Source: Halioglobus sp.
GTDB lineage: Bacteria; Pseudomonadota; Gammaproteobacteria; Pseudomonadales; Halieaceae
Length of the DNA stretch: 50,375 nucleotides
Assembly: GCA_020443425.1 (NCBI GenBank)
Contig: JAGRIE010000005.1
Span: forward strand, 1-50,375
Reading direction: 5' to 3'
Shown: positions 1 through 50,375 of the stretch, one piece after another
Position numbering within the stretch: position 1 is the first letter of the stretch
Layout of the letters: the number at the start of each line of letters is the position of its first letter
Program-made: the position numbers and the translations under genes
The notes under the pieces: model-generated
Database searches by the model: none
What the model saw: only the letters and a program-made list of their open reading frames with translations
What the model was told of the DNA's origin: nothing

Positions 1-1
1 T

Positions 2-319
2 CGCGGCATGCCAACTGGCGTGATTGTGCACTCTGATCGTGGCAGCCAATATTGCTCAAAGGCCTACCAGACGCTGCTGGACGAGTACGGCCTGATTTGC
101 AGTATGAGTGGCCGGGGCAACTGCTACGACAATGCCTGCGCCGAGAGCTTCTTCCATTCGCTCAAGGTGGAAGCGGTCCATGGCGAACCCACCGGCACCC
201 GGGAAGAGATGAGGCAAACGGTATTCGAGTACATTGAAGTGGACTACAATCGAGACCGCCGACACAGCGCCAATGGGAATATCAGCCCGGCGGCGTTTGA
301 GGCAAAACTGGTCGCTTAG
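2..319 (+). CDS. IS3-family transposase, C-terminal part (5' end outside window)
   Basis: This is the C-terminal end of an IS3-type DDE integrase-fold transposase, which catalyses strand transfer of the element. The frame is open from the window edge, so the gene starts upstream; the ATG at 8 is internal. Visible landmarks are HSDRGSQY, holding the second catalytic aspartate, and the stretch [16 protein letters not shown], holding the catalytic glutamate. The [14 protein letters not shown] segment and the ISPAAFE ending are also typical of IS3 OrfB. The stop is at 317-319 and the presumed inverted repeat follows at once. Whether the element is intact cannot be judged, because OrfA and the left end are not visible. 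Confidence 0.9.
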
Positions 320-325
320 GAACGT

Positions 326-349
326 GTCCACTGTTGGTGGGCAGGATCA
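326..349 (+). repeat. Probable right inverted repeat of the IS3 element
   Basis: The 24 bases directly after the transposase stop begin GTCCACTG and end GGATCA. Read outward they match the usual IS3-family terminus, whose other end starts TGATC. The left repeat lies outside the window, so this assignment rests on position and the terminal TCA only. Confidence 0.55.
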
Positions 350-361
350 GTATGCTATCGC

Positions 362-378
362 CTCATAAAAATTATGAG
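362..378. repeat. Perfect 7-bp inverted repeat (CTCATAA-AAA-TTATGAG)
   Basis: A perfect 7-bp stem with a 3-base loop lies 12 bp outside the IS end and 24 bp beyond the 3' end of the response-regulator gene. It could act as a weak AT-rich terminator for the minus-strand operon, or be a target structure preferred by the insertion sequence. There is no run of T after the stem, so termination is uncertain. Confidence 0.4.
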
Positions 379-401
379 TGGCTAGCAGGTGCGGCGAGCC
401 A

Positions 402-1055
402 CTAGTTATCGCTAGCAATAATCCCCTCGCGGATCGCGTAGTGCACCAGATCGGCAACACTGCGGGCGTTCAGTTTTTGCATGAGGTGCTGCCGGTGGGT
501 GTGGACGGTCGGCAACCCCAGGCAGAGTTTGTCAGCCACTTCCCGCGTGGGGTAGCCCTCCGCCAGCAGTTGCAGCACCTCGCGCTCGCGCTCGGTCAGC
601 GAGGTGAACGCATTCTCCGCGGTATCACCGCGATGCTGCGACTCCAGAAAGCCTCCCAGCACTTCCGGGCTGATATACATTTTTCCCGTCATAACCGTAC
701 GAATCGCTTCCAGCAGCTCACTGGCCGCACTGTTTTTAGGCACATAGCCGCGCGCGCCGGCACTGAGCATTTCAGAGACCATGCGCCCCTTCATGTGAAT
801 GGAAAGCCCCAGCACCTTGACCTGCGGGAAACTCGCCCTGATCTGCCGCGTGGCCTCAATGCCGTTCAACTCGGGCATATTGATATCCATCACCACCACA
901 TCGGGCGCGACGCGCTCGACCATACCCAGCACTTCCCGCCCGTTGCCCGCCTCACCGACCACCGTCAATTCCTGACGCGAGTCGAGCAGCAAGCGCAGTG
1001 CAGACCGCATCACTTCATGGTCATCCGCCAGCAGTATCCGGATATCTTTAGGCAC
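402..1055 (-). CDS. NarL/FixJ-type response regulator
   Basis: Two-component response regulator, 217 aa. The receiver domain (about 5-120) shows the acidic pair D11-D12, the phospho-acceptor D57 in VMDINMPELNG and the conserved lysine in YVPKN. A LuxR/NarL helix-turn-helix follows (about 145-210, LTEREREVLQLLAEGYPTRE). The start is a GTG at 1053-1055 that overlaps the kinase stop by 8 bp, which implies translational coupling. Its partner is therefore the adjacent HisKA_3 kinase. Target genes are unknown. The IS3 end lies only about 50 bp past its stop codon. Confidence 0.93.
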   Translation of the reverse strand: MPKDIRILLADDHEVMRSALRLLLDSRQELTVVGEAGNGREVLGMVERVAPDVVVMDINMPELNGIEATRQIRASFPQVKVLGLSIHMKGRMVSEMLSAGARGYVPKNSAASELLEAIRTVMTGKMYISPEVLGGFLESQHRGDTAENAFTSLTEREREVLQLLAEGYPTREVADKLCLGLPTVHTHRQHLMQKLNARSVADLVHYAIREGIIASDN

Positions 1056-3192
1056 GCATCATCTCCAGAGGCACATCGAGCACCACCTCCGTACCCACAC
1101 CGGGTGTCGATACAATCTGCAGGCTGCCACCCGCATGGCGGATATATTCACGGATATTGAACAGCCCGAAACCACCCGAGGGCGAAAACCCCCTGCCCGC
1201 CTGCTCGGCGTCAAAACCCACGCCATCGTCTTTCACGCAGATACGCAAGCTGTCCGGCGTTTGCGCCAGATCCACACAGGCCCATGTCGCGCCCGCATGT
1301 TTCATCACATTCACCAGCAACTCGCGTGTGGAACGGTACAGTGCTATCTGGTTGTCCATCGACATCGGCAGCAGCCTGGCAGTCCCGCTGAATTCAAAAT
1401 CGATGGAGTACTCACGCCGCATGCTGGAGCACAGCTCTTCCAGTGCCGCGGCCAGCCCGAGTTCGTTGAGCATGGGGCAGCTCAGCTCGAACGTGAGGGT
1501 GCGGGTTTCATCGAGCGCCTGCTGCACGATGCCACACACTGTTTCGACAGCACCGCTTGCACCATCGGGCAGCGGCAGGTCCTTGAGCATACTCAACCGC
1601 AGCAGCGATGAACTCAACAACTGGCTGACGCCGTCGTGCAACTCGCGGCCGATGCGCTCTCTCTCACGCTGCTCAGCCAGCGACAACTGGGACGCCAGCC
1701 TGCGCAGCTCGGCACGATTCTGTTCCCGTTCGCGTTCATGGGCGACGCGTTCAGTACTGTCGCGAACAACGCCGCAGATCACCGGCCGGCCGCGCAGGAA
1801 AAAAGAGAAGGCGGTAGTCTCCGTCGGAAACAGGGTGCCGTCCTTCTTGCGGTGCTGGCCGGCAAAGGGCGGCGCCGACGCGGCAGACAGCACCGTCGCT
1901 ATCATGGCCCCGGAGGCATTCTCATCGGCGCTGATCTGATCGTGGGTCAGCTGCAGGAACTCCGCCCTCGAATACCCGTAGAGTCGCACTGCCGCCGCGT
2001 TGACATCCACATAGCGGCGCGTGTCGCCGTCAAAAATCACAATGGCGTCAGACTCCGACTCAAACAGTTTTCGGTACTTCTCCTCACTTTCCTGCAGGGC
2101 CTGCTCCACTCTTTTCTGGTCCTCGATAAACCGCGCCTGCTGCACATTCTGGTAGGCTGCATTGGAAAGCTGCCGGGCCAGCGTAAAAAGCGCTTTGGCA
2201 ATACTCTGGAATCGCTCGGGCGCCATCACCGGAACACGGTAGTACGCCGCCACCACCGCCTCTTCATCAGCTCCGCATGCGCGCGCGTTCATGCGCACCT
2301 GCCGCGGCGACCACAACTCGTCGCGCACCTGGCCGATCAGCCAGGTGGCGACATGCAGACCATCGAGCTCAATACTGGCGGCGGCGTCCCACAGTCCGGT
2401 GACGGGACACTGCTGAATGACCGGACCCTGCGCATGGGGCAGTTCTGCCACCTTGCGCGATGTGAAACAGTTGGCCCCCGCAACCTCGCCAGCGGGCGCC
2501 AGGTAGTGGCAGTAATCGACAAAATTACTCGGCTCGGTTATCGCAACACCGTCCGCATCCACGACGATAGAGGCCACCCCGGCAGCCGTGGCGAACTCAT
2601 CCTGGATGTGCTGGATCTCGGGCAGATTGAACAGGTCGCCAAATGCAATATCCCCGGGCTGGTCCAGCGGCCGGGTCAGCGCCAACACCCGCTTTTGCAG
2701 CGCCTGTTGCAGGCGCTTGAGCTCGGTCACATCCATGAAATTGACAACCACGCTGTCGAGCCGGTTGTCCTGCGTAAATACGGGCACGGCACTGCCGGTC
2801 AACCAGGTAATCTCCGCGCTCCCCGAGCGCTGCACACCCATGCACTCATAGGCGACACTTTTACCTGTCTTGAGCACCTGGTTCAGGGGATAGTCTTCGA
2901 CATCGACCACAGAGCGGTCGGCGAGCAGGAACTGCCAGTCCGGGTCAAAGGGTTCCTCTCCCGCCATCTGCCCGGGCGTTATGCCAAGCAAGTGGCAGGC
3001 CTGCGGATTGCTGTAGACCACAGCGAGTTCGGTGTCGTGCACCACCACACCTACCAGCAGACTGTCGACGGTGGACTTAAAGCGCGCCTCACTGCCCTGC
3101 AGTTCGGCGGAACGCTGCTCGACCAGCCCCTCCAGTTGCCGGATTGAGGCAACGAGATCGGACTCGGCCTGCCTGTCTTGACCTGCGGACAT
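1048..3192 (-). CDS. PAS-PocR-PAS sensor histidine kinase (NarX/DegS class)
   Basis: Hybrid-input sensor kinase of 714 aa with no predicted membrane segment. Domains in order: PAS (about 36-160), a PocR-like ligand-sensing domain (about 183-345, with cysteines C228, C242 and C262), a second PAS (about 372-485), a HisKA_3 dimerisation domain with phospho-acceptor H519 in RELHDGVSQ, and a HATPase with DDGVGFD and GGFGLFNIREY. HisKA_3 kinases pair with NarL-type regulators, matching the overlapping downstream gene. PocR domains are known from propanediol/cobalamin regulators and are thought to bind small organic ligands; the ligand here is unknown. The lack of membrane helices suggests a cytoplasmic sensor. 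The Shine-Dalgarno before the ATG at 3192 is weak. Confidence 0.88.
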   Translation of the reverse strand: MSAGQDRQAESDLVASIRQLEGLVEQRSAELQGSEARFKSTVDSLLVGVVVHDTELAVVYSNPQACHLLGITPGQMAGEEPFDPDWQFLLADRSVVDVEDYPLNQVLKTGKSVAYECMGVQRSGSAEITWLTGSAVPVFTQDNRLDSVVVNFMDVTELKRLQQALQKRVLALTRPLDQPGDIAFGDLFNLPEIQHIQDEFATAAGVASIVVDADGVAITEPSNFVDYCHYLAPAGEVAGANCFTSRKVAELPHAQGPVIQQCPVTGLWDAAASIELDGLHVATWLIGQVRDELWSPRQVRMNARACGADEEAVVAAYYRVPVMAPERFQSIAKALFTLARQLSNAAYQNVQQARFIEDQKRVEQALQESEEKYRKLFESESDAIVIFDGDTRRYVDVNAAAVRLYGYSRAEFLQLTHDQISADENASGAMIATVLSAASAPPFAGQHRKKDGTLFPTETTAFSFFLRGRPVICGVVRDSTERVAHEREREQNRAELRRLASQLSLAEQRERERIGRELHDGVSQLLSSSLLRLSMLKDLPLPDGASGAVETVCGIVQQALDETRTLTFELSCPMLNELGLAAALEELCSSMRREYSIDFEFSGTARLLPMSMDNQIALYRSTRELLVNVMKHAGATWACVDLAQTPDSLRICVKDDGVGFDAEQAGRGFSPSGGFGLFNIREYIRHAGGSLQIVSTPGVGTEVVLDVPLEMMRA

Positions 3193-3436
3193 CGAACGCT
3201 GTTCAACCTCGCTTGTGCTCCCTGCTCACCGGCGCAATGTCACACCGGATCCCACGGGTGGGTTGTAAAAAATACTCTCCCGGCGCAACCCGCCTCCCTC
3301 ATCAAACCGCTGTCGTTCGACCGGGAACTGTCCCTGTTGCTTACCGCGCATTAGCTGAGAAAACCCACCAGAAGTCAAGCAACCAGCTTTCAGATATTAT
3401 TCTTCATGTGTCGCCCCCAACCACCGGCAGCAGGTT

Positions 3437-4387
3437 TCACCTGACAGTGTTGCGCCCGCAATTCTTGGCGTCGTAGAGCGCTTCGTCGGCGCGGGCCATG
3501 AGGTTTTCCATCTGCTCACCCGGCTGCAGCTCGGCGACCCCGATACTGCAGGTGAAATGGATGTCATCCAGCGGGGTGCTCTCAATGGTTGCCCGGTACC
3601 GCTCCGCCAGCCGCTGGGCAGTGGCATAATCCGTGTTGGGCAGCAGTATCACAAACTCCTCGCCACCGATGCGGCCGACAAAATCGGTCTTACGACTGCA
3701 TTCCAGCAGGGCATCGGCTGAGGTTTTCAATACCCTGTCGCCCATCTGGTGGCCGTGGGTGTCATTGATGCTTTTAAAATGGTCGAAGTCCAGCATCAGC
3801 AGGGACAGGGGGTACTTCTGGCGCTGTGCGCGATCAATCTCTATATCGAGCACCCGGTTAATTTCACGGCGGTTCAGCAGGTTCGTCAGCGGATCCCTGT
3901 AGGCGATCCGCTCGAGCTCTTCGGTGCGCTGGGCGACCTTGGCCTCCAGTGATCGGTTGCTCTCGACCAGCGCCTCCTTGGCCTCCTGTAGTTCCTCCAG
4001 CCTGGCTTGCATATCCATGCGCGACGGCAGCGCTACCAGCACCGGCAGCAGCCTCCACAAGACAATCGCGGTGGTAATGGAAATCAGACCCGTTGCGATC
4101 TTGGCGACGCCTTCAACATAGTAGTAGCCATGCCATACATTAATCACACCAATAATGTGGGTAAGGCCGCAAAACAGAATGAAACAGGCAAACAGCAGGA
4201 ACAGGGAATTGAACCTGAGATCGCGTCGCACCAGTACCAGCCGCACAAGGACAAACGGAATCAGGATATAGGCGAGCGCGGTTGTTAAATCGCCCACCAC
4301 GTGCAGGAACAACAAGTCTTCCCGCCACAGGAAGCAGTGGCCGTGGGGCATAAAACTACCGTCGAAAAATGTCTCTGCAACTGTCAT
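3437..4387 (-). CDS. Diguanylate cyclase with ethylene-receptor-like copper-binding membrane domain
   Basis: Predicted inner-membrane diguanylate cyclase, 316 aa from the ATG at 4387. A GTG at 4435 would add 16 residues, but homologous bacterial domains usually begin close to the FMPHGHCFLW motif. Three N-terminal helices resemble plant ETR1. In numbering from the longer GTG start, ETR1 residues D25, Y32, I62, C65 and H69 correspond to D49, Y56, I86, C89 and H93, a constant offset of 24. The ETR1 lysine K91 also has a counterpart, four residues closer. C65 and H69 hold Cu(I) in ETR1. A coiled-coil linker leads to a GGDEF domain with GGEEF and an upstream RKTD inhibitory site, so c-di-GMP synthesis with product inhibition is expected. 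Ligand sensing (ethylene or another copper-bound molecule) is inference. Confidence 0.88.
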   Translation of the reverse strand: MTVAETFFDGSFMPHGHCFLWREDLLFLHVVGDLTTALAYILIPFVLVRLVLVRRDLRFNSLFLLFACFILFCGLTHIIGVINVWHGYYYVEGVAKIATGLISITTAIVLWRLLPVLVALPSRMDMQARLEELQEAKEALVESNRSLEAKVAQRTEELERIAYRDPLTNLLNRREINRVLDIEIDRAQRQKYPLSLLMLDFDHFKSINDTHGHQMGDRVLKTSADALLECSRKTDFVGRIGGEEFVILLPNTDYATAQRLAERYRATIESTPLDDIHFTCSIGVAELQPGEQMENLMARADEALYDAKNCGRNTVR

Positions 4388-4719
4388 AGGCGAAAGTCTC
4401 TGGCAATCATTTTTATTGGCGTGGATCACTGCCACCGCAGCCCACTGCGCGGGAAAGCCCTCCCCCGTCGCCTGCGCCCGGTATCGATGTGACCGTGTAA
4501 CAGCTTACCGCCTTTTCCACGGATTGTATCGGAGCGGGCCGAATCGATCACTAACCGGGTCGCGACCATCAGCGTTTGCGGCAGTGCGTTGACATCCGGA
4601 TAGCACGGCGCGGGACCGGTTTTCAAAATGCTGGCAAAAACGTGTAAGGTGGCGCATCCGTCCCGCCGGCCGCCTCTCAACAGGGCATTGGCACGGCGAT
4701 AAAGTAGTTGGTGAGAACA
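4388..4719. other. Divergent intergenic region, no clear element
   Basis: About 330 bp separate the diguanylate cyclase from the EamA gene and should contain both promoters. I see a TTGACA at 4589-4594 without a matching -10, and a weak candidate near 4619-4648 (TTTTCA, 17 bp, TGTAAG) on the plus strand. No convincing repeat, small gene or RNA was found. Confidence 0.3.
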
Positions 4720-5595
4720 ATGAACTCGTCTGCAATCCCGCCCCGGGTATCGCCCGGTGCGCGCTATATGCTGGTGTCTGCGCTGGGTTTTGCGTTAATG
4801 GCGGCCTGCGTCAAACTGGTCGCCAGCCGGGGCATTCCACTGCTGGAAATAGTGGCGGCGCGCTCACTGGTGTCACTGGTGATCAGCTATATAGACGTGC
4901 GCAGGAAGGGACTGTCACCGTGGGGCAGCCACCGTGCGCTGTTGATCGCCCGCGGCGCGATCGGCGCACTCGCATTGATCTGTGTCTACTACGCGGTGAC
5001 GACACTGCCACTGGCGGAGGCGACACTACTGCAGTACATGCACCCGGTGTTTACGGCACTGCTGGGCCTGCTGCTGCTGCGGGAGGGCATACAGGTATCG
5101 ACTGTACTCTGTATCGTGCTGAGCATCGCCGGCCTCATCGTCATGGTGGAACCCGGCGCATTTACCGATGCCTCGCCCGCCCTGCCGTGGTTTAACGTCG
5201 CGATTGCGCTGGCAGGCGCCTTCGGCAGTGCTGTCGCGTATGTCCTGGTGCGTCGGCTGAGCCCGGTAGAGGACGCCTCCGTCATTATTTTCTACTTTCC
5301 CCTGATTGCGCTGCCGTTGTCAGTGGCGCTGCCCGGGGTGCCGTTTGTCATCCCCGACGTGGAATCACTGGTATTGTTGCTGCTGGTCGGTATCTTCACG
5401 CAGGTGGGCCAACTGGGGCTGACGCATGCGATGCGCTACGAGACCGCCGGCAAGGCTGCCGCCTACTCCTATGTGCAGGTGGTGTTTGCTGTGCTGCTCG
5501 GCTGGCTCCTGTTCGACGAAATTCCCTCCGCGTGGACGCTGGCTGGCGGCGCACTCATCATCTCGGGGGCACTGCTGAACCTGATACGGCGATAG
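4720..5595 (+). CDS. EamA/DMT-superfamily transporter
   Basis: Inner-membrane drug/metabolite-type transporter of 291 aa, within the usual 280-310 range, with about ten hydrophobic helices and the internal duplication of two EamA domains (about 15-140 and 155-290). Typical features are the early GFALMAACVKL helix, the central LLQYMHPVFTALLGLLLLRE segment that ends the first repeat, and its echo AYSYVQVVFAVLLGWLLFDE in the second. TTG and GTG codons just upstream are in frame, but the ATG at 4720 is preferred, with GTGAGA about 7 bases ahead. Substrates of this family (amino acids, purines, metabolites) cannot be predicted from sequence. It stands alone between a divergent and a downstream gene. 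Confidence 0.88.
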   Translation: MNSSAIPPRVSPGARYMLVSALGFALMAACVKLVASRGIPLLEIVAARSLVSLVISYIDVRRKGLSPWGSHRALLIARGAIGALALICVYYAVTTLPLAEATLLQYMHPVFTALLGLLLLREGIQVSTVLCIVLSIAGLIVMVEPGAFTDASPALPWFNVAIALAGAFGSAVAYVLVRRLSPVEDASVIIFYFPLIALPLSVALPGVPFVIPDVESLVLLLLVGIFTQVGQLGLTHAMRYETAGKAAAYSYVQVVFAVLLGWLLFDEIPSAWTLAGGALIISGALLNLIRR

Positions 5596-5606
5596 CCCCT
5601 CCGCCG

Positions 5607-5635
5607 TTGATATAGCCCGGGCGCTTCCATATAGC
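5607..5635 (+). promoter_or_regulatory. Candidate sigma-70 promoter for the GNAT-nitrilase gene
   Basis: TTGATA (5607-5612) and TATAGC (5630-5635) are separated by exactly 17 bp, just after the EamA stop and about 60 bp before the next start. The match is five of six at -35 and four of six at -10. This is a pattern match only. Confidence 0.4.
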
Positions 5636-5692
5636 GTATGATCCGCTACATTCCCGTTCCCATGATTTCACGTCACCCGAAGGAAGGCAGGC

Positions 5693-7240
5693 ATGACCAT
5701 TGACTCACCCACAGATGACTCCGAACACAAGCTCAACCTGAGGCATCTGGTCGCCAGCGACTATCCTGATCTCAAGCGCATCATGGACGAAGTGTACCCC
5801 GGCCTGGGTGGGGCCTGGACAGAGAAGCAGTTCCAGATCCAGTTGGGTGTCTTTCCTGAGGGGCAGATCTGTATAGAAGACCACGGCGTGGTGGTGGCCG
5901 CGGCCCTCGCGGTGATTGTCGACTACGCCAGGTTCGGCGGGCAGCACACCTACCAGGAGATCACGGGTGATTCCTACTTCAACACTCACGATCCCAAGGG
6001 TGACGTACTCTACGGGGTGGATGTCTGTGTCTCGCCCGAATACCACGGAATGCGACTGGGCCGACGGCTGTATGAGGCGCGCAAGGAACTGTGCCAGAAC
6101 CTCAACCTCAAGGGCATCGTCGCGGGTGGCCGCATTCCCAATTACGCGAACTACTCGGACCAGATGTCACCCCAGACCTACATCGAGTGCGTGAAGCGCA
6201 AGGAGATCTACGACCCTATCCTGACTTTCCAACTGTCCAATGAGTTTGAGGTCAAGCGCATCCTCAAGAACTACCTGCCGGAGGACAAGGAGTCACATGG
6301 GTACGCCACCCTGCTGGAATGGCAGAACCTGTATTACGACCCCGAGAAAGCCCCTTTGATCGGCGCCACCCGCAGCACTGCCCGCATCGGCTGTGTGCAG
6401 TGGCAGATGCGCCCTCTCCGGTCGGTGGAAGAACTGATCCAGCAGGTGGAATTCTTTGTGGACGCACTGTCGGATTACCAGTGTGACCTGGCATTGTTCC
6501 CGGAATTTTTCAACGCCCCGCTGATGGGAATGGAGCACCACCAGACCTCTGTCGACGCCATCAGGGCGCTGGCCGCCTGCAGTGCGGAGATCATAGAGTC
6601 AATGTCGAAACTGGCCGTCAGCTACAATATCAATATCATCGCCGGCTCGATGCCGGTGCTGGAGGATGACGAAATCCTGAACGTCGCCTACCTGTGCCGT
6701 CGCGACGGGACCCTGGAGGCGCAGTATAAAATCCATCCCACACCCTACGAAAAGCGCGCCTACATTATGCAAGGCGGCAATGAACTGAAGGTGTTCGATA
6801 CCGACTTCGGCAAGATCGGCATCCTGATCTGCTACGATGTGGAATTCCCGGAACTCGCCCGCCTGCAGTCAGAACAGGATATGCAGATACTGTTTGTACC
6901 GTTCTGGACAGACACCAAGAACGGGTACCTGAGGGTGCGCTGCTGCGCCCAGGCCAGGGCCATCGAGAACGAGTGTTATGTCGCCATCGCCGGCAGTGTC
7001 GGCAACCTGCCGAAAGTGGATGGCGCCGATATACAGTACGCGCAATCCGCCGTGTTCTCGCCGTCGGACTTCTCCTTCCCGCACGATGCCATTATGGCTG
7101 AGACCACCCCCAATACAGAGATGACGCTGATTGTGGATCTTGACCTGGAGCAGTTAAACAAGTTGAAAAATGAAGGCTCGGTGCGCAACTACCTGGATCG
7201 ACGCCGGGATCTATACAAGATCAGCTGGCTGGGGAAATAG
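5693..7240 (+). CDS. GNAT acetyltransferase / carbon-nitrogen hydrolase fusion
   Basis: Bifunctional protein of 515 aa. The N-terminal half (about 14-200) is a GNAT-like acyltransferase with the CoA-binding stretch GMRLGRRLYEAR near 119-130. The C-terminal half (about 228-505) is a nitrilase-superfamily amidohydrolase with the catalytic triad E271 (LFPEFF), K346 (YKIHPTPYEK) and C380 (ILICYDVEFPE). This two-domain arrangement is known in proteobacteria, but its substrate is not. One plausible reading is an amide-forming and amide-cleaving pair acting on the same metabolite. An AAGGAAGG Shine-Dalgarno lies 6-8 bases before the ATG. The 3' end overlaps the convergent hydrolase gene by 20 bp. 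Confidence 0.92.
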   Translation: MTIDSPTDDSEHKLNLRHLVASDYPDLKRIMDEVYPGLGGAWTEKQFQIQLGVFPEGQICIEDHGVVVAAALAVIVDYARFGGQHTYQEITGDSYFNTHDPKGDVLYGVDVCVSPEYHGMRLGRRLYEARKELCQNLNLKGIVAGGRIPNYANYSDQMSPQTYIECVKRKEIYDPILTFQLSNEFEVKRILKNYLPEDKESHGYATLLEWQNLYYDPEKAPLIGATRSTARIGCVQWQMRPLRSVEELIQQVEFFVDALSDYQCDLALFPEFFNAPLMGMEHHQTSVDAIRALAACSAEIIESMSKLAVSYNINIIAGSMPVLEDDEILNVAYLCRRDGTLEAQYKIHPTPYEKRAYIMQGGNELKVFDTDFGKIGILICYDVEFPELARLQSEQDMQILFVPFWTDTKNGYLRVRCCAQARAIENECYVAIAGSVGNLPKVDGADIQYAQSAVFSPSDFSFPHDAIMAETTPNTEMTLIVDLDLEQLNKLKNEGSVRNYLDRRRDLYKISWLGK

Positions 7241-8033
7241 GCGCGGCCAAGAAATCCAGCACCAGCGCGTTGAACTGCGCCGCATCTTCCAGATTGGACA
7301 TATGCCCGACACCGGGCAGCACAACACGGGAAGCTCCGGGTATACGACGCTGCAGCAGATCGGCGATGTCGCGGAAGTCCGCCAGGTCGCGCTCACCGAC
7401 GATCACCAGGGCCGGGCAGCGCAGGCTTGCCAGACGCTCCATCGCCGACGTTTCCGGGGTGTGCTGCGGGTCCCGGTTAAGCCAGTGCCAGCCGGAGTAA
7501 TCCGCCACCACCTGCCGCAGCCTGGCAGCCGCCCCGGGGTGCTCCAGCGCAGCGGAGAACAAGTCCCCCGCCAGCCACTGCGCCTTGGCCGCCTCGATCC
7601 CCGCAGTCTGCGCTGTGGTCCGCACGGCAGCGGAAAACTCGCCGTAGCTCTGCCACTGGAAATCCCGCAGCCCCGCGTCGGCCGCAATCAGTGTGTGGGT
7701 CATCTGCGGATAGTCGAGCGCAAAGTCTATCGCCACCAGGCCGCCCAGCGAGAGCCCGAGGATATGTGCCTGCGACACCTCCAGATAGCGCAGCAGCGCA
7801 GCGAGATCGTCCGCTGCCGAATAGGCCTCAGCGGCCGGCGTTGCCGAGCGCCCGAAACCGCGCATGTCATAGCGGATCACCCGGAAACGCGACGCAAAGC
7901 ACTCCACCTGCAGATCCCACATGCGGGTATCCAGCGTGTTGCCGTGAATCAGGACCAGCGCGGGACCGCTGCCAGCCACCTCGTAAAAAAGCGCTGCACC
8001 GTTGACCTGCGCGATACCCTGCGTAGTTTGCAT
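7221..8033 (-). CDS. Alpha/beta hydrolase, 3-oxoadipate enol-lactonase-like
   Basis: Alpha/beta-fold hydrolase of 270 aa. The oxyanion region is HGNTLDTRMW, the nucleophile elbow GLSLGG, the acid is probably in VGERDLADF, and the histidine is in GVGHMSNLED, giving a complete Ser-Asp-His triad. The length and the MWDLQVECFASRFRVIRYDMRGFGRS segment resemble PcaD-type enol-lactonases and related esterases, but no protocatechuate genes are nearby, so the substrate is open. The ATG at 8033 is preferred over an in-frame start 111 bp further upstream because homology begins at once (FYEVAGSGPALVLIHG). Its last 20 bp overlap the end of the convergent GNAT-nitrilase gene. Confidence 0.88.
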   Translation of the reverse strand: MQTTQGIAQVNGAALFYEVAGSGPALVLIHGNTLDTRMWDLQVECFASRFRVIRYDMRGFGRSATPAAEAYSAADDLAALLRYLEVSQAHILGLSLGGLVAIDFALDYPQMTHTLIAADAGLRDFQWQSYGEFSAAVRTTAQTAGIEAAKAQWLAGDLFSAALEHPGAAARLRQVVADYSGWHWLNRDPQHTPETSAMERLASLRCPALVIVGERDLADFRDIADLLQRRIPGASRVVLPGVGHMSNLEDAAQFNALVLDFLAAPISPAS

Positions 8034-8182
8034 AAACGTTACCCAACTGCCCCCTGTGATACACCCATCCTGTGCGCGACCACTGGTGTCGCGAGGATAC
8101 CCGATTGATGCCGCATCGCCGGGCAGCGTACAATTCGACTGCACACAACCCTCACCGCACCGCCAGCCCCCAGGAGATCGCC

Positions 8183-8569
8183 ATGCAACAACCTCCCAGC
8201 GCCAATATGGTCAATCTTACCTACCTGATCTACGGCCTGCATTTGTTCAGTGCCATCAGCGGTGTGCTCACCAGCGCATTTGTGGTGACAGCCTTCCTGA
8301 CGGGCTGGCCCTCAATACTCGCGGTCATTCTTAACTACGTCCAGCGCGACGCGGTCCGCGGCACCTACCTGGACTCCCATTTCGGCTGGCAGATACGCAC
8401 ATTCTGGTTCGCCCTGCTGTGGCTGTTGGTGGGAGCCGCCCTGGTGGTGACCATCATCGGCATCCCACTGGCGTGGGTGCTGGTAGTGCTGGTCGGCCTG
8501 TGGGTCCTGTACCGGATGCTGCGGGGCCTCGCACGGCTGATGGACGGCCAGCCCATGCCGGTCGAATAG
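8183..8569 (+). CDS. Small DUF4870-like membrane protein
   Basis: Membrane protein of 128 aa with about three to four helices. The central YVQRDAVRGTYLDSHFGWQIRTFWFALLW region strongly resembles the conserved core of proteins annotated as DUF4870 in Pseudomonas and relatives (NYVKRD...TWLESHFRWQIRTFWF). The function of the family is unknown. The start at 8183 is supported by an AGGAG at 8172-8176; an in-frame start at 8072 would add an Arg/His-rich tail that does not look like protein. It stands alone between a divergent hydrolase and the RND operon. Confidence 0.8.
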   Translation: MQQPPSANMVNLTYLIYGLHLFSAISGVLTSAFVVTAFLTGWPSILAVILNYVQRDAVRGTYLDSHFGWQIRTFWFALLWLLVGAALVVTIIGIPLAWVLVVLVGLWVLYRMLRGLARLMDGQPMPVE

Positions 8570-8704
8570 GCCGCCGCCCTGGGCTGCGCAATGGCAGAGT
8601 CTGCAGCCCCGGGCGGGGTACCATGGCACTCCTTTGCAGAATGTCGCACTGATGTTAATTTGCTGGCCAAATCCCCGCCAGTCCACCCGATGGAGTAACC
8701 GTTC

Positions 8705-9778
8705 TTGAAGCCCATTGTTATCGCAGTCCTGTCTATCCTGGTTGCCGGCTGTGGCGATGCGGGGCAGGAGGGAACATTGCCGCAAGACGCCCGCACCACC
8801 AATGTCAGCACCGGGCTGCCGGGACAGCAGGATATCGAGATTGCGCTTACTGCAATCGGCAGCGTCGAAAGCCTGCACGATCCAACCGTGTCCGCCCAAA
8901 CCCCCGGACAGGTAGAGCAGGTTGTCATTCGCGAGGGTGACGCGGTGACAGAGGGACAACTGCTGGCGACCCTGGACAGTACCCTGCACGCGATAGAGAC
9001 CGCCAAGGCTGAGGCGGAAGTGCGCCGCTACAACGTGCTGGTACAAAACCAGCAGAGCGAAGTGAAACGACTGCAGCGCCTGGATGAATCACAATCTGTG
9101 TCCCGCGATGTGCTGGAGGACGAACAGGCCCAGCTGGAAATACTGGCGGCGCAGCGCGACGTGGCACGCAAGCAGTGGGAACACTTCCGCTACCTGGAAA
9201 GTAAAACACGCATTGTCGCGCCACTCGATGGACTGGTCACGCGGCGGCTTGTCTCCACCGGTGACTATGTCACCCCGGGGCAGGCGCTGTTCGAACTGGT
9301 GAGCGTGGACCGGCTGCGGGCGCGCATTGCCTTTCCCGAGCGCGACGCCTCCCGCATTGCCGTCGGGCAAACAGTGCGCCTGACCACACCCACTGCACCG
9401 GGTGTCAACGCAACTGGCGTCGTGGCGGCCGTCAACCCCCGGATCAAGATGCACAACCGCGCACAGGAGGTCATTGTCGAGTTCGACAATCCCGGCGGCT
9501 GGTTTCCCGGCGCCAGTGTCGATGCGACGCTGGTGGTGGAACGCCGCAGCAATGCACTGGTTGTCCCGCAGTTGGCCATTGTCGAGCGCAATGATCTGGA
9601 TGTGGTGTTTGTGATCGACGGCGAGCGAGCGCGTGCTGTGCCCGTTGAGACCGGCTGGCGCGAGTCTGCCTGGGTGGAAATTCGCCACGGCATCAGTGCC
9701 GATGACCGGGTCGTCGTCGAGGGAGCGAGCCTGCTGACCGATGGCAGCCGGGTCGGTGTAGAGCAACCCGGCCAGTGA
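8705..9778 (+). CDS. RND efflux periplasmic adaptor (membrane fusion lipoprotein)
   Basis: Membrane fusion protein of 357 aa linking an RND pump to an outer-membrane channel. It starts at TTG, supported by GGAG at 8692-8695 nine bases upstream. The signal peptide ends in the lipobox LVAGC, with lipidated C16. A biotinyl-lipoyl-like hairpin (about 65-190) contains GQVEQVVIREGDAVTEGQLLATLD, followed by a coiled coil and beta-barrel domains (KTRIVAPLDGLVTRRLVSTGDYVTPGQALFELV). Its stop overlaps the pump start in a 4-bp GTGA, indicating coupled translation. No TolC-type channel gene follows, so a channel encoded elsewhere must be used. Confidence 0.93.
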   Translation: MKPIVIAVLSILVAGCGDAGQEGTLPQDARTTNVSTGLPGQQDIEIALTAIGSVESLHDPTVSAQTPGQVEQVVIREGDAVTEGQLLATLDSTLHAIETAKAEAEVRRYNVLVQNQQSEVKRLQRLDESQSVSRDVLEDEQAQLEILAAQRDVARKQWEHFRYLESKTRIVAPLDGLVTRRLVSTGDYVTPGQALFELVSVDRLRARIAFPERDASRIAVGQTVRLTTPTAPGVNATGVVAAVNPRIKMHNRAQEVIVEFDNPGGWFPGASVDATLVVERRSNALVVPQLAIVERNDLDVVFVIDGERARAVPVETGWRESAWVEIRHGISADDRVVVEGASLLTDGSRVGVEQPGQ

Positions 9779-12700
9779 ATTTCGTCGAGCTGTTTGTCCG
9801 CCGCCGCGTACTCGCCTATATGCTGAGTGCGGCCATGCTGCTGTTCGGGGTGATCGGTCTGCGCGGCGTCGGCCTGGACCGCCTGCCGGATATCAATCCG
9901 CCGATGATCACCGTCACTACGGTCAATCCGGGAGCCAGCCCCGAGGTGATGGATGCCAGTGTCAGTGCGGTACTGGAATCCGCCGTCAACTCCGTGTCCG
10001 GCATCAAGCATATACAGTCTATGTCGGTTCCCGGCGTGTCCGAGGTCTGGGTGGAATTTATCCTGACCAAGGATCCGGACGTTGCCTTCAATGAAGTGCA
10101 GGCAAAAGTGAACCAGGTCATCAATGACCTGCCCAGGGAAGTGGAAACCCCGGTCGTCGCCAAACTGGACATGAATGCGGAACCGCTGGTATGGCTGGTG
10201 CTGAAGGGTGACCGATCACTCAACGACTTGAGTGTGGTGGCCCGCACCATGATCAAGCGCCAGCTGGAAAATATCGACGGTGTCGGCGGTGTCAGCATCG
10301 GCGGCGGGCGCGAGCGCAAGATCCGCGTCGACCTGGACCTGGCGCGGATGGCGGCGCTGCATATCACCGCGCAGGACGTGATTGCAGCCTTTGGCCGCGA
10401 GCATGTGCAACTCGCCGGTGGCTACCTGGTGGGCGGCATGCTGGAGAAATTGCTACACCTGGACCTCGAGTACCACAGTACCGCCGAACTGCAGGACCTG
10501 GTAATTACCTGGCGCGACCAGGTCCCGGTGACACTCGGACAGGTCGCGACGATCAGCGATGGCCTCGATGACAAGCGCAGCCTGGCGCGCTTTAACGGTG
10601 AAGAGGCCCTGTCGATCGCCGTGCGCAAGGTGAGGAACGCCAATACCGTGGCCATTGTCGACGAGATCACACGGCGCCTGGACAATGTGATCATCCCCTC
10701 CCTCCCGGATGGGGTGGAGCTGGTGGTGGCGACGGATGAGGCCGGCATTATTTCCCGCACCGCCCAGGCACTGTCGAACCATATCGTCGAAGGCACGCTG
10801 CTGGCGGCATTGGTGGTCTGGCTGTTCCTGCTGAACCTGCCGGCCACGGCCATTATTACCACAGCGATACCGGTGTCACTGGCCGGTGCCGTGGTGGTGA
10901 TGTATTTCGGTGGCTATACCTTCAACATCATGACACTCAGCGGCCTGTTGCTGCTGATCGGCGTGGTGGTCGACGATGCCATCGTGGTACTCGAAAATAT
11001 TCACCGGCATATCGAGGCCGGTGAGAACGACCAGGATGTCGCTGCCATCAAGGGGACCGGGGAAGTGGTGTTCGCCGTCATGGCGGCCACGCTGACCCTG
11101 GTCTGCATCTTTGCCACCGTCATTTTCATGGGCGGCATGATCGGCGTGTTCATGCGTTCATTCGCCGTGGTGGTGACCGTAGGCGTGCTCGCCTCGCTGT
11201 TTGTCTCGCTGAGCCTGACGCCGGCGCTGTGCGCGCGTTTCCTGAAACGTGACAGCGGCAGCCAAGGGCGCTTCAAGCAGGGCATCGCAAACGCACACCG
11301 GTGGCTGGAGGATCGCTATCGCCGGCTGCTGGAATTCGGGCTCAGGTTTCGCGCACTGGTGCTGGCCCTCACTTCGCTGCTGGTACTGTCCACTGGCTGG
11401 TTCCTGGGGCAGCTCGGCAGCGAGTTTTTCCCACCGGATGATGAATCGCGTTTTATGGTGCGACTGCAGGCGCCGCTGGGCACCTCCATCGAATACATGG
11501 AGCGCAAGATCACCCAGGTTGAAGCCATTCTGCAGCGCGTCGGTGAAGTCGACCGGGTGCTGGCGACAGTCGGCGCCAGCGAGGACAGCGAAGTCAGCGA
11601 GGCGACCCTGAATGTGATGCTGACACCACAGTCCGCGCGCGACCGAAGCCAGCAGGAGATTATGACCGAGGTCCGCGGCGCGCTGCAGCGGATCGCCGGT
11701 GTACAGGTCTACGTCATCTCCTACGCGATCTTCAGCGGTGCTGGGGAGCCTTTCAGCGCGTATATCACCGGGCCCGACCTGTACCGCGTGGCGGAACTCG
11801 CGCGCCAGATCGAAGAGCGCCTGAAACTGAATCCCGAAATGGGCGATGTGCGCATGGATCTCGAAATGGACAGGCCACAACTGTACTTTGACATCGACCG
11901 CAATCGCGCCCAGGCACTGGGCATCAGCACCCGGCAGATCGGCGACACCATCCGGGTACTGGCCGGCGGCGCGGATATCGCCAAATTCAATGCCCTGCCC
12001 GGCGACGGCGAGCGCTACGATGTAAGACTGTCCGCGCGACGCGACGCAGTGCGCGACGCCGGCGACCTCGAGCGGCTCTATATCCTCGGGCCGCAGAGCG
12101 AATTGCTGCCGCTGAACACCGTGGTCACGGTAAAGGAATCGCTGGGCCCGGCCGGCGTCGAACGCCACGACCTGCTGTTTGCCGCCGCGTTCAGGTCAAC
12201 GCCGCAGATTGATCTCGGGCAGGCGGTTATCGAGTTCACACGCATCGCGGATGAACTGTTACCGCCGGGTTACAGCGTGGCGCTGGCCGGCCAGACGGAA
12301 GAACTCGACGCCTCCAAAGGCGCAGTGCTGTTCCTGATGGCGACAGGCCTGATACTGGTCTATATGGTGCTGGCCAGCCAGTTCAACTCCTTCCTGCAAC
12401 CGCTACTGGTAATGCTGGCTCAGCCTCTTGCGATTGTCGGCGGAATCATCGGGCTGTGGGTAGCGGGCCACACACTGAACATCTACTCGATGATCGGCCT
12501 GGTACTGCTGGTGGGACTGGTATCAAAAAACTCTATCCTGTTGGTCGACCTGATCAACCGCTATCGCGATGAGGGCATGGATACTGCCACTGCAATCCGG
12601 CAGGCCTGTCCCCGGCGTATGCGTCCAGTGCTGATGACCTCTCTCACCATTGTGCTGGCGATGCTGCCGGCGGCAATCGGCGTCGGTGAGGGTGCGGGGC

Positions 12701-12840
12701 AGTACGGCCCGCTGGCGGTCGCGGTGATCGGCGGTATTATCAGCTCCACCCTGCTCACGCTGCTGGTGGTTCCGGTGGCCTATTCGCTGCTGGACCGCGC
12801 CCTGGCACGACAGCCGGTCGCCCACCCGGGGTCGGAGTGA
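9775..12840 (+). CDS. RND efflux pump, AcrB/HAE1-like inner-membrane transporter
   Basis: Proton-driven RND transporter of 1021 aa, the usual length, with 12 expected helices and two large periplasmic loops. TM4 carries the proton-relay aspartates in GVVVDDAIVVLEN and TM10 the partner lysine in GLVSKNSILLVDLIN. The start is GTG, inside the adaptor stop (GTGA). Substrates are probably hydrophobic compounds such as drugs, solvents or fatty-acid-like molecules; specificity cannot be told. No dedicated regulator is adjacent. Confidence 0.95.
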   Translation: MNFVELFVRRRVLAYMLSAAMLLFGVIGLRGVGLDRLPDINPPMITVTTVNPGASPEVMDASVSAVLESAVNSVSGIKHIQSMSVPGVSEVWVEFILTKDPDVAFNEVQAKVNQVINDLPREVETPVVAKLDMNAEPLVWLVLKGDRSLNDLSVVARTMIKRQLENIDGVGGVSIGGGRERKIRVDLDLARMAALHITAQDVIAAFGREHVQLAGGYLVGGMLEKLLHLDLEYHSTAELQDLVITWRDQVPVTLGQVATISDGLDDKRSLARFNGEEALSIAVRKVRNANTVAIVDEITRRLDNVIIPSLPDGVELVVATDEAGIISRTAQALSNHIVEGTLLAALVVWLFLLNLPATAIITTAIPVSLAGAVVVMYFGGYTFNIMTLSGLLLLIGVVVDDAIVVLENIHRHIEAGENDQDVAAIKGTGEVVFAVMAATLTLVCIFATVIFMGGMIGVFMRSFAVVVTVGVLASLFVSLSLTPALCARFLKRDSGSQGRFKQGIANAHRWLEDRYRRLLEFGLRFRALVLALTSLLVLSTGWFLGQLGSEFFPPDDESRFMVRLQAPLGTSIEYMERKITQVEAILQRVGEVDRVLATVGASEDSEVSEATLNVMLTPQSARDRSQQEIMTEVRGALQRIAGVQVYVISYAIFSGAGEPFSAYITGPDLYRVAELARQIEERLKLNPEMGDVRMDLEMDRPQLYFDIDRNRAQALGISTRQIGDTIRVLAGGADIAKFNALPGDGERYDVRLSARRDAVRDAGDLERLYILGPQSELLPLNTVVTVKESLGPAGVERHDLLFAAAFRSTPQIDLGQAVIEFTRIADELLPPGYSVALAGQTEELDASKGAVLFLMATGLILVYMVLASQFNSFLQPLLVMLAQPLAIVGGIIGLWVAGHTLNIYSMIGLVLLVGLVSKNSILLVDLINRYRDEGMDTATAIRQACPRRMRPVLMTSLTIVLAMLPAAIGVGEGAGQYGPLAVAVIGGIISSTLLTLLVVPVAYSLLDRALARQPVAHPGSE

Positions 12841-12871
12841 GCCTACCGGCAGCGCACGCCTGAACCGGCCA

Positions 12872-13687
12872 CTACCGCTCGATGGCCTGGTTGTCCAGGT
12901 TGGTGATATCGAAGGCCGGCACATACATCTGGGCGTTTTTACCACCATCCACCGGCAATACCACACTGGTGATAAACGATGCCTCGTCGGAGGCCAGGAA
13001 GCAGATCGCCTGGGCAACCTCCTCGGGCGTGGCGGCACGCTGCATCGGAATGGCATCCGTAATGATCTTTTTCACCGCATCGTTCTTGAGGGTGGCGGCA
13101 TTGAGCCCCGGGGTATCCACTGCGCCCGGCGCCACCACATTGATGCGCACATTGTGCGGCGCCGCCTCCATCGCGGCACACTGGCTGAACTGGTTGAGCG
13201 CTGCTTTCGCCGCACCGTAGGCACCGGCGGCGATACCCGCGCGCAGGCTGCTCACCGAGGAGATATTGACGATTGAACCACTGCGTTGCGGGATCATGAT
13301 GCGCAGTGCCGCCTGTACGCCGATGAAAACACTGTCGACACCGATACCAAAGTTGGCACGCCAGTCCTCCAGCGTCTGGTCCACCACCATACCGCCGATC
13401 ACCGAGGGCGCGTTGTTCACCAGTACATCGAGGCGACCGTGCTTGCGCGCGGTGTCATTGATCATCGCCGCAAAGGCCTCGGTATCGCCGACGTCCAGCG
13501 CGTAACCGGTAAAACTGCCGCTCAGGCCCTGTGTCGCCGCCTCCAGCTCTTCCAGCTTTGGCTTGCGCCGCGCGCAGCTGACGACATGGGCCCCCTCGGC
13601 CACCAGCTGCAGGACCGTACTCCTGCCAATTCCCATGCTGCCACCTGTGACAATGGCTACCCTGCCCTCAAACCGTGCTCTGCTCAT
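12872..13687 (-). CDS. SDR family oxidoreductase (third gene of SDR-hotdog-SDR operon)
   Basis: Classical short-chain dehydrogenase/reductase, 271 aa. It has the nucleotide-binding TGGSMGIG near residue 14, NNAPS in place of the usual NNAG, catalytic serine in NISSVSS, and YGAAK as the YxxxK pair. CARRKPK after the second strand suggests NADP(H) preference. A C-terminal tail beyond the usual DGG motif is about 20 residues longer than average. It lies 9 bp after the hotdog dehydratase gene, so the two are surely co-transcribed. A 3-hydroxyacyl-CoA or alcohol dehydrogenase step is plausible; the substrate is unknown. Confidence 0.9.
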   Translation of the reverse strand: MSRARFEGRVAIVTGGSMGIGRSTVLQLVAEGAHVVSCARRKPKLEELEAATQGLSGSFTGYALDVGDTEAFAAMINDTARKHGRLDVLVNNAPSVIGGMVVDQTLEDWRANFGIGVDSVFIGVQAALRIMIPQRSGSIVNISSVSSLRAGIAAGAYGAAKAALNQFSQCAAMEAAPHNVRINVVAPGAVDTPGLNAATLKNDAVKKIITDAIPMQRAATPEEVAQAICFLASDEASFITSVVLPVDGGKNAQMYVPAFDITNLDNQAIER

Positions 13688-13696
13688 CTGCCTGTC

Positions 13697-14728
13697 CTAT
13701 ACCGTTGTACGTTTGCCGGGCAATGCCAGCGTTGCGGTGCCGGAGGTATGCAGCCCCCGGCGGTTACTGCCACTGAATTCCACGCTTACAGCCGCACCGG
13801 CCGCCCGTGGTTCGATAGCGTTTATCGTCCCGCGCATCACCATGACATCACCGGGGAAATTGGGCACCATCAAGCTGAAAGCGATCTTTTCCAGCCGGCT
13901 GCCCGCGCCTGCCCAGTCGCCGAGGTAGCGCGCTGACAGGCCACTGGTGGTCAGGATATTCATGAAAATATCCGGCATGCCTGCGGCCTGCGCCGCGGGG
14001 AGGTTGTGGTGCACGGGAATAAAATCCTGGGTCGCAATCGCACCGCCGACAATCAGCTTGTGCGTGACAGGCAAGTGCAGTTCCGGCAGCACATCGCCCA
14101 GCTGCAGGCCGGCAATATCGAGGTCGCTGTAGTCCGGCTGCCACCCGGGGGCGCCACCTTCGGGCGCTGCGCCCTCGTCGACTGCCGGCGCCTGCGGTGC
14201 TGGCGCCACCGGCTCATTTCCCTCAGCCGCAGCGGGCTGGTACTGGAAGTAGGTGATCAGGGCATCTGCGAACAGGACATCATCCTGCGTCAGGTACTCC
14301 ACGCGCTCCGTCACAAAATAGCCGGTTCCCAGCCGGGTCGACTTGCGCTCACTGATGTTGACCACGCTGGTGAAGTGCCGGGGGCGGTCACCGACGCGCA
14401 GGTAGTGATGGAAGCTGATATCGTAGCTGACTGCGACATTGGCCGCGTAACCGATAGTGCGCATTTCATCAAACACACGGTAGGGCGCTGCCGATGTGGA
14501 GCCCGGTGCATAGCAGTCGTTGATATCGCGCATGGTCCACATCTGCATCATCGCCGGCGGTGCAATCTGCCCAGGGCCACGGTGATAGCAGGGATTGTTG
14601 TCTCCCATCGCGGAACACCACTGCCAGATCTGCGTTGCACTGACCGGGTTGTGACTCAGGTAGGGGCCGAGTCGCTGCCCCTTCAGGCCCTGCAGCATCC
14701 GGGCTTCCTGCTCTGGTACATTCGACAT
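13697..14728 (-). CDS. Double-hotdog MaoC-type acyl-CoA dehydratase/hydratase
   Basis: Protein of 343 aa with two hotdog halves. The N-terminal half (about 10-145) resembles FAS1-like/MaoC dehydratase domains. The C-terminal half (about 205-340) carries the hydratase-2 pattern D-x4-H in ATQDFIPVHHN, the usual catalytic pair. A linker rich in Ala, Pro and Glu (about 146-180) separates them. Such proteins hydrate or dehydrate enoyl-/3-hydroxyacyl-CoA. The ATG at 14728 is chosen because a GGAG precedes it and because it lies 13 bp after the upstream SDR stop; an in-frame start at 14944 would overlap that gene. Similar architecture occurs in steroid side-chain hydratases, which is suggestive but not proof. 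Confidence 0.82.
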   Translation of the reverse strand: MSNVPEQEARMLQGLKGQRLGPYLSHNPVSATQIWQWCSAMGDNNPCYHRGPGQIAPPAMMQMWTMRDINDCYAPGSTSAAPYRVFDEMRTIGYAANVAVSYDISFHHYLRVGDRPRHFTSVVNISERKSTRLGTGYFVTERVEYLTQDDVLFADALITYFQYQPAAAEGNEPVAPAPQAPAVDEGAAPEGGAPGWQPDYSDLDIAGLQLGDVLPELHLPVTHKLIVGGAIATQDFIPVHHNLPAAQAAGMPDIFMNILTTSGLSARYLGDWAGAGSRLEKIAFSLMVPNFPGDVMVMRGTINAIEPRAAGAAVSVEFSGSNRRGLHTSGTATLALPGKRTTV

Positions 14729-14741
14729 CGTAGCGCTCCGT

Positions 14742-15494
14742 TCAGCCCAGATTGGCCTGGCCGCCATCCAGTGCAATACTCTGGCCGTTGACATAGGCCG
14801 AAGCGTCCGAACACAGCATCGCGACAAAGCGCCCGATGTCCTCCTCGCACTCGCCCACCCGCCGCTGTGGAATAGTGGCAACGAAAGCCGCCGCCTCCTC
14901 CGGGTGATTTTCCATCCACCACTGCAGCCCCGGCGACTTCGCATGCGGCAGGATCACATTGCTGCGGATACCCTCCCCGCCCCATTCACAGGCCGCCGCC
15001 CGGGTCAGTGCACGGATCGCCTCCTTGGTCGCCGCGTAGGCGCCGTAGCCGGTCATATCCCAGCGCATGGCGGCAGCGCTGGCGAGATTGACAATACAGC
15101 CGTCGCCGCGCAGGTGCGGCCGGCAGAGCTTCATCAAACGGAAAGTCGCCAGCGGGCCGGACTCCCAGCCGGCGGCGAAGCTGTCATCGCTGACCTGGTC
15201 CAGCGTGCCCAGCGGCACCTCCTGCGCATTGTTGACCAGTATCTGCAGGCTGCCGTAGTGCGCCAGCACTTGCGCCACGCAATCCTGCATCGAAGGCAGG
15301 GATTTGACATCGCAGACGACCGGCAAGGCGTCGCCGCCGCGCTGTCGAATCAGCTCACAGGTCGCGTCCAGCTTTTCTCGCGTGCGACCTGTCACCGCAA
15401 CCCGGGCACCCTCGGCGGCCAGCGCAAGCGCAATCCCCTGCCCGACACCCTGCCCTGCCCCGGTGACCAGCGCCGTTTTCGCTGTCAGTAACAT
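14742..15494 (-). CDS. SDR family oxidoreductase (first gene of SDR-hotdog-SDR operon)
   Basis: Classical SDR of 250 aa with TGAGQGVG near residue 11, VTGRTREK (suggesting NADP binding), NNAQE, LASAAAM and the YxxxK pair in YGAYAATK. The C-terminal LDGGQANLG is typical. A GGGAG Shine-Dalgarno lies about 10 bases before the ATG at 15494. It leads a compact three-gene minus-strand operon with the hotdog protein and a second SDR, a set that would suit oxidation of a hydroxyacyl-CoA around a hydratase step. Confidence 0.9.
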   Translation of the reverse strand: MLLTAKTALVTGAGQGVGQGIALALAAEGARVAVTGRTREKLDATCELIRQRGGDALPVVCDVKSLPSMQDCVAQVLAHYGSLQILVNNAQEVPLGTLDQVSDDSFAAGWESGPLATFRLMKLCRPHLRGDGCIVNLASAAAMRWDMTGYGAYAATKEAIRALTRAAACEWGGEGIRSNVILPHAKSPGLQWWMENHPEEAAAFVATIPQRRVGECEEDIGRFVAMLCSDASAYVNGQSIALDGGQANLG

Positions 15495-15593
15495 GTACTC
15501 TACTCCCGTGTTCGCCGATTCCGGCGTTCAGTGTAGCCGGTATCCCCGCTTGTCGCTGCCCCGGCACGAGGGCAAAGCGGCCGTGGTACAAGC

Positions 15594-15622
15594 AAAAAAA
15601 CCGCGGCCCGGCAGGACGCGGT
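15594..15622 (-). terminator. Intrinsic terminator of the TonB receptor gene
   Basis: Read on the minus strand, ACCGCG (15622-15617) and CGCGGT (15605-15600) form a 6-bp stem with an 11-base loop, followed directly by T7. It lies about 77 bp after the receptor stop and just before the SDR operon, separating the two transcription units. Confidence 0.7.
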
Positions 15623-15698
15623 GGAAAGGCCCTTACCAGCGGTTCCGCGGGTCAGCGCAGCGGGCGGCGCAGGCTCCGCTGCCGCCCGCCGCAGACGC

Positions 15699-18245
15699 TC
15701 AGTACTCGTAGGCCACTTCGATACCGTAGGTACGCGGATCACCGTAGTTTTGCGTGATCAGGCCAATGTCATTGCCAAAGTTGATCCCGTAGGTCGGATA
15801 GCTTTCATCGGTCAGGTTCTTGCCCCAGAGCGTGAAGCGCATCGTGCCGCCACCCACTTCGACATTCTCCAGACTGAGGCGGGCATCCACCAGGGTGCGG
15901 GAATCCAGCTCGCGGTTCTCATACAGTATCGGCACCGTGGGGCCGCCTCGACTGACCGTGACAAGCGCCGGATAGGCCGCAGAGGCATACCACTGGTCCT
16001 GCCAGTTCAGGTTGAGGTAACCGGTGACCTCGCCCCAGGCGGTGCGTGCAAAAACGTAGTCTGCATAGAGGTTGAACTGGTTGTCAGGCGAGCCACCGCG
16101 CTTGGCAAAATCCTTGCCTATGAGGCAGTCACTCGGGTCAAGTGTGCCGCACACGTCGGGGAACTCGTCGAAGTCACCGTGAATATAGGCGTAGCTGAGG
16201 CCGACAATCAGGTCATCGATCGGCGCTACCTGTATTTCCAGTTCCCCACCCCAGCGCTCGGCTTTACCGGCATTGCTGATGTTGGTGGTGGGCGTGCCGT
16301 CCACCGTTTCAATCAGGCTGACCTGCAGGTCGTCATAGGTGTAGGTGTACAGCGCCGCGTTGACGCGCAGGCGGCTGTCCCACAGCTCACTTTTCACGCC
16401 GATTTCGTACTGGTCTATGGTCTCCTCTTCAAACGGCGCGCTGTCGAAGGCCTCGCCGTTGAAGCCGCCACTGCGGTACCCATTGCCGTAGCGGAAGTAG
16501 GTATTGATTTCATCCGTGGCCTGGTACGCCACTGTGAAGCTGCCGCTGACATTGTCGAAGGACTTGTCATTACTGGCGCTCATCGCCGGCGTCGGGGCTG
16601 TGAGTGCACCGGTCATTTCACCGTTATTCCAGTTGATGTCCTTGTCTTCCTCCGTGTACCGCAGGCCGCCGGTGAACGACAGTCGATCATCCAGCCAGCC
16701 AGGGGTCCAGGTGGCCTGGCCGTATGCGGCCCAGGCCTCCGTGGTCATTTTGTAACGCGTCTCCCCGTAGGGCGCCAACGGCACCAGCGCGGTGGAAGAG
16801 CGACGGTATTTTGCCGTGTCCTCGAAGTAGTACAGGCCACCGACGTACTCAATCTGGTCCGTGGAGCCTATGACCTGCAACTCCTGCGAAAACTGGTCAT
16901 AGTCCGACACACTGTCCTGCGAGAAATGCAGTGCACCGCCCTCGGCATCAATCTGGTTCCAGAATGCGTCGATTGGCAGGAAGGTCGCATTGTTACCGCC
17001 GGTCACACCGTAGATGGAGCCGAGGGTCAGGTGTGCCAGGTCGTTCCAGGCAGCGACACCGTTGGCGTCATTCCTGCTATCGATGGAATCGATGTCACCG
17101 CGCGCCTTGGTTTTGCTGGTGCGATAACCGGTGATCGACTTGAAGGTGATCTCGTCCTTATCCCAGGCCAGTGTCAGTCCGTGCCCCTCACTGTCCACTT
17201 TGGAGCGCGGCGTGACATCGATACCGCCGCGATTGCGCCGGCCTTCACCGGCCGCCACGCTGTCCTCGTAGACGCTGATGGTTTTTTGCAGCGATGGCAC
17301 CCAGCGCTGGCCGATGCGTGGATCCGTACCCGGCGTTGCCGCCCAGGCCTGCGCCTGGGCCAGTGTTCCCTGCAGCGCGCCAATCCTGTTCGCACTGGTG
17401 GCACCCAGCGGGTTGATGCCGACAACGGCGTCCAGGTTGTTGACTTCATCCAGCTGTGAGCCGTCATAGGCGTAGTCTGCCCGCAGATTCTCGGTAATGT
17501 CCCAGGCCAGCCCTACCCGCCACGCCTGGCGATCGAGATCGTTGAAGTCATCACCGTTCGTGGTATTGGTATAAAAACCATCCCGGTCGCGGGTCTGCAC
17601 GCCGAAGTTGGCCGCGAGTCGCCCCGCGCCGACACCCACCTGCCCTATGGAGGGCGTATCCACATTCAGCTGGGCCCCATAGTAGTCGTGGTTGCCCACT
17701 GAACCGACCGCCCGCACCCCGAATTCGCCACTGGGCTTGCGCGTGATGTAGTTCACTGCACCACCGGTGGAGTTGCGCCCATACAGCGTGCCCTGGGGCC
17801 CCCGCAGCACTTCAATGCGCTCCAGTTCCGCCACGTCAACGGATACGCCGGTCATCTTCCCGAGGTAGACACCATCCATATAGATGCCGACGGCTGGATC
17901 AAGCGACAGGTTTGACGGCGAGCCGCCGGCGACACCGCGAATCGACAAACTGGTACTGCCGCGGCTGCCCGGCGCGGTGAAGCCTCCCACACTGGGAATC
18001 TGGCCGAGCAGGTCGGCAACATTCGATATCCCGCGCTGTTCAATATCTTTCTGGCTGAACGCAGTGATGGCGATCGGAACTTCCTGCAGGCTCTCAGTGC
18101 GCTTCTCAGCCGTCACCACCACCTCCTCAAGCACTGTCCCCGACGGCGCCGGGGTCTGCGCCTGCGACGGCGCGGCCATCGTTGCCACCAGCGCGGACAC
18201 TGCCAGCACCATGGGATGTATCGGTGAAATATTTCGTAATGACAT
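15699..18245 (-). CDS. TonB-dependent outer-membrane receptor
   Basis: Outer-membrane active-transport protein of 848 aa. A signal peptide (about 1-30) ends near PSQAQ, followed by a TonB box (LEEVVVTAEKR), a plug domain (about 50-165, with IRGVAGG, YMDGVYLG and the LRGPQGTLYGRNSTGGAVNYIT signature) and a 22-strand-type barrel ending in YEY. The family takes up siderophores, but in marine degraders also many hydrophobic or sugar substrates. Neighbouring catabolic genes, and the absence of iron genes, favour an organic substrate. The ATG at 18245 has GGGAG six bases ahead; another ATG at 18251 is too close to it. A strong terminator follows. Confidence 0.93.
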   Translation of the reverse strand: MSLRNISPIHPMVLAVSALVATMAAPSQAQTPAPSGTVLEEVVVTAEKRTESLQEVPIAITAFSQKDIEQRGISNVADLLGQIPSVGGFTAPGSRGSTSLSIRGVAGGSPSNLSLDPAVGIYMDGVYLGKMTGVSVDVAELERIEVLRGPQGTLYGRNSTGGAVNYITRKPSGEFGVRAVGSVGNHDYYGAQLNVDTPSIGQVGVGAGRLAANFGVQTRDRDGFYTNTTNGDDFNDLDRQAWRVGLAWDITENLRADYAYDGSQLDEVNNLDAVVGINPLGATSANRIGALQGTLAQAQAWAATPGTDPRIGQRWVPSLQKTISVYEDSVAAGEGRRNRGGIDVTPRSKVDSEGHGLTLAWDKDEITFKSITGYRTSKTKARGDIDSIDSRNDANGVAAWNDLAHLTLGSIYGVTGGNNATFLPIDAFWNQIDAEGGALHFSQDSVSDYDQFSQELQVIGSTDQIEYVGGLYYFEDTAKYRRSSTALVPLAPYGETRYKMTTEAWAAYGQATWTPGWLDDRLSFTGGLRYTEEDKDINWNNGEMTGALTAPTPAMSASNDKSFDNVSGSFTVAYQATDEINTYFRYGNGYRSGGFNGEAFDSAPFEEETIDQYEIGVKSELWDSRLRVNAALYTYTYDDLQVSLIETVDGTPTTNISNAGKAERWGGELEIQVAPIDDLIVGLSYAYIHGDFDEFPDVCGTLDPSDCLIGKDFAKRGGSPDNQFNLYADYVFARTAWGEVTGYLNLNWQDQWYASAAYPALVTVSRGGPTVPILYENRELDSRTLVDARLSLENVEVGGGTMRFTLWGKNLTDESYPTYGINFGNDIGLITQNYGDPRTYGIEVAYEY

Positions 18246-18257
18246 AGCCATCTCCCT

Positions 18258-18275
18258 CTTTATCTTTATCTTTAT
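18258..18275. repeat. Three tandem copies of CTTTAT in the TonB receptor leader
   Basis: Three perfect 6-bp copies lie directly upstream of the receptor's Shine-Dalgarno (ATAAAG x3 on its coding strand). Copy-number change would alter the 5' leader length in 6-base steps; any regulatory role is speculation. Confidence 0.6.
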
Positions 18276-18362
18276 GGTTTTGCTGCACTGGCGGGGTGCT
18301 GACTCACCACCCCGGCGCAACTGGACGATCAACGCACAAGAGTATGTTGAGATTCCCGGGGG

Positions 18363-18406
18363 CTGGACACGACAAAGCAGTCCAGATTTATGAACAAATC
18401 GGTTCA
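18363..18406. promoter_or_regulatory. Two inverted repeats in the TonB receptor / oxidoreductase divergent region
   Basis: CTGGAC (18363-18368) and GTCCAG (18380-18385) form a 6-bp dyad with 11 bp between. TGAAC (18391-18395) and GTTCA (18402-18406) form a 5-bp dyad with 6 bp between. They sit in the 357-bp region that must hold both divergent promoters, and the TGGACACG half-sequence recurs at 18411. They are candidate regulator sites; no factor is assigned. Confidence 0.4.
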
Positions 18407-18511
18407 GCCTTGGACACGCCGCCGATGGTGGCGGTGACGGGGGAGCGGTTCCACCATTGCCGCGCTTGACGGTTTCCTGTGCCGCCGGTACGGCTAAGGG
18501 AAGGAACGTAA

Positions 18512-18577
18512 ATGTCTATGGATTTGGCGCAAACGGTTCTGTGCGATTTCCCGGCACTGCCTACCATGGTGCACTGA
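18512..18577 (+). CDS. Candidate 21-residue leader peptide upstream of the flavin enzyme
   Basis: A short frame beginning MSMDLAQTVL and ending TMVH has a much better Shine-Dalgarno (AAGGAA about 7 bases ahead) than the large gene that starts 25 bp after its stop. It is in a different frame from that gene. It could be a leader that couples or limits translation of the oxidoreductase, or chance. It contains no run of one amino acid as in classical attenuators. Confidence 0.3.
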   Translation: MSMDLAQTVLCDFPALPTMVH

Positions 18578-18602
18578 CACTTCCAACGCCAGAGCCGAAA
18601 CC

Positions 18603-20741
18603 ATGTCACATCGCTACCACCACCTGCTGTCACCGGGTCGCATCGGCGACCTGGAACTCCGCAACCGCATCGTGATGGCAGCGATGGGCACGAACTTCGC
18701 GGCGCCCGACGGACACTGCACCGAACAGTTGGTCGCCTACTATGAGGCTCGCGCCCGTGGCGGCGCCGGGCTGCTGGTACTGGAGACATCCGCCGCCTTC
18801 TGGCCCAGCGGCGCCAGCATGCCGAATACGATCGCTTTCTCCGACGACCGGTTCATCCCCGGCCTTGCTGAACTCACCCACCGTGTTCACCAACACGGTG
18901 CCAGGATCGTGGCGCAGCTCAACCACAGCGGCAAGATGGCGCAGGAGGATACCGTGGCGGGGCGCCCCATTCCGGTCCCCTCCCCGGTCAAGCCCTCCCG
19001 CAGCGATATGTTCAATGTACTGACCCGGGACGAGGCCGCCACCTTTATCAAGGGTGCCGGCCCCGGTGGTCGCGGCCCGAACTACGTGGAGATGACCGCC
19101 GATGACATCGCCGCGGTAGTGGCGGGTTTTGCCCGCGCAGCGGTGCGGGCCCGCGACGCCGGGTTTGACGGGGTGGAACTGCACGCCGGGCACGGCTATC
19201 TGCTGGCCAATTTCCTCTCCCCGTACACCAACCGACGCACCGATCAGTACGGTGGCTCAGTAGCAAACCGCGCCCGCTTCCTGTTGCAGACGATTGCCGC
19301 GGTGCGAGCCGCCACCGCCCCCGGCTTCCCTGTTCTCGTCCGCCTCGACGCCCACGAATACCGCATCGACAACGGTATCAGGCTGGCAGACTGCATCGCG
19401 ACCGCCAGCCTGTGTGAACAGGCCGGGGCTGACGCCATCGACGTCAGCGCCTATGGCAATATAGCGCATGCTATCGCTTTCACTGAGGCACCGCTGGTAC
19501 ACGAAGCGGGCGGATTCATACCGTTTGCAAAAGCCGTCAAGCAGGCGGTCACGATCCCAGTCATCGCCGTCGGAAGAATTGAACCCGACGCAGCAGAGCG
19601 TGGCATCGACGCAGGTCATTTCGACTTCCTGGCCATGGGCAGGAAGTTGCTGGCGGATCCCGAACTGCCCAATAAACTGTCGGCGCAGCAGGAAAAACTG
19701 ATAACGCCCTGCATTTACTGCTACATCTGCGTCAGCCAGATCTTCATCAACAAACCGGTATGCTGCGCCGTAAACCATAACACCGGCCGTGAGCACGAGG
19801 CGGATATCCTCGCGACAACGGCAGTGCCGAAAACAATTCTGGTGATCGGCGGCGGCCCCGGCGGTATGGAGTCCGCCCGCCTGCTGGCAGAAAAAGGACA
19901 CCGGGTGCACCTGTGGGAAAAGGAGGCCGACCTCGGCGGCACCGCGCGTATCGCGGGACTGGCGTACGCACCCAATGAAAAGCTGGTGCACTATCTCGCC
20001 GAGGCAATACGCCGCCTCCCCGTTTCGATTCGACTGCGCACCACGGCCAATCGTGAGAATATCGCCGCCCTGCAACCCGACCACGTCATTCTGGCCACCG
20101 GTGCTCTGCGCGTCGCTCCAGACATTGTGGGCAGGGCACAGCGCCATGTATTCGATGGCGACGAGCTGCGCGGCATCCTGTTCGGGAACAACGCTGGCGC
20201 GATGGCAAAACTGTCACTGCCCCGGCGCCTGGTCCTGCTGGCGGGACGCTACAGCCAGCTGTTGCGTCATATCGCGCTGATGCGAGTGCTCAGCAGGCTG
20301 TGGATGCCTGTCAGTAAAAACGTCGTGATTATCGGCGGTGGCCTGGTGGGTCTGGAGCTGGCCGAGTACCTGGTAGAGCGCAAGCGCACAGTGACGGTGC
20401 TGGAACCCGGCCCGGCGTTTGGTCCCGAACTCTCCATCGTGCGCAGGGCGCGGGTGTTGCACCAGCTGGAGGCGCACGGTACGGCGCTGCATCCATCGGT
20501 GGAGGATATCCACATCGGCAGGCGGGCAGTGACTTTTTCACTGGCCGGCGAACGGCAGGTAAAAGCCTGCGACCAGGTCATCATAGCGATGGGCGCCCAA
20601 CCGGACAACCAGCTGTCAAACCAGCTGGCTGCCACCGGCGCACAGATCCACCGGGTCGGGGACTGCCGCAGGGTGGGCTATATCGACGGTGCGATTCTGG
20701 ACGCCCGCAAGCTGGTACAGCAGCTGGATGCCATGCCCTGA
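18603..20741 (+). CDS. FMN/Fe-S/FAD oxidoreductase, 2,4-dienoyl-CoA reductase-like
   Basis: Old-yellow-enzyme-type protein of 712 aa in the FadH/trimethylamine dehydrogenase family. An FMN barrel (about 8-360) contains HAGHGYLLANFLSP and RRTDQYGG. A 4Fe-4S cluster is expected at C370, C373, C376 and C387 or C388; this CxxCxxC spacing is that of trimethylamine dehydrogenase rather than E. coli FadH (CxxCx3C). Two dinucleotide-binding motifs follow, VIGGGPGGMESA near 414 and VIIGGGLVGLELAEYL near 574. Expected chemistry is NAD(P)H-dependent reduction of a conjugated C=C, for example an enoyl- or dienoyl-CoA. The Shine-Dalgarno is poor, and a small frame with a strong one lies just upstream. Confidence 0.9.
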   Translation: MSHRYHHLLSPGRIGDLELRNRIVMAAMGTNFAAPDGHCTEQLVAYYEARARGGAGLLVLETSAAFWPSGASMPNTIAFSDDRFIPGLAELTHRVHQHGARIVAQLNHSGKMAQEDTVAGRPIPVPSPVKPSRSDMFNVLTRDEAATFIKGAGPGGRGPNYVEMTADDIAAVVAGFARAAVRARDAGFDGVELHAGHGYLLANFLSPYTNRRTDQYGGSVANRARFLLQTIAAVRAATAPGFPVLVRLDAHEYRIDNGIRLADCIATASLCEQAGADAIDVSAYGNIAHAIAFTEAPLVHEAGGFIPFAKAVKQAVTIPVIAVGRIEPDAAERGIDAGHFDFLAMGRKLLADPELPNKLSAQQEKLITPCIYCYICVSQIFINKPVCCAVNHNTGREHEADILATTAVPKTILVIGGGPGGMESARLLAEKGHRVHLWEKEADLGGTARIAGLAYAPNEKLVHYLAEAIRRLPVSIRLRTTANRENIAALQPDHVILATGALRVAPDIVGRAQRHVFDGDELRGILFGNNAGAMAKLSLPRRLVLLAGRYSQLLRHIALMRVLSRLWMPVSKNVVIIGGGLVGLELAEYLVERKRTVTVLEPGPAFGPELSIVRRARVLHQLEAHGTALHPSVEDIHIGRRAVTFSLAGERQVKACDQVIIAMGAQPDNQLSNQLAATGAQIHRVGDCRRVGYIDGAILDARKLVQQLDAMP

Positions 20742-20757
20742 GAGCTGGCGACAGTGC

Positions 20758-21912
20758 CTAGACCCGACCCAGGGCCTGCACCCTGTCCCTGTAGGCCTTG
20801 GGAGTGAAACCGGTCCAGCCCTTGAAAGAGCGCACGAACGAACTGGGTTCGGTAAAGCCGAGCAGCTCGGCCAGCTCCGCCACGCGCGCGCCCTCGTGCA
20901 ACAGCTTGTCGATGGCCACCTCACAGCGCACCTCATCCTTGATCGCCTGGTAGCTGGTCTCCTCTGCCTGCAAGCGACGCCGCAGGCTCGACTCCGACAA
21001 GTACAGCATGGCCGCCACGTCGGCAAAAGACGGCATGCCACTGGACAGGTCGATACTCAACAGGGATTTGATCGCGGCGCTGGTGCTCAGCGGAACCCGC
21101 CCCATTGCGATCACATGATAGACGCTGTTCTTGAGGAAATCGTTAAGCGATTCGGGGGTATGCACCACACGGCGATCCAGCAGCACGCGATCGAAGCTGA
21201 AGGTATTTTCACCTGCGTCGAAATACACTGAACCGTTGACGGTGCGGGCGAGGCTGTCGCGGTATTCGCGATTGACAAACGGCGCATCGATGCGCAGTTC
21301 CACACCGCTGAGCATCTGCCCTATCAGCCAGCCACACAGTGCGTTCCAGACAATCAGTCCCGACGACCTGGCGGCGGCGATACCGGAGTCAACCCGGTCC
21401 CAGTCATCGGGTATCAATACCTCGGTCGCCTGTGCGATATCAATCTCATAGCTCAGCTTGGCGGAGTCCGAAGCGACATCCTCCAGCAGGCGCATACGAT
21501 AGTGGTTTAACGGGTAGAGCAGCGCGTCCAGTCGCTCGGCCAGCCGCAGCGCGTCCCTGAGTGTGCGCCCTCCGATCATGCAGTGACACATCAATTCGAA
21601 GGTCTCACTGCCGAGGCCCGCCGCCCACGGCAGACGCCGCTCCAGCTCCTGCATTTTTGCCGCCGCGGCCTTGTACAGGCGAGAATAGTGTATCGCCGGC
21701 AGTGCGTGCTCGGCATCCAGCGCCGTGATGCGGTCTATTCTCAGGTCAACCGCTGCCGCCAGTGCGGCCGCATCAATCCCGATCCGCTCCATGTAATCGA
21801 GCAGGCGCAGGAACTTTTTTGCGGATACCGTAATTTCGGCCATCGTGGTGTCAACTGCCCTGGCAGCCGGTGAATCAGAGTTGGCGTCGTTATTTGGCGT
21901 GGAGTCTAACAT
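20758..21912 (-). CDS. AraC-family transcriptional regulator (Arabinose_bd/OruR type)
   Basis: Regulator of 384 aa from the ATG at 21912. The large N-terminal domain (about 25-260) resembles the Arabinose_bd-type ligand domain of OruR-like AraC proteins. The C-terminal helix-turn-helix pair (about 285-375) shows ESSLRRRLQAEETSYQAIKDEVR and LAELLGFTEPSSFVRSFKGWTGFTPKAYR, which are typical. A shorter start at 21843 (MAEITVSAKKF) is possible, since the first 23 residues look unstructured. It converges on the flavin enzyme and diverges from the SDR-MFS pair, so it probably controls one or both in response to a pathway intermediate. Confidence 0.88.
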   Translation of the reverse strand: MLDSTPNNDANSDSPAARAVDTTMAEITVSAKKFLRLLDYMERIGIDAAALAAAVDLRIDRITALDAEHALPAIHYSRLYKAAAAKMQELERRLPWAAGLGSETFELMCHCMIGGRTLRDALRLAERLDALLYPLNHYRMRLLEDVASDSAKLSYEIDIAQATEVLIPDDWDRVDSGIAAARSSGLIVWNALCGWLIGQMLSGVELRIDAPFVNREYRDSLARTVNGSVYFDAGENTFSFDRVLLDRRVVHTPESLNDFLKNSVYHVIAMGRVPLSTSAAIKSLLSIDLSSGMPSFADVAAMLYLSESSLRRRLQAEETSYQAIKDEVRCEVAIDKLLHEGARVAELAELLGFTEPSSFVRSFKGWTGFTPKAYRDRVQALGRV

Positions 21913-22092
21913 AGAACAGGTCCGCCTCAAGAAGTGCCGCAGCACCGGCGGGGAACTGAGTGAATATGTCCAGCAAATTGATCGGATGGGCCCTATGCAC
22001 CGGTGCCTGCCCGCATGCCATAATCGGGGCCCGTTCAGGTCCACAGGCGCACGCCGGGATACCTGCTACCGCTAAGAATAAGGAGTCAACAC

Positions 22093-22848
22093 ATGAGCCT
22101 GTTAGAGAAAAAGTCGGGGCTGGTCACCGGTTCCGGCCAGGGCATCGGTCGCGCCATCGCACTCTCCTATGCCCGCGAGGGCGCCAGCGTCGTGGTGTCG
22201 GATATCAATGATGAGATGGGACAGGAAACCGTGCAACTCATCACCGACGCGGGGGGCAGCGCGGTATTCTGCCACTGTGACGTCAGCGACGAGGCATCGG
22301 TCAAAGCCCTGGTGGACGCCGCCTTGCAACACTATGGACGCCTCGATATCGCCTGCAACAGCGCGGCACTCAGCCGTGGCTCGGGTCCCATTCACCAGTA
22401 CGATCGCGCGGTCTTCGACCAGACCCTCGATATGTGCCTGACCAATACCTGGCTGTGTATGAAATACGAGATTGCCGCCATGCTGGAACACGGTGGCGCT
22501 ATCGTGAACATTTCATCCAACGCCTCTCTGCGCGGCCAGGCCTTCAATACCGCCTATGCGGCCGCCAAGGCCGGGGTCAATGTACTGACACAGAGTTCAG
22601 CCGCGGAGTACGGCAAGCAGGGCATACGGATCAACGCGGTTTCACCCGGTGTCATTCGCACCCCGGGACTGGAAAAGTACTTTGCAGAACAACCCGATAT
22701 GGAGGCGGGACTGCGCAAAAAAGCCGCGATGAATCGCCTGGGTGAACCCGCGGAAATCGCCGAGGCGGTGAGCTTTCTCTGCAGCGACCGGGCCTCGTTC
22801 ATCACCGGGCAAATACTGTCGGTCGATGGCGGTGGATCAGTGCGCTAG
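22093..22848 (+). CDS. SDR family oxidoreductase
   Basis: Classical SDR of 251 aa: TGSGQGIG near residue 13, VSDIND with an aspartate after the second strand (NAD preference), CNSAA at the NNAG position, NISSNAS, the YAAAK catalytic pair and a C-terminal VDGGGSVR. An AAGGAG Shine-Dalgarno lies 8-9 bases before the ATG. It begins a plus-strand pair with an MFS transporter (36 bp between them) and is divergent from the AraC-type gene. Likely an NAD-dependent alcohol or hydroxyacyl dehydrogenase of the local pathway. Confidence 0.9.
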   Translation: MSLLEKKSGLVTGSGQGIGRAIALSYAREGASVVVSDINDEMGQETVQLITDAGGSAVFCHCDVSDEASVKALVDAALQHYGRLDIACNSAALSRGSGPIHQYDRAVFDQTLDMCLTNTWLCMKYEIAAMLEHGGAIVNISSNASLRGQAFNTAYAAAKAGVNVLTQSSAAEYGKQGIRINAVSPGVIRTPGLEKYFAEQPDMEAGLRKKAAMNRLGEPAEIAEAVSFLCSDRASFITGQILSVDGGGSVR

Positions 22849-22884
22849 TGCGATTTCGGCAAATTCAGCGGCAGGGGTAAGGCA

Positions 22885-24090
22885 ATGTATTATGGATGGC
22901 GTATCGTCGGCGGCAGCTTCCTGTCGCAGGCCCTGGTTCTCGGCTTCTTCACCTATGCAGTGAGCCTGCTCACACAGCCGGTGACGGAGACTTTCGAAGT
23001 CGGTGTCGAGATGGTGATGTACGGCCTGACCAGCGGCACCTTCATCGGGCTGGTCACCATGCCCATCGTCGGCACCATGCTCGACCGGTTGTCGGTGCGG
23101 ATACTGTTCGGCAGCGGGATCGCGCTGTTCGCACTCGGGCTGTGGCTGTTGGCACAGAGCGCCACGATCACCCAGTATATCGTCACCTTCGGCATCACAA
23201 TGGCGCTGGCCAATGCACTGGCGGGCTCCATGATCTCCTCGGCCGTGGTGTCACGGTGGTTCACCGAGAGCCGCGGCAAGGCGCTGGGAATCGCCGCGAC
23301 AGGGACATCGGTGGGCGGTATCCTGGTGCCGGGATTGATCGCGTTCTGGCTGCCGGATCACGGCTGGCGCGGCAGCCTGGAAAACCTCGCGCTGGTGCTG
23401 GCAGTCATCGTGCTGCCCGTCGTGCTCTGGTGTATTCGCAGCTGGCCCGCAGATGTCGGGATATGCGAGACGCCACAGGGCGAGCTGGGCAGCCCGGACC
23501 ACCCCGCTGCCCAGCTCGCACTCAAGGATATTCTGCGCAACCCGAATTTCTGGTGGCTCAGTCTGTCGCTGGGCCTGCTGTTCAGCAGCTATTCTGCCAC
23601 CCTGTCGAATATCACACCCTACGCCACACAACTGGGACATTTGGAAGAGTCGGCATCCGGCCTCATCATGATCATTGCCGTGAGCGGCCTGGTCGGGAAA
23701 CTCCTGTTCGGCGCGGCTGCCGATATGCTCAACCACAAACTGGCACTGTGGATCGCACAGTCGCTGCTGGCGACCGGCTTCGCCGCGCTCGCACTGGAGC
23801 CACCGTATGCGCTTATCGTGATGGGCTGCATCTCCATAGGATTGGCGGCGGGCGGGATGCTGCCCGTGTGGGGAGCGCTGACTGCGGACCTGTTCGGCCT
23901 GCAAAGCTACGGTCGGGCCTTTGGCCTGATGGCGCCCATTATCACCGTACTGGTGATGGTCGGCTTTCCGCTGGCCGGCAGGCTGTACGACATGACCGGC
24001 AGTTTCAGCCTGTGCCTCTGGCTATTCGCCGCCATGATGGCCGTCGCCGCCATCCTGCTTATTCCGCTGCGGGTGTCACGGGCGCCCTGA
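22885..24090 (+). CDS. MFS transporter, monocarboxylate-porter-like
   Basis: Major facilitator of 401 aa with 12 expected helices. The N-terminal WRIVGGSFLSQALVLGFFTYAVS and the cytoplasmic-loop segment SRWFTESRGKALGIAATGTSVGG match the monocarboxylate/oxalate-formate branch. It probably imports an organic acid used by the surrounding enzymes. An upstream SDR gene and a GGGGTAAGG before the ATG suggest an operon. The divergent AraC-type regulator is the likely control. Confidence 0.9.
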   Translation: MYYGWRIVGGSFLSQALVLGFFTYAVSLLTQPVTETFEVGVEMVMYGLTSGTFIGLVTMPIVGTMLDRLSVRILFGSGIALFALGLWLLAQSATITQYIVTFGITMALANALAGSMISSAVVSRWFTESRGKALGIAATGTSVGGILVPGLIAFWLPDHGWRGSLENLALVLAVIVLPVVLWCIRSWPADVGICETPQGELGSPDHPAAQLALKDILRNPNFWWLSLSLGLLFSSYSATLSNITPYATQLGHLEESASGLIMIIAVSGLVGKLLFGAAADMLNHKLALWIAQSLLATGFAALALEPPYALIVMGCISIGLAAGGMLPVWGALTADLFGLQSYGRAFGLMAPIITVLVMVGFPLAGRLYDMTGSFSLCLWLFAAMMAVAAILLIPLRVSRAP

Positions 24091-24111
24091 CACCGGCCCG
24101 CGTCACTGCGG

Positions 24112-25047
24112 TCACCGCCGGGGCCGGGACGCGGCCTGGTTTGTGATTATCTCGATCAGCAGTGTCCTGAACCAGCCATGCAGGGGGTCGTCAGCCAGCA
24201 CCGTAGGCCAGATCAGCAGTTTATCGATCGGCGGCAGTTGCAGGGGAAACTGGCAGCACTTCACAGCGAACCGCGACTCCAGGAATTCCCCCATGCCGGC
24301 GGGGACGGTGCAGAGCGCATCGGTGTTTTCCAGCACCATGGCCGCGGAACTGAAATGCGAGACTTTCGCCAGTAATCGCCGCTCCACCGTATGCTCACTC
24401 AATAGTTCATCGATTACCGTTCTCTGCTGGTTCGCAGTTGAAATGAGCACATGCTTCTCCTGGTTGAACTGTTTCAGGCTCACGCGCTTTTTTATTCGCG
24501 GGTGATCCTTGCGGCAGATCACCACGAGTTCCTCCTTGCCCACCACTTGATAGTCCACGCCGCGGCCCGCCGGTGGCTGGAAATAGATGGCGAAATCGTT
24601 TTGGCCGAGTTTAAAGTCCGACGGTACTCCCTCGGCAAACAGCGGCAGCAAATCCACACCGACACGAGGCGCCTCTGCCTGCAAGCGCTCCAGCAGGGCG
24701 GCCAGGTGCACCGTTTCAAAATAATCCCCGGTGACCATGGTGAAATGCCGCTCGCTGTGCGCCGGATCGACCTGCCTCGGCGCCAGGCTCTGGCGTATCT
24801 GGGCCAGCGCCGGGGCCAGTTCGAGGTACCAGGCCTGCGCCCTGGGTGTGGGTTCCATCCCGCGCCGGCTGCGTACGAACAACGGGTCCTTCAGGGTGAG
24901 CCGGAGCCGTTGCAGGGCAGCACTCATTGCGGGCTGTGTCAGGCCCAGCTGCACACCAGCCTGCGATAACTGGCCCGTCTCCATCACCGCTTCAAATACG
25001 GTTAACAGATTGAGGTCGACACCCTTCAGGTTCAGCTTGGCAGACAT
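24112..25047 (-). CDS. LysR-family transcriptional regulator
   Basis: LysR regulator of 311 aa. The N-terminal winged helix (about 8-68) reads LNLLTVFEAVMETGQLSQAG...LGLTQPAMSAALQRLR, and the periplasmic-binding-like effector domain spans about 95-300. The ATG at 25047 fits the family; an in-frame start at 25086 would place 13 unusual residues in front. It is divergent from the aldolase-dioxygenase-ligase genes with a 122-bp spacer that holds nested dyads, the classical arrangement for a LysR activator sensing a pathway intermediate. Confidence 0.92.
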   Translation of the reverse strand: MSAKLNLKGVDLNLLTVFEAVMETGQLSQAGVQLGLTQPAMSAALQRLRLTLKDPLFVRSRRGMEPTPRAQAWYLELAPALAQIRQSLAPRQVDPAHSERHFTMVTGDYFETVHLAALLERLQAEAPRVGVDLLPLFAEGVPSDFKLGQNDFAIYFQPPAGRGVDYQVVGKEELVVICRKDHPRIKKRVSLKQFNQEKHVLISTANQQRTVIDELLSEHTVERRLLAKVSHFSSAAMVLENTDALCTVPAGMGEFLESRFAVKCCQFPLQLPPIDKLLIWPTVLADDPLHGWFRTLLIEIITNQAASRPRR

Positions 25048-25058
25048 AATATTATTCC

Positions 25059-25088
25059 AATTGATATGTCGCATATTATTTATCAATT
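25059..25088. promoter_or_regulatory. Nested inverted repeats, candidate LysR operator
   Basis: An outer perfect dyad AATTGATA (25059-25066) / TATCAATT (25081-25088) encloses an inner perfect dyad ATATG (25064-25068) / CATAT (25072-25076). The inner one fits the T-N11-A style of LysR boxes. They lie 12 bp upstream of the LysR start, and a further half-site AATTGATC occurs near 25129-25136, towards the aldolase-like gene. This is a candidate autoregulated LysR site. Confidence 0.5.
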
Positions 25089-25169
25089 TTACTAATTCAG
25101 CAATCTGGCCTACATTGCCTACACTTCGAATTGATCACTGCAGTGCACACCAGCCTGAATGGAGTTCCT

Positions 25170-25940
25170 ATGAAACGGTTTGATGGTCTCAATCGGCAAA
25201 TGGTTGAACAGTTTGCACCCCGGCCGGGGCGACGCCCACTGCTGCCGCCGCTATCAGAAAAGGCGCAAGTCGCGCTGATGTGCCGGATGCTGTTCAGGGA
25301 GGGCTGGAACGAACATATCGCCGGCCATATCACCTACCGCCTGGCGGACGGCAATATACTGACCAACCCCTGGGAATTGAGCTGGGACGAACTGACTGCC
25401 AGCGATATCGTCACCCTGGACAGTGACGGCCAGATCATCGACAGCGAATGGAATGTGACACCGGCCATCGGTCTGCACCTGCAGTTGCACGCGCTGCGAC
25501 CGGATGTACACGTCGTCATCCACAACCATGCCCACTGGAGCGGTATCTGGGCGAACCTGCAAAAAGTGCCGCCGGTGTACGACCAGGCCGGCGCCTACTG
25601 CGGCAGCCGTTTACCGCTGTACAACGAGTACTCCGGCACCTTCGAAGATAAGGACACCAGCCTGTCCGCTGCCGAAGCGCTCGGCGACGCCCGCTGGGCC
25701 CTGCTCGCCAACCACGGCTCCCTGGTGGTGGCCAAGGACCTCCGGCAGGCCCACCTGCGCGCGATCACACTGGAGTGGCGCAGCAAGCGCGCCTATGAGG
25801 TACTGGTCGCCGGCGGCGCAACCCCGCTGCCGGATGAAGAAGTCGACAAACTCACTATCGTCGATGACAACGGATTCCCCTTCTGCTGGGAGGCCATGGC
25901 GCGACGCGAGCTCAAGGAAGATCCCAGCATTCTGGACTGA
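25170..25940 (+). CDS. Class II aldolase/adducin-like protein lacking the catalytic glutamate
   Basis: Protein of 256 aa with the aldolase_II fold. Zinc ligands match fuculose-1-phosphate aldolase: H118 and H120 (VIHNHAH) and H182 (LLANHG). With a constant offset of 26 from FucA H92/H94, the catalytic E73 falls on A99, so ordinary aldol cleavage is unlikely. Related zinc proteins act as decarboxylases or have unknown roles. The ATG at 25170 has GGAG (25161-25164) five bases ahead; an upstream in-frame TTG is not needed. It is the first gene of the putative LysR-controlled operon. Confidence 0.88.
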   Translation: MKRFDGLNRQMVEQFAPRPGRRPLLPPLSEKAQVALMCRMLFREGWNEHIAGHITYRLADGNILTNPWELSWDELTASDIVTLDSDGQIIDSEWNVTPAIGLHLQLHALRPDVHVVIHNHAHWSGIWANLQKVPPVYDQAGAYCGSRLPLYNEYSGTFEDKDTSLSAAEALGDARWALLANHGSLVVAKDLRQAHLRAITLEWRSKRAYEVLVAGGATPLPDEEVDKLTIVDDNGFPFCWEAMARRELKEDPSILD

Positions 25941-25987
25941 CCCGAAACCTGTTTCTGGACCAAGCTTGATTCCATTGAGGAGTAATT

Positions 25988-26911
25988 ATGTCTCTCACTG
26001 TCACGCCCCTGGACAATGTCGGCGCCGAAGTTTCCGGATTTGATATTGGCAAGCCGATATCCGATGCGATAAAAGCTGAACTGAAAGCGCTGTGGTATGA
26101 ACACGGCGTTCTGCTGTTCCGCGACCAGGACATCAACCCGCAGCGGCAGATCGAGTTCAGTCGTATTTTCGGCCCGCTGGAATTACACCCCCTCAAGGCG
26201 ACAACGTCTGCAGAGAACCCGGAACTGTTTGTACTGGAAAACGGCGGTGACAACGACAAGTACTACACCGCCTACTACCGCGGCGAGGAGATAGTGGGCC
26301 GCCTGGACTGGCATATTGACCTGCACTACACCGGCCGCCCCAATCACGGCGCCCTGCTCCGGGCGATCGTGATCCCTTCCGCTGACGGCCTGACGGGGTT
26401 TGGCGACCTGGCCCGGGCGTATGACGCCCTGGACGACGCCACCAAGCAGCTGTTGGATAAGATTGAACTCGCCTACAGTTTTTCCATGCAGAGAAAACAC
26501 ATGCGTTACGTGGACCTGGAGGGTTACCAGCCCGGCCCCTATAGCCCGAGAAAACCCTCGGATGTAAACTTCCCGGACTTTCCGGATGCGGTCTATCCCG
26601 GCGCTGTCACACACCCGGTAACCGGCGCCAAAATATTGGGTGTGGTGGAGCAATTTCTCGATCGCGTGATTGCGCCGCAGAGGGCGGGAATTTCAAATGA
26701 CGAATCAATCGAGCTGCTGGAACGCCTGGTCGCCCATACCCGCAAGCCCGAGTTCCATTACTTCCACAAGTGGCGAGAGGGCGATATGGTGCTCTGGGAT
26801 AACTGGCGCATCATGCACTGTACAACGGGAACAAAACCCGGGGTGCGCCGGGTGATCAATCGCACCACGATTGCAGGCGACGTCACCCTGGGCCGGACCC
26901 TGTCTGAATAG
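25988..26911 (+). CDS. TauD/TfdA-family Fe(II)/2-oxoglutarate dioxygenase
   Basis: Non-haem iron oxygenase of 307 aa. The facial triad is H109-x-D111 (LDWHIDLHY) and H277 (NWRIMHCTTG). R292, exactly 15 residues after H277, matches the 2-oxoglutarate-binding arginine of TauD (H255/R270). The family hydroxylates carbons next to sulfonates, ethers, esters or amines, usually leading to C-O, C-S or C-N cleavage. A GAGGAG Shine-Dalgarno precedes the ATG, and it follows the aldolase-like gene by 47 bp. A position between a zinc protein and a CoA ligase suggests oxidative release of a carboxylic acid that is then activated. Confidence 0.92.
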   Translation: MSLTVTPLDNVGAEVSGFDIGKPISDAIKAELKALWYEHGVLLFRDQDINPQRQIEFSRIFGPLELHPLKATTSAENPELFVLENGGDNDKYYTAYYRGEEIVGRLDWHIDLHYTGRPNHGALLRAIVIPSADGLTGFGDLARAYDALDDATKQLLDKIELAYSFSMQRKHMRYVDLEGYQPGPYSPRKPSDVNFPDFPDAVYPGAVTHPVTGAKILGVVEQFLDRVIAPQRAGISNDESIELLERLVAHTRKPEFHYFHKWREGDMVLWDNWRIMHCTTGTKPGVRRVINRTTIAGDVTLGRTLSE

Positions 26912-26994
26912 GCGCATGCTGTGCGAGAGATATCGATGAATCATCCTGCTACTCCAGGGTCCGGACGGGCCGATAACACAACAGGAATAATGGC

Positions 26995-28614
26995 GTGAAC
27001 AAGTTAGCTCTGGCAAACCCTGCTGACCGGATTTTTGGCCGCATGCTGGCGCGTCAGGCCGAGCAGGCCGGGGACACGGAATTCCTGGTGACTGACGATC
27101 AGCGCATCAGCTTTGCTGAAGCGGAGTCGCTCACCAATGCGCTGGCCGGAGGCCTGCGACATCTGGGCATCGCGAAGGGCGACCGCGTTGCGCTCTACAT
27201 CGGCAATCGCCCGGAGATGGTGCTGCTGGCGCTGGCGGTCAACAAACTGGGGGCCGTCTGGACACCGATTAACACCGACTACAAGGGTGAGTGGCTGCTC
27301 GAAACCCTGAATCGCGGTCGCTGCAAGCTCCTGGTCACCGACGCCGAGCTGCAATCCCGCGTTGCCGATATCCAGCACAGCCTGGACATAGAGCGGCTGG
27401 CCCTGATTGCCGATCACGGCTGCAGCCAACTCGGCCCGGGGGTCAGCTACTACGCTGACCTGCTTGACAGCACACCCCTTCTGCCCGATTACAGCGATAT
27501 GAGCTACGGCGACACCTGTGCAATTCTGTGGACTTCCGGCACCACCGGCAAATCCAAGGGCGTGATGCAGAGTTACAACAACTGGATCCGCGCCATCGTC
27601 GAGGGCGCGAGCAGGCAGTACGACTCGCAAGCGGGCGATGTCATCTACTGTGTGCTGCCGCTGTTCAACTCCGCCGCCTGGATCACCAGCATTTTCCGCG
27701 CCCTGATTGAGGGGATTCCCTGCGTCATCGAAAGCAGGTTTTCCGTGTCGGCATTCTGGGACAGGATAAAGCACTTCGGGGCCACCCAGACCTTTGCCAT
27801 CGGCGCCATGGGCGTATTCCTCCTGAACAGCCCGGAGCGGGAGGATGACGCTGACACCCCGTTGGCCAAGGCGCAGATCGTACCGATGCCACCGCAGCAG
27901 TGGGGCAACTTTGAGCGACGCTTCGGGCTCAAGCTACTGCGCGGAGGCCTCGGCATGAGCGAGTGCCTGCAGATCCTGAGCCAGACCGAGGATCGCGACG
28001 ATGTGCCGGTATACGCGCTGGGATTCGCCCCGGCGGATGTGGATATCTGCCTGTTTGACGACAACGGTGAGCCCGTGGCCGATGGCGAGAGCGGTGAGAT
28101 AGGCATCAAGCCACTGGCGCCGCACGTGCTGTTCAACGGCTATTTTGACGACCCCGCCACCACAGCTGCCAGTTACCGCGGGGACTGGTTCATGACCGGC
28201 GACATCGGCCGCAGGGACCCCGCCACCGGCGCGTATTTTTACGTCGACAGGAAGAAAGACGCGGTCCGGTTTGCCGGTCGCAATATCTCCACGCTCGAGG
28301 TGGAAAGCGTTGTGCGCCAACACCCGGATGTGCAGGACGTGGCGGCGTTGGGCATCCCCTCGCGCGAGATACAGAGCGAGGATGAACTGATGATCTGTGT
28401 GGTGTTGAAGCCCGGAGCCAACACCTGTCACGAAGATCTCTGCGCATTCATCAACGATAACGGCCCGTATTACTTCGTCCCTCGCTACATGAACTTTGTC
28501 GACAGCCTGCCGTATACCGCGACCAACAAGGTGCAGAAATATGTATTGCGGGACGCGGGTATCAGCGACCAGACCTGGGATTTGAAACAATCGGACTACC
28601 AGGTACGGCGGTAG
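26995..28614 (+). CDS. AMP-forming acyl-CoA synthetase (crotonobetaine/carnitine-CoA ligase-like)
   Basis: ANL-superfamily ligase of 539 aa. The P-loop TSGTTGKSKG is at 180-189, the hinge/acceptor region reads WFMTGDIGRRDPATGAYFYVDRKKDAVRFAGRNIS, and the A10 lysine lies near 512 (TATNKVQKY). The overall pattern resembles CaiC-like acid-CoA ligases. The start is a GTG at 26995 with AGGA nine bases ahead; an ATG at 26990 is out of frame and meets a stop at once. It probably activates the acid made by the upstream dioxygenase. Confidence 0.9.
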   Translation: MNKLALANPADRIFGRMLARQAEQAGDTEFLVTDDQRISFAEAESLTNALAGGLRHLGIAKGDRVALYIGNRPEMVLLALAVNKLGAVWTPINTDYKGEWLLETLNRGRCKLLVTDAELQSRVADIQHSLDIERLALIADHGCSQLGPGVSYYADLLDSTPLLPDYSDMSYGDTCAILWTSGTTGKSKGVMQSYNNWIRAIVEGASRQYDSQAGDVIYCVLPLFNSAAWITSIFRALIEGIPCVIESRFSVSAFWDRIKHFGATQTFAIGAMGVFLLNSPEREDDADTPLAKAQIVPMPPQQWGNFERRFGLKLLRGGLGMSECLQILSQTEDRDDVPVYALGFAPADVDICLFDDNGEPVADGESGEIGIKPLAPHVLFNGYFDDPATTAASYRGDWFMTGDIGRRDPATGAYFYVDRKKDAVRFAGRNISTLEVESVVRQHPDVQDVAALGIPSREIQSEDELMICVVLKPGANTCHEDLCAFINDNGPYYFVPRYMNFVDSLPYTATNKVQKYVLRDAGISDQTWDLKQSDYQVRR

Positions 28615-28781
28615 TGGCCGGGTCCGGAATTCCCGGCTGTCGCAGCCAGGGCTAAACACATAAACCACAGGGCGCTGAGTGTGGCAAAGTGGGGGCCCTG
28701 CCTTTCCAAACACCCCCGACGACGTATAATCACATGTCAACCGGGACGACTCGAAGATGGGTCCGCGATAGAGAGACCAGG

Positions 28782-29057
28782 ATGCCATGGCATTACTTGA
28801 ACTGCGGCGATCCAACGCTCAGCGACCCTGCCGTGCAGGGTGTTATCGACGCGTTTGACCGTATACATCGCCACCAGTTGCTGCCGGCCGATGCGGTCAT
28901 TTATTCCCGGCATGAATCGCACGGAGACCTGCACTGTACGCTGGTGCTCTACTTCAATCCCGGCGCCGCGCCAGTCGCCAGCGCAACCGGGGCAACCGCC
29001 TGCTCCAGGCCGCAGCCGCACGGACTCTCGAAACTGGTATCGAATCCGCAGGCATAA
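28782..29057 (+). CDS. Small hypothetical protein between two CoA ligases
   Basis: I do not recognise this 91-aa protein. It starts MPWHYLNCGDPTLSD and has a helix-like segment (AVQGVIDAFDRIHRHQLL), a strand-like segment (DAVIYSRHESHGDLHCTLVLYFN) and a low-complexity Ala/Pro/Ser tail. The first 65 residues look like a small alpha-beta domain, and the tail may be disordered or unreal. The ATG at 28782 has GAGAG seven bases ahead. It lies 24 bp before the next ligase, so if real it is in the same operon. Confidence 0.5.
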   Translation: MPWHYLNCGDPTLSDPAVQGVIDAFDRIHRHQLLPADAVIYSRHESHGDLHCTLVLYFNPGAAPVASATGATACSRPQPHGLSKLVSNPQA

Positions 29058-29081
29058 CCACTTTTTTAATGGATAACAAAT

Positions 29082-30773
29082 ATGGACGACAGCAAACAAG
29101 CCTTTGACGCATCGATTGCCGCCCTGACAGCAGCAGGTCGCGACTTTGAAACCGTGCCACGCACCATCAACGGCGTTGAATACACCGTGTACAAACACGC
29201 GCCGTCGACACTTCTGGAGGTCTACCTCGCCGCCACTGCACACGGCGACAAGGAGTTCATCGTCTATGAGGGTGAGCGCTATACCTTCAATGATTTTTTC
29301 CAGCAGGCCTGGGCCATCGCGGATGCGCTGTCGCGCCGGCACGGCATCGTTGCGGGCGACCGCGTGGGCATCGCCATGCGCAATTACCCGGAGTGGCTCA
29401 GCGCCTATGTCGCGATCACCGCGATGGGGGCAGTGGCCGTGCCGATCAACAGCTGGGGCATGGCGCCGGAGCTGTTGTTCGCAGTGCGCGACAGCGACTG
29501 CAAAACCGTCTTCTGCGACCAGCAGCGCTTCGACCTGATGGCAGAGGGTCTGGCCGAATCGAATATACAGGCAGTCATCGCCCGACCCGATACGTCCAGT
29601 CATGGCACTGCTCCCTCGCTGCAGGACTTTATCGCCGACAGCGCAAACGCCGTGCCTCCGACCGCCAGTATCGCCAGCGAGGACAACGTGATGATCATGT
29701 ACACCTCCGGCACGACTGGAAAACCCAAAGGTGCGGTCTCCACTCACCGCGCGCTGTGCCAGGCGTTGATGAATTTCGACTGCAGCGCGATGGCGTCGGC
29801 CATGGCCAATCCCGAACTCATCGGCGCGATGCTGTCCAAGGGGTTTGAGCCAGCCCAGATGCTGGCCGTCCCGCTGTTCCATGTCAGCGGCCTGCACGCC
29901 GTCTTCCTCACCGCGCTGCGCGGCGGGCGCAAGATTGTAATGATGTACAAGTGGGATGCGATCAAGGCGCTGCAACTGATCGAGCAGGAGCGCATCACGG
30001 TACTCAGCGTGGCGCCGTCGATGATGTTGCAGATGCTGGAATCCCCCGAGTTCGATAACTACGACACCAGCAGCTTGTCCAGCCTGGGCGCAGGCGGCTC
30101 GGCGACGCCGGCGAAGGTATCGGCGCTGATGCGTGAAAAAGTGAGCAATATGTATGGCGGCACCGGCTGGGGCCTGACCGAAACCAATTCCATCGGCACC
30201 GCCTTCACCGGGCAGGCGTTTATCGACAACCCCGGCAGCGCCGGTTTCTGCCATGCCACCGTGCAGGTGAAAGCGTGTGACGAGGACGGCCAACCACTGC
30301 CTGCGGGAACACCGGGACGTCTCTGGATCAAGACCCCGACACTGGTCAGCGGCTACTGGAAACGACCCGATGCCAATGCGAAAAGCTTCCGCGAAGGCTG
30401 GTTCGACAGTGAGGATATCGGCTACTTCGACGAGCGCGGTTATCTCTACCTGTCGGACCGCGCCAAGGACATGATCATCCGCGGCGGCGAGAATATCTAC
30501 CCGGCCGAGATTGAAGCGGTCCTGCATGAACACCCCGGTGTGCGCGAAGTGGCGGCATTCGGTCTTGCCGATGAAACACTGGGTGAGCAGGTCGCTGTCA
30601 CCGTGGTGACCAATGACGGCGTCTCACTCGACGAAGAGGAACTGAAGACCTTTGCCCGGCAGCGACTGGCCGCCTTCAAGGTCCCGCAGCGGGTGACCGT
30701 ATCCAGCGAGCCGCTGCCGCGCAACGCTGCTGGCAAGGTGCTGAAACACGTCCTCAAGCAGGCGTTGTCTTAG
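29082..30773 (+). CDS. AMP-forming fatty-acid/aryl-CoA ligase
   Basis: ANL-superfamily ligase of 563 aa. The P-loop TSGTTGKPKG is at 208-217, with the GWGLTETNSIG aromatic-substrate-pocket motif, GWFDSEDIGYFDERGYLYLSDRAKDMIIRGGENIYPAEIE, and a C-terminal catalytic lysine in PRNAAGKVLKH. These match class I acyl-CoA synthetases of medium- to long-chain or aryl acids. It ends the LysR-linked operon and faces the convergent egtD. Two ligases in one operon suggest that two acids are formed from one substrate, or that a starting acid and a product are both activated. Confidence 0.92.
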   Translation: MDDSKQAFDASIAALTAAGRDFETVPRTINGVEYTVYKHAPSTLLEVYLAATAHGDKEFIVYEGERYTFNDFFQQAWAIADALSRRHGIVAGDRVGIAMRNYPEWLSAYVAITAMGAVAVPINSWGMAPELLFAVRDSDCKTVFCDQQRFDLMAEGLAESNIQAVIARPDTSSHGTAPSLQDFIADSANAVPPTASIASEDNVMIMYTSGTTGKPKGAVSTHRALCQALMNFDCSAMASAMANPELIGAMLSKGFEPAQMLAVPLFHVSGLHAVFLTALRGGRKIVMMYKWDAIKALQLIEQERITVLSVAPSMMLQMLESPEFDNYDTSSLSSLGAGGSATPAKVSALMREKVSNMYGGTGWGLTETNSIGTAFTGQAFIDNPGSAGFCHATVQVKACDEDGQPLPAGTPGRLWIKTPTLVSGYWKRPDANAKSFREGWFDSEDIGYFDERGYLYLSDRAKDMIIRGGENIYPAEIEAVLHEHPGVREVAAFGLADETLGEQVAVTVVTNDGVSLDEEELKTFARQRLAAFKVPQRVTVSSEPLPRNAAGKVLKHVLKQALS

Positions 30774-30786
30774 GCCATTGCACCAC

Positions 30787-30807
30787 GCCGGCAGCAACAC
30801 TGCCGGC
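30787..30807. terminator. Hairpin between convergent CoA ligase and egtD genes
   Basis: A perfect 8-bp stem, GCCGGCAG (30787-30794) / CTGCCGGC (30100 series, 30800-30807), with a 5-base loop sits in the 33-bp gap between two convergent genes and touches the egtD stop codon. There is no T-run, so it may be a weak bidirectional terminator or a 3'-end stabiliser. Confidence 0.5.
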
Positions 30808-31787
30808 TAGCTGTCGCGCACCGAGAGAAAATGGACACTGAACAACCGGCGGTCGTCGAGCCAGCTCTTTTGCAGCGTGTAGCCGGCCGCTTCGACCAGT
30901 GCCTTGAAGTCCTCGAGGGTGTACTTGTAGGAGTTTTCTGTGTGCAGCGTCTCACCGCTGGCGAAAGTCACTGCACCGCCGTCGACCTGCACCGTCTGTG
31001 AGATCTCACTCACCAGGTGCATCTCGATGCGCTGCAGTGGTTTGTTGTACACGGCTCGGTGGGAGAACTGCCGCGTATCGAAATCCGCCCCGGCTACCCG
31101 GTTGATGGTATTCAGTATATTGAGGTTGAATTCAGCGGTGACACCACCGGCATCGTTATACGCCGCGTTGAGCACATCCTCCGGCTTGTCCAGATCCACC
31201 CCGATCAACACAGCACCATCGGCACCGATCCAGCCACGCTGTTCGGCGAGGAATTCCCGCGCCACCGCGGGCTCCATATTGCCTATGGTTGAACCCGGGT
31301 AAAAAATGATGCGGCGCCCGGCGGGCAGGTCGGTCTGCGTATACCACCGGTCGGCAAAGTCCGCGCAGATCGCGTGAACCTGCAACCAGGGGAATTCCCG
31401 GCCCAATTTCAGCGCTGACTGGTACAGGAATGCAGCGGAGATATCCAGCGGTATGTAGGCCGCCGGTCGCACGCTGGAGAGCAACAGCCTGACCTTCTCG
31501 CTACTGCCACTGCCGGGCTCAATGAGCACACACCCGCGCCCACACAGCCGGGCGATGTCCCCGGCGTGGCGCCGCAGAATCGCCATTTCGGTGCGGGTCG
31601 GGTAGTACTCCGGCTGCCGGGTGATCTGTTCGAACAGCCCCGAGCCGCGCTCGTCGTAGAAATACTTCGGGTTCGCCCGCTTCTGTGGCTGCTCGAGGCC
31701 GGCGATCACCTCGGCCCTGCTGTCACCGGACTCAGGCTGCTGGTCTTCAAAGAATACATTGTCAACTCGGGCGGCGGTTACTGGCAT
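30807..31787 (-). CDS. egtD: L-histidine N-alpha-methyltransferase, ergothioneine synthesis
   Basis: SAM-dependent enzyme of 326 aa that trimethylates histidine to hercynine, the first step of ergothioneine synthesis. Family hallmarks are KYFYDERGSGLFEQITRQPEYYPTRTE, LIEPGSGSSEKVRLLL at the SAM site, YIPLDISAAFL, and FYPGSTIGNMEP. The length matches the family. CGGAG lies about 7 bases before the ATG. It follows egtB by 27 bp, and no glutamylcysteine ligase (EgtA) or lyase (EgtE) gene is adjacent, as is common where general glutathione enzymes or other lyases serve. Confidence 0.95.
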   Translation of the reverse strand: MPVTAARVDNVFFEDQQPESGDSRAEVIAGLEQPQKRANPKYFYDERGSGLFEQITRQPEYYPTRTEMAILRRHAGDIARLCGRGCVLIEPGSGSSEKVRLLLSSVRPAAYIPLDISAAFLYQSALKLGREFPWLQVHAICADFADRWYTQTDLPAGRRIIFYPGSTIGNMEPAVAREFLAEQRGWIGADGAVLIGVDLDKPEDVLNAAYNDAGGVTAEFNLNILNTINRVAGADFDTRQFSHRAVYNKPLQRIEMHLVSEISQTVQVDGGAVTFASGETLHTENSYKYTLEDFKALVEAAGYTLQKSWLDDRRLFSVHFLSVRDS

Positions 31788-31814
31788 GGTTTACTCCGTT
31801 GCTGTTATCTGAAT

Positions 31815-33071
31815 TTACAAATCCCTGGCGAGGCGAACCCCGCTGAACTGCCAGCGATCCTGAGGATAGAAGAAATTGCGGTAGCTGGCCCTGGTGTGGC
31901 CGCGCGCGGTGACACAGGCGCCACCGCGCAATACCCACTGGTTGGCCATGAACTTGCCGTTGTACTCCCCTATCGCGCCCGCAGCGGGTTTGAAGCCGGG
32001 GTAAGGGCGGTAGGCAGAACCGGTCCACTGCCAGCACTGGTCGAAGAGCTGCAGCAGCGGCTCATCGCCCGTCGCCGTACCGGGGTGCAGCGCGGGCGGG
32101 TCGACACGCGCAGCGGTTCCGCCCTGCGCACTGGCGGCAGACTCCCACTCAAATTCCGTAGGCAGGCGCGCATCCGCCCAGCTGGCGTAGGCGTCGGCTT
32201 CATAGCCGCTGAGATGACACACCGGCTGCCACGGCTGCCGCGGTTGCAGCCCATGCAGCGTAAAATGCATCGGCACACCGTCGCGCTGCTGCCAGTACAG
32301 TGGCTGTTGCCACTGCTGCTCCTGCACGATGGCCCAGCCATCGGCCAGCCAGAACTCGGGGCGCCGATACCCGCCATCGTCCACAAACGCCTGGAATTCC
32401 CGGTTGGTAACAAGGCGTCGCGCCAGTGCAAACGGCGCGAGAAAAACACTGTGAACGGGCCCCTCGTTGTCAAAGGCGAACTGGCCAGCAGCGGCCTCGC
32501 GACCCACTGTCACCAGGCCTCCCCCGTACTCCCGCCACTCGCTGGCGACAGCAGGGCCGGCGTCAGGAAGCGGCGCTTTCGCACTGTAGGCGGGCGCTAT
32601 CGGGTTGGCGTAAAGTGAATATTTGAGATCCGTATAGAACAGCTCCTGGTGCTGCTGCTCATGCTCCACGCCCAGTCGACAGCGCGCCAGTATCGTCTCG
32701 CGCTGCGGATGGCCGACATCCCCGAGCAAGGCGGTCATTGCACGGTCGACGTGCGCACGGTAGTGGCGGATATCCTCTACACCCGGACGCGACAACAAAC
32801 CCCGCTGCGCGCGGCTGAACTGGGCCCCGACACCGTTGTAGTACGAGTTGAACAAAAATTCGTAACGCTCGTCGGGCGTGCGATAGTCGCGCGCGAACGG
32901 CTTCAGCAGAAAGGTCTCGAAAAACCAGCTGGTATGCGCCAGATGCCATTTCGGAGGGCTGGTGAATGCCTCTGCCTGCAGGCCGTAGTCCTCGATGTAG
33001 AGCGGCTCACAGGCCGCCAGTGACTGCTCGCGGGTGCGGGTAAAGCGCGCCATGATATCGGCTTCAGTCAT
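31815..33071 (-). CDS. egtB: Hercynine oxygenase (sulfoxide synthase), ergothioneine synthesis
   Basis: Non-haem iron enzyme of 418 aa that forms the C-S bond between hercynine and a thiol (gamma-glutamylcysteine or cysteine) using O2. An N-terminal DinB-like domain holds iron ligands H46 (HLAHTSWFFETF), H137 and H141 (HEQQHQE, the HX3HXE motif). The C-terminal formylglycine-enzyme-like domain ends YRNFFYPQDRWQFSGVRLARDL, which is typical. The ATG at 33071 overlaps the stop of the upstream PhzF-like gene by 8 bp, so the two are translationally coupled. With egtD it should convert histidine to the ergothioneine sulfoxide precursor. Confidence 0.95.
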   Translation of the reverse strand: MTEADIMARFTRTREQSLAACEPLYIEDYGLQAEAFTSPPKWHLAHTSWFFETFLLKPFARDYRTPDERYEFLFNSYYNGVGAQFSRAQRGLLSRPGVEDIRHYRAHVDRAMTALLGDVGHPQRETILARCRLGVEHEQQHQELFYTDLKYSLYANPIAPAYSAKAPLPDAGPAVASEWREYGGGLVTVGREAAAGQFAFDNEGPVHSVFLAPFALARRLVTNREFQAFVDDGGYRRPEFWLADGWAIVQEQQWQQPLYWQQRDGVPMHFTLHGLQPRQPWQPVCHLSGYEADAYASWADARLPTEFEWESAASAQGGTAARVDPPALHPGTATGDEPLLQLFDQCWQWTGSAYRPYPGFKPAAGAIGEYNGKFMANQWVLRGGACVTARGHTRASYRNFFYPQDRWQFSGVRLARDL

Positions 33072-33972
33072 CAGCTCGCGCCTCCGTGTCAATGCAGCGG
33101 CCGCCGACCTCCACATGGGAGGACTGGTAGCGCGACAGCAGCAGGCCGCCCGCCTGCGAGGCCTGGTGCGCCGTCAGGTGGCTGTGCCGCGGTGACCAGT
33201 AGTGCGCCAGCACCCGCATTGCCGACCCGGTCGCGGCATCTTCAACGACACCATACTGTGGAGCGAAATACCGCAGCTGTACCGCTGCCGCACCCCACTG
33301 CGGCTGTGCCGCGGTGCAGATCAGTGCCCGGCCGGTATAGTCGCCGGCATCGACGGGAGGCAGCAACCGCTGCAGCGCAAAGTCGTCCGGCCACTGCAAC
33401 ACCAGGTAGCCCTGCTCACCGCCGGCCGTGGCCGCAGCGAGCGGCGGGCTGCCAGGGAATAACTGTGACAGCCAGTCGGGCAGCACACAGGCGCGCGTGC
33501 GAAGACTCGCAAAGCGCAGCCAGGTGAGATCGCCTTCGCGCCAGCTGGGCACGACACTGCCGTTCATCACCAGGGGCAATCGGTCTCGCTGCAATCGCCG
33601 CTGCCAGCTGTGGGCTGCGGCGAGCAGGCCGTGGCCACAGCACTGGATGATCTGGCCCGCGGCGCTGTAACACCTCACGGCGATCGCCGTATCACCGCCG
33701 CGTGTAACTGGCCAGCACCAGCAGCGGGTGGCCGTTGACGCGGATGTGGGCACACCGCGCGGCGCGGCATCCTGTATCGAGAGTTCGCAGGGATTGCCGG
33801 CACAGTGCCCACAGGGCTGTGGTTCACCGTCAGCCGATACAAAGCTGTGCAGACGCCGCCCGCGGTCGCCGGATCTGGCAGACCGGTGTGTCCTGTGTAT
33901 TGCGCCGCTGCTGGTCGTGATAGGAATCGTCCGCTCTCGTTTTATTCGGTTCTGGGTTTGCGCAGTAGGCAT
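33064..33972 (-). CDS. PhzF-like epimerase/isomerase with atypical N-terminus
   Basis: The C-terminal two thirds resemble the PhzF family: IIQCCGHGLLAAAHSW matches the CGHATLAAAH motif, and YFAPQYGVVEDAATGSAMRVLAHYW matches the FAP...EDPATGSA motif. PhzF proteins isomerise small acids such as dihydrohydroxyanthranilate and are related to diaminopimelate epimerase. The N-terminus is odd: the first 70 or so residues are rich in Arg, Cys and Thr, with only a GNP (AGNPCEL) recalling the family. The true start may be a GTG near 33753, giving 229 aa, or the 5' part may have shifted frame. It is coupled to egtB by an 8-bp overlap. Function is unknown. Confidence 0.6.
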   Translation of the reverse strand: MPTAQTQNRIKRERTIPITTSSGAIHRTHRSARSGDRGRRLHSFVSADGEPQPCGHCAGNPCELSIQDAAPRGVPTSASTATRCWCWPVTRGGDTAIAVRCYSAAGQIIQCCGHGLLAAAHSWQRRLQRDRLPLVMNGSVVPSWREGDLTWLRFASLRTRACVLPDWLSQLFPGSPPLAAATAGGEQGYLVLQWPDDFALQRLLPPVDAGDYTGRALICTAAQPQWGAAAVQLRYFAPQYGVVEDAATGSAMRVLAHYWSPRHSHLTAHQASQAGGLLLSRYQSSHVEVGGRCIDTEARADD

Positions 33973-34209
33973 AGCACTGACAGGGATTAACAGTGATTTA
34001 CGTTACACCCTCATGAATGGATCACCGCGGCGAGCGCGGACACTGTTTGTTTGCTAAGGATAGCAGCCCGACTGCAGTTCGCTACCCTAAAGCGACCCGC
34101 CCGGGACAATAGCATGGCGGCGATTCACACGGGCTGCACATTGCTCTAATGTGAGCTATGCTGGATTTCTTGCAGTACGCCAAATAACTATACCTCCAAG
34201 GACATACGT

Positions 34210-36270
34210 ATGAACTATTTTGTCACTGGCGCCACCGGTTTTATCGGGCGTTTCCTGATCCCCAAATTGCTGGACCGCGGTGCCACCATCTACCTGCTGG
34301 TGCGCCCGGAATCCATGCCGAAGATTGCCGGCCTGCGCGAACTCTGGGGCGCCGACGAAGAGCAGGTCATCGCCGTGGAAGGTGACCTCAGCCGACCGCG
34401 CCTCGGTGTGAAGCCCGGCTGGATCAAGAAACATGCCGGCACCATCGATCACTTTTTCCACCTGGCGGCCATCTATGACATGAAAGCCGATGCCGAGAGC
34501 CAGCGCATCAGCAACGTCAATGGCACCAAACAGGCGATCGCGCTGGCCAAGGCACTCAAGTCAGGCTGTTTCCACCAGGTCAGCTCCATCGCCGCAGCGG
34601 GCCTGTATGAGGGCGTGTTCACCGAGGACATGTTTGAGGAAGCCGGCGCGATGGACCACCCCTATTTCCTCACCAAACACGAGTCGGAGGGACTGGTGCG
34701 CGAGGTCAAGGGCATGCAGTGGCGTATTTACCGGCCGGGCATGGTGGTCGGTCACTCGCTCACCGGTGAGATGGACAAGATCGACGGCCCCTACTATTTC
34801 TTTGAGACCTTGAAAAACCTCAGCGCCGTGGTTCCCAAGGGCATGCCGCTGCTGATGAACAAGGCCGGACTGCTGAATATTGTGCCGGTGGATTACGTCG
34901 TCAATGCCATCGACTACCTCGCGCATATACCGGATCACGATCAGGAGTGTTTTTTCATCACCGACCCCGATGGCATACGGGTGGGCGATCTGCTGAAGGT
35001 GATGATGGAGGTGTCCGGTGGCCCCAACCTGAAAACACGGGATGTGAAGCTGCTGGATTCAGCGACCAAACTGGCCGGCAAAGGGATCAGCAGAGTGACC
35101 CCGGTGAAAGCGCTGGGCGAAAAGCTGATCGCGAGCATGGGTATCCCGCCCCAGATTATCGGCTATATCAACTACCCGACCTACTTTGATTCCACCGCGA
35201 CGCGCGCCCTGCTGGCGGAGGGGGATATCCGCTGTCCGCCGTTCGAGGACTACGCGGCCGTGATCTGGGACTACTGGCTGCACTTTCTGCGCCCTGACTC
35301 CAAATCACTGATTGCAGAGGTGGATGGCCTGTTCAACCAGATGGTGGGCCGGCCGACCCTGAGCGCCGTGCGACGCAAGGTGAAGGGCAAGGTGGTGGTG
35401 GTCACCGGCGCCACTTCCGGAATCGGCAAGGAGTGCGCCCTGCGCCTGGCGCGTGCCGACGCCACCGTGATCCTGGTGGCCCGCACACTGGAAAAACTGG
35501 ACGAGACTCTCGAAGAGATTGCCGAGAACGGCGGCATCGCCCAGGCCTACGCCTGTGATGTGTCCAGCGCCAAAAACTGCGACAAACTGGTGGCGGATGT
35601 GCTGCGCGATCACGGCCGCGTGGACATCCTGATCAACAACGCCGGGCGCTCTATCCGCCGCTCCGTGCGTTACAGCTACGACCGCTTCCACGATTTCGAG
35701 CGCACCATGCAGCTGAACTACTTCGGCGCCCTGCGCCTGATTCTGGGCTTCCTGCCGGGCATGGAGGAACAGAAGAGCGGCCAGATCATCAATATCTCAT
35801 CCATCGGCGTGCTGACCAGCCCGCCGCGATTCTCTGCCTACGTCGCCTCGAAAGCGGCGCTGGACGCGTTCAGCCTGTGCGCGGCACCGGAGTACGCCGC
35901 CGACAATATCGATTTCACCACCATTTACATGCCGCTGGTGCGCACCCCGATGATCGCGCCCACCAGCCTCTACAAGGCCTTCCCGACGCTGTCCCCGGAA
36001 CAGGCCAGGGATCTTGTTATCAAGGCCATCATCACCCGGCCAAAACGCGTCTCCACAAAACTGGGTGTGGCCGGCGCCGTAGCGCAGTCGACGATTCCCT
36101 CCGTGACCGAGGCGTTCCTGAGCCAGGCCTACGCACTGTTCCCGGATTCCGCCGCCGCCCGCGGGCTGAGCGAGGAAGAGGCAGCGCTGGAACGGCAGAA
36201 TATACCGTCATCGCGACTGGCACTGGCGCAGAAGCTGTTCTCGCAGGTGTGGCGCGGCGTGCACTGGTAG
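34210..36270 (+). CDS. Two-domain fatty acyl-CoA/ACP reductase (Marinobacter FarA/Acr type)
   Basis: Reductase of 686 aa, close to the 660-aa Marinobacter enzyme Maqu_2220 as I recall it. The N-terminal extended SDR (about 1-360) has TGATGFIG near residue 6, catalytic Y152 and K156 in PYFLTK, and IYRPGMVVGHS. The C-terminal classical SDR (about 394-650) has TGATSGIG at 399, INNAGRSIRRS, FERTMQLNYFG and YVASK. Marinobacter homologues reduce acyl-CoA or acyl-ACP through the aldehyde to fatty alcohol, feeding wax-ester synthesis. AAGGA lies about 10 bases before the ATG. No wax synthase is in the window. An alternative role in lipid modification remains possible. Confidence 0.88.
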   Translation: MNYFVTGATGFIGRFLIPKLLDRGATIYLLVRPESMPKIAGLRELWGADEEQVIAVEGDLSRPRLGVKPGWIKKHAGTIDHFFHLAAIYDMKADAESQRISNVNGTKQAIALAKALKSGCFHQVSSIAAAGLYEGVFTEDMFEEAGAMDHPYFLTKHESEGLVREVKGMQWRIYRPGMVVGHSLTGEMDKIDGPYYFFETLKNLSAVVPKGMPLLMNKAGLLNIVPVDYVVNAIDYLAHIPDHDQECFFITDPDGIRVGDLLKVMMEVSGGPNLKTRDVKLLDSATKLAGKGISRVTPVKALGEKLIASMGIPPQIIGYINYPTYFDSTATRALLAEGDIRCPPFEDYAAVIWDYWLHFLRPDSKSLIAEVDGLFNQMVGRPTLSAVRRKVKGKVVVVTGATSGIGKECALRLARADATVILVARTLEKLDETLEEIAENGGIAQAYACDVSSAKNCDKLVADVLRDHGRVDILINNAGRSIRRSVRYSYDRFHDFERTMQLNYFGALRLILGFLPGMEEQKSGQIINISSIGVLTSPPRFSAYVASKAALDAFSLCAAPEYAADNIDFTTIYMPLVRTPMIAPTSLYKAFPTLSPEQARDLVIKAIITRPKRVSTKLGVAGAVAQSTIPSVTEAFLSQAYALFPDSAAARGLSEEEAALERQNIPSSRLALAQKLFSQVWRGVHW

Positions 36271-36302
36271 CGCTATACCCGGCGGCAGCCGCCGCGGCGA
36301 GG

Positions 36303-38984
36303 CTACTTGTGCCTGGCCGGTGTCAACAGCCGCGCAATCGAGGGTGTCGCGGGGGAGTTACCACTGCTGTTCAGGGCATCGTAGTAGGACCGCAGCCAGA
36401 CCTTGAATTCGGCGGCCGGCTGCGGACGGCTGAACCAGTAGCCCTGGGCACTGTCACAGCCGCGCTCACGCAGGTAGTGCATTTGTTCCGCCGTCTCCAC
36501 CCCCTCGGCGACCAGGTGCAGCGACAGCTCCCGGCCGAGGCCGAGAATGGTCTCGGTCAGCGTCATCGCGTAAGCATCGTCGGGAATCTTGCTGACAAAG
36601 AATGCATCAACCTTCAGCGTATCGATGGGGAACTTCGCCAGGTAGCTCAGCGAGGAATACCCGGTGCCAAAATCATCGATCGCGATCTTGACGCCCTCCG
36701 CCCGCAGTTGCTGCAGCGCCACGGTGGCGCGCGGTGTATCCTGTGTCAGCAGGCGCTCAGTGATCTCGACTGTCAGGTCGGTGCGGCGCGAGCAGGCCTT
36801 CACATCCTCAACCCAGCGATCCAACTCACCCACCCGATCGAAAAAGATGCGTGGCGAGATATTGACCGACAGGGCCGGTGGCGGCAGGCCCAGCGCGTGC
36901 AGGGACTCCATGAACAGCGTCGCCTGCTGCATCACGAAACGGTCAATTTCCGTGATCAGCCCGGTCTCCTCCGCCAGCGGGATAAAGGCATCCGGAGAGA
37001 TATATTCACCGTCCTCCTGCCAGCGCACCAGCGCCTCACACCCCATTGCTCCCGCACTGTTGAGCGGCACAATCGGCTGGTAGTGCACTTCCAGTCGACG
37101 CTCGGACACCGCCAGCGCCAGCTTGTTGATCAGGCGGTGGCGCTCCTCCGATCGCTGCTGTAACTCACGGGTGAAGAAAGAGTAGTCATTGCGCAGGCAT
37201 TTTTTCACCTCATACATCGCCTGGTCCGCATTGATCAGCAGGGTATCCGTATCGGTGCCATCGTCCGGGAACACCGCGACGCCGAGGCTGGCGCTGACGA
37301 ACACCTGCCGCGAGTAGATTTCAAACGGTTCGCGCATCACCGACACGATTTTCTCCGCCACCAGGGACGCCGCCTCTGACGTCGCCACGTCGGGCAGGAT
37401 GACGGCAAACTCGTCACCACTCAAGCGCGCCACCGTATCCGACTTGCGGGTACAGGCCCGGATGCGTTTCGCCGCTTCCACCAGCAGCACATCTCCCCCG
37501 CTGTGCCCGAGATTGTCGTTCACGGATTTGAAGTTATCCAGGTCGATGAAGAGCAGTGCCAGGCGCTGATGGCGGCGCTGGGCGGCGAGGATTTCGCGCT
37601 CGAGGAAGGTGTCAAACTGCTGCCGATTGGGGAGATTGGTCAGGCTGTCCCGCGTGGCCTGACGCTCGATGGTCTGCATGAATTCCATGCGCTCGGTGAT
37701 ATCCTGGATCCCGCCGACGATCTCCACGACCTTGCCGTTCTGCAGCACCGGGTTTCCCATGATCCGCAGCCAATGTGCGCCGTCCTCCCGCTTGAAACGC
37801 AGCTCAATATCAAAAGGTTCCGCGGTCGCGAAGGCGTGGCGTACCGCTTCCTCGAGTTCCATCTGGGATTGCTGTGGCAGCAGTGACAACACATATTCGC
37901 GGGTGGCGACATCACAGCGCGGCATGCCCACAATACTGGAGAACTCCTCGCTGAAGTACAGCACATCGGACTGCTCCACAATTTTCCAGCCCGCCACGGC
38001 AGCCAGCTTTCCGGCCTCCTGTAACAACTGCTCATTGGCGCGAACCTGCTGCTCATAAAACTTCTGCTTGTTGCGCGCCACCCGCAGCAACCACAGGAAG
38101 ATCACCCAACCCGCGGCGATACACAGTGCCATCAATCGAAGGAACCAGACGCCGGAGGCGAGGCCGGCCAGCGGCGGGTACTGTGCCGCCATCAACCAGT
38201 TGCCGGACGCGACCGGTACCGGCAGCAGGATCACATCTTCTGTAGAGAACAACTCTGCGGGGCCGTAGAATACCTCGCCGCGGCTACCCTGGCCGTCCAC
38301 GCCCCGTACTGCAATTTTCAGGCCGTGGCGATTGGAGGCGAGACCGGCCGCCGCGAAGACTTTGCCCGCATCCATGGTCGCCGACACGATGCCCCAGAAT
38401 TCACTGCTGCCATCCTCACCGGGCACAAACACCGGCAGACGACCGATGAGGCCGACACCGCCCTGCACCAGTTTCACTGGTCCGGCCAACACCGCAGCCC
38501 CCTCATCCCGGGCGCGCACTACCGCATCGCGCTGCGAGGGGGTCTTGAGGTAGTTCAGGCCCAATGCCTCTTCATTGCCCGCCAGCGGATACACCCGGTT
38601 GACCACCAGCCCGGGCGCAGCGGCCATATTGATCAGGAAGTCCTGGCGTGCAAAAATCGCCGCCGCAAACGCTTCAAACTCGCGCTGGGTGATATCGGGA
38701 TTGGACGCGATATACGCTGCCAACCCCTCCACGGCGGACAGGTGCGCGCCCAACTGCCCCACCAACCGCTGGGCGACAAAATTCAGTTCATGCGTAGCTT
38801 CGAGCTCGGCCTGCTGGCGACCGTTCTCTACATAGGACTGCTCGAAACCCAGCTCCACCGGAAATACCGAGGCAAACACCAGCAGGCAGGCCCAGGCCGA
38901 AACCTTCTGGCGCAGGACCAAAAATAACGCGCACCCTGACAGCGCCGCAATCATCAGCAGGTAGAGCGGTGCATTACTAATCAT
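36303..38984 (-). CDS. CHASE-PAS-GGDEF-EAL c-di-GMP signalling protein
   Basis: Inner-membrane protein of 893 aa. Helix 1 (about 5-45), a periplasmic CHASE ligand domain (about 60-245), helix 2 (about 275-302), PAS (about 315-435), GGDEF (about 440-595) and EAL (about 615-865). The cyclase site is SGDEF (522-526) with an RKSD inhibitory site upstream. The EAL part keeps CEALVRW, DDFGTGYSSLSYL and EGVET, so phosphodiesterase activity is likely. Which activity dominates is unclear. The ATG at 38984 is preferred to a GTG at 39023. It lies 32 bp from the convergent reductase gene with a 6-bp GC hairpin (36280-36294) between. Confidence 0.9.
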   Translation of the reverse strand: MISNAPLYLLMIAALSGCALFLVLRQKVSAWACLLVFASVFPVELGFEQSYVENGRQQAELEATHELNFVAQRLVGQLGAHLSAVEGLAAYIASNPDITQREFEAFAAAIFARQDFLINMAAAPGLVVNRVYPLAGNEEALGLNYLKTPSQRDAVVRARDEGAAVLAGPVKLVQGGVGLIGRLPVFVPGEDGSSEFWGIVSATMDAGKVFAAAGLASNRHGLKIAVRGVDGQGSRGEVFYGPAELFSTEDVILLPVPVASGNWLMAAQYPPLAGLASGVWFLRLMALCIAAGWVIFLWLLRVARNKQKFYEQQVRANEQLLQEAGKLAAVAGWKIVEQSDVLYFSEEFSSIVGMPRCDVATREYVLSLLPQQSQMELEEAVRHAFATAEPFDIELRFKREDGAHWLRIMGNPVLQNGKVVEIVGGIQDITERMEFMQTIERQATRDSLTNLPNRQQFDTFLEREILAAQRRHQRLALLFIDLDNFKSVNDNLGHSGGDVLLVEAAKRIRACTRKSDTVARLSGDEFAVILPDVATSEAASLVAEKIVSVMREPFEIYSRQVFVSASLGVAVFPDDGTDTDTLLINADQAMYEVKKCLRNDYSFFTRELQQRSEERHRLINKLALAVSERRLEVHYQPIVPLNSAGAMGCEALVRWQEDGEYISPDAFIPLAEETGLITEIDRFVMQQATLFMESLHALGLPPPALSVNISPRIFFDRVGELDRWVEDVKACSRRTDLTVEITERLLTQDTPRATVALQQLRAEGVKIAIDDFGTGYSSLSYLAKFPIDTLKVDAFFVSKIPDDAYAMTLTETILGLGRELSLHLVAEGVETAEQMHYLRERGCDSAQGYWFSRPQPAAEFKVWLRSYYDALNSSGNSPATPSIARLLTPARHK

Positions 38985-40400
<1,416 letters not shown>

Positions 40401-40433
40401 AGCGCGGCGTGCACCGCCCGACCCGGGAACAGG

Positions 40434-41282
40434 ATGACGATGGAAATTATCAGCAGCAATAAAAGCTTTGGCGGCTGGAACCGCCAGTACAGCCATTACT
40501 CCAGCGTGCTGGACTGCCAGATGCGCTTCGCGGTCTACCTGCCGCCACAGGCAGCGGCGGGCGCCAGGGTGCCGGTGGTGTACTGGTTGTCCGGGCTGAC
40601 CTGCACTGATGAGAACTTCATGCACAAGGCCGGGGCGCAGCGCATCGCCGCCGAACTGGGGCTGGCACTCGTCGCACCGGACACCAGCCCCCGCGGCGAG
40701 GGTGTACCGGACGACCCGGAGGCGGCCTACGACTTCGGCCTCGGCGCCGGCTTTTATGTTAACGCCACACAGGCACCGTGGAGCAAACACTACCGCATGT
40801 ACGACTACGTGGTGTCGGAACTGCCGTCGCTGATCGAGGCAGAGTTCCCGGTCAGCGAGCGGCGGGCCATCTGCGGCCACTCCATGGGCGGGCACGGCGC
40901 ACTGGTGGTCGCGCTGAGGAACGCCGCCCGCTATACATCGGTATCGGCCTTCAGCCCGATCAGCAATCCCGTCAATTGTCCCTGGGGCGAAAAAGCGCTG
41001 GGCAATTACCTCGGCGTGGACCGCAGCAGCTGGGAGCAGTACGACGCCAGTGAACTGATGAAAACCGCCACCGCGCAGTTACCGGCCCTGGTCGACCAGG
41101 GCGATGCCGACAATTTCCTTCAGGAACAGCTGAAGCCTCAGGCGCTGCAGGCCGCTGCCGACGCGAGCGGCTATCCGCTGCAGCTGCGGATGCAGCAGGG
41201 CTACGACCACAGCTACTTCTTTATCGCCAGTTTTATCGAGGATCACCTGCGCTTTCACGCCGCGCATCTGGCGCAGGATTAA
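40434..41282 (+). CDS. fghA: S-formylglutathione hydrolase
   Basis: Esterase-D-type hydrolase of 282 aa that splits S-formylglutathione to formate and glutathione. The opening EIISSNKSFGGWNRQYSHYS is diagnostic; the nucleophile is in GHSMGGHGALV and the histidine in GYDHSYFFIASFIEDH. Two ATGs, at 40434 and 40440, are both possible; family alignment slightly favours the second (280 aa). It works with the upstream dehydrogenase, and formaldehyde could arise from demethylation by local dioxygenases. Confidence 0.96.
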   Translation: MTMEIISSNKSFGGWNRQYSHYSSVLDCQMRFAVYLPPQAAAGARVPVVYWLSGLTCTDENFMHKAGAQRIAAELGLALVAPDTSPRGEGVPDDPEAAYDFGLGAGFYVNATQAPWSKHYRMYDYVVSELPSLIEAEFPVSERRAICGHSMGGHGALVVALRNAARYTSVSAFSPISNPVNCPWGEKALGNYLGVDRSSWEQYDASELMKTATAQLPALVDQGDADNFLQEQLKPQALQAAADASGYPLQLRMQQGYDHSYFFIASFIEDHLRFHAAHLAQD

Positions 41283-41322
41283 GCGCGCCCGCCGGCAACG
41301 GCACTGACGCGTGCCTGCGCGG

Positions 41323-42081
41323 TCACAGGAACCAGGAACCGCCGTCCACCATATGCGTCTGGCCGGTCACAAAGCTGCTCGCGTCCGAGGCGAGGTAGAT
41401 CAGCGTGCCGGTCAGGTCGCCCGTTTGCAGGTTGCGCGCAATCACCTGGCCTGAGGCGATGGTCGACTTCGCCTTCTCGAACTTCTCGCCAAAAAATTCC
41501 TCAGTGCCCTCGGTCATCACCGCCGATGGGGCCACGGCGTTGACCCTGATACTGTCCCGCCCCAGCTCCCGCGCCATGGTGCGCGTCATACCGATCACGG
41601 CGGCCTTGGAGGCGACATAATCACAGCCATAGGGCAGCCCGTAGACAGCGGCCAGCGATGAGATATTGATAATGGAACCGCCGCCCGCCGTGCGCATATG
41701 GCCCACCACCGCCTTGCAGGCCTGCCACACACCCTTGACGTTGACGTTCATCACCCGGTCCCACTGCGCGTCATCGAGATCTTCGAAACGGGCGCCCTTG
41801 AGTCCGGCGTACAGCCCCGCATTGTTGACCAGCACATCGATGCGGCCGAAGGCCGCCACCGCCTGTGCGGCCATCTCGCGGCAGCTCGCCATATTGGTGA
41901 TATCAATAACCGCGGTTTCGATACGCCCGCCGGCGGAGACCACCGCGGTCCGGGTGTCCTCGCAACTGTTCACATCGCAGGCGAAGACCGACGCGCCCTC
42001 CGCCGCCATCGCCTCGGCGTAGGCCCGGCCCAGCCCACGGGCGGCACCGGTGATAACAACAACTTTATCTTGCAACTGCAT
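41323..42081 (-). CDS. SDR family oxidoreductase downstream of the liu genes
   Basis: Classical SDR of 252 aa: TGAARGLG near residue 13, CDVN after the second strand (NAD preference), NNAGL, NISSLAAVYG, YVASK and a C-terminal DGGSWFL. The ATG at 42081 has GAGG eight bases ahead; in-frame starts further upstream give an Arg/Pro-rich tail. It follows the HMG-CoA lyase gene by 112 bp, with a possible terminator between, so it may be separate from the leucine operon. Substrate unknown; a hydroxyacyl-CoA or alcohol is likely. Confidence 0.9.
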   Translation of the reverse strand: MQLQDKVVVITGAARGLGRAYAEAMAAEGASVFACDVNSCEDTRTAVVSAGGRIETAVIDITNMASCREMAAQAVAAFGRIDVLVNNAGLYAGLKGARFEDLDDAQWDRVMNVNVKGVWQACKAVVGHMRTAGGGSIINISSLAAVYGLPYGCDYVASKAAVIGMTRTMARELGRDSIRVNAVAPSAVMTEGTEEFFGEKFEKAKSTIASGQVIARNLQTGDLTGTLIYLASDASSFVTGQTHMVDGGSWFL

Positions 42082-42162
42082 AGACAGGCCTCTTATTGGA
42101 ATGATGGTCAGCGGACTACAACGATACACGCGCTGTCGGGCCCGTGTCTCGACCGGGCCGCG

Positions 42163-42186
42163 AAAAAAACCGGGGCGGCACCGCCG
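42163..42186 (-). terminator. Probable terminator after HMG-CoA lyase
   Basis: On the minus strand, GGCGG-TG-CCGCC (42185-42174) is followed after a few bases by T7 (42169-42163). The stem is short with a very small loop, so termination may be partial and the downstream SDR may still be read. Confidence 0.4.
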
Positions 42187-42193
42187 CGACGGC

Positions 42194-43090
42194 CTAGGCC
42201 AGCGTGGCCCTGGCCACCTTGGAGCCGGTCTCCCGGCCCAGCTGCTGGCAGATATAGCTACCGGCGGCAATCAGCCGGTCCAGCGCGATCCCGTGCTCTA
42301 TGCCGAGGCCGTTGAGCAGATAGACAACATCCTCGGTGGCGACGTTGCCCGATGCGCCCTTCGCATAGGGGCAGCCGCCCAGGCCGGCGACAGAGCTGTC
42401 CACCGTGGCAATCCCCAACTGCAGCGAGGCGTAGATATTGGCCAGTGCCTGGCCGTAGGTATCGTGCATGTGCACGGCCAGCTGTGGTACCGGGATATGC
42501 TGCAGCGCCGCCTCCAGCATCGCCGTCACTGAGGCCGGTGTGCCGACACCGATGGTATCGCCCAGGGAGATTTCACAGCAGCCCATCTCATACAACTGCC
42601 GCGCCACATCGGCCACTTTGGCGGGCGCCACCTCGCCCTCGTAGGGACAGCCGACCACGCAGGAGACATAGCCGCGCACGCGGACCTTGTCGCGCGCCGC
42701 GGTCGCCAGCACCGGCTGGAACCGCGCCAGGCTCTCGGCCACGGAGCAGTTGATATTCCTGTGGCTGAAGGTCTCCGAAGCAGCCGCAAAAATCGCCACC
42801 TCGGAAACGCCGCAGGCCAGCGCCCGCTCGTACCCCTGCAGATTGGGTGTCAGCGCGGCGTAGGTGACGCCAGCGCGGCGCTGCAACTGCTGCAACACCT
42901 CGTCGCTGCCGGCCATCTGCGGCACCCACTTCGGGTTTACAAAACTGCCGGCCTCGATATAGGACACGCCGGCCTCCGCAAGTTGCTCAATCAATGCCAG
43001 CTTGGTCGCTGTGCTGATGGGCTGCTGTTCATTCTGCAAGCCGTCGCGGGGACCGACCTCTACAATCTGCACGCGCGCGGGAAGTGTCAT
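42194..43090 (-). CDS. liuE: Hydroxymethylglutaryl-CoA lyase
   Basis: HMG-CoA lyase (also mvaB), 298 aa, which cleaves HMG-CoA into acetoacetate and acetyl-CoA, the last step of leucine breakdown. Catalytic R and D lie in [10 protein letters not shown], metal-binding histidines in HMHDTYGQ, and the catalytic cysteine in [14 protein letters not shown]. The ATG at 43090 has GAGGA eight bases ahead; an earlier in-frame start would run into the carboxylase gene. It lies 34 bp after mccA and closes the core liu operon. Confidence 0.96.
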
Positions 43091-43124
43091 GCGGCTGTCC
43101 TCAGGCAAGGTATCGGGTAGGTAC

Positions 43125-45143
43125 TTATTCGTCGGCGCTGAATTCCAGCAGCTCAGCACCGCCATCGACGAGTTCACCGGCCGCGTAGTAGAAGCTGACG
43201 ACCCGACCGTCCGCCGGCGCGCGAATCGTGTGCTCCATTTTCATCGCCTCCATCACCAGCAGCGCATCGCCCTGTTTCACCGCGGCCCCGGCCTCGACCA
43301 GCAGCGCCACCATGGTGCCGTTCATCGGCGCCAGCAGGCCGCCGCCCGTGTCGGCCTGGTCAGCGCCGCCCAGATCCGGCTCGGCCAGCCGGAACACAAC
43401 CGCGCCGCCGGCGGTGTAGAGGCTGCACAGGCCATCGTGTTCAGCGACCGTGGCACTGAACTGGTAGCCGTCAAAATCCGCCCGCAGGCGACTGCCCTCC
43501 AACACGCCCTGCGCGCAGACGACGCGGTCACCGTGGCGGATGAGATAGCGCGTTGTCGCCCCGCACTGCTGCTCCACCGCCACCGTGTACTGTGTGTCGT
43601 GCAGCACGATCTCCAGTGTGTGCAGGTTGTCTGTCACTGAACGCCAGGCGTTGTTCAGGTTCCACGGTGAGGTGGGGTCCCTGTGGTCGCCGTCGCTGCG
43701 CCGGGCGTGCAAGGCTGTGGTGCGCTGCTGTCGCAATACCAGATAGAGCGCGGCCAGCGGCAGGTCGCTCTCAATATCACGGGCGGTGTCGCGAAACAGT
43801 TCCGCGTGATGCTTGTCGATGAAACCGGTGTCCAGTTCCGCACGGCGGAACGGCGCGCAGCTGGCGAGGTTGTACAGGAAATCAATATTGGTTGTGGTGC
43901 CGCTGATACGGTACTCGCTGAGGGCGCGGGTCAGGCGGTTCAGCGCCTTGTCCCTGTCCTCGTCCCAGACGATCAGCTTGGCGATCATCGGGTCGTAGAA
44001 CACACTCACTTCATCGCCCTGCCTGACGCCGGTATCCACGCGCACATGGGCACCGGCGGTCGGGGGCTGCATGAACGACAGCGTGCCCGTCACCGGCAGG
44101 AAATCGTTCTCCGCGTCTTCTGCGTAAATGCGCGCCTCAAAGGCATGGCCGCGAATCGCCAGCTCACCCTGCGCCAGCGGCAGGTCCTCGCCATCGGCCA
44201 CGCGTATCTGCCACTCGACGAGGTCCTGCCCGGTGATCATCTCCGTGACCGGGTGCTCAACCTGCAGGCGGGTGTTCATCTCCATGAAATAGAACGCGCC
44301 GTCGTGGTCGAGCAGAAACTCGACGGTACCAGCACCCTCGTAATCAATCGCCACCGCGGCCTTGATCGCGGCCTGTCCCATCGCCTCCCGCAACTCGGGC
44401 GTCATGCCCGGCGCCGGCGCTTCCTCTATCACTTTCTGGTGCCGGCGCTGCACCGAGCAATCGCGTTCAAACAGGTACACGGCGTTGCCGTTGCCGTCGC
44501 AGAACACCTGTATCTCGACATGGCGGGGCCGGGTCAGGTACTTCTCCACCAGCATGGTGTCGTCGCCAAACGCATTCAGGGACTCGCGCTTCGCGGCCGC
44601 CAGTGCCTCATCGAACTCCGCGCCGTTCCACACCTGGCGCATGCCCTTGCCGCCGCCGCCGGCCGCCGCTTTCAGCAGCACCGGATACCCCATAGCGTCG
44701 GCGGCCTCGCGCAGGATGACCACGCTCTGGTCCGCACCGTGATAGCCGGGCACCAGCGGCACCCCGGCGGCCTCCATGATGGTCTTGGCGGCGGACTTCG
44801 AGCCCATGGCCTCTATCGCGCCCACCGGCGGGCCGATGAAGGTGATGCCCTGGTCACGGCAGGCGCGGCAGAAGGCCGCGTTTTCCGACAGGAAACCGTA
44901 ACCGGGATGGATGGCCTGCGCACCGGTCCTGAGCGCGGCATCGATCACCTTGTCGGCATCGAGGTAGGATTCCCGCGATGGCGCGGCCCCGATATGCACA
45001 GCCTCATCGGCCATGCTGACATGCAGCGCGTCGCGATCGGCGTCGCTGTAGACGGCTACGGTGCGGATGCCCATTCGGTGCGCGGTGCGGATGACGCGGC
45101 AGGCGATTTCGCCGCGATTGGCTATCAGGATTTTTTCAAACAT
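43125..45143 (-). CDS. liuD: 3-Methylcrotonyl-CoA carboxylase, biotin-containing alpha subunit
   Basis: Biotin carboxylase plus biotin carrier (mccA/liuD), 672 aa. The N-terminal carboxylase has the ATP-grasp loop [11 protein letters not shown], and [14 protein letters not shown] and [13 protein letters not shown] are present. The C-terminal carrier domain carries the biotinylated lysine in VMEAMKMEH near the end. It carboxylates 3-methylcrotonyl-CoA with the beta subunit. AGGAAAG precedes the ATG. The gene is 38 bp after mccB. Confidence 0.96.
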
Positions 45144-45181
45144 GGGTTTCTTTCCTATTGATCAAGCGGGCAGCGCGCACA

Positions 45182-46789
45182 TCACATCCGGAATACGCCA
45201 AATTTTGTATCCTCTATTTCCCGGTTGAGGCTGGCCGAGATCGACAACCCCAGTACCATGCGCGTGTCTGCCGGGTCGATCACGCCGTCGTCCCACAGCC
45301 GCGCCGACGCGTAGTAGGGGTGCCCCTGTTTCTCGTAGGTGTCGACGATGGGCTGCTTGAAGGCGGCCTCCTCGGCCTCGCTCCAGTCCTGTCCGGCGGC
45401 CGCTTTCTGGTCGCGCTGGATCTGCGCCAGCACACCGGCCGCCTGCTCACCGCCCATGACCGAGATACGGGCGTTCGGCCACATGAACATGAAGCGCGGG
45501 TCGTAGGCACGCCCGCACATACCGTAGTTACCGGCACCGAAGGAGCCGCCGACCAGAACGGTGAACTTGGGCACGTTGGCGGTGGCCACAGCAGTGACCA
45601 TTTTGGCGCCGTGCTTGGCGATGCCGTCATGCTCGTACTGCTTGCCCACCATGAAGCCGGTGATATTCTGCAAAAACACCAGCGGGATTTTGCGCTGCGC
45701 ACAGAGCTCGACAAAGTGCGCACCCTTCTGCGCGGACTCGCCGAACAGTATCCCGTTGTTGGCGACAATGCCGACCGGATACCCAAAGATACGCGCGAAG
45801 CCGCACACCAGTGTGGTGCCGTACAGCGCCTTGAACTCGTGGAACTCGGAGCCGTCGACGGTGCGGGCGATAATCTCGCGCACGTCGTAGGGCTGGCGCG
45901 CATCCCGGGGCACGATGCCGTAGATTTCACGGCGGTCGTACAGCGGCTCCACCGCCGCCTTCACATCCAGCGACACCGGTTTCACGCGGTTGAGCCGCGC
46001 CACAGCGTCCCGCGCCAGCTGCAGTGCGTGGTGATCGTTCTGCGCCAGATGGTCGGCGACACCCGAGGTGCGGCAGTGCACATCGGCGCCGCCCAGTTCC
46101 TCGGCACTGACCACCTCGCCGGTCGCCGCTTTCACCAGCGGCGGGCCGGCGAGGAAAATGGTGCCCTGCTCCTTGACGATGATCGACTCGTCGGCCATCG
46201 CCGGCACATAGGCGCCGCCGGCCGTGCAGGAACCCATCACCACAGCGATCTGCGGGATATTGCGCGCCGACATAGAAGCCTGGTTGAAAAAGATGCGGCC
46301 GAAGTGTTCGCGATCGGGGAAGACCTCGTCCTGTCGCGGCAGGTTGGCGCCGCCGGAGTCCACCAAATAGATACAGGGCAGGCAGTTCTCCTGCGCAATG
46401 GTCTGTGCGCGCAGGTGTTTTTTCACCGTGAGCGGGTAGTAGCTGCCGCCTTTCACGGTGGCGTCGTTGGCGACAATCATGCACTCCTGGCCACTGACGC
46501 GGCCGATGCCGGTGACGATGCCCGCCGCGGGCACATCCTCGCCATAGACATCCATCGCCGCCAGCTGGGACAGTTCCAGCAACGGCGAGCCGGGGTCCAA
46601 CAGTGCGGCCACCCGGTCCCGGGCCAGCAGCTTGCCGCGGGCCGTGTGCCGATCGCGCGCTTTCTGCCCCCCGCCCTGGCTGATCGTCTGCAGCCGGGCC
46701 TTGAGGTCATCGACCTGCGCCTGCATATGTGCGGCGTTCGCGGCAAAGTCGTCCGATCGGGTATTTACGCGGGTTTTCAGTATGCCCAT
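45182..46789 (-). CDS. liuB: 3-Methylcrotonyl-CoA carboxylase, carboxyltransferase beta subunit
   Basis: Carboxyltransferase (mccB/liuB) of 535 aa, the usual size. [38 protein letters not shown], and [34 protein letters not shown] are typical of the methylcrotonyl/propionyl class, and the last pattern favours methylcrotonyl. It transfers CO2 from biotin to 3-methylcrotonyl-CoA, giving 3-methylglutaconyl-CoA. It sits 54 bp downstream of isovaleryl-CoA dehydrogenase, which makes the substrate. Confidence 0.96.
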
Positions 46790-46843
46790 ATTGCTACCTG
46801 CACAGTCGGGGTTAAGGGGAGAGCGTCACGTCACCGCACAGTG

Positions 46844-48013
46844 CTACCGTGTCTCATTGAACAGTTCGCGGCCGATCAGCATACGGCGGATTTCACTGGT
46901 GCCGGCGCCGATCTCGTACAGCTTGGCGTCACGCAACAGGCGGCCGGTGGCGAACTCGTTGATATAGCCGTTGCCGCCCAGCGCCTGTATCGCCTGCAGC
47001 GCCATTTGCGTCGCGCGCTCGGCGGTGTACAGGATTACGGCAGCGGCATCCTTGCGACTCTCCTGACCGCGATCACAGGCCTTGGCCACGGCGTACAGGT
47101 ACGCGCGCGATGCGTTCAGCTCGGTGTACATATCCGCCACCTTGCCCTGCATCAGCTGGAACTCGCCGATCGATTGCCCGAACTGCTTGCGGTCGTGGAT
47201 ATAGGGAATGGTGATATCCAGGCAGGCCTGCATGATGCCCACCGGACCACCGGAGAGCACGGTGCGCTCGTAATCCAACCCGCTCATCAGCACTTTCACG
47301 CCCTGCCCCTCGGCACCGAGCACGTTCTCGGCGGGAACCTCACAGTCCTGGAAAATCAGCTCGCAGGTGTTGGAGCCGCGCATGCCGAGCTTGTCGAGCT
47401 TGGTGTTGCGGGAGAAGCCCGGGAAATCGCGCTCGACGATAAACGCCGTCATACCCCAGGCGCCTTTGTCCATATCGGTTTTGGCGTAGATCACATAGGT
47501 GTGCGCATCGGGGCCGTTGGTGATCCACATCTTGTTGCCGTTGAGGATATACCTGTCGCCCTTTTTATCAGCGCGCAGTTTCATGCTTACCACATCGCTG
47601 CCGGCATTCGGTTCAGACATCGCCAGCGCGCCGATATGCTCACCGGAGCACAGTGCCGGCAGGTACTTGAGCTTCTGTGCCTCGCTGCCGTTCTTGTGGA
47701 TCTGGTTGACACACAGGTTCGAGTGCGCACCGTAGGACAGGCCGACCGAGGCCGAGGCGCGAGAGATCTCCTCCATCGCGACGGTGTGGGCGAGATAGCC
47801 CATATCCGTGCCGCCGTACTCCTCTTTCACTGTCATGCCCAGCAGCCCCATGTCACCGAACTTGCGCCACATATCGGCGGGGAATTCATTGTCCTTGTCG
47901 ATCTGCTCGGCGCGCGGCGCCAGTTCTGCCTGTGCGAGCTGGTACACGCTGTTGCGCAGCATGTCGATGTCTTCACCGAGGTCAAAGTTCAACGTGGGGT
48001 AGCTGGTGCTCAT
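46844..48013 (-). CDS. liuA: Isovaleryl-CoA dehydrogenase
   Basis: FAD-dependent acyl-CoA dehydrogenase (ivd/liuA), 389 aa, oxidising isovaleryl-CoA to 3-methylcrotonyl-CoA. The catalytic glutamate lies in [12 protein letters not shown], the position used by isovaleryl enzymes rather than the C-terminal site of other acyl-CoA dehydrogenases. [36 protein letters not shown] and [43 protein letters not shown] are characteristic. The ATG at 48013 has GGAG about eight bases ahead. A palindrome and two strong hairpins lie in its upstream region, suggesting it begins the regulated core operon. Confidence 0.95.
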
Positions 48014-48069
48014 ACCTGTCTCCTGTCTCAATGTACCGGCGCAAGCGTCGCCTGCGGTCCGCCCGGTTT

Positions 48070-48106
48070 GGCCGCGTCGCGGCCGGGGTCCGCTGCCGGG
48101 GCAGCG
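48070..48106 (-). ncRNA. Two GC-rich hairpins in the presumed liuA leader
   Basis: GGCCGC-GTC-GCGGCC (48070-48084) and CGCTGC-CGGG-GCAGCG (48091-48106) are perfect 6-bp stems with 3- and 4-base loops. They lie between the candidate promoter and the liuA start, so would be in the leader RNA. No T-run follows. They may shape leader stability or be a factor-dependent stop for the upstream gene. Confidence 0.35.
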
Positions 48107-48124
48107 GCGCCCGCTGGCGCTGCG

Positions 48125-48153
48125 AGACTACCTAACCTTTACGTTAACGTCAA
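48125..48153 (-). promoter_or_regulatory. Candidate liuA promoter with palindromic regulator site
   Basis: A perfect 10-bp palindrome ACGTTAACGT (48141-48150) lies in the imperfect 16-bp dyad TTTACGTTAACGTCAA (48138-48153). On the minus strand TTGACG (48153-48148) forms a -35, and TAGTCT (48130-48125), 17 bp on, a poor -10. MerR-family LiuR sites in proteobacteria are palindromes of this general ACGT-rich type as I recall. No liuR gene is in the window. The site overlaps the stop codon of the upstream gene. Confidence 0.5.
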
Positions 48154-48539
48154 CCTTGCGCCTGCTCGCTCCAGGTGTCGATCACCTCCCTGGCCACCCG
48201 CATCGCCGACAGCGCCGCGGGGTAGCCACAGTAGGCCGCCGCGTGCATGATGATTTCACGCAACTCCTCGGGGGTGACGCCGTTGGTGAGGGCGCCGCGC
48301 ACATGGCCCTTCAGCTCGGCGTGCGCCTGCAGCGCGATCAGCATGGACACCGTCACCACGCTGCGGGTTCTGCGATCCAGCCCCTCGCGCGCCCACACAC
48401 CGCCCCAGGCGTGCTCCATCGCCGCCTCCTGCAGCGGCATATCGAACGCTGTGGCATTGCCCAGTGAGGCGTCTACATGCGCTGTGCCCATCACCTCGCG
48501 GCGAATCGCCTCTCCGGTTTTCTGGTCTTCGATACTCAT
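48150..48539 (-). CDS. Carboxymuconolactone decarboxylase-family (AhpD-like) protein
   Basis: Protein of 129 aa with the CMD fold: WAREGLDRRTRSVVTVSMLIALQ, ELKGHVRGALTNGVTPEELREIIMHAAAYCGYPAALSAMRVA. It has a single cysteine in AAYCGYP rather than the CxxC of AhpD peroxidase partners, so it is closer to 4-carboxymuconolactone decarboxylase-like enzymes. The ATG at 48539 follows AAGGA by about 4 bases. It lies between a crotonase and the liu core; a role in that pathway is unproven. Confidence 0.85.
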   Translation of the reverse strand: MSIEDQKTGEAIRREVMGTAHVDASLGNATAFDMPLQEAAMEHAWGGVWAREGLDRRTRSVVTVSMLIALQAHAELKGHVRGALTNGVTPEELREIIMHAAAYCGYPAALSAMRVAREVIDTWSEQAQG

Positions 48540-48601
48540 AATCCTTCCATCCTTGCGGGTCAACAGGGGGGCCATCGTGACCTGCGGGCCCCGTTCGGCT
48601 G

Positions 48602-49426
48602 TCAGTCCAGCGAGATATCTTCAAACGACGCCACATCGCGCGGCGTGAAGTCAGCGGCGCGCCCCTCCATCTCGGACATAACGGCCTCGATCTGGTTCGG
48701 TGTTTTCAGGACTTTCGCCTGCAACCGCTCCTCCGCTTTCAGGCCCGCGTACTCGTCGCCGTGCCAGCTGGTATCCAGCAGGTACTTGGCGTAGGTGATG
48801 GCGTTGGGGTTGCGCCTGGCGATCGCTGCCGCCATCGCCAGCGCCGCGTCGCGCGGGTTGTCGTCAAGCGAGGTGACCAGGCCCAGTTGCAGCGCTTCCT
48901 CTGCCGCCACCACACGGCCGCTGAACGTCAACTCCTTGGCGACATCCACGCGCACCAGGTCGCGCAGGGTCTGCGAGGCCGACATATCGGGAATCAGGCC
49001 CCACTTGATCTCCATCACCGACAGCCGTGACTCGGGATGCGCGATGCGGATATCGGCGCCCAGCGCGATCTGGAAACCGCCGCCGTAGGCGACCCCGTGC
49101 AGTGCGCAGATCACCGGCACCGGCATTTTTTTCCAGACATAACCCGGCAGCTGGTAGAAGTTCGGGTAGAAGCCGCCGCGACCGGGGCCGAACGGCTCGG
49201 CACTGAAATCGGGATCGGTAAAATTGGCCAGGTCCAGGCCCGCACAGAAGCCGCGCCCCTCGCCCGACAGTACCACAGCGCGCACGTCCCTGTTGCCTGC
49301 CAGCTCCCTGCCGACCCGGGTGATGGCCTCAAACATCGGCACACTCAGTGCATTCATTTTCTCCGGCCGGTTCAGGCGCACATCGGCGACGTGATTTTCA
49401 ATGTGGACGGTAACAAGTTCAGTCAT
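48602..49426 (-). CDS. Enoyl-CoA hydratase/isomerase (crotonase) family protein
   Basis: Crotonase of 274 aa. The oxyanion-hole residues are in GFCAGLDL and HGVAYGGGFQIALGADIRIA. Both catalytic glutamates of enoyl-CoA hydratase have counterparts, in SVMEIKWGLIPD (rat E144) and AKELTFSG (rat E164), so hydration is possible. Classical liuC (methylglutaconyl-CoA hydratase) is absent between the liu genes, and this gene could fill that step, but the MSASQTL pattern and position suggest a broader crotonase. It is 62 bp upstream of the CMD-family gene and divergent from the acyl-CoA dehydrogenase. Confidence 0.88.
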   Translation of the reverse strand: MTELVTVHIENHVADVRLNRPEKMNALSVPMFEAITRVGRELAGNRDVRAVVLSGEGRGFCAGLDLANFTDPDFSAEPFGPGRGGFYPNFYQLPGYVWKKMPVPVICALHGVAYGGGFQIALGADIRIAHPESRLSVMEIKWGLIPDMSASQTLRDLVRVDVAKELTFSGRVVAAEEALQLGLVTSLDDNPRDAALAMAAAIARRNPNAITYAKYLLDTSWHGDEYAGLKAEERLQAKVLKTPNQIEAVMSEMEGRAADFTPRDVASFEDISLD

Positions 49427-49466
49427 GGCATGCCTCTGGTGGGATAGGTGTGGATTGGAACACCGT

Positions 49467-49476
49467 CTGTTAACAG
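49467..49476. promoter_or_regulatory. Palindrome CTGTTAACAG in the crotonase / acyl-CoA dehydrogenase spacer
   Basis: A perfect 10-bp palindrome lies in the 143-bp divergent spacer, 41 bp before the crotonase start. It shares the GTTAAC core with the palindrome upstream of liuA but not the flanks. Candidate operator only. Confidence 0.3.
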
Positions 49477-49569
49477 CGTAGATTATCGCGTAGCATCATA
49501 GCGCCGGAGGCTGTATTTCTCCACGCATAAGTCCGCTGGATACCCGCAACGGAACCCCGAGACCACACG

Positions 49570-50375
49570 ATGACTACTTCCGACCAGTACCAGGACATTC
49601 GCGACGCGGTCGCAAAACTCTGCGCCCGTTTCCCCGGCGAGTACTGGCAGCAACTGGATGAGAAAGACGACTACCCGACTGACTTCGTCAACGCGCTGAC
49701 AGCCTCCGGCTACCTCTCCATTCTCATCCCTGAGGAGTACGGGGGCGCGGGGCTGCCGCTGTCCGCTGCCTGCGCGGTACTGGAGGAGATCCAGCGCAGC
49801 GGCTGCAATGGCGGCGCCTGCCACGCGCAGATGTACACTATGGGGACACTGCTGCGCCACGGCAGCGCGGCGCAGAAACAGCAGTATCTGCCGGCGATCG
49901 CGCGCGGCGAACTGCGCCTGCAGGCCTTCGGCGTCACCGAACCGGGCAGCGGCACCGATACCACCCGCATCCAGACCCGCGCGCGCCGCGACGGCCCCGA
50001 CGGCGACTACCTCGTCGATGGCCAGAAAGTCTTCATCTCCCGCAGCGAACACTCGGACCTGATGGTGCTGCTGGTGCGCACCGCGGCGCGCGAGGACAGC
50101 GCCAAAGCCACTGACGGCATGTCGGTGCTGCTGGTGGATATGCGCAGCGCGCTGGGACGCGGCCTGAGCATCAAACCGATCAGGACGATGATGAACCACG
50201 CCAGTACCGAGCTGTTTTTCGACAAGCTGCGGGTCCCGGCCGCCAACCTGATCGGCGAGGAGGGCCGCGGCTTCTCCTACATCGTCGACGGCATGAATGC
50301 CGAGCGCATACTGATCGCCGCGGAGTGTATCGGGGACGCCCGCTACTTCATTGAGCAGGCCAGCCGCTACGCCCG
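49570..50375 (+). CDS. Acyl-CoA dehydrogenase (3' end outside window)
   Basis: The first 268 codons of an acyl-CoA dehydrogenase, open to the window edge. The sequence reads MTTSDQYQDIRDAVAKLCARF, SILIPEEYGGAGLPLSAACAVLEE, the FAD-contact motif QAFGVTEPGSGTDTTRIQT, DYLVDGQKVFISRSEHSDLM and FFDKLRVPAANLIGEEGRGF. The catalytic base would be in the missing part or near the visible end. It is divergent from the crotonase, and the Shine-Dalgarno is weak. Substrate unknown; the neighbourhood suggests a branched or short acyl-CoA. Confidence 0.92.
   Translation, partial: MTTSDQYQDIRDAVAKLCARFPGEYWQQLDEKDDYPTDFVNALTASGYLSILIPEEYGGAGLPLSAACAVLEEIQRSGCNGGACHAQMYTMGTLLRHGSAAQKQQYLPAIARGELRLQAFGVTEPGSGTDTTRIQTRARRDGPDGDYLVDGQKVFISRSEHSDLMVLLVRTAAREDSAKATDGMSVLLVDMRSALGRGLSIKPIRTMMNHASTELFFDKLRVPAANLIGEEGRGFSYIVDGMNAERILIAAECIGDARYFIEQASRYA

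Follow-up and report, generated by a model that had tools for sequence, protein, structure and literature searches.

The window, by which we mean the whole 50,375-nucleotide stretch of Halioglobus sp. DNA that was analyzed, carries on its minus strand a gene in which a sensor domain of the ethylene-receptor type (EBD) is joined to a GGDEF domain. Genes for a histidine kinase and a response regulator follow downstream (Table 1). Position 3437 is the final base of the stop codon of the EBD-GGDEF gene and 4387 is the A of its ATG. A GTG at 4435 is an alternative start, which would extend the protein by 16 residues to 332 amino acids. All nine EBD-GGDEF proteins of alignment A2, which was trimmed to the Met at the ATG position, have Met there, and reading of the relatives' untrimmed frames revealed no likeness upstream of it. 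Based on these two observations the ATG was preferred. An earlier sequence-only reading had described a real open reading frame, with coordinates taken from the ATG and residue numbers counted from the GTG; residues are numbered here from the ATG unless stated otherwise.

Table 1. Features of the EBD-GGDEF locus (window coordinates; residues counted from the ATG)
Feature	Coordinates	Strand	Remarks
EBD-GGDEF gene	3437..4387	-	316 aa from ATG 4387, stop included
PHGHCFLW motif, residues 14-21	4325..4348	-	N-terminal; from alignment; poorly placed in model
Helix 1 (23-53): D33, T36, Y40, I43, P44	4229..4321	-	AF2 model and residue mapping
Helix 2 (60-86): I70, C73, H77, presumed Cu(I) site	4130..4210	-	AF2 model and residue mapping
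Helix 3 (89-119): K96, T99, S103, P115	4031..4123	-	AF2 model and residue mapping
Long helix 123-163, presumed coiled-coil signalling helix, helix 3 to cyclase	3899..4021	-	AF2 model
GGDEF domain (162-313), GGEEF 241-245, I-site R232xxD235	3449..3904	-	Pfam 163 bits and motifs
PAS-PocR-PAS histidine kinase	1048..3192	-	next gene downstream; Pfam domains
Response regulator, Response_reg and GerE (LuxR-type)	402..1055	-	after kinase; Pfam domains

Clustering by blastp placed homologues of the kinase and regulator downstream of the EBD-GGDEF gene in two further loci (L037 and L038), where reading suggested an extra lipoprotein-like frame in between. Among 23 loci the kinase cluster was common to the window and these two only, while the regulator cluster was also seen in L055, on the opposite strand and 3.8 kb off. 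The PAS-PocR-PAS kinase is a possible partner of the EBD-GGDEF protein; PocR has been predicted to sense derivatives of simple hydrocarbons (Anantharaman and Aravind 2005, cited in PMC11507031 and PMC8784404). Apart from the gene itself no cluster occurred in more than 4 of the 23 loci, whose flanks were examined over at most 8 kb in either direction, so the gene context names no signal. Elsewhere in the window, positions 36303-39023 encode a second c-di-GMP protein, whose sequence reads as a sensor followed up by PAS-like, GGDEF and EAL regions (L004, GGDEF matched), and a frame at 8-319 resembles by eye the end of an IS3-type transposase.

The N-terminal part of the protein had been proposed to be an ethylene-receptor ligand domain, and profile searches bore this out. 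The Pfam family ETR1_N (PF25487) scored about 105.7 bits (cut-off 27, E = 1.6e-30) and matched in none of 14 control genomes, indicating that the match is not due to chance; the window's own genome contains one such domain. No rival Pfam family matched over residues 25-119, so the search against Pfam that had been suggested as a check did not find a better-scoring unrelated three-helix family. Three transmembrane helices are supported by the model helices of Table 1 and by hydropathy peaks.

The residues claimed at ETR1 positions D25, Y32, I62, C65 and H69 (D49, Y56, I86, C89 and H93 in GTG numbering, offset 24) are indeed there, and I35, P36 and F61 are matched at the same offset. The claim that this offset is constant held for helices 1 and 2 and failed in helix 3, where K91, T94, S98 and P110 lie at offset 21; the counterpart of K91 is thus present, as K112 in GTG numbering. 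Counted from the ATG, ETR1 D25, Y32, I35 and P36 correspond to D33, Y40, I43 and P44, F61, I62, C65 and H69 to F69, I70, C73 and H77, and K91, T94, S98 and P110 to K96, T99, S103 and P115. We take ETR1 Y32 to be a residue needed for ethylene binding. The ethylene-binding residues that could be named (D25, Y32, I35, P36, I62, C65 and H69, a subset, as PMC6586836 mentions further essential ones) are all present in the window protein, and I35, P36 and I62 are among those required for binding in ETR1 (PMC6586836). AzoEtr1, the proven receptor of Azospirillum, has D35, C75, H79 and K98 (PMC11819568), and in both AzoEtr1 and the window protein the spacing between the H69 and K91 positions is three residues shorter than in ETR1. 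Across 26 cyclase rows of a larger comparison D25, Y32, I35, P36, F61, I62, C65, G66 and H69 were unchanged, as were the K91, T94, S98 and P110 columns; the T68 column had S in two rows. The same ETR1 columns were conserved at 0.91-1.00 in 69 other EBD rows, L017 deviating at Y32, P36, I62 and C65 among others. Together with the profile score and the confident model described below, this conservation supports the assignment. Because the domain belongs to the ethylene-receptor family, the sensor very probably binds Cu(I).

For the output domain, Pfam GGDEF matched with 163.2 bits (cut-off 23.8), and the GGEEF and I-site RxxD motifs are intact, which agrees with the earlier description of an intact cyclase fused to the sensor. 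The sole further Pfam match at E <= 0.01 was the Cas10 palm domain, lying over GGDEF and below its own cut-off. D200, D202, N208 and D217 are invariant across the nine rows of A2. NCBIfam matches are confined to the linker and the cyclase part, and of these just the general GGDEF domain model exceeded its cut-off. With the GG[DE]EF motif, the metal-binding Asp residues and the profile score all in place, the protein is predicted to be an active diguanylate cyclase. No histidine kinase output domain was found in it, GGDEF being the only Pfam output; it may thus have an ethylene-receptor-like input and yet would not be a two-component receptor.

A structure was predicted with AlphaFold2 from alignment A4, in which ETR1_N is matched by every one of the 73 members. 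GGDEF is matched by 23 of them, namely the window and 22 cyclase rows of full length; the remaining 50 are sensor fragments. The model (mean pLDDT 92.4) contains the four helices of Table 1 followed by a GGDEF fold, the first 20 residues being poorly placed; its pTM of 0.64 makes the placing of the domains relative to one another uncertain. Comparison with solved structures gave 99 fold matches at E <= 0.001, and the titles of the best 50 all read as diguanylate cyclases; GCN4-WspR (rank 1) and DgcB (rank 14) have their GGDEF domain behind a coil. No sequence match of the sensor part to solved structures was found. Input, fold and output of the protein are well supported by sequence.

The distribution of the sensor was analyzed by scoring as positive each genome with a match over the ETR1_N cut-off. 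Such genomes numbered 6 of 18 in the genus, 10 of 140 in the family and 43 of 391 in the order; among genomes drawn from the class and the phylum they were 10 of 274 and 31 of 397, respectively. Nine of the ten positive genomes of the family, including that of the window, have the EBD-GGDEF gene. In the tenth (G284, locus L026) the gene product consists of EBD and coil and lacks an output domain. Scanning a single genome of each species yielded at least 591 stretches, at least 554 of them encoding a relative, and since only the best 80 were kept the following counts are biased to close relatives: 22 of these loci encode short EBD-coil-GGDEF proteins, 3 combine GGDEF with EAL, 45 match the kinase model and 10 none of these. 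The top 21 by E-value are all EBD-GGDEF, with L063 lower; one of the 22 short cyclases (L060) has GGEEY in place of GGEEF. The draws from phylum and order added 56 new best-scoring EBD loci, 50 matching the kinase model, one with a longer GGDEF protein and 5 with neither, and none with a short EBD-GGDEF protein. This zero understates the family, because two short EBD-GGDEF proteins picked for their length, L184 (from the Dasania genome of L052) and L185, were found among lower-scoring order hits.

Other arrangements of the domain were also seen. Split ethylene-receptor-like pairs, in which a short output-less EBD protein is followed by a same-strand frame, occur at five of the six loci looked at (L026:1306-3288, L013:1420-3282, L186:385-2501, L065:6264-8231 and L134:1420-3285; L058 was cut). 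The second frame, taken from stop to stop, begins either ahead of the end of the EBD protein or no more than about 110 bases away from it; the EBD protein has a short tail only in L134 and a charged coil in the other four. In L026, from the window's genus, the second frame matches the kinase model, and by reading those of L013, L186, L065 and L134 resemble sensor kinases or their beginnings. At L109:2653-3078 an EBD is followed by what reads as a chemoreceptor-like signalling domain, a possible ethylene chemoreceptor.

In a tree of EBD sequences (95 rows, a small number of columns at 115, midpoint root, L185 left out, bootstrap not fully settled) a single branch, supported at 100/98, separates the 26 cyclase rows from all other rows. 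They come from Halieaceae, Rheinheimera, Arsukibacterium, Alteromonas, Catenovulum, Paraglaciecola, another Alteromonadaceae, Dasania and Methylophaga. Named strains with the gene exist in Rheinheimera, Alteromonas, Methylophaga and Haliea. Many of these genera live in water. The Paraglaciecola row is placed among Rheinheimera, a position that hints at gene transfer. Plasmid carriage of a full EBD was considered and rejected: in none of the 722 matching records did a single place span 80% of the protein, and the 15 matches listed all start at residue 89 or later and so cover no full EBD.

Four columns separate the cyclase clade from the other 69 rows: G32, T36, N83 and G100. The others have mostly S at the first, I at the second (62/69), T at the third (46/69) and A at the fourth (64/69), and the window residue at G32, T36 and G100 occurs in 0.03, 0.09 and 0.07 of them. 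The T36 column is that of ETR1 I28; the G32 and G100 columns presumably equal ETR1 S24 and A95. I28 is among the ETR1 residues near copper, and position 95 is not exposed (PMC6586836). As G32, T36 and G100 are less bulky than the S, I and A found there in most other rows, they are consistent with an enlarged pocket whose natural ligand would be another small unsaturated molecule, such as propylene, isoprene or some other Cu(I)-coordinating gas. The occurrence of ethylene and propylene users in the Halieaceae (PMC4036023, PMC6440738) fits such a ligand. However, every nameable residue needed for ethylene is present, T36 is not indispensable (25 of 26 cyclase rows have it, and L027 has I by reading), and other known Haliea use neither ethylene nor propylene (PMC6440738). 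We regard such another small unsaturated molecule in a widened pocket as a rather unlikely natural ligand. For ethylene itself the chances are about even; it is the best single guess, since the residues that can be compared are kept and are common to proven bacterial receptors, AzoEtr1 with the same residues binding ethylene (PMC11819568). Another olefin is kept in view because the clade has substitutions of its own next to the copper site.

Since the marine ethylene users of the Halieaceae have a pMMO-like enzyme, alkene oxidation genes were sought as well. The pMMO profile (PF04744) matched one of 140 family genomes and none of the nine EBD-GGDEF carriers. Di-iron monooxygenase (PF02332) matched 21 of 140 at E <= 0.001, 20 of them over the cut-off; 3 of 9 carriers matched versus 18 of 131 others, a difference that is not significant (Fisher p = 0.13), although nine carriers are too few to reveal a weak link. 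Neither profile was found in the window's genome (94% complete), a result that weighs against ethylene as the signal, and ethylene or another alkene as its growth substrate was therefore rejected. In one carrier (G309, L043:2-2185) PF02332 monooxygenase genes and the EBD-GGDEF gene are some 6 kb apart; a genome of the same genus (G310, L044) has no PF02332 match. Proteins with PilZ, which match at six places in the window's genome and in 5 of 14 control genomes, are candidate c-di-GMP effectors.

A second conserved element precedes helix 1. PHGxCxxW is present in all 26 cyclase rows, and among the 69 other rows P14 is kept in 64, H15 and C18 in 68, and G16 and W21 in all; H15 and C18 thus occur in 94 of the 95 rows compared. 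To our knowledge plant ETR1 lacks the PHGxC motif. From the positive-inside rule we infer that this motif and the WHGYY loop lie outside the cell, where PHGxCxxW may form a copper-capture site of bacterial EBDs. The near-invariance of H15 and C18, on what would be the outer side, could mean that the protein is a Cu(I) sensor whose cyclase is set by metal loading and not by gas. We think this improbable: the motif is equally kept in the other rows, which are mostly of the kinase type, the KD of 1.3e-15 M reported for ETR1 (PMC6586836) fits a cofactor better than a graded signal, and no copper gene was recognized beside the EBD-GGDEF gene when the ORF lists of the window were read and five ORFs scanned. 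A copper ATPase profile does match the window's genome; it also matches all 14 controls and carries no weight.

Selection on the sensor was estimated from comparisons of the window with three relatives. The dN/dS of the EBD was 0.052, 0.070 and 0.073 (0.04-0.10 among the three relatives), ratios that are rough because dS is near or beyond saturation (1.1-1.8 for the EBD and uncomputable for the enzyme in two of three comparisons). In dN the sensor was slower than the enzyme in all three comparisons, with 0.07-0.13 versus 0.17-0.18 for coil plus GGDEF. The EBD is under purifying selection. These data bear on whether the domain is just a membrane anchor and dimeriser of a constitutive cyclase. 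No regulation of any member is known to us, as such a role would have it. Yet none of the 26 rows has a change in the copper-site residues, whereas over the whole protein the 22 cyclase rows, the closest two excepted, are down to 48-57% identity with the window, and substitutions accumulate less rapidly in the sensor than in the enzyme. An anchoring role alone is thus highly improbable.

Overall, the data argue for a membrane diguanylate cyclase that is probably gated by ethylene, or a close olefin, bound to Cu(I). The domains, the intact residues, the single group in the tree and the confidence of the fold are observations, whereas we infer the copper, ligand, dimer, direction and gating in this scheme. 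By analogy with ETR1 and AzoEtr1 each chain would bind a single Cu(I) within its three helices, with C73 and H77 on either side and D33 setting its position, and membrane-dissolved ethylene or a close small olefin would bind the copper. Movement of helix 3 (K96, T99, S103 and P115) would then be relayed by the 123-163 helix and alter how two GGEEF domains meet, which would change c-di-GMP synthesis; the I-site would limit this synthesis. In A. brasilense ethylene and disruption of the receptor each reduce biofilm (PMC11819568). If this sign is kept, ethylene would lower the output of the cyclase, as it is associated with lower output or biofilm for ETR1 and AzoEtr1, and on this analogy inhibition is somewhat more probable than activation.

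If the gating is real, a copper receptor of the plant-hormone type would set the biofilm messenger c-di-GMP in one step, without a phosphorelay; an uncomplicated c-di-GMP reporter would then suffice to test bacterial ethylene sensing, and c-di-GMP could be switched by a gas. A broader reading, to which we give little credence, is that of a one-protein olefin-receptor family of single origin in Gammaproteobacteria, many of them marine, that has the copper site of plant ethylene receptors, whose pocket widened on the clade branch and which would directly report a non-ethylene olefin, or ethylene from sunlit organic matter or algae, as c-di-GMP in the choice between swimming and attachment.

EBDs with varied outputs are already known, and the EBD-GGDEF proteins are a coherent subfamily that couples a known sensor with a known enzyme. 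Figure 2D of PMC7700396, on bacterial domain arrangements, may already show this architecture. No report of an experimentally tested EBD-GGDEF protein was found in the open-licence literature searched, and PMC8846402, which reviews the stimuli of c-di-GMP signalling, contains neither the word ethylene nor the word copper in its main text. GGDEF also occurs in longer EBD proteins (L090, L107 and L108 with EAL; L011 and L014 cut at the locus end); these are far larger, and the tree separates them from the short cyclases. A like GGDEF fold behind a helical linker is seen in WspR, DgcB and other coil-linked enzymes, whose inputs are unrelated. Plant ETR1 shares D25, Y32, I35, P36, I62, C65, H69, K91, T94, S98 and P110 with the window protein and differs in its GAF and kinase output and in having S24, I28 and A95 where the window protein has G, T and G. 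SynEtr1/UirS (Slr1212) of Synechocystis likewise has a three-helix bacterial EBD and affects surface behaviour; unlike the window protein it is a light-sensing histidine kinase with further domains (PMC5812497, PMC6682694). AzoEtr1 of Azospirillum brasilense, a non-photosynthetic proteobacterium whose ethylene response includes biofilm, has the same ligand domain with the D, C, H and K residues and the same three-residue shortening between the H69 and K91 positions; it is of the two-component type with a predicted response regulator, whereas the window protein has its diguanylate cyclase in the same chain (PMC11819568).
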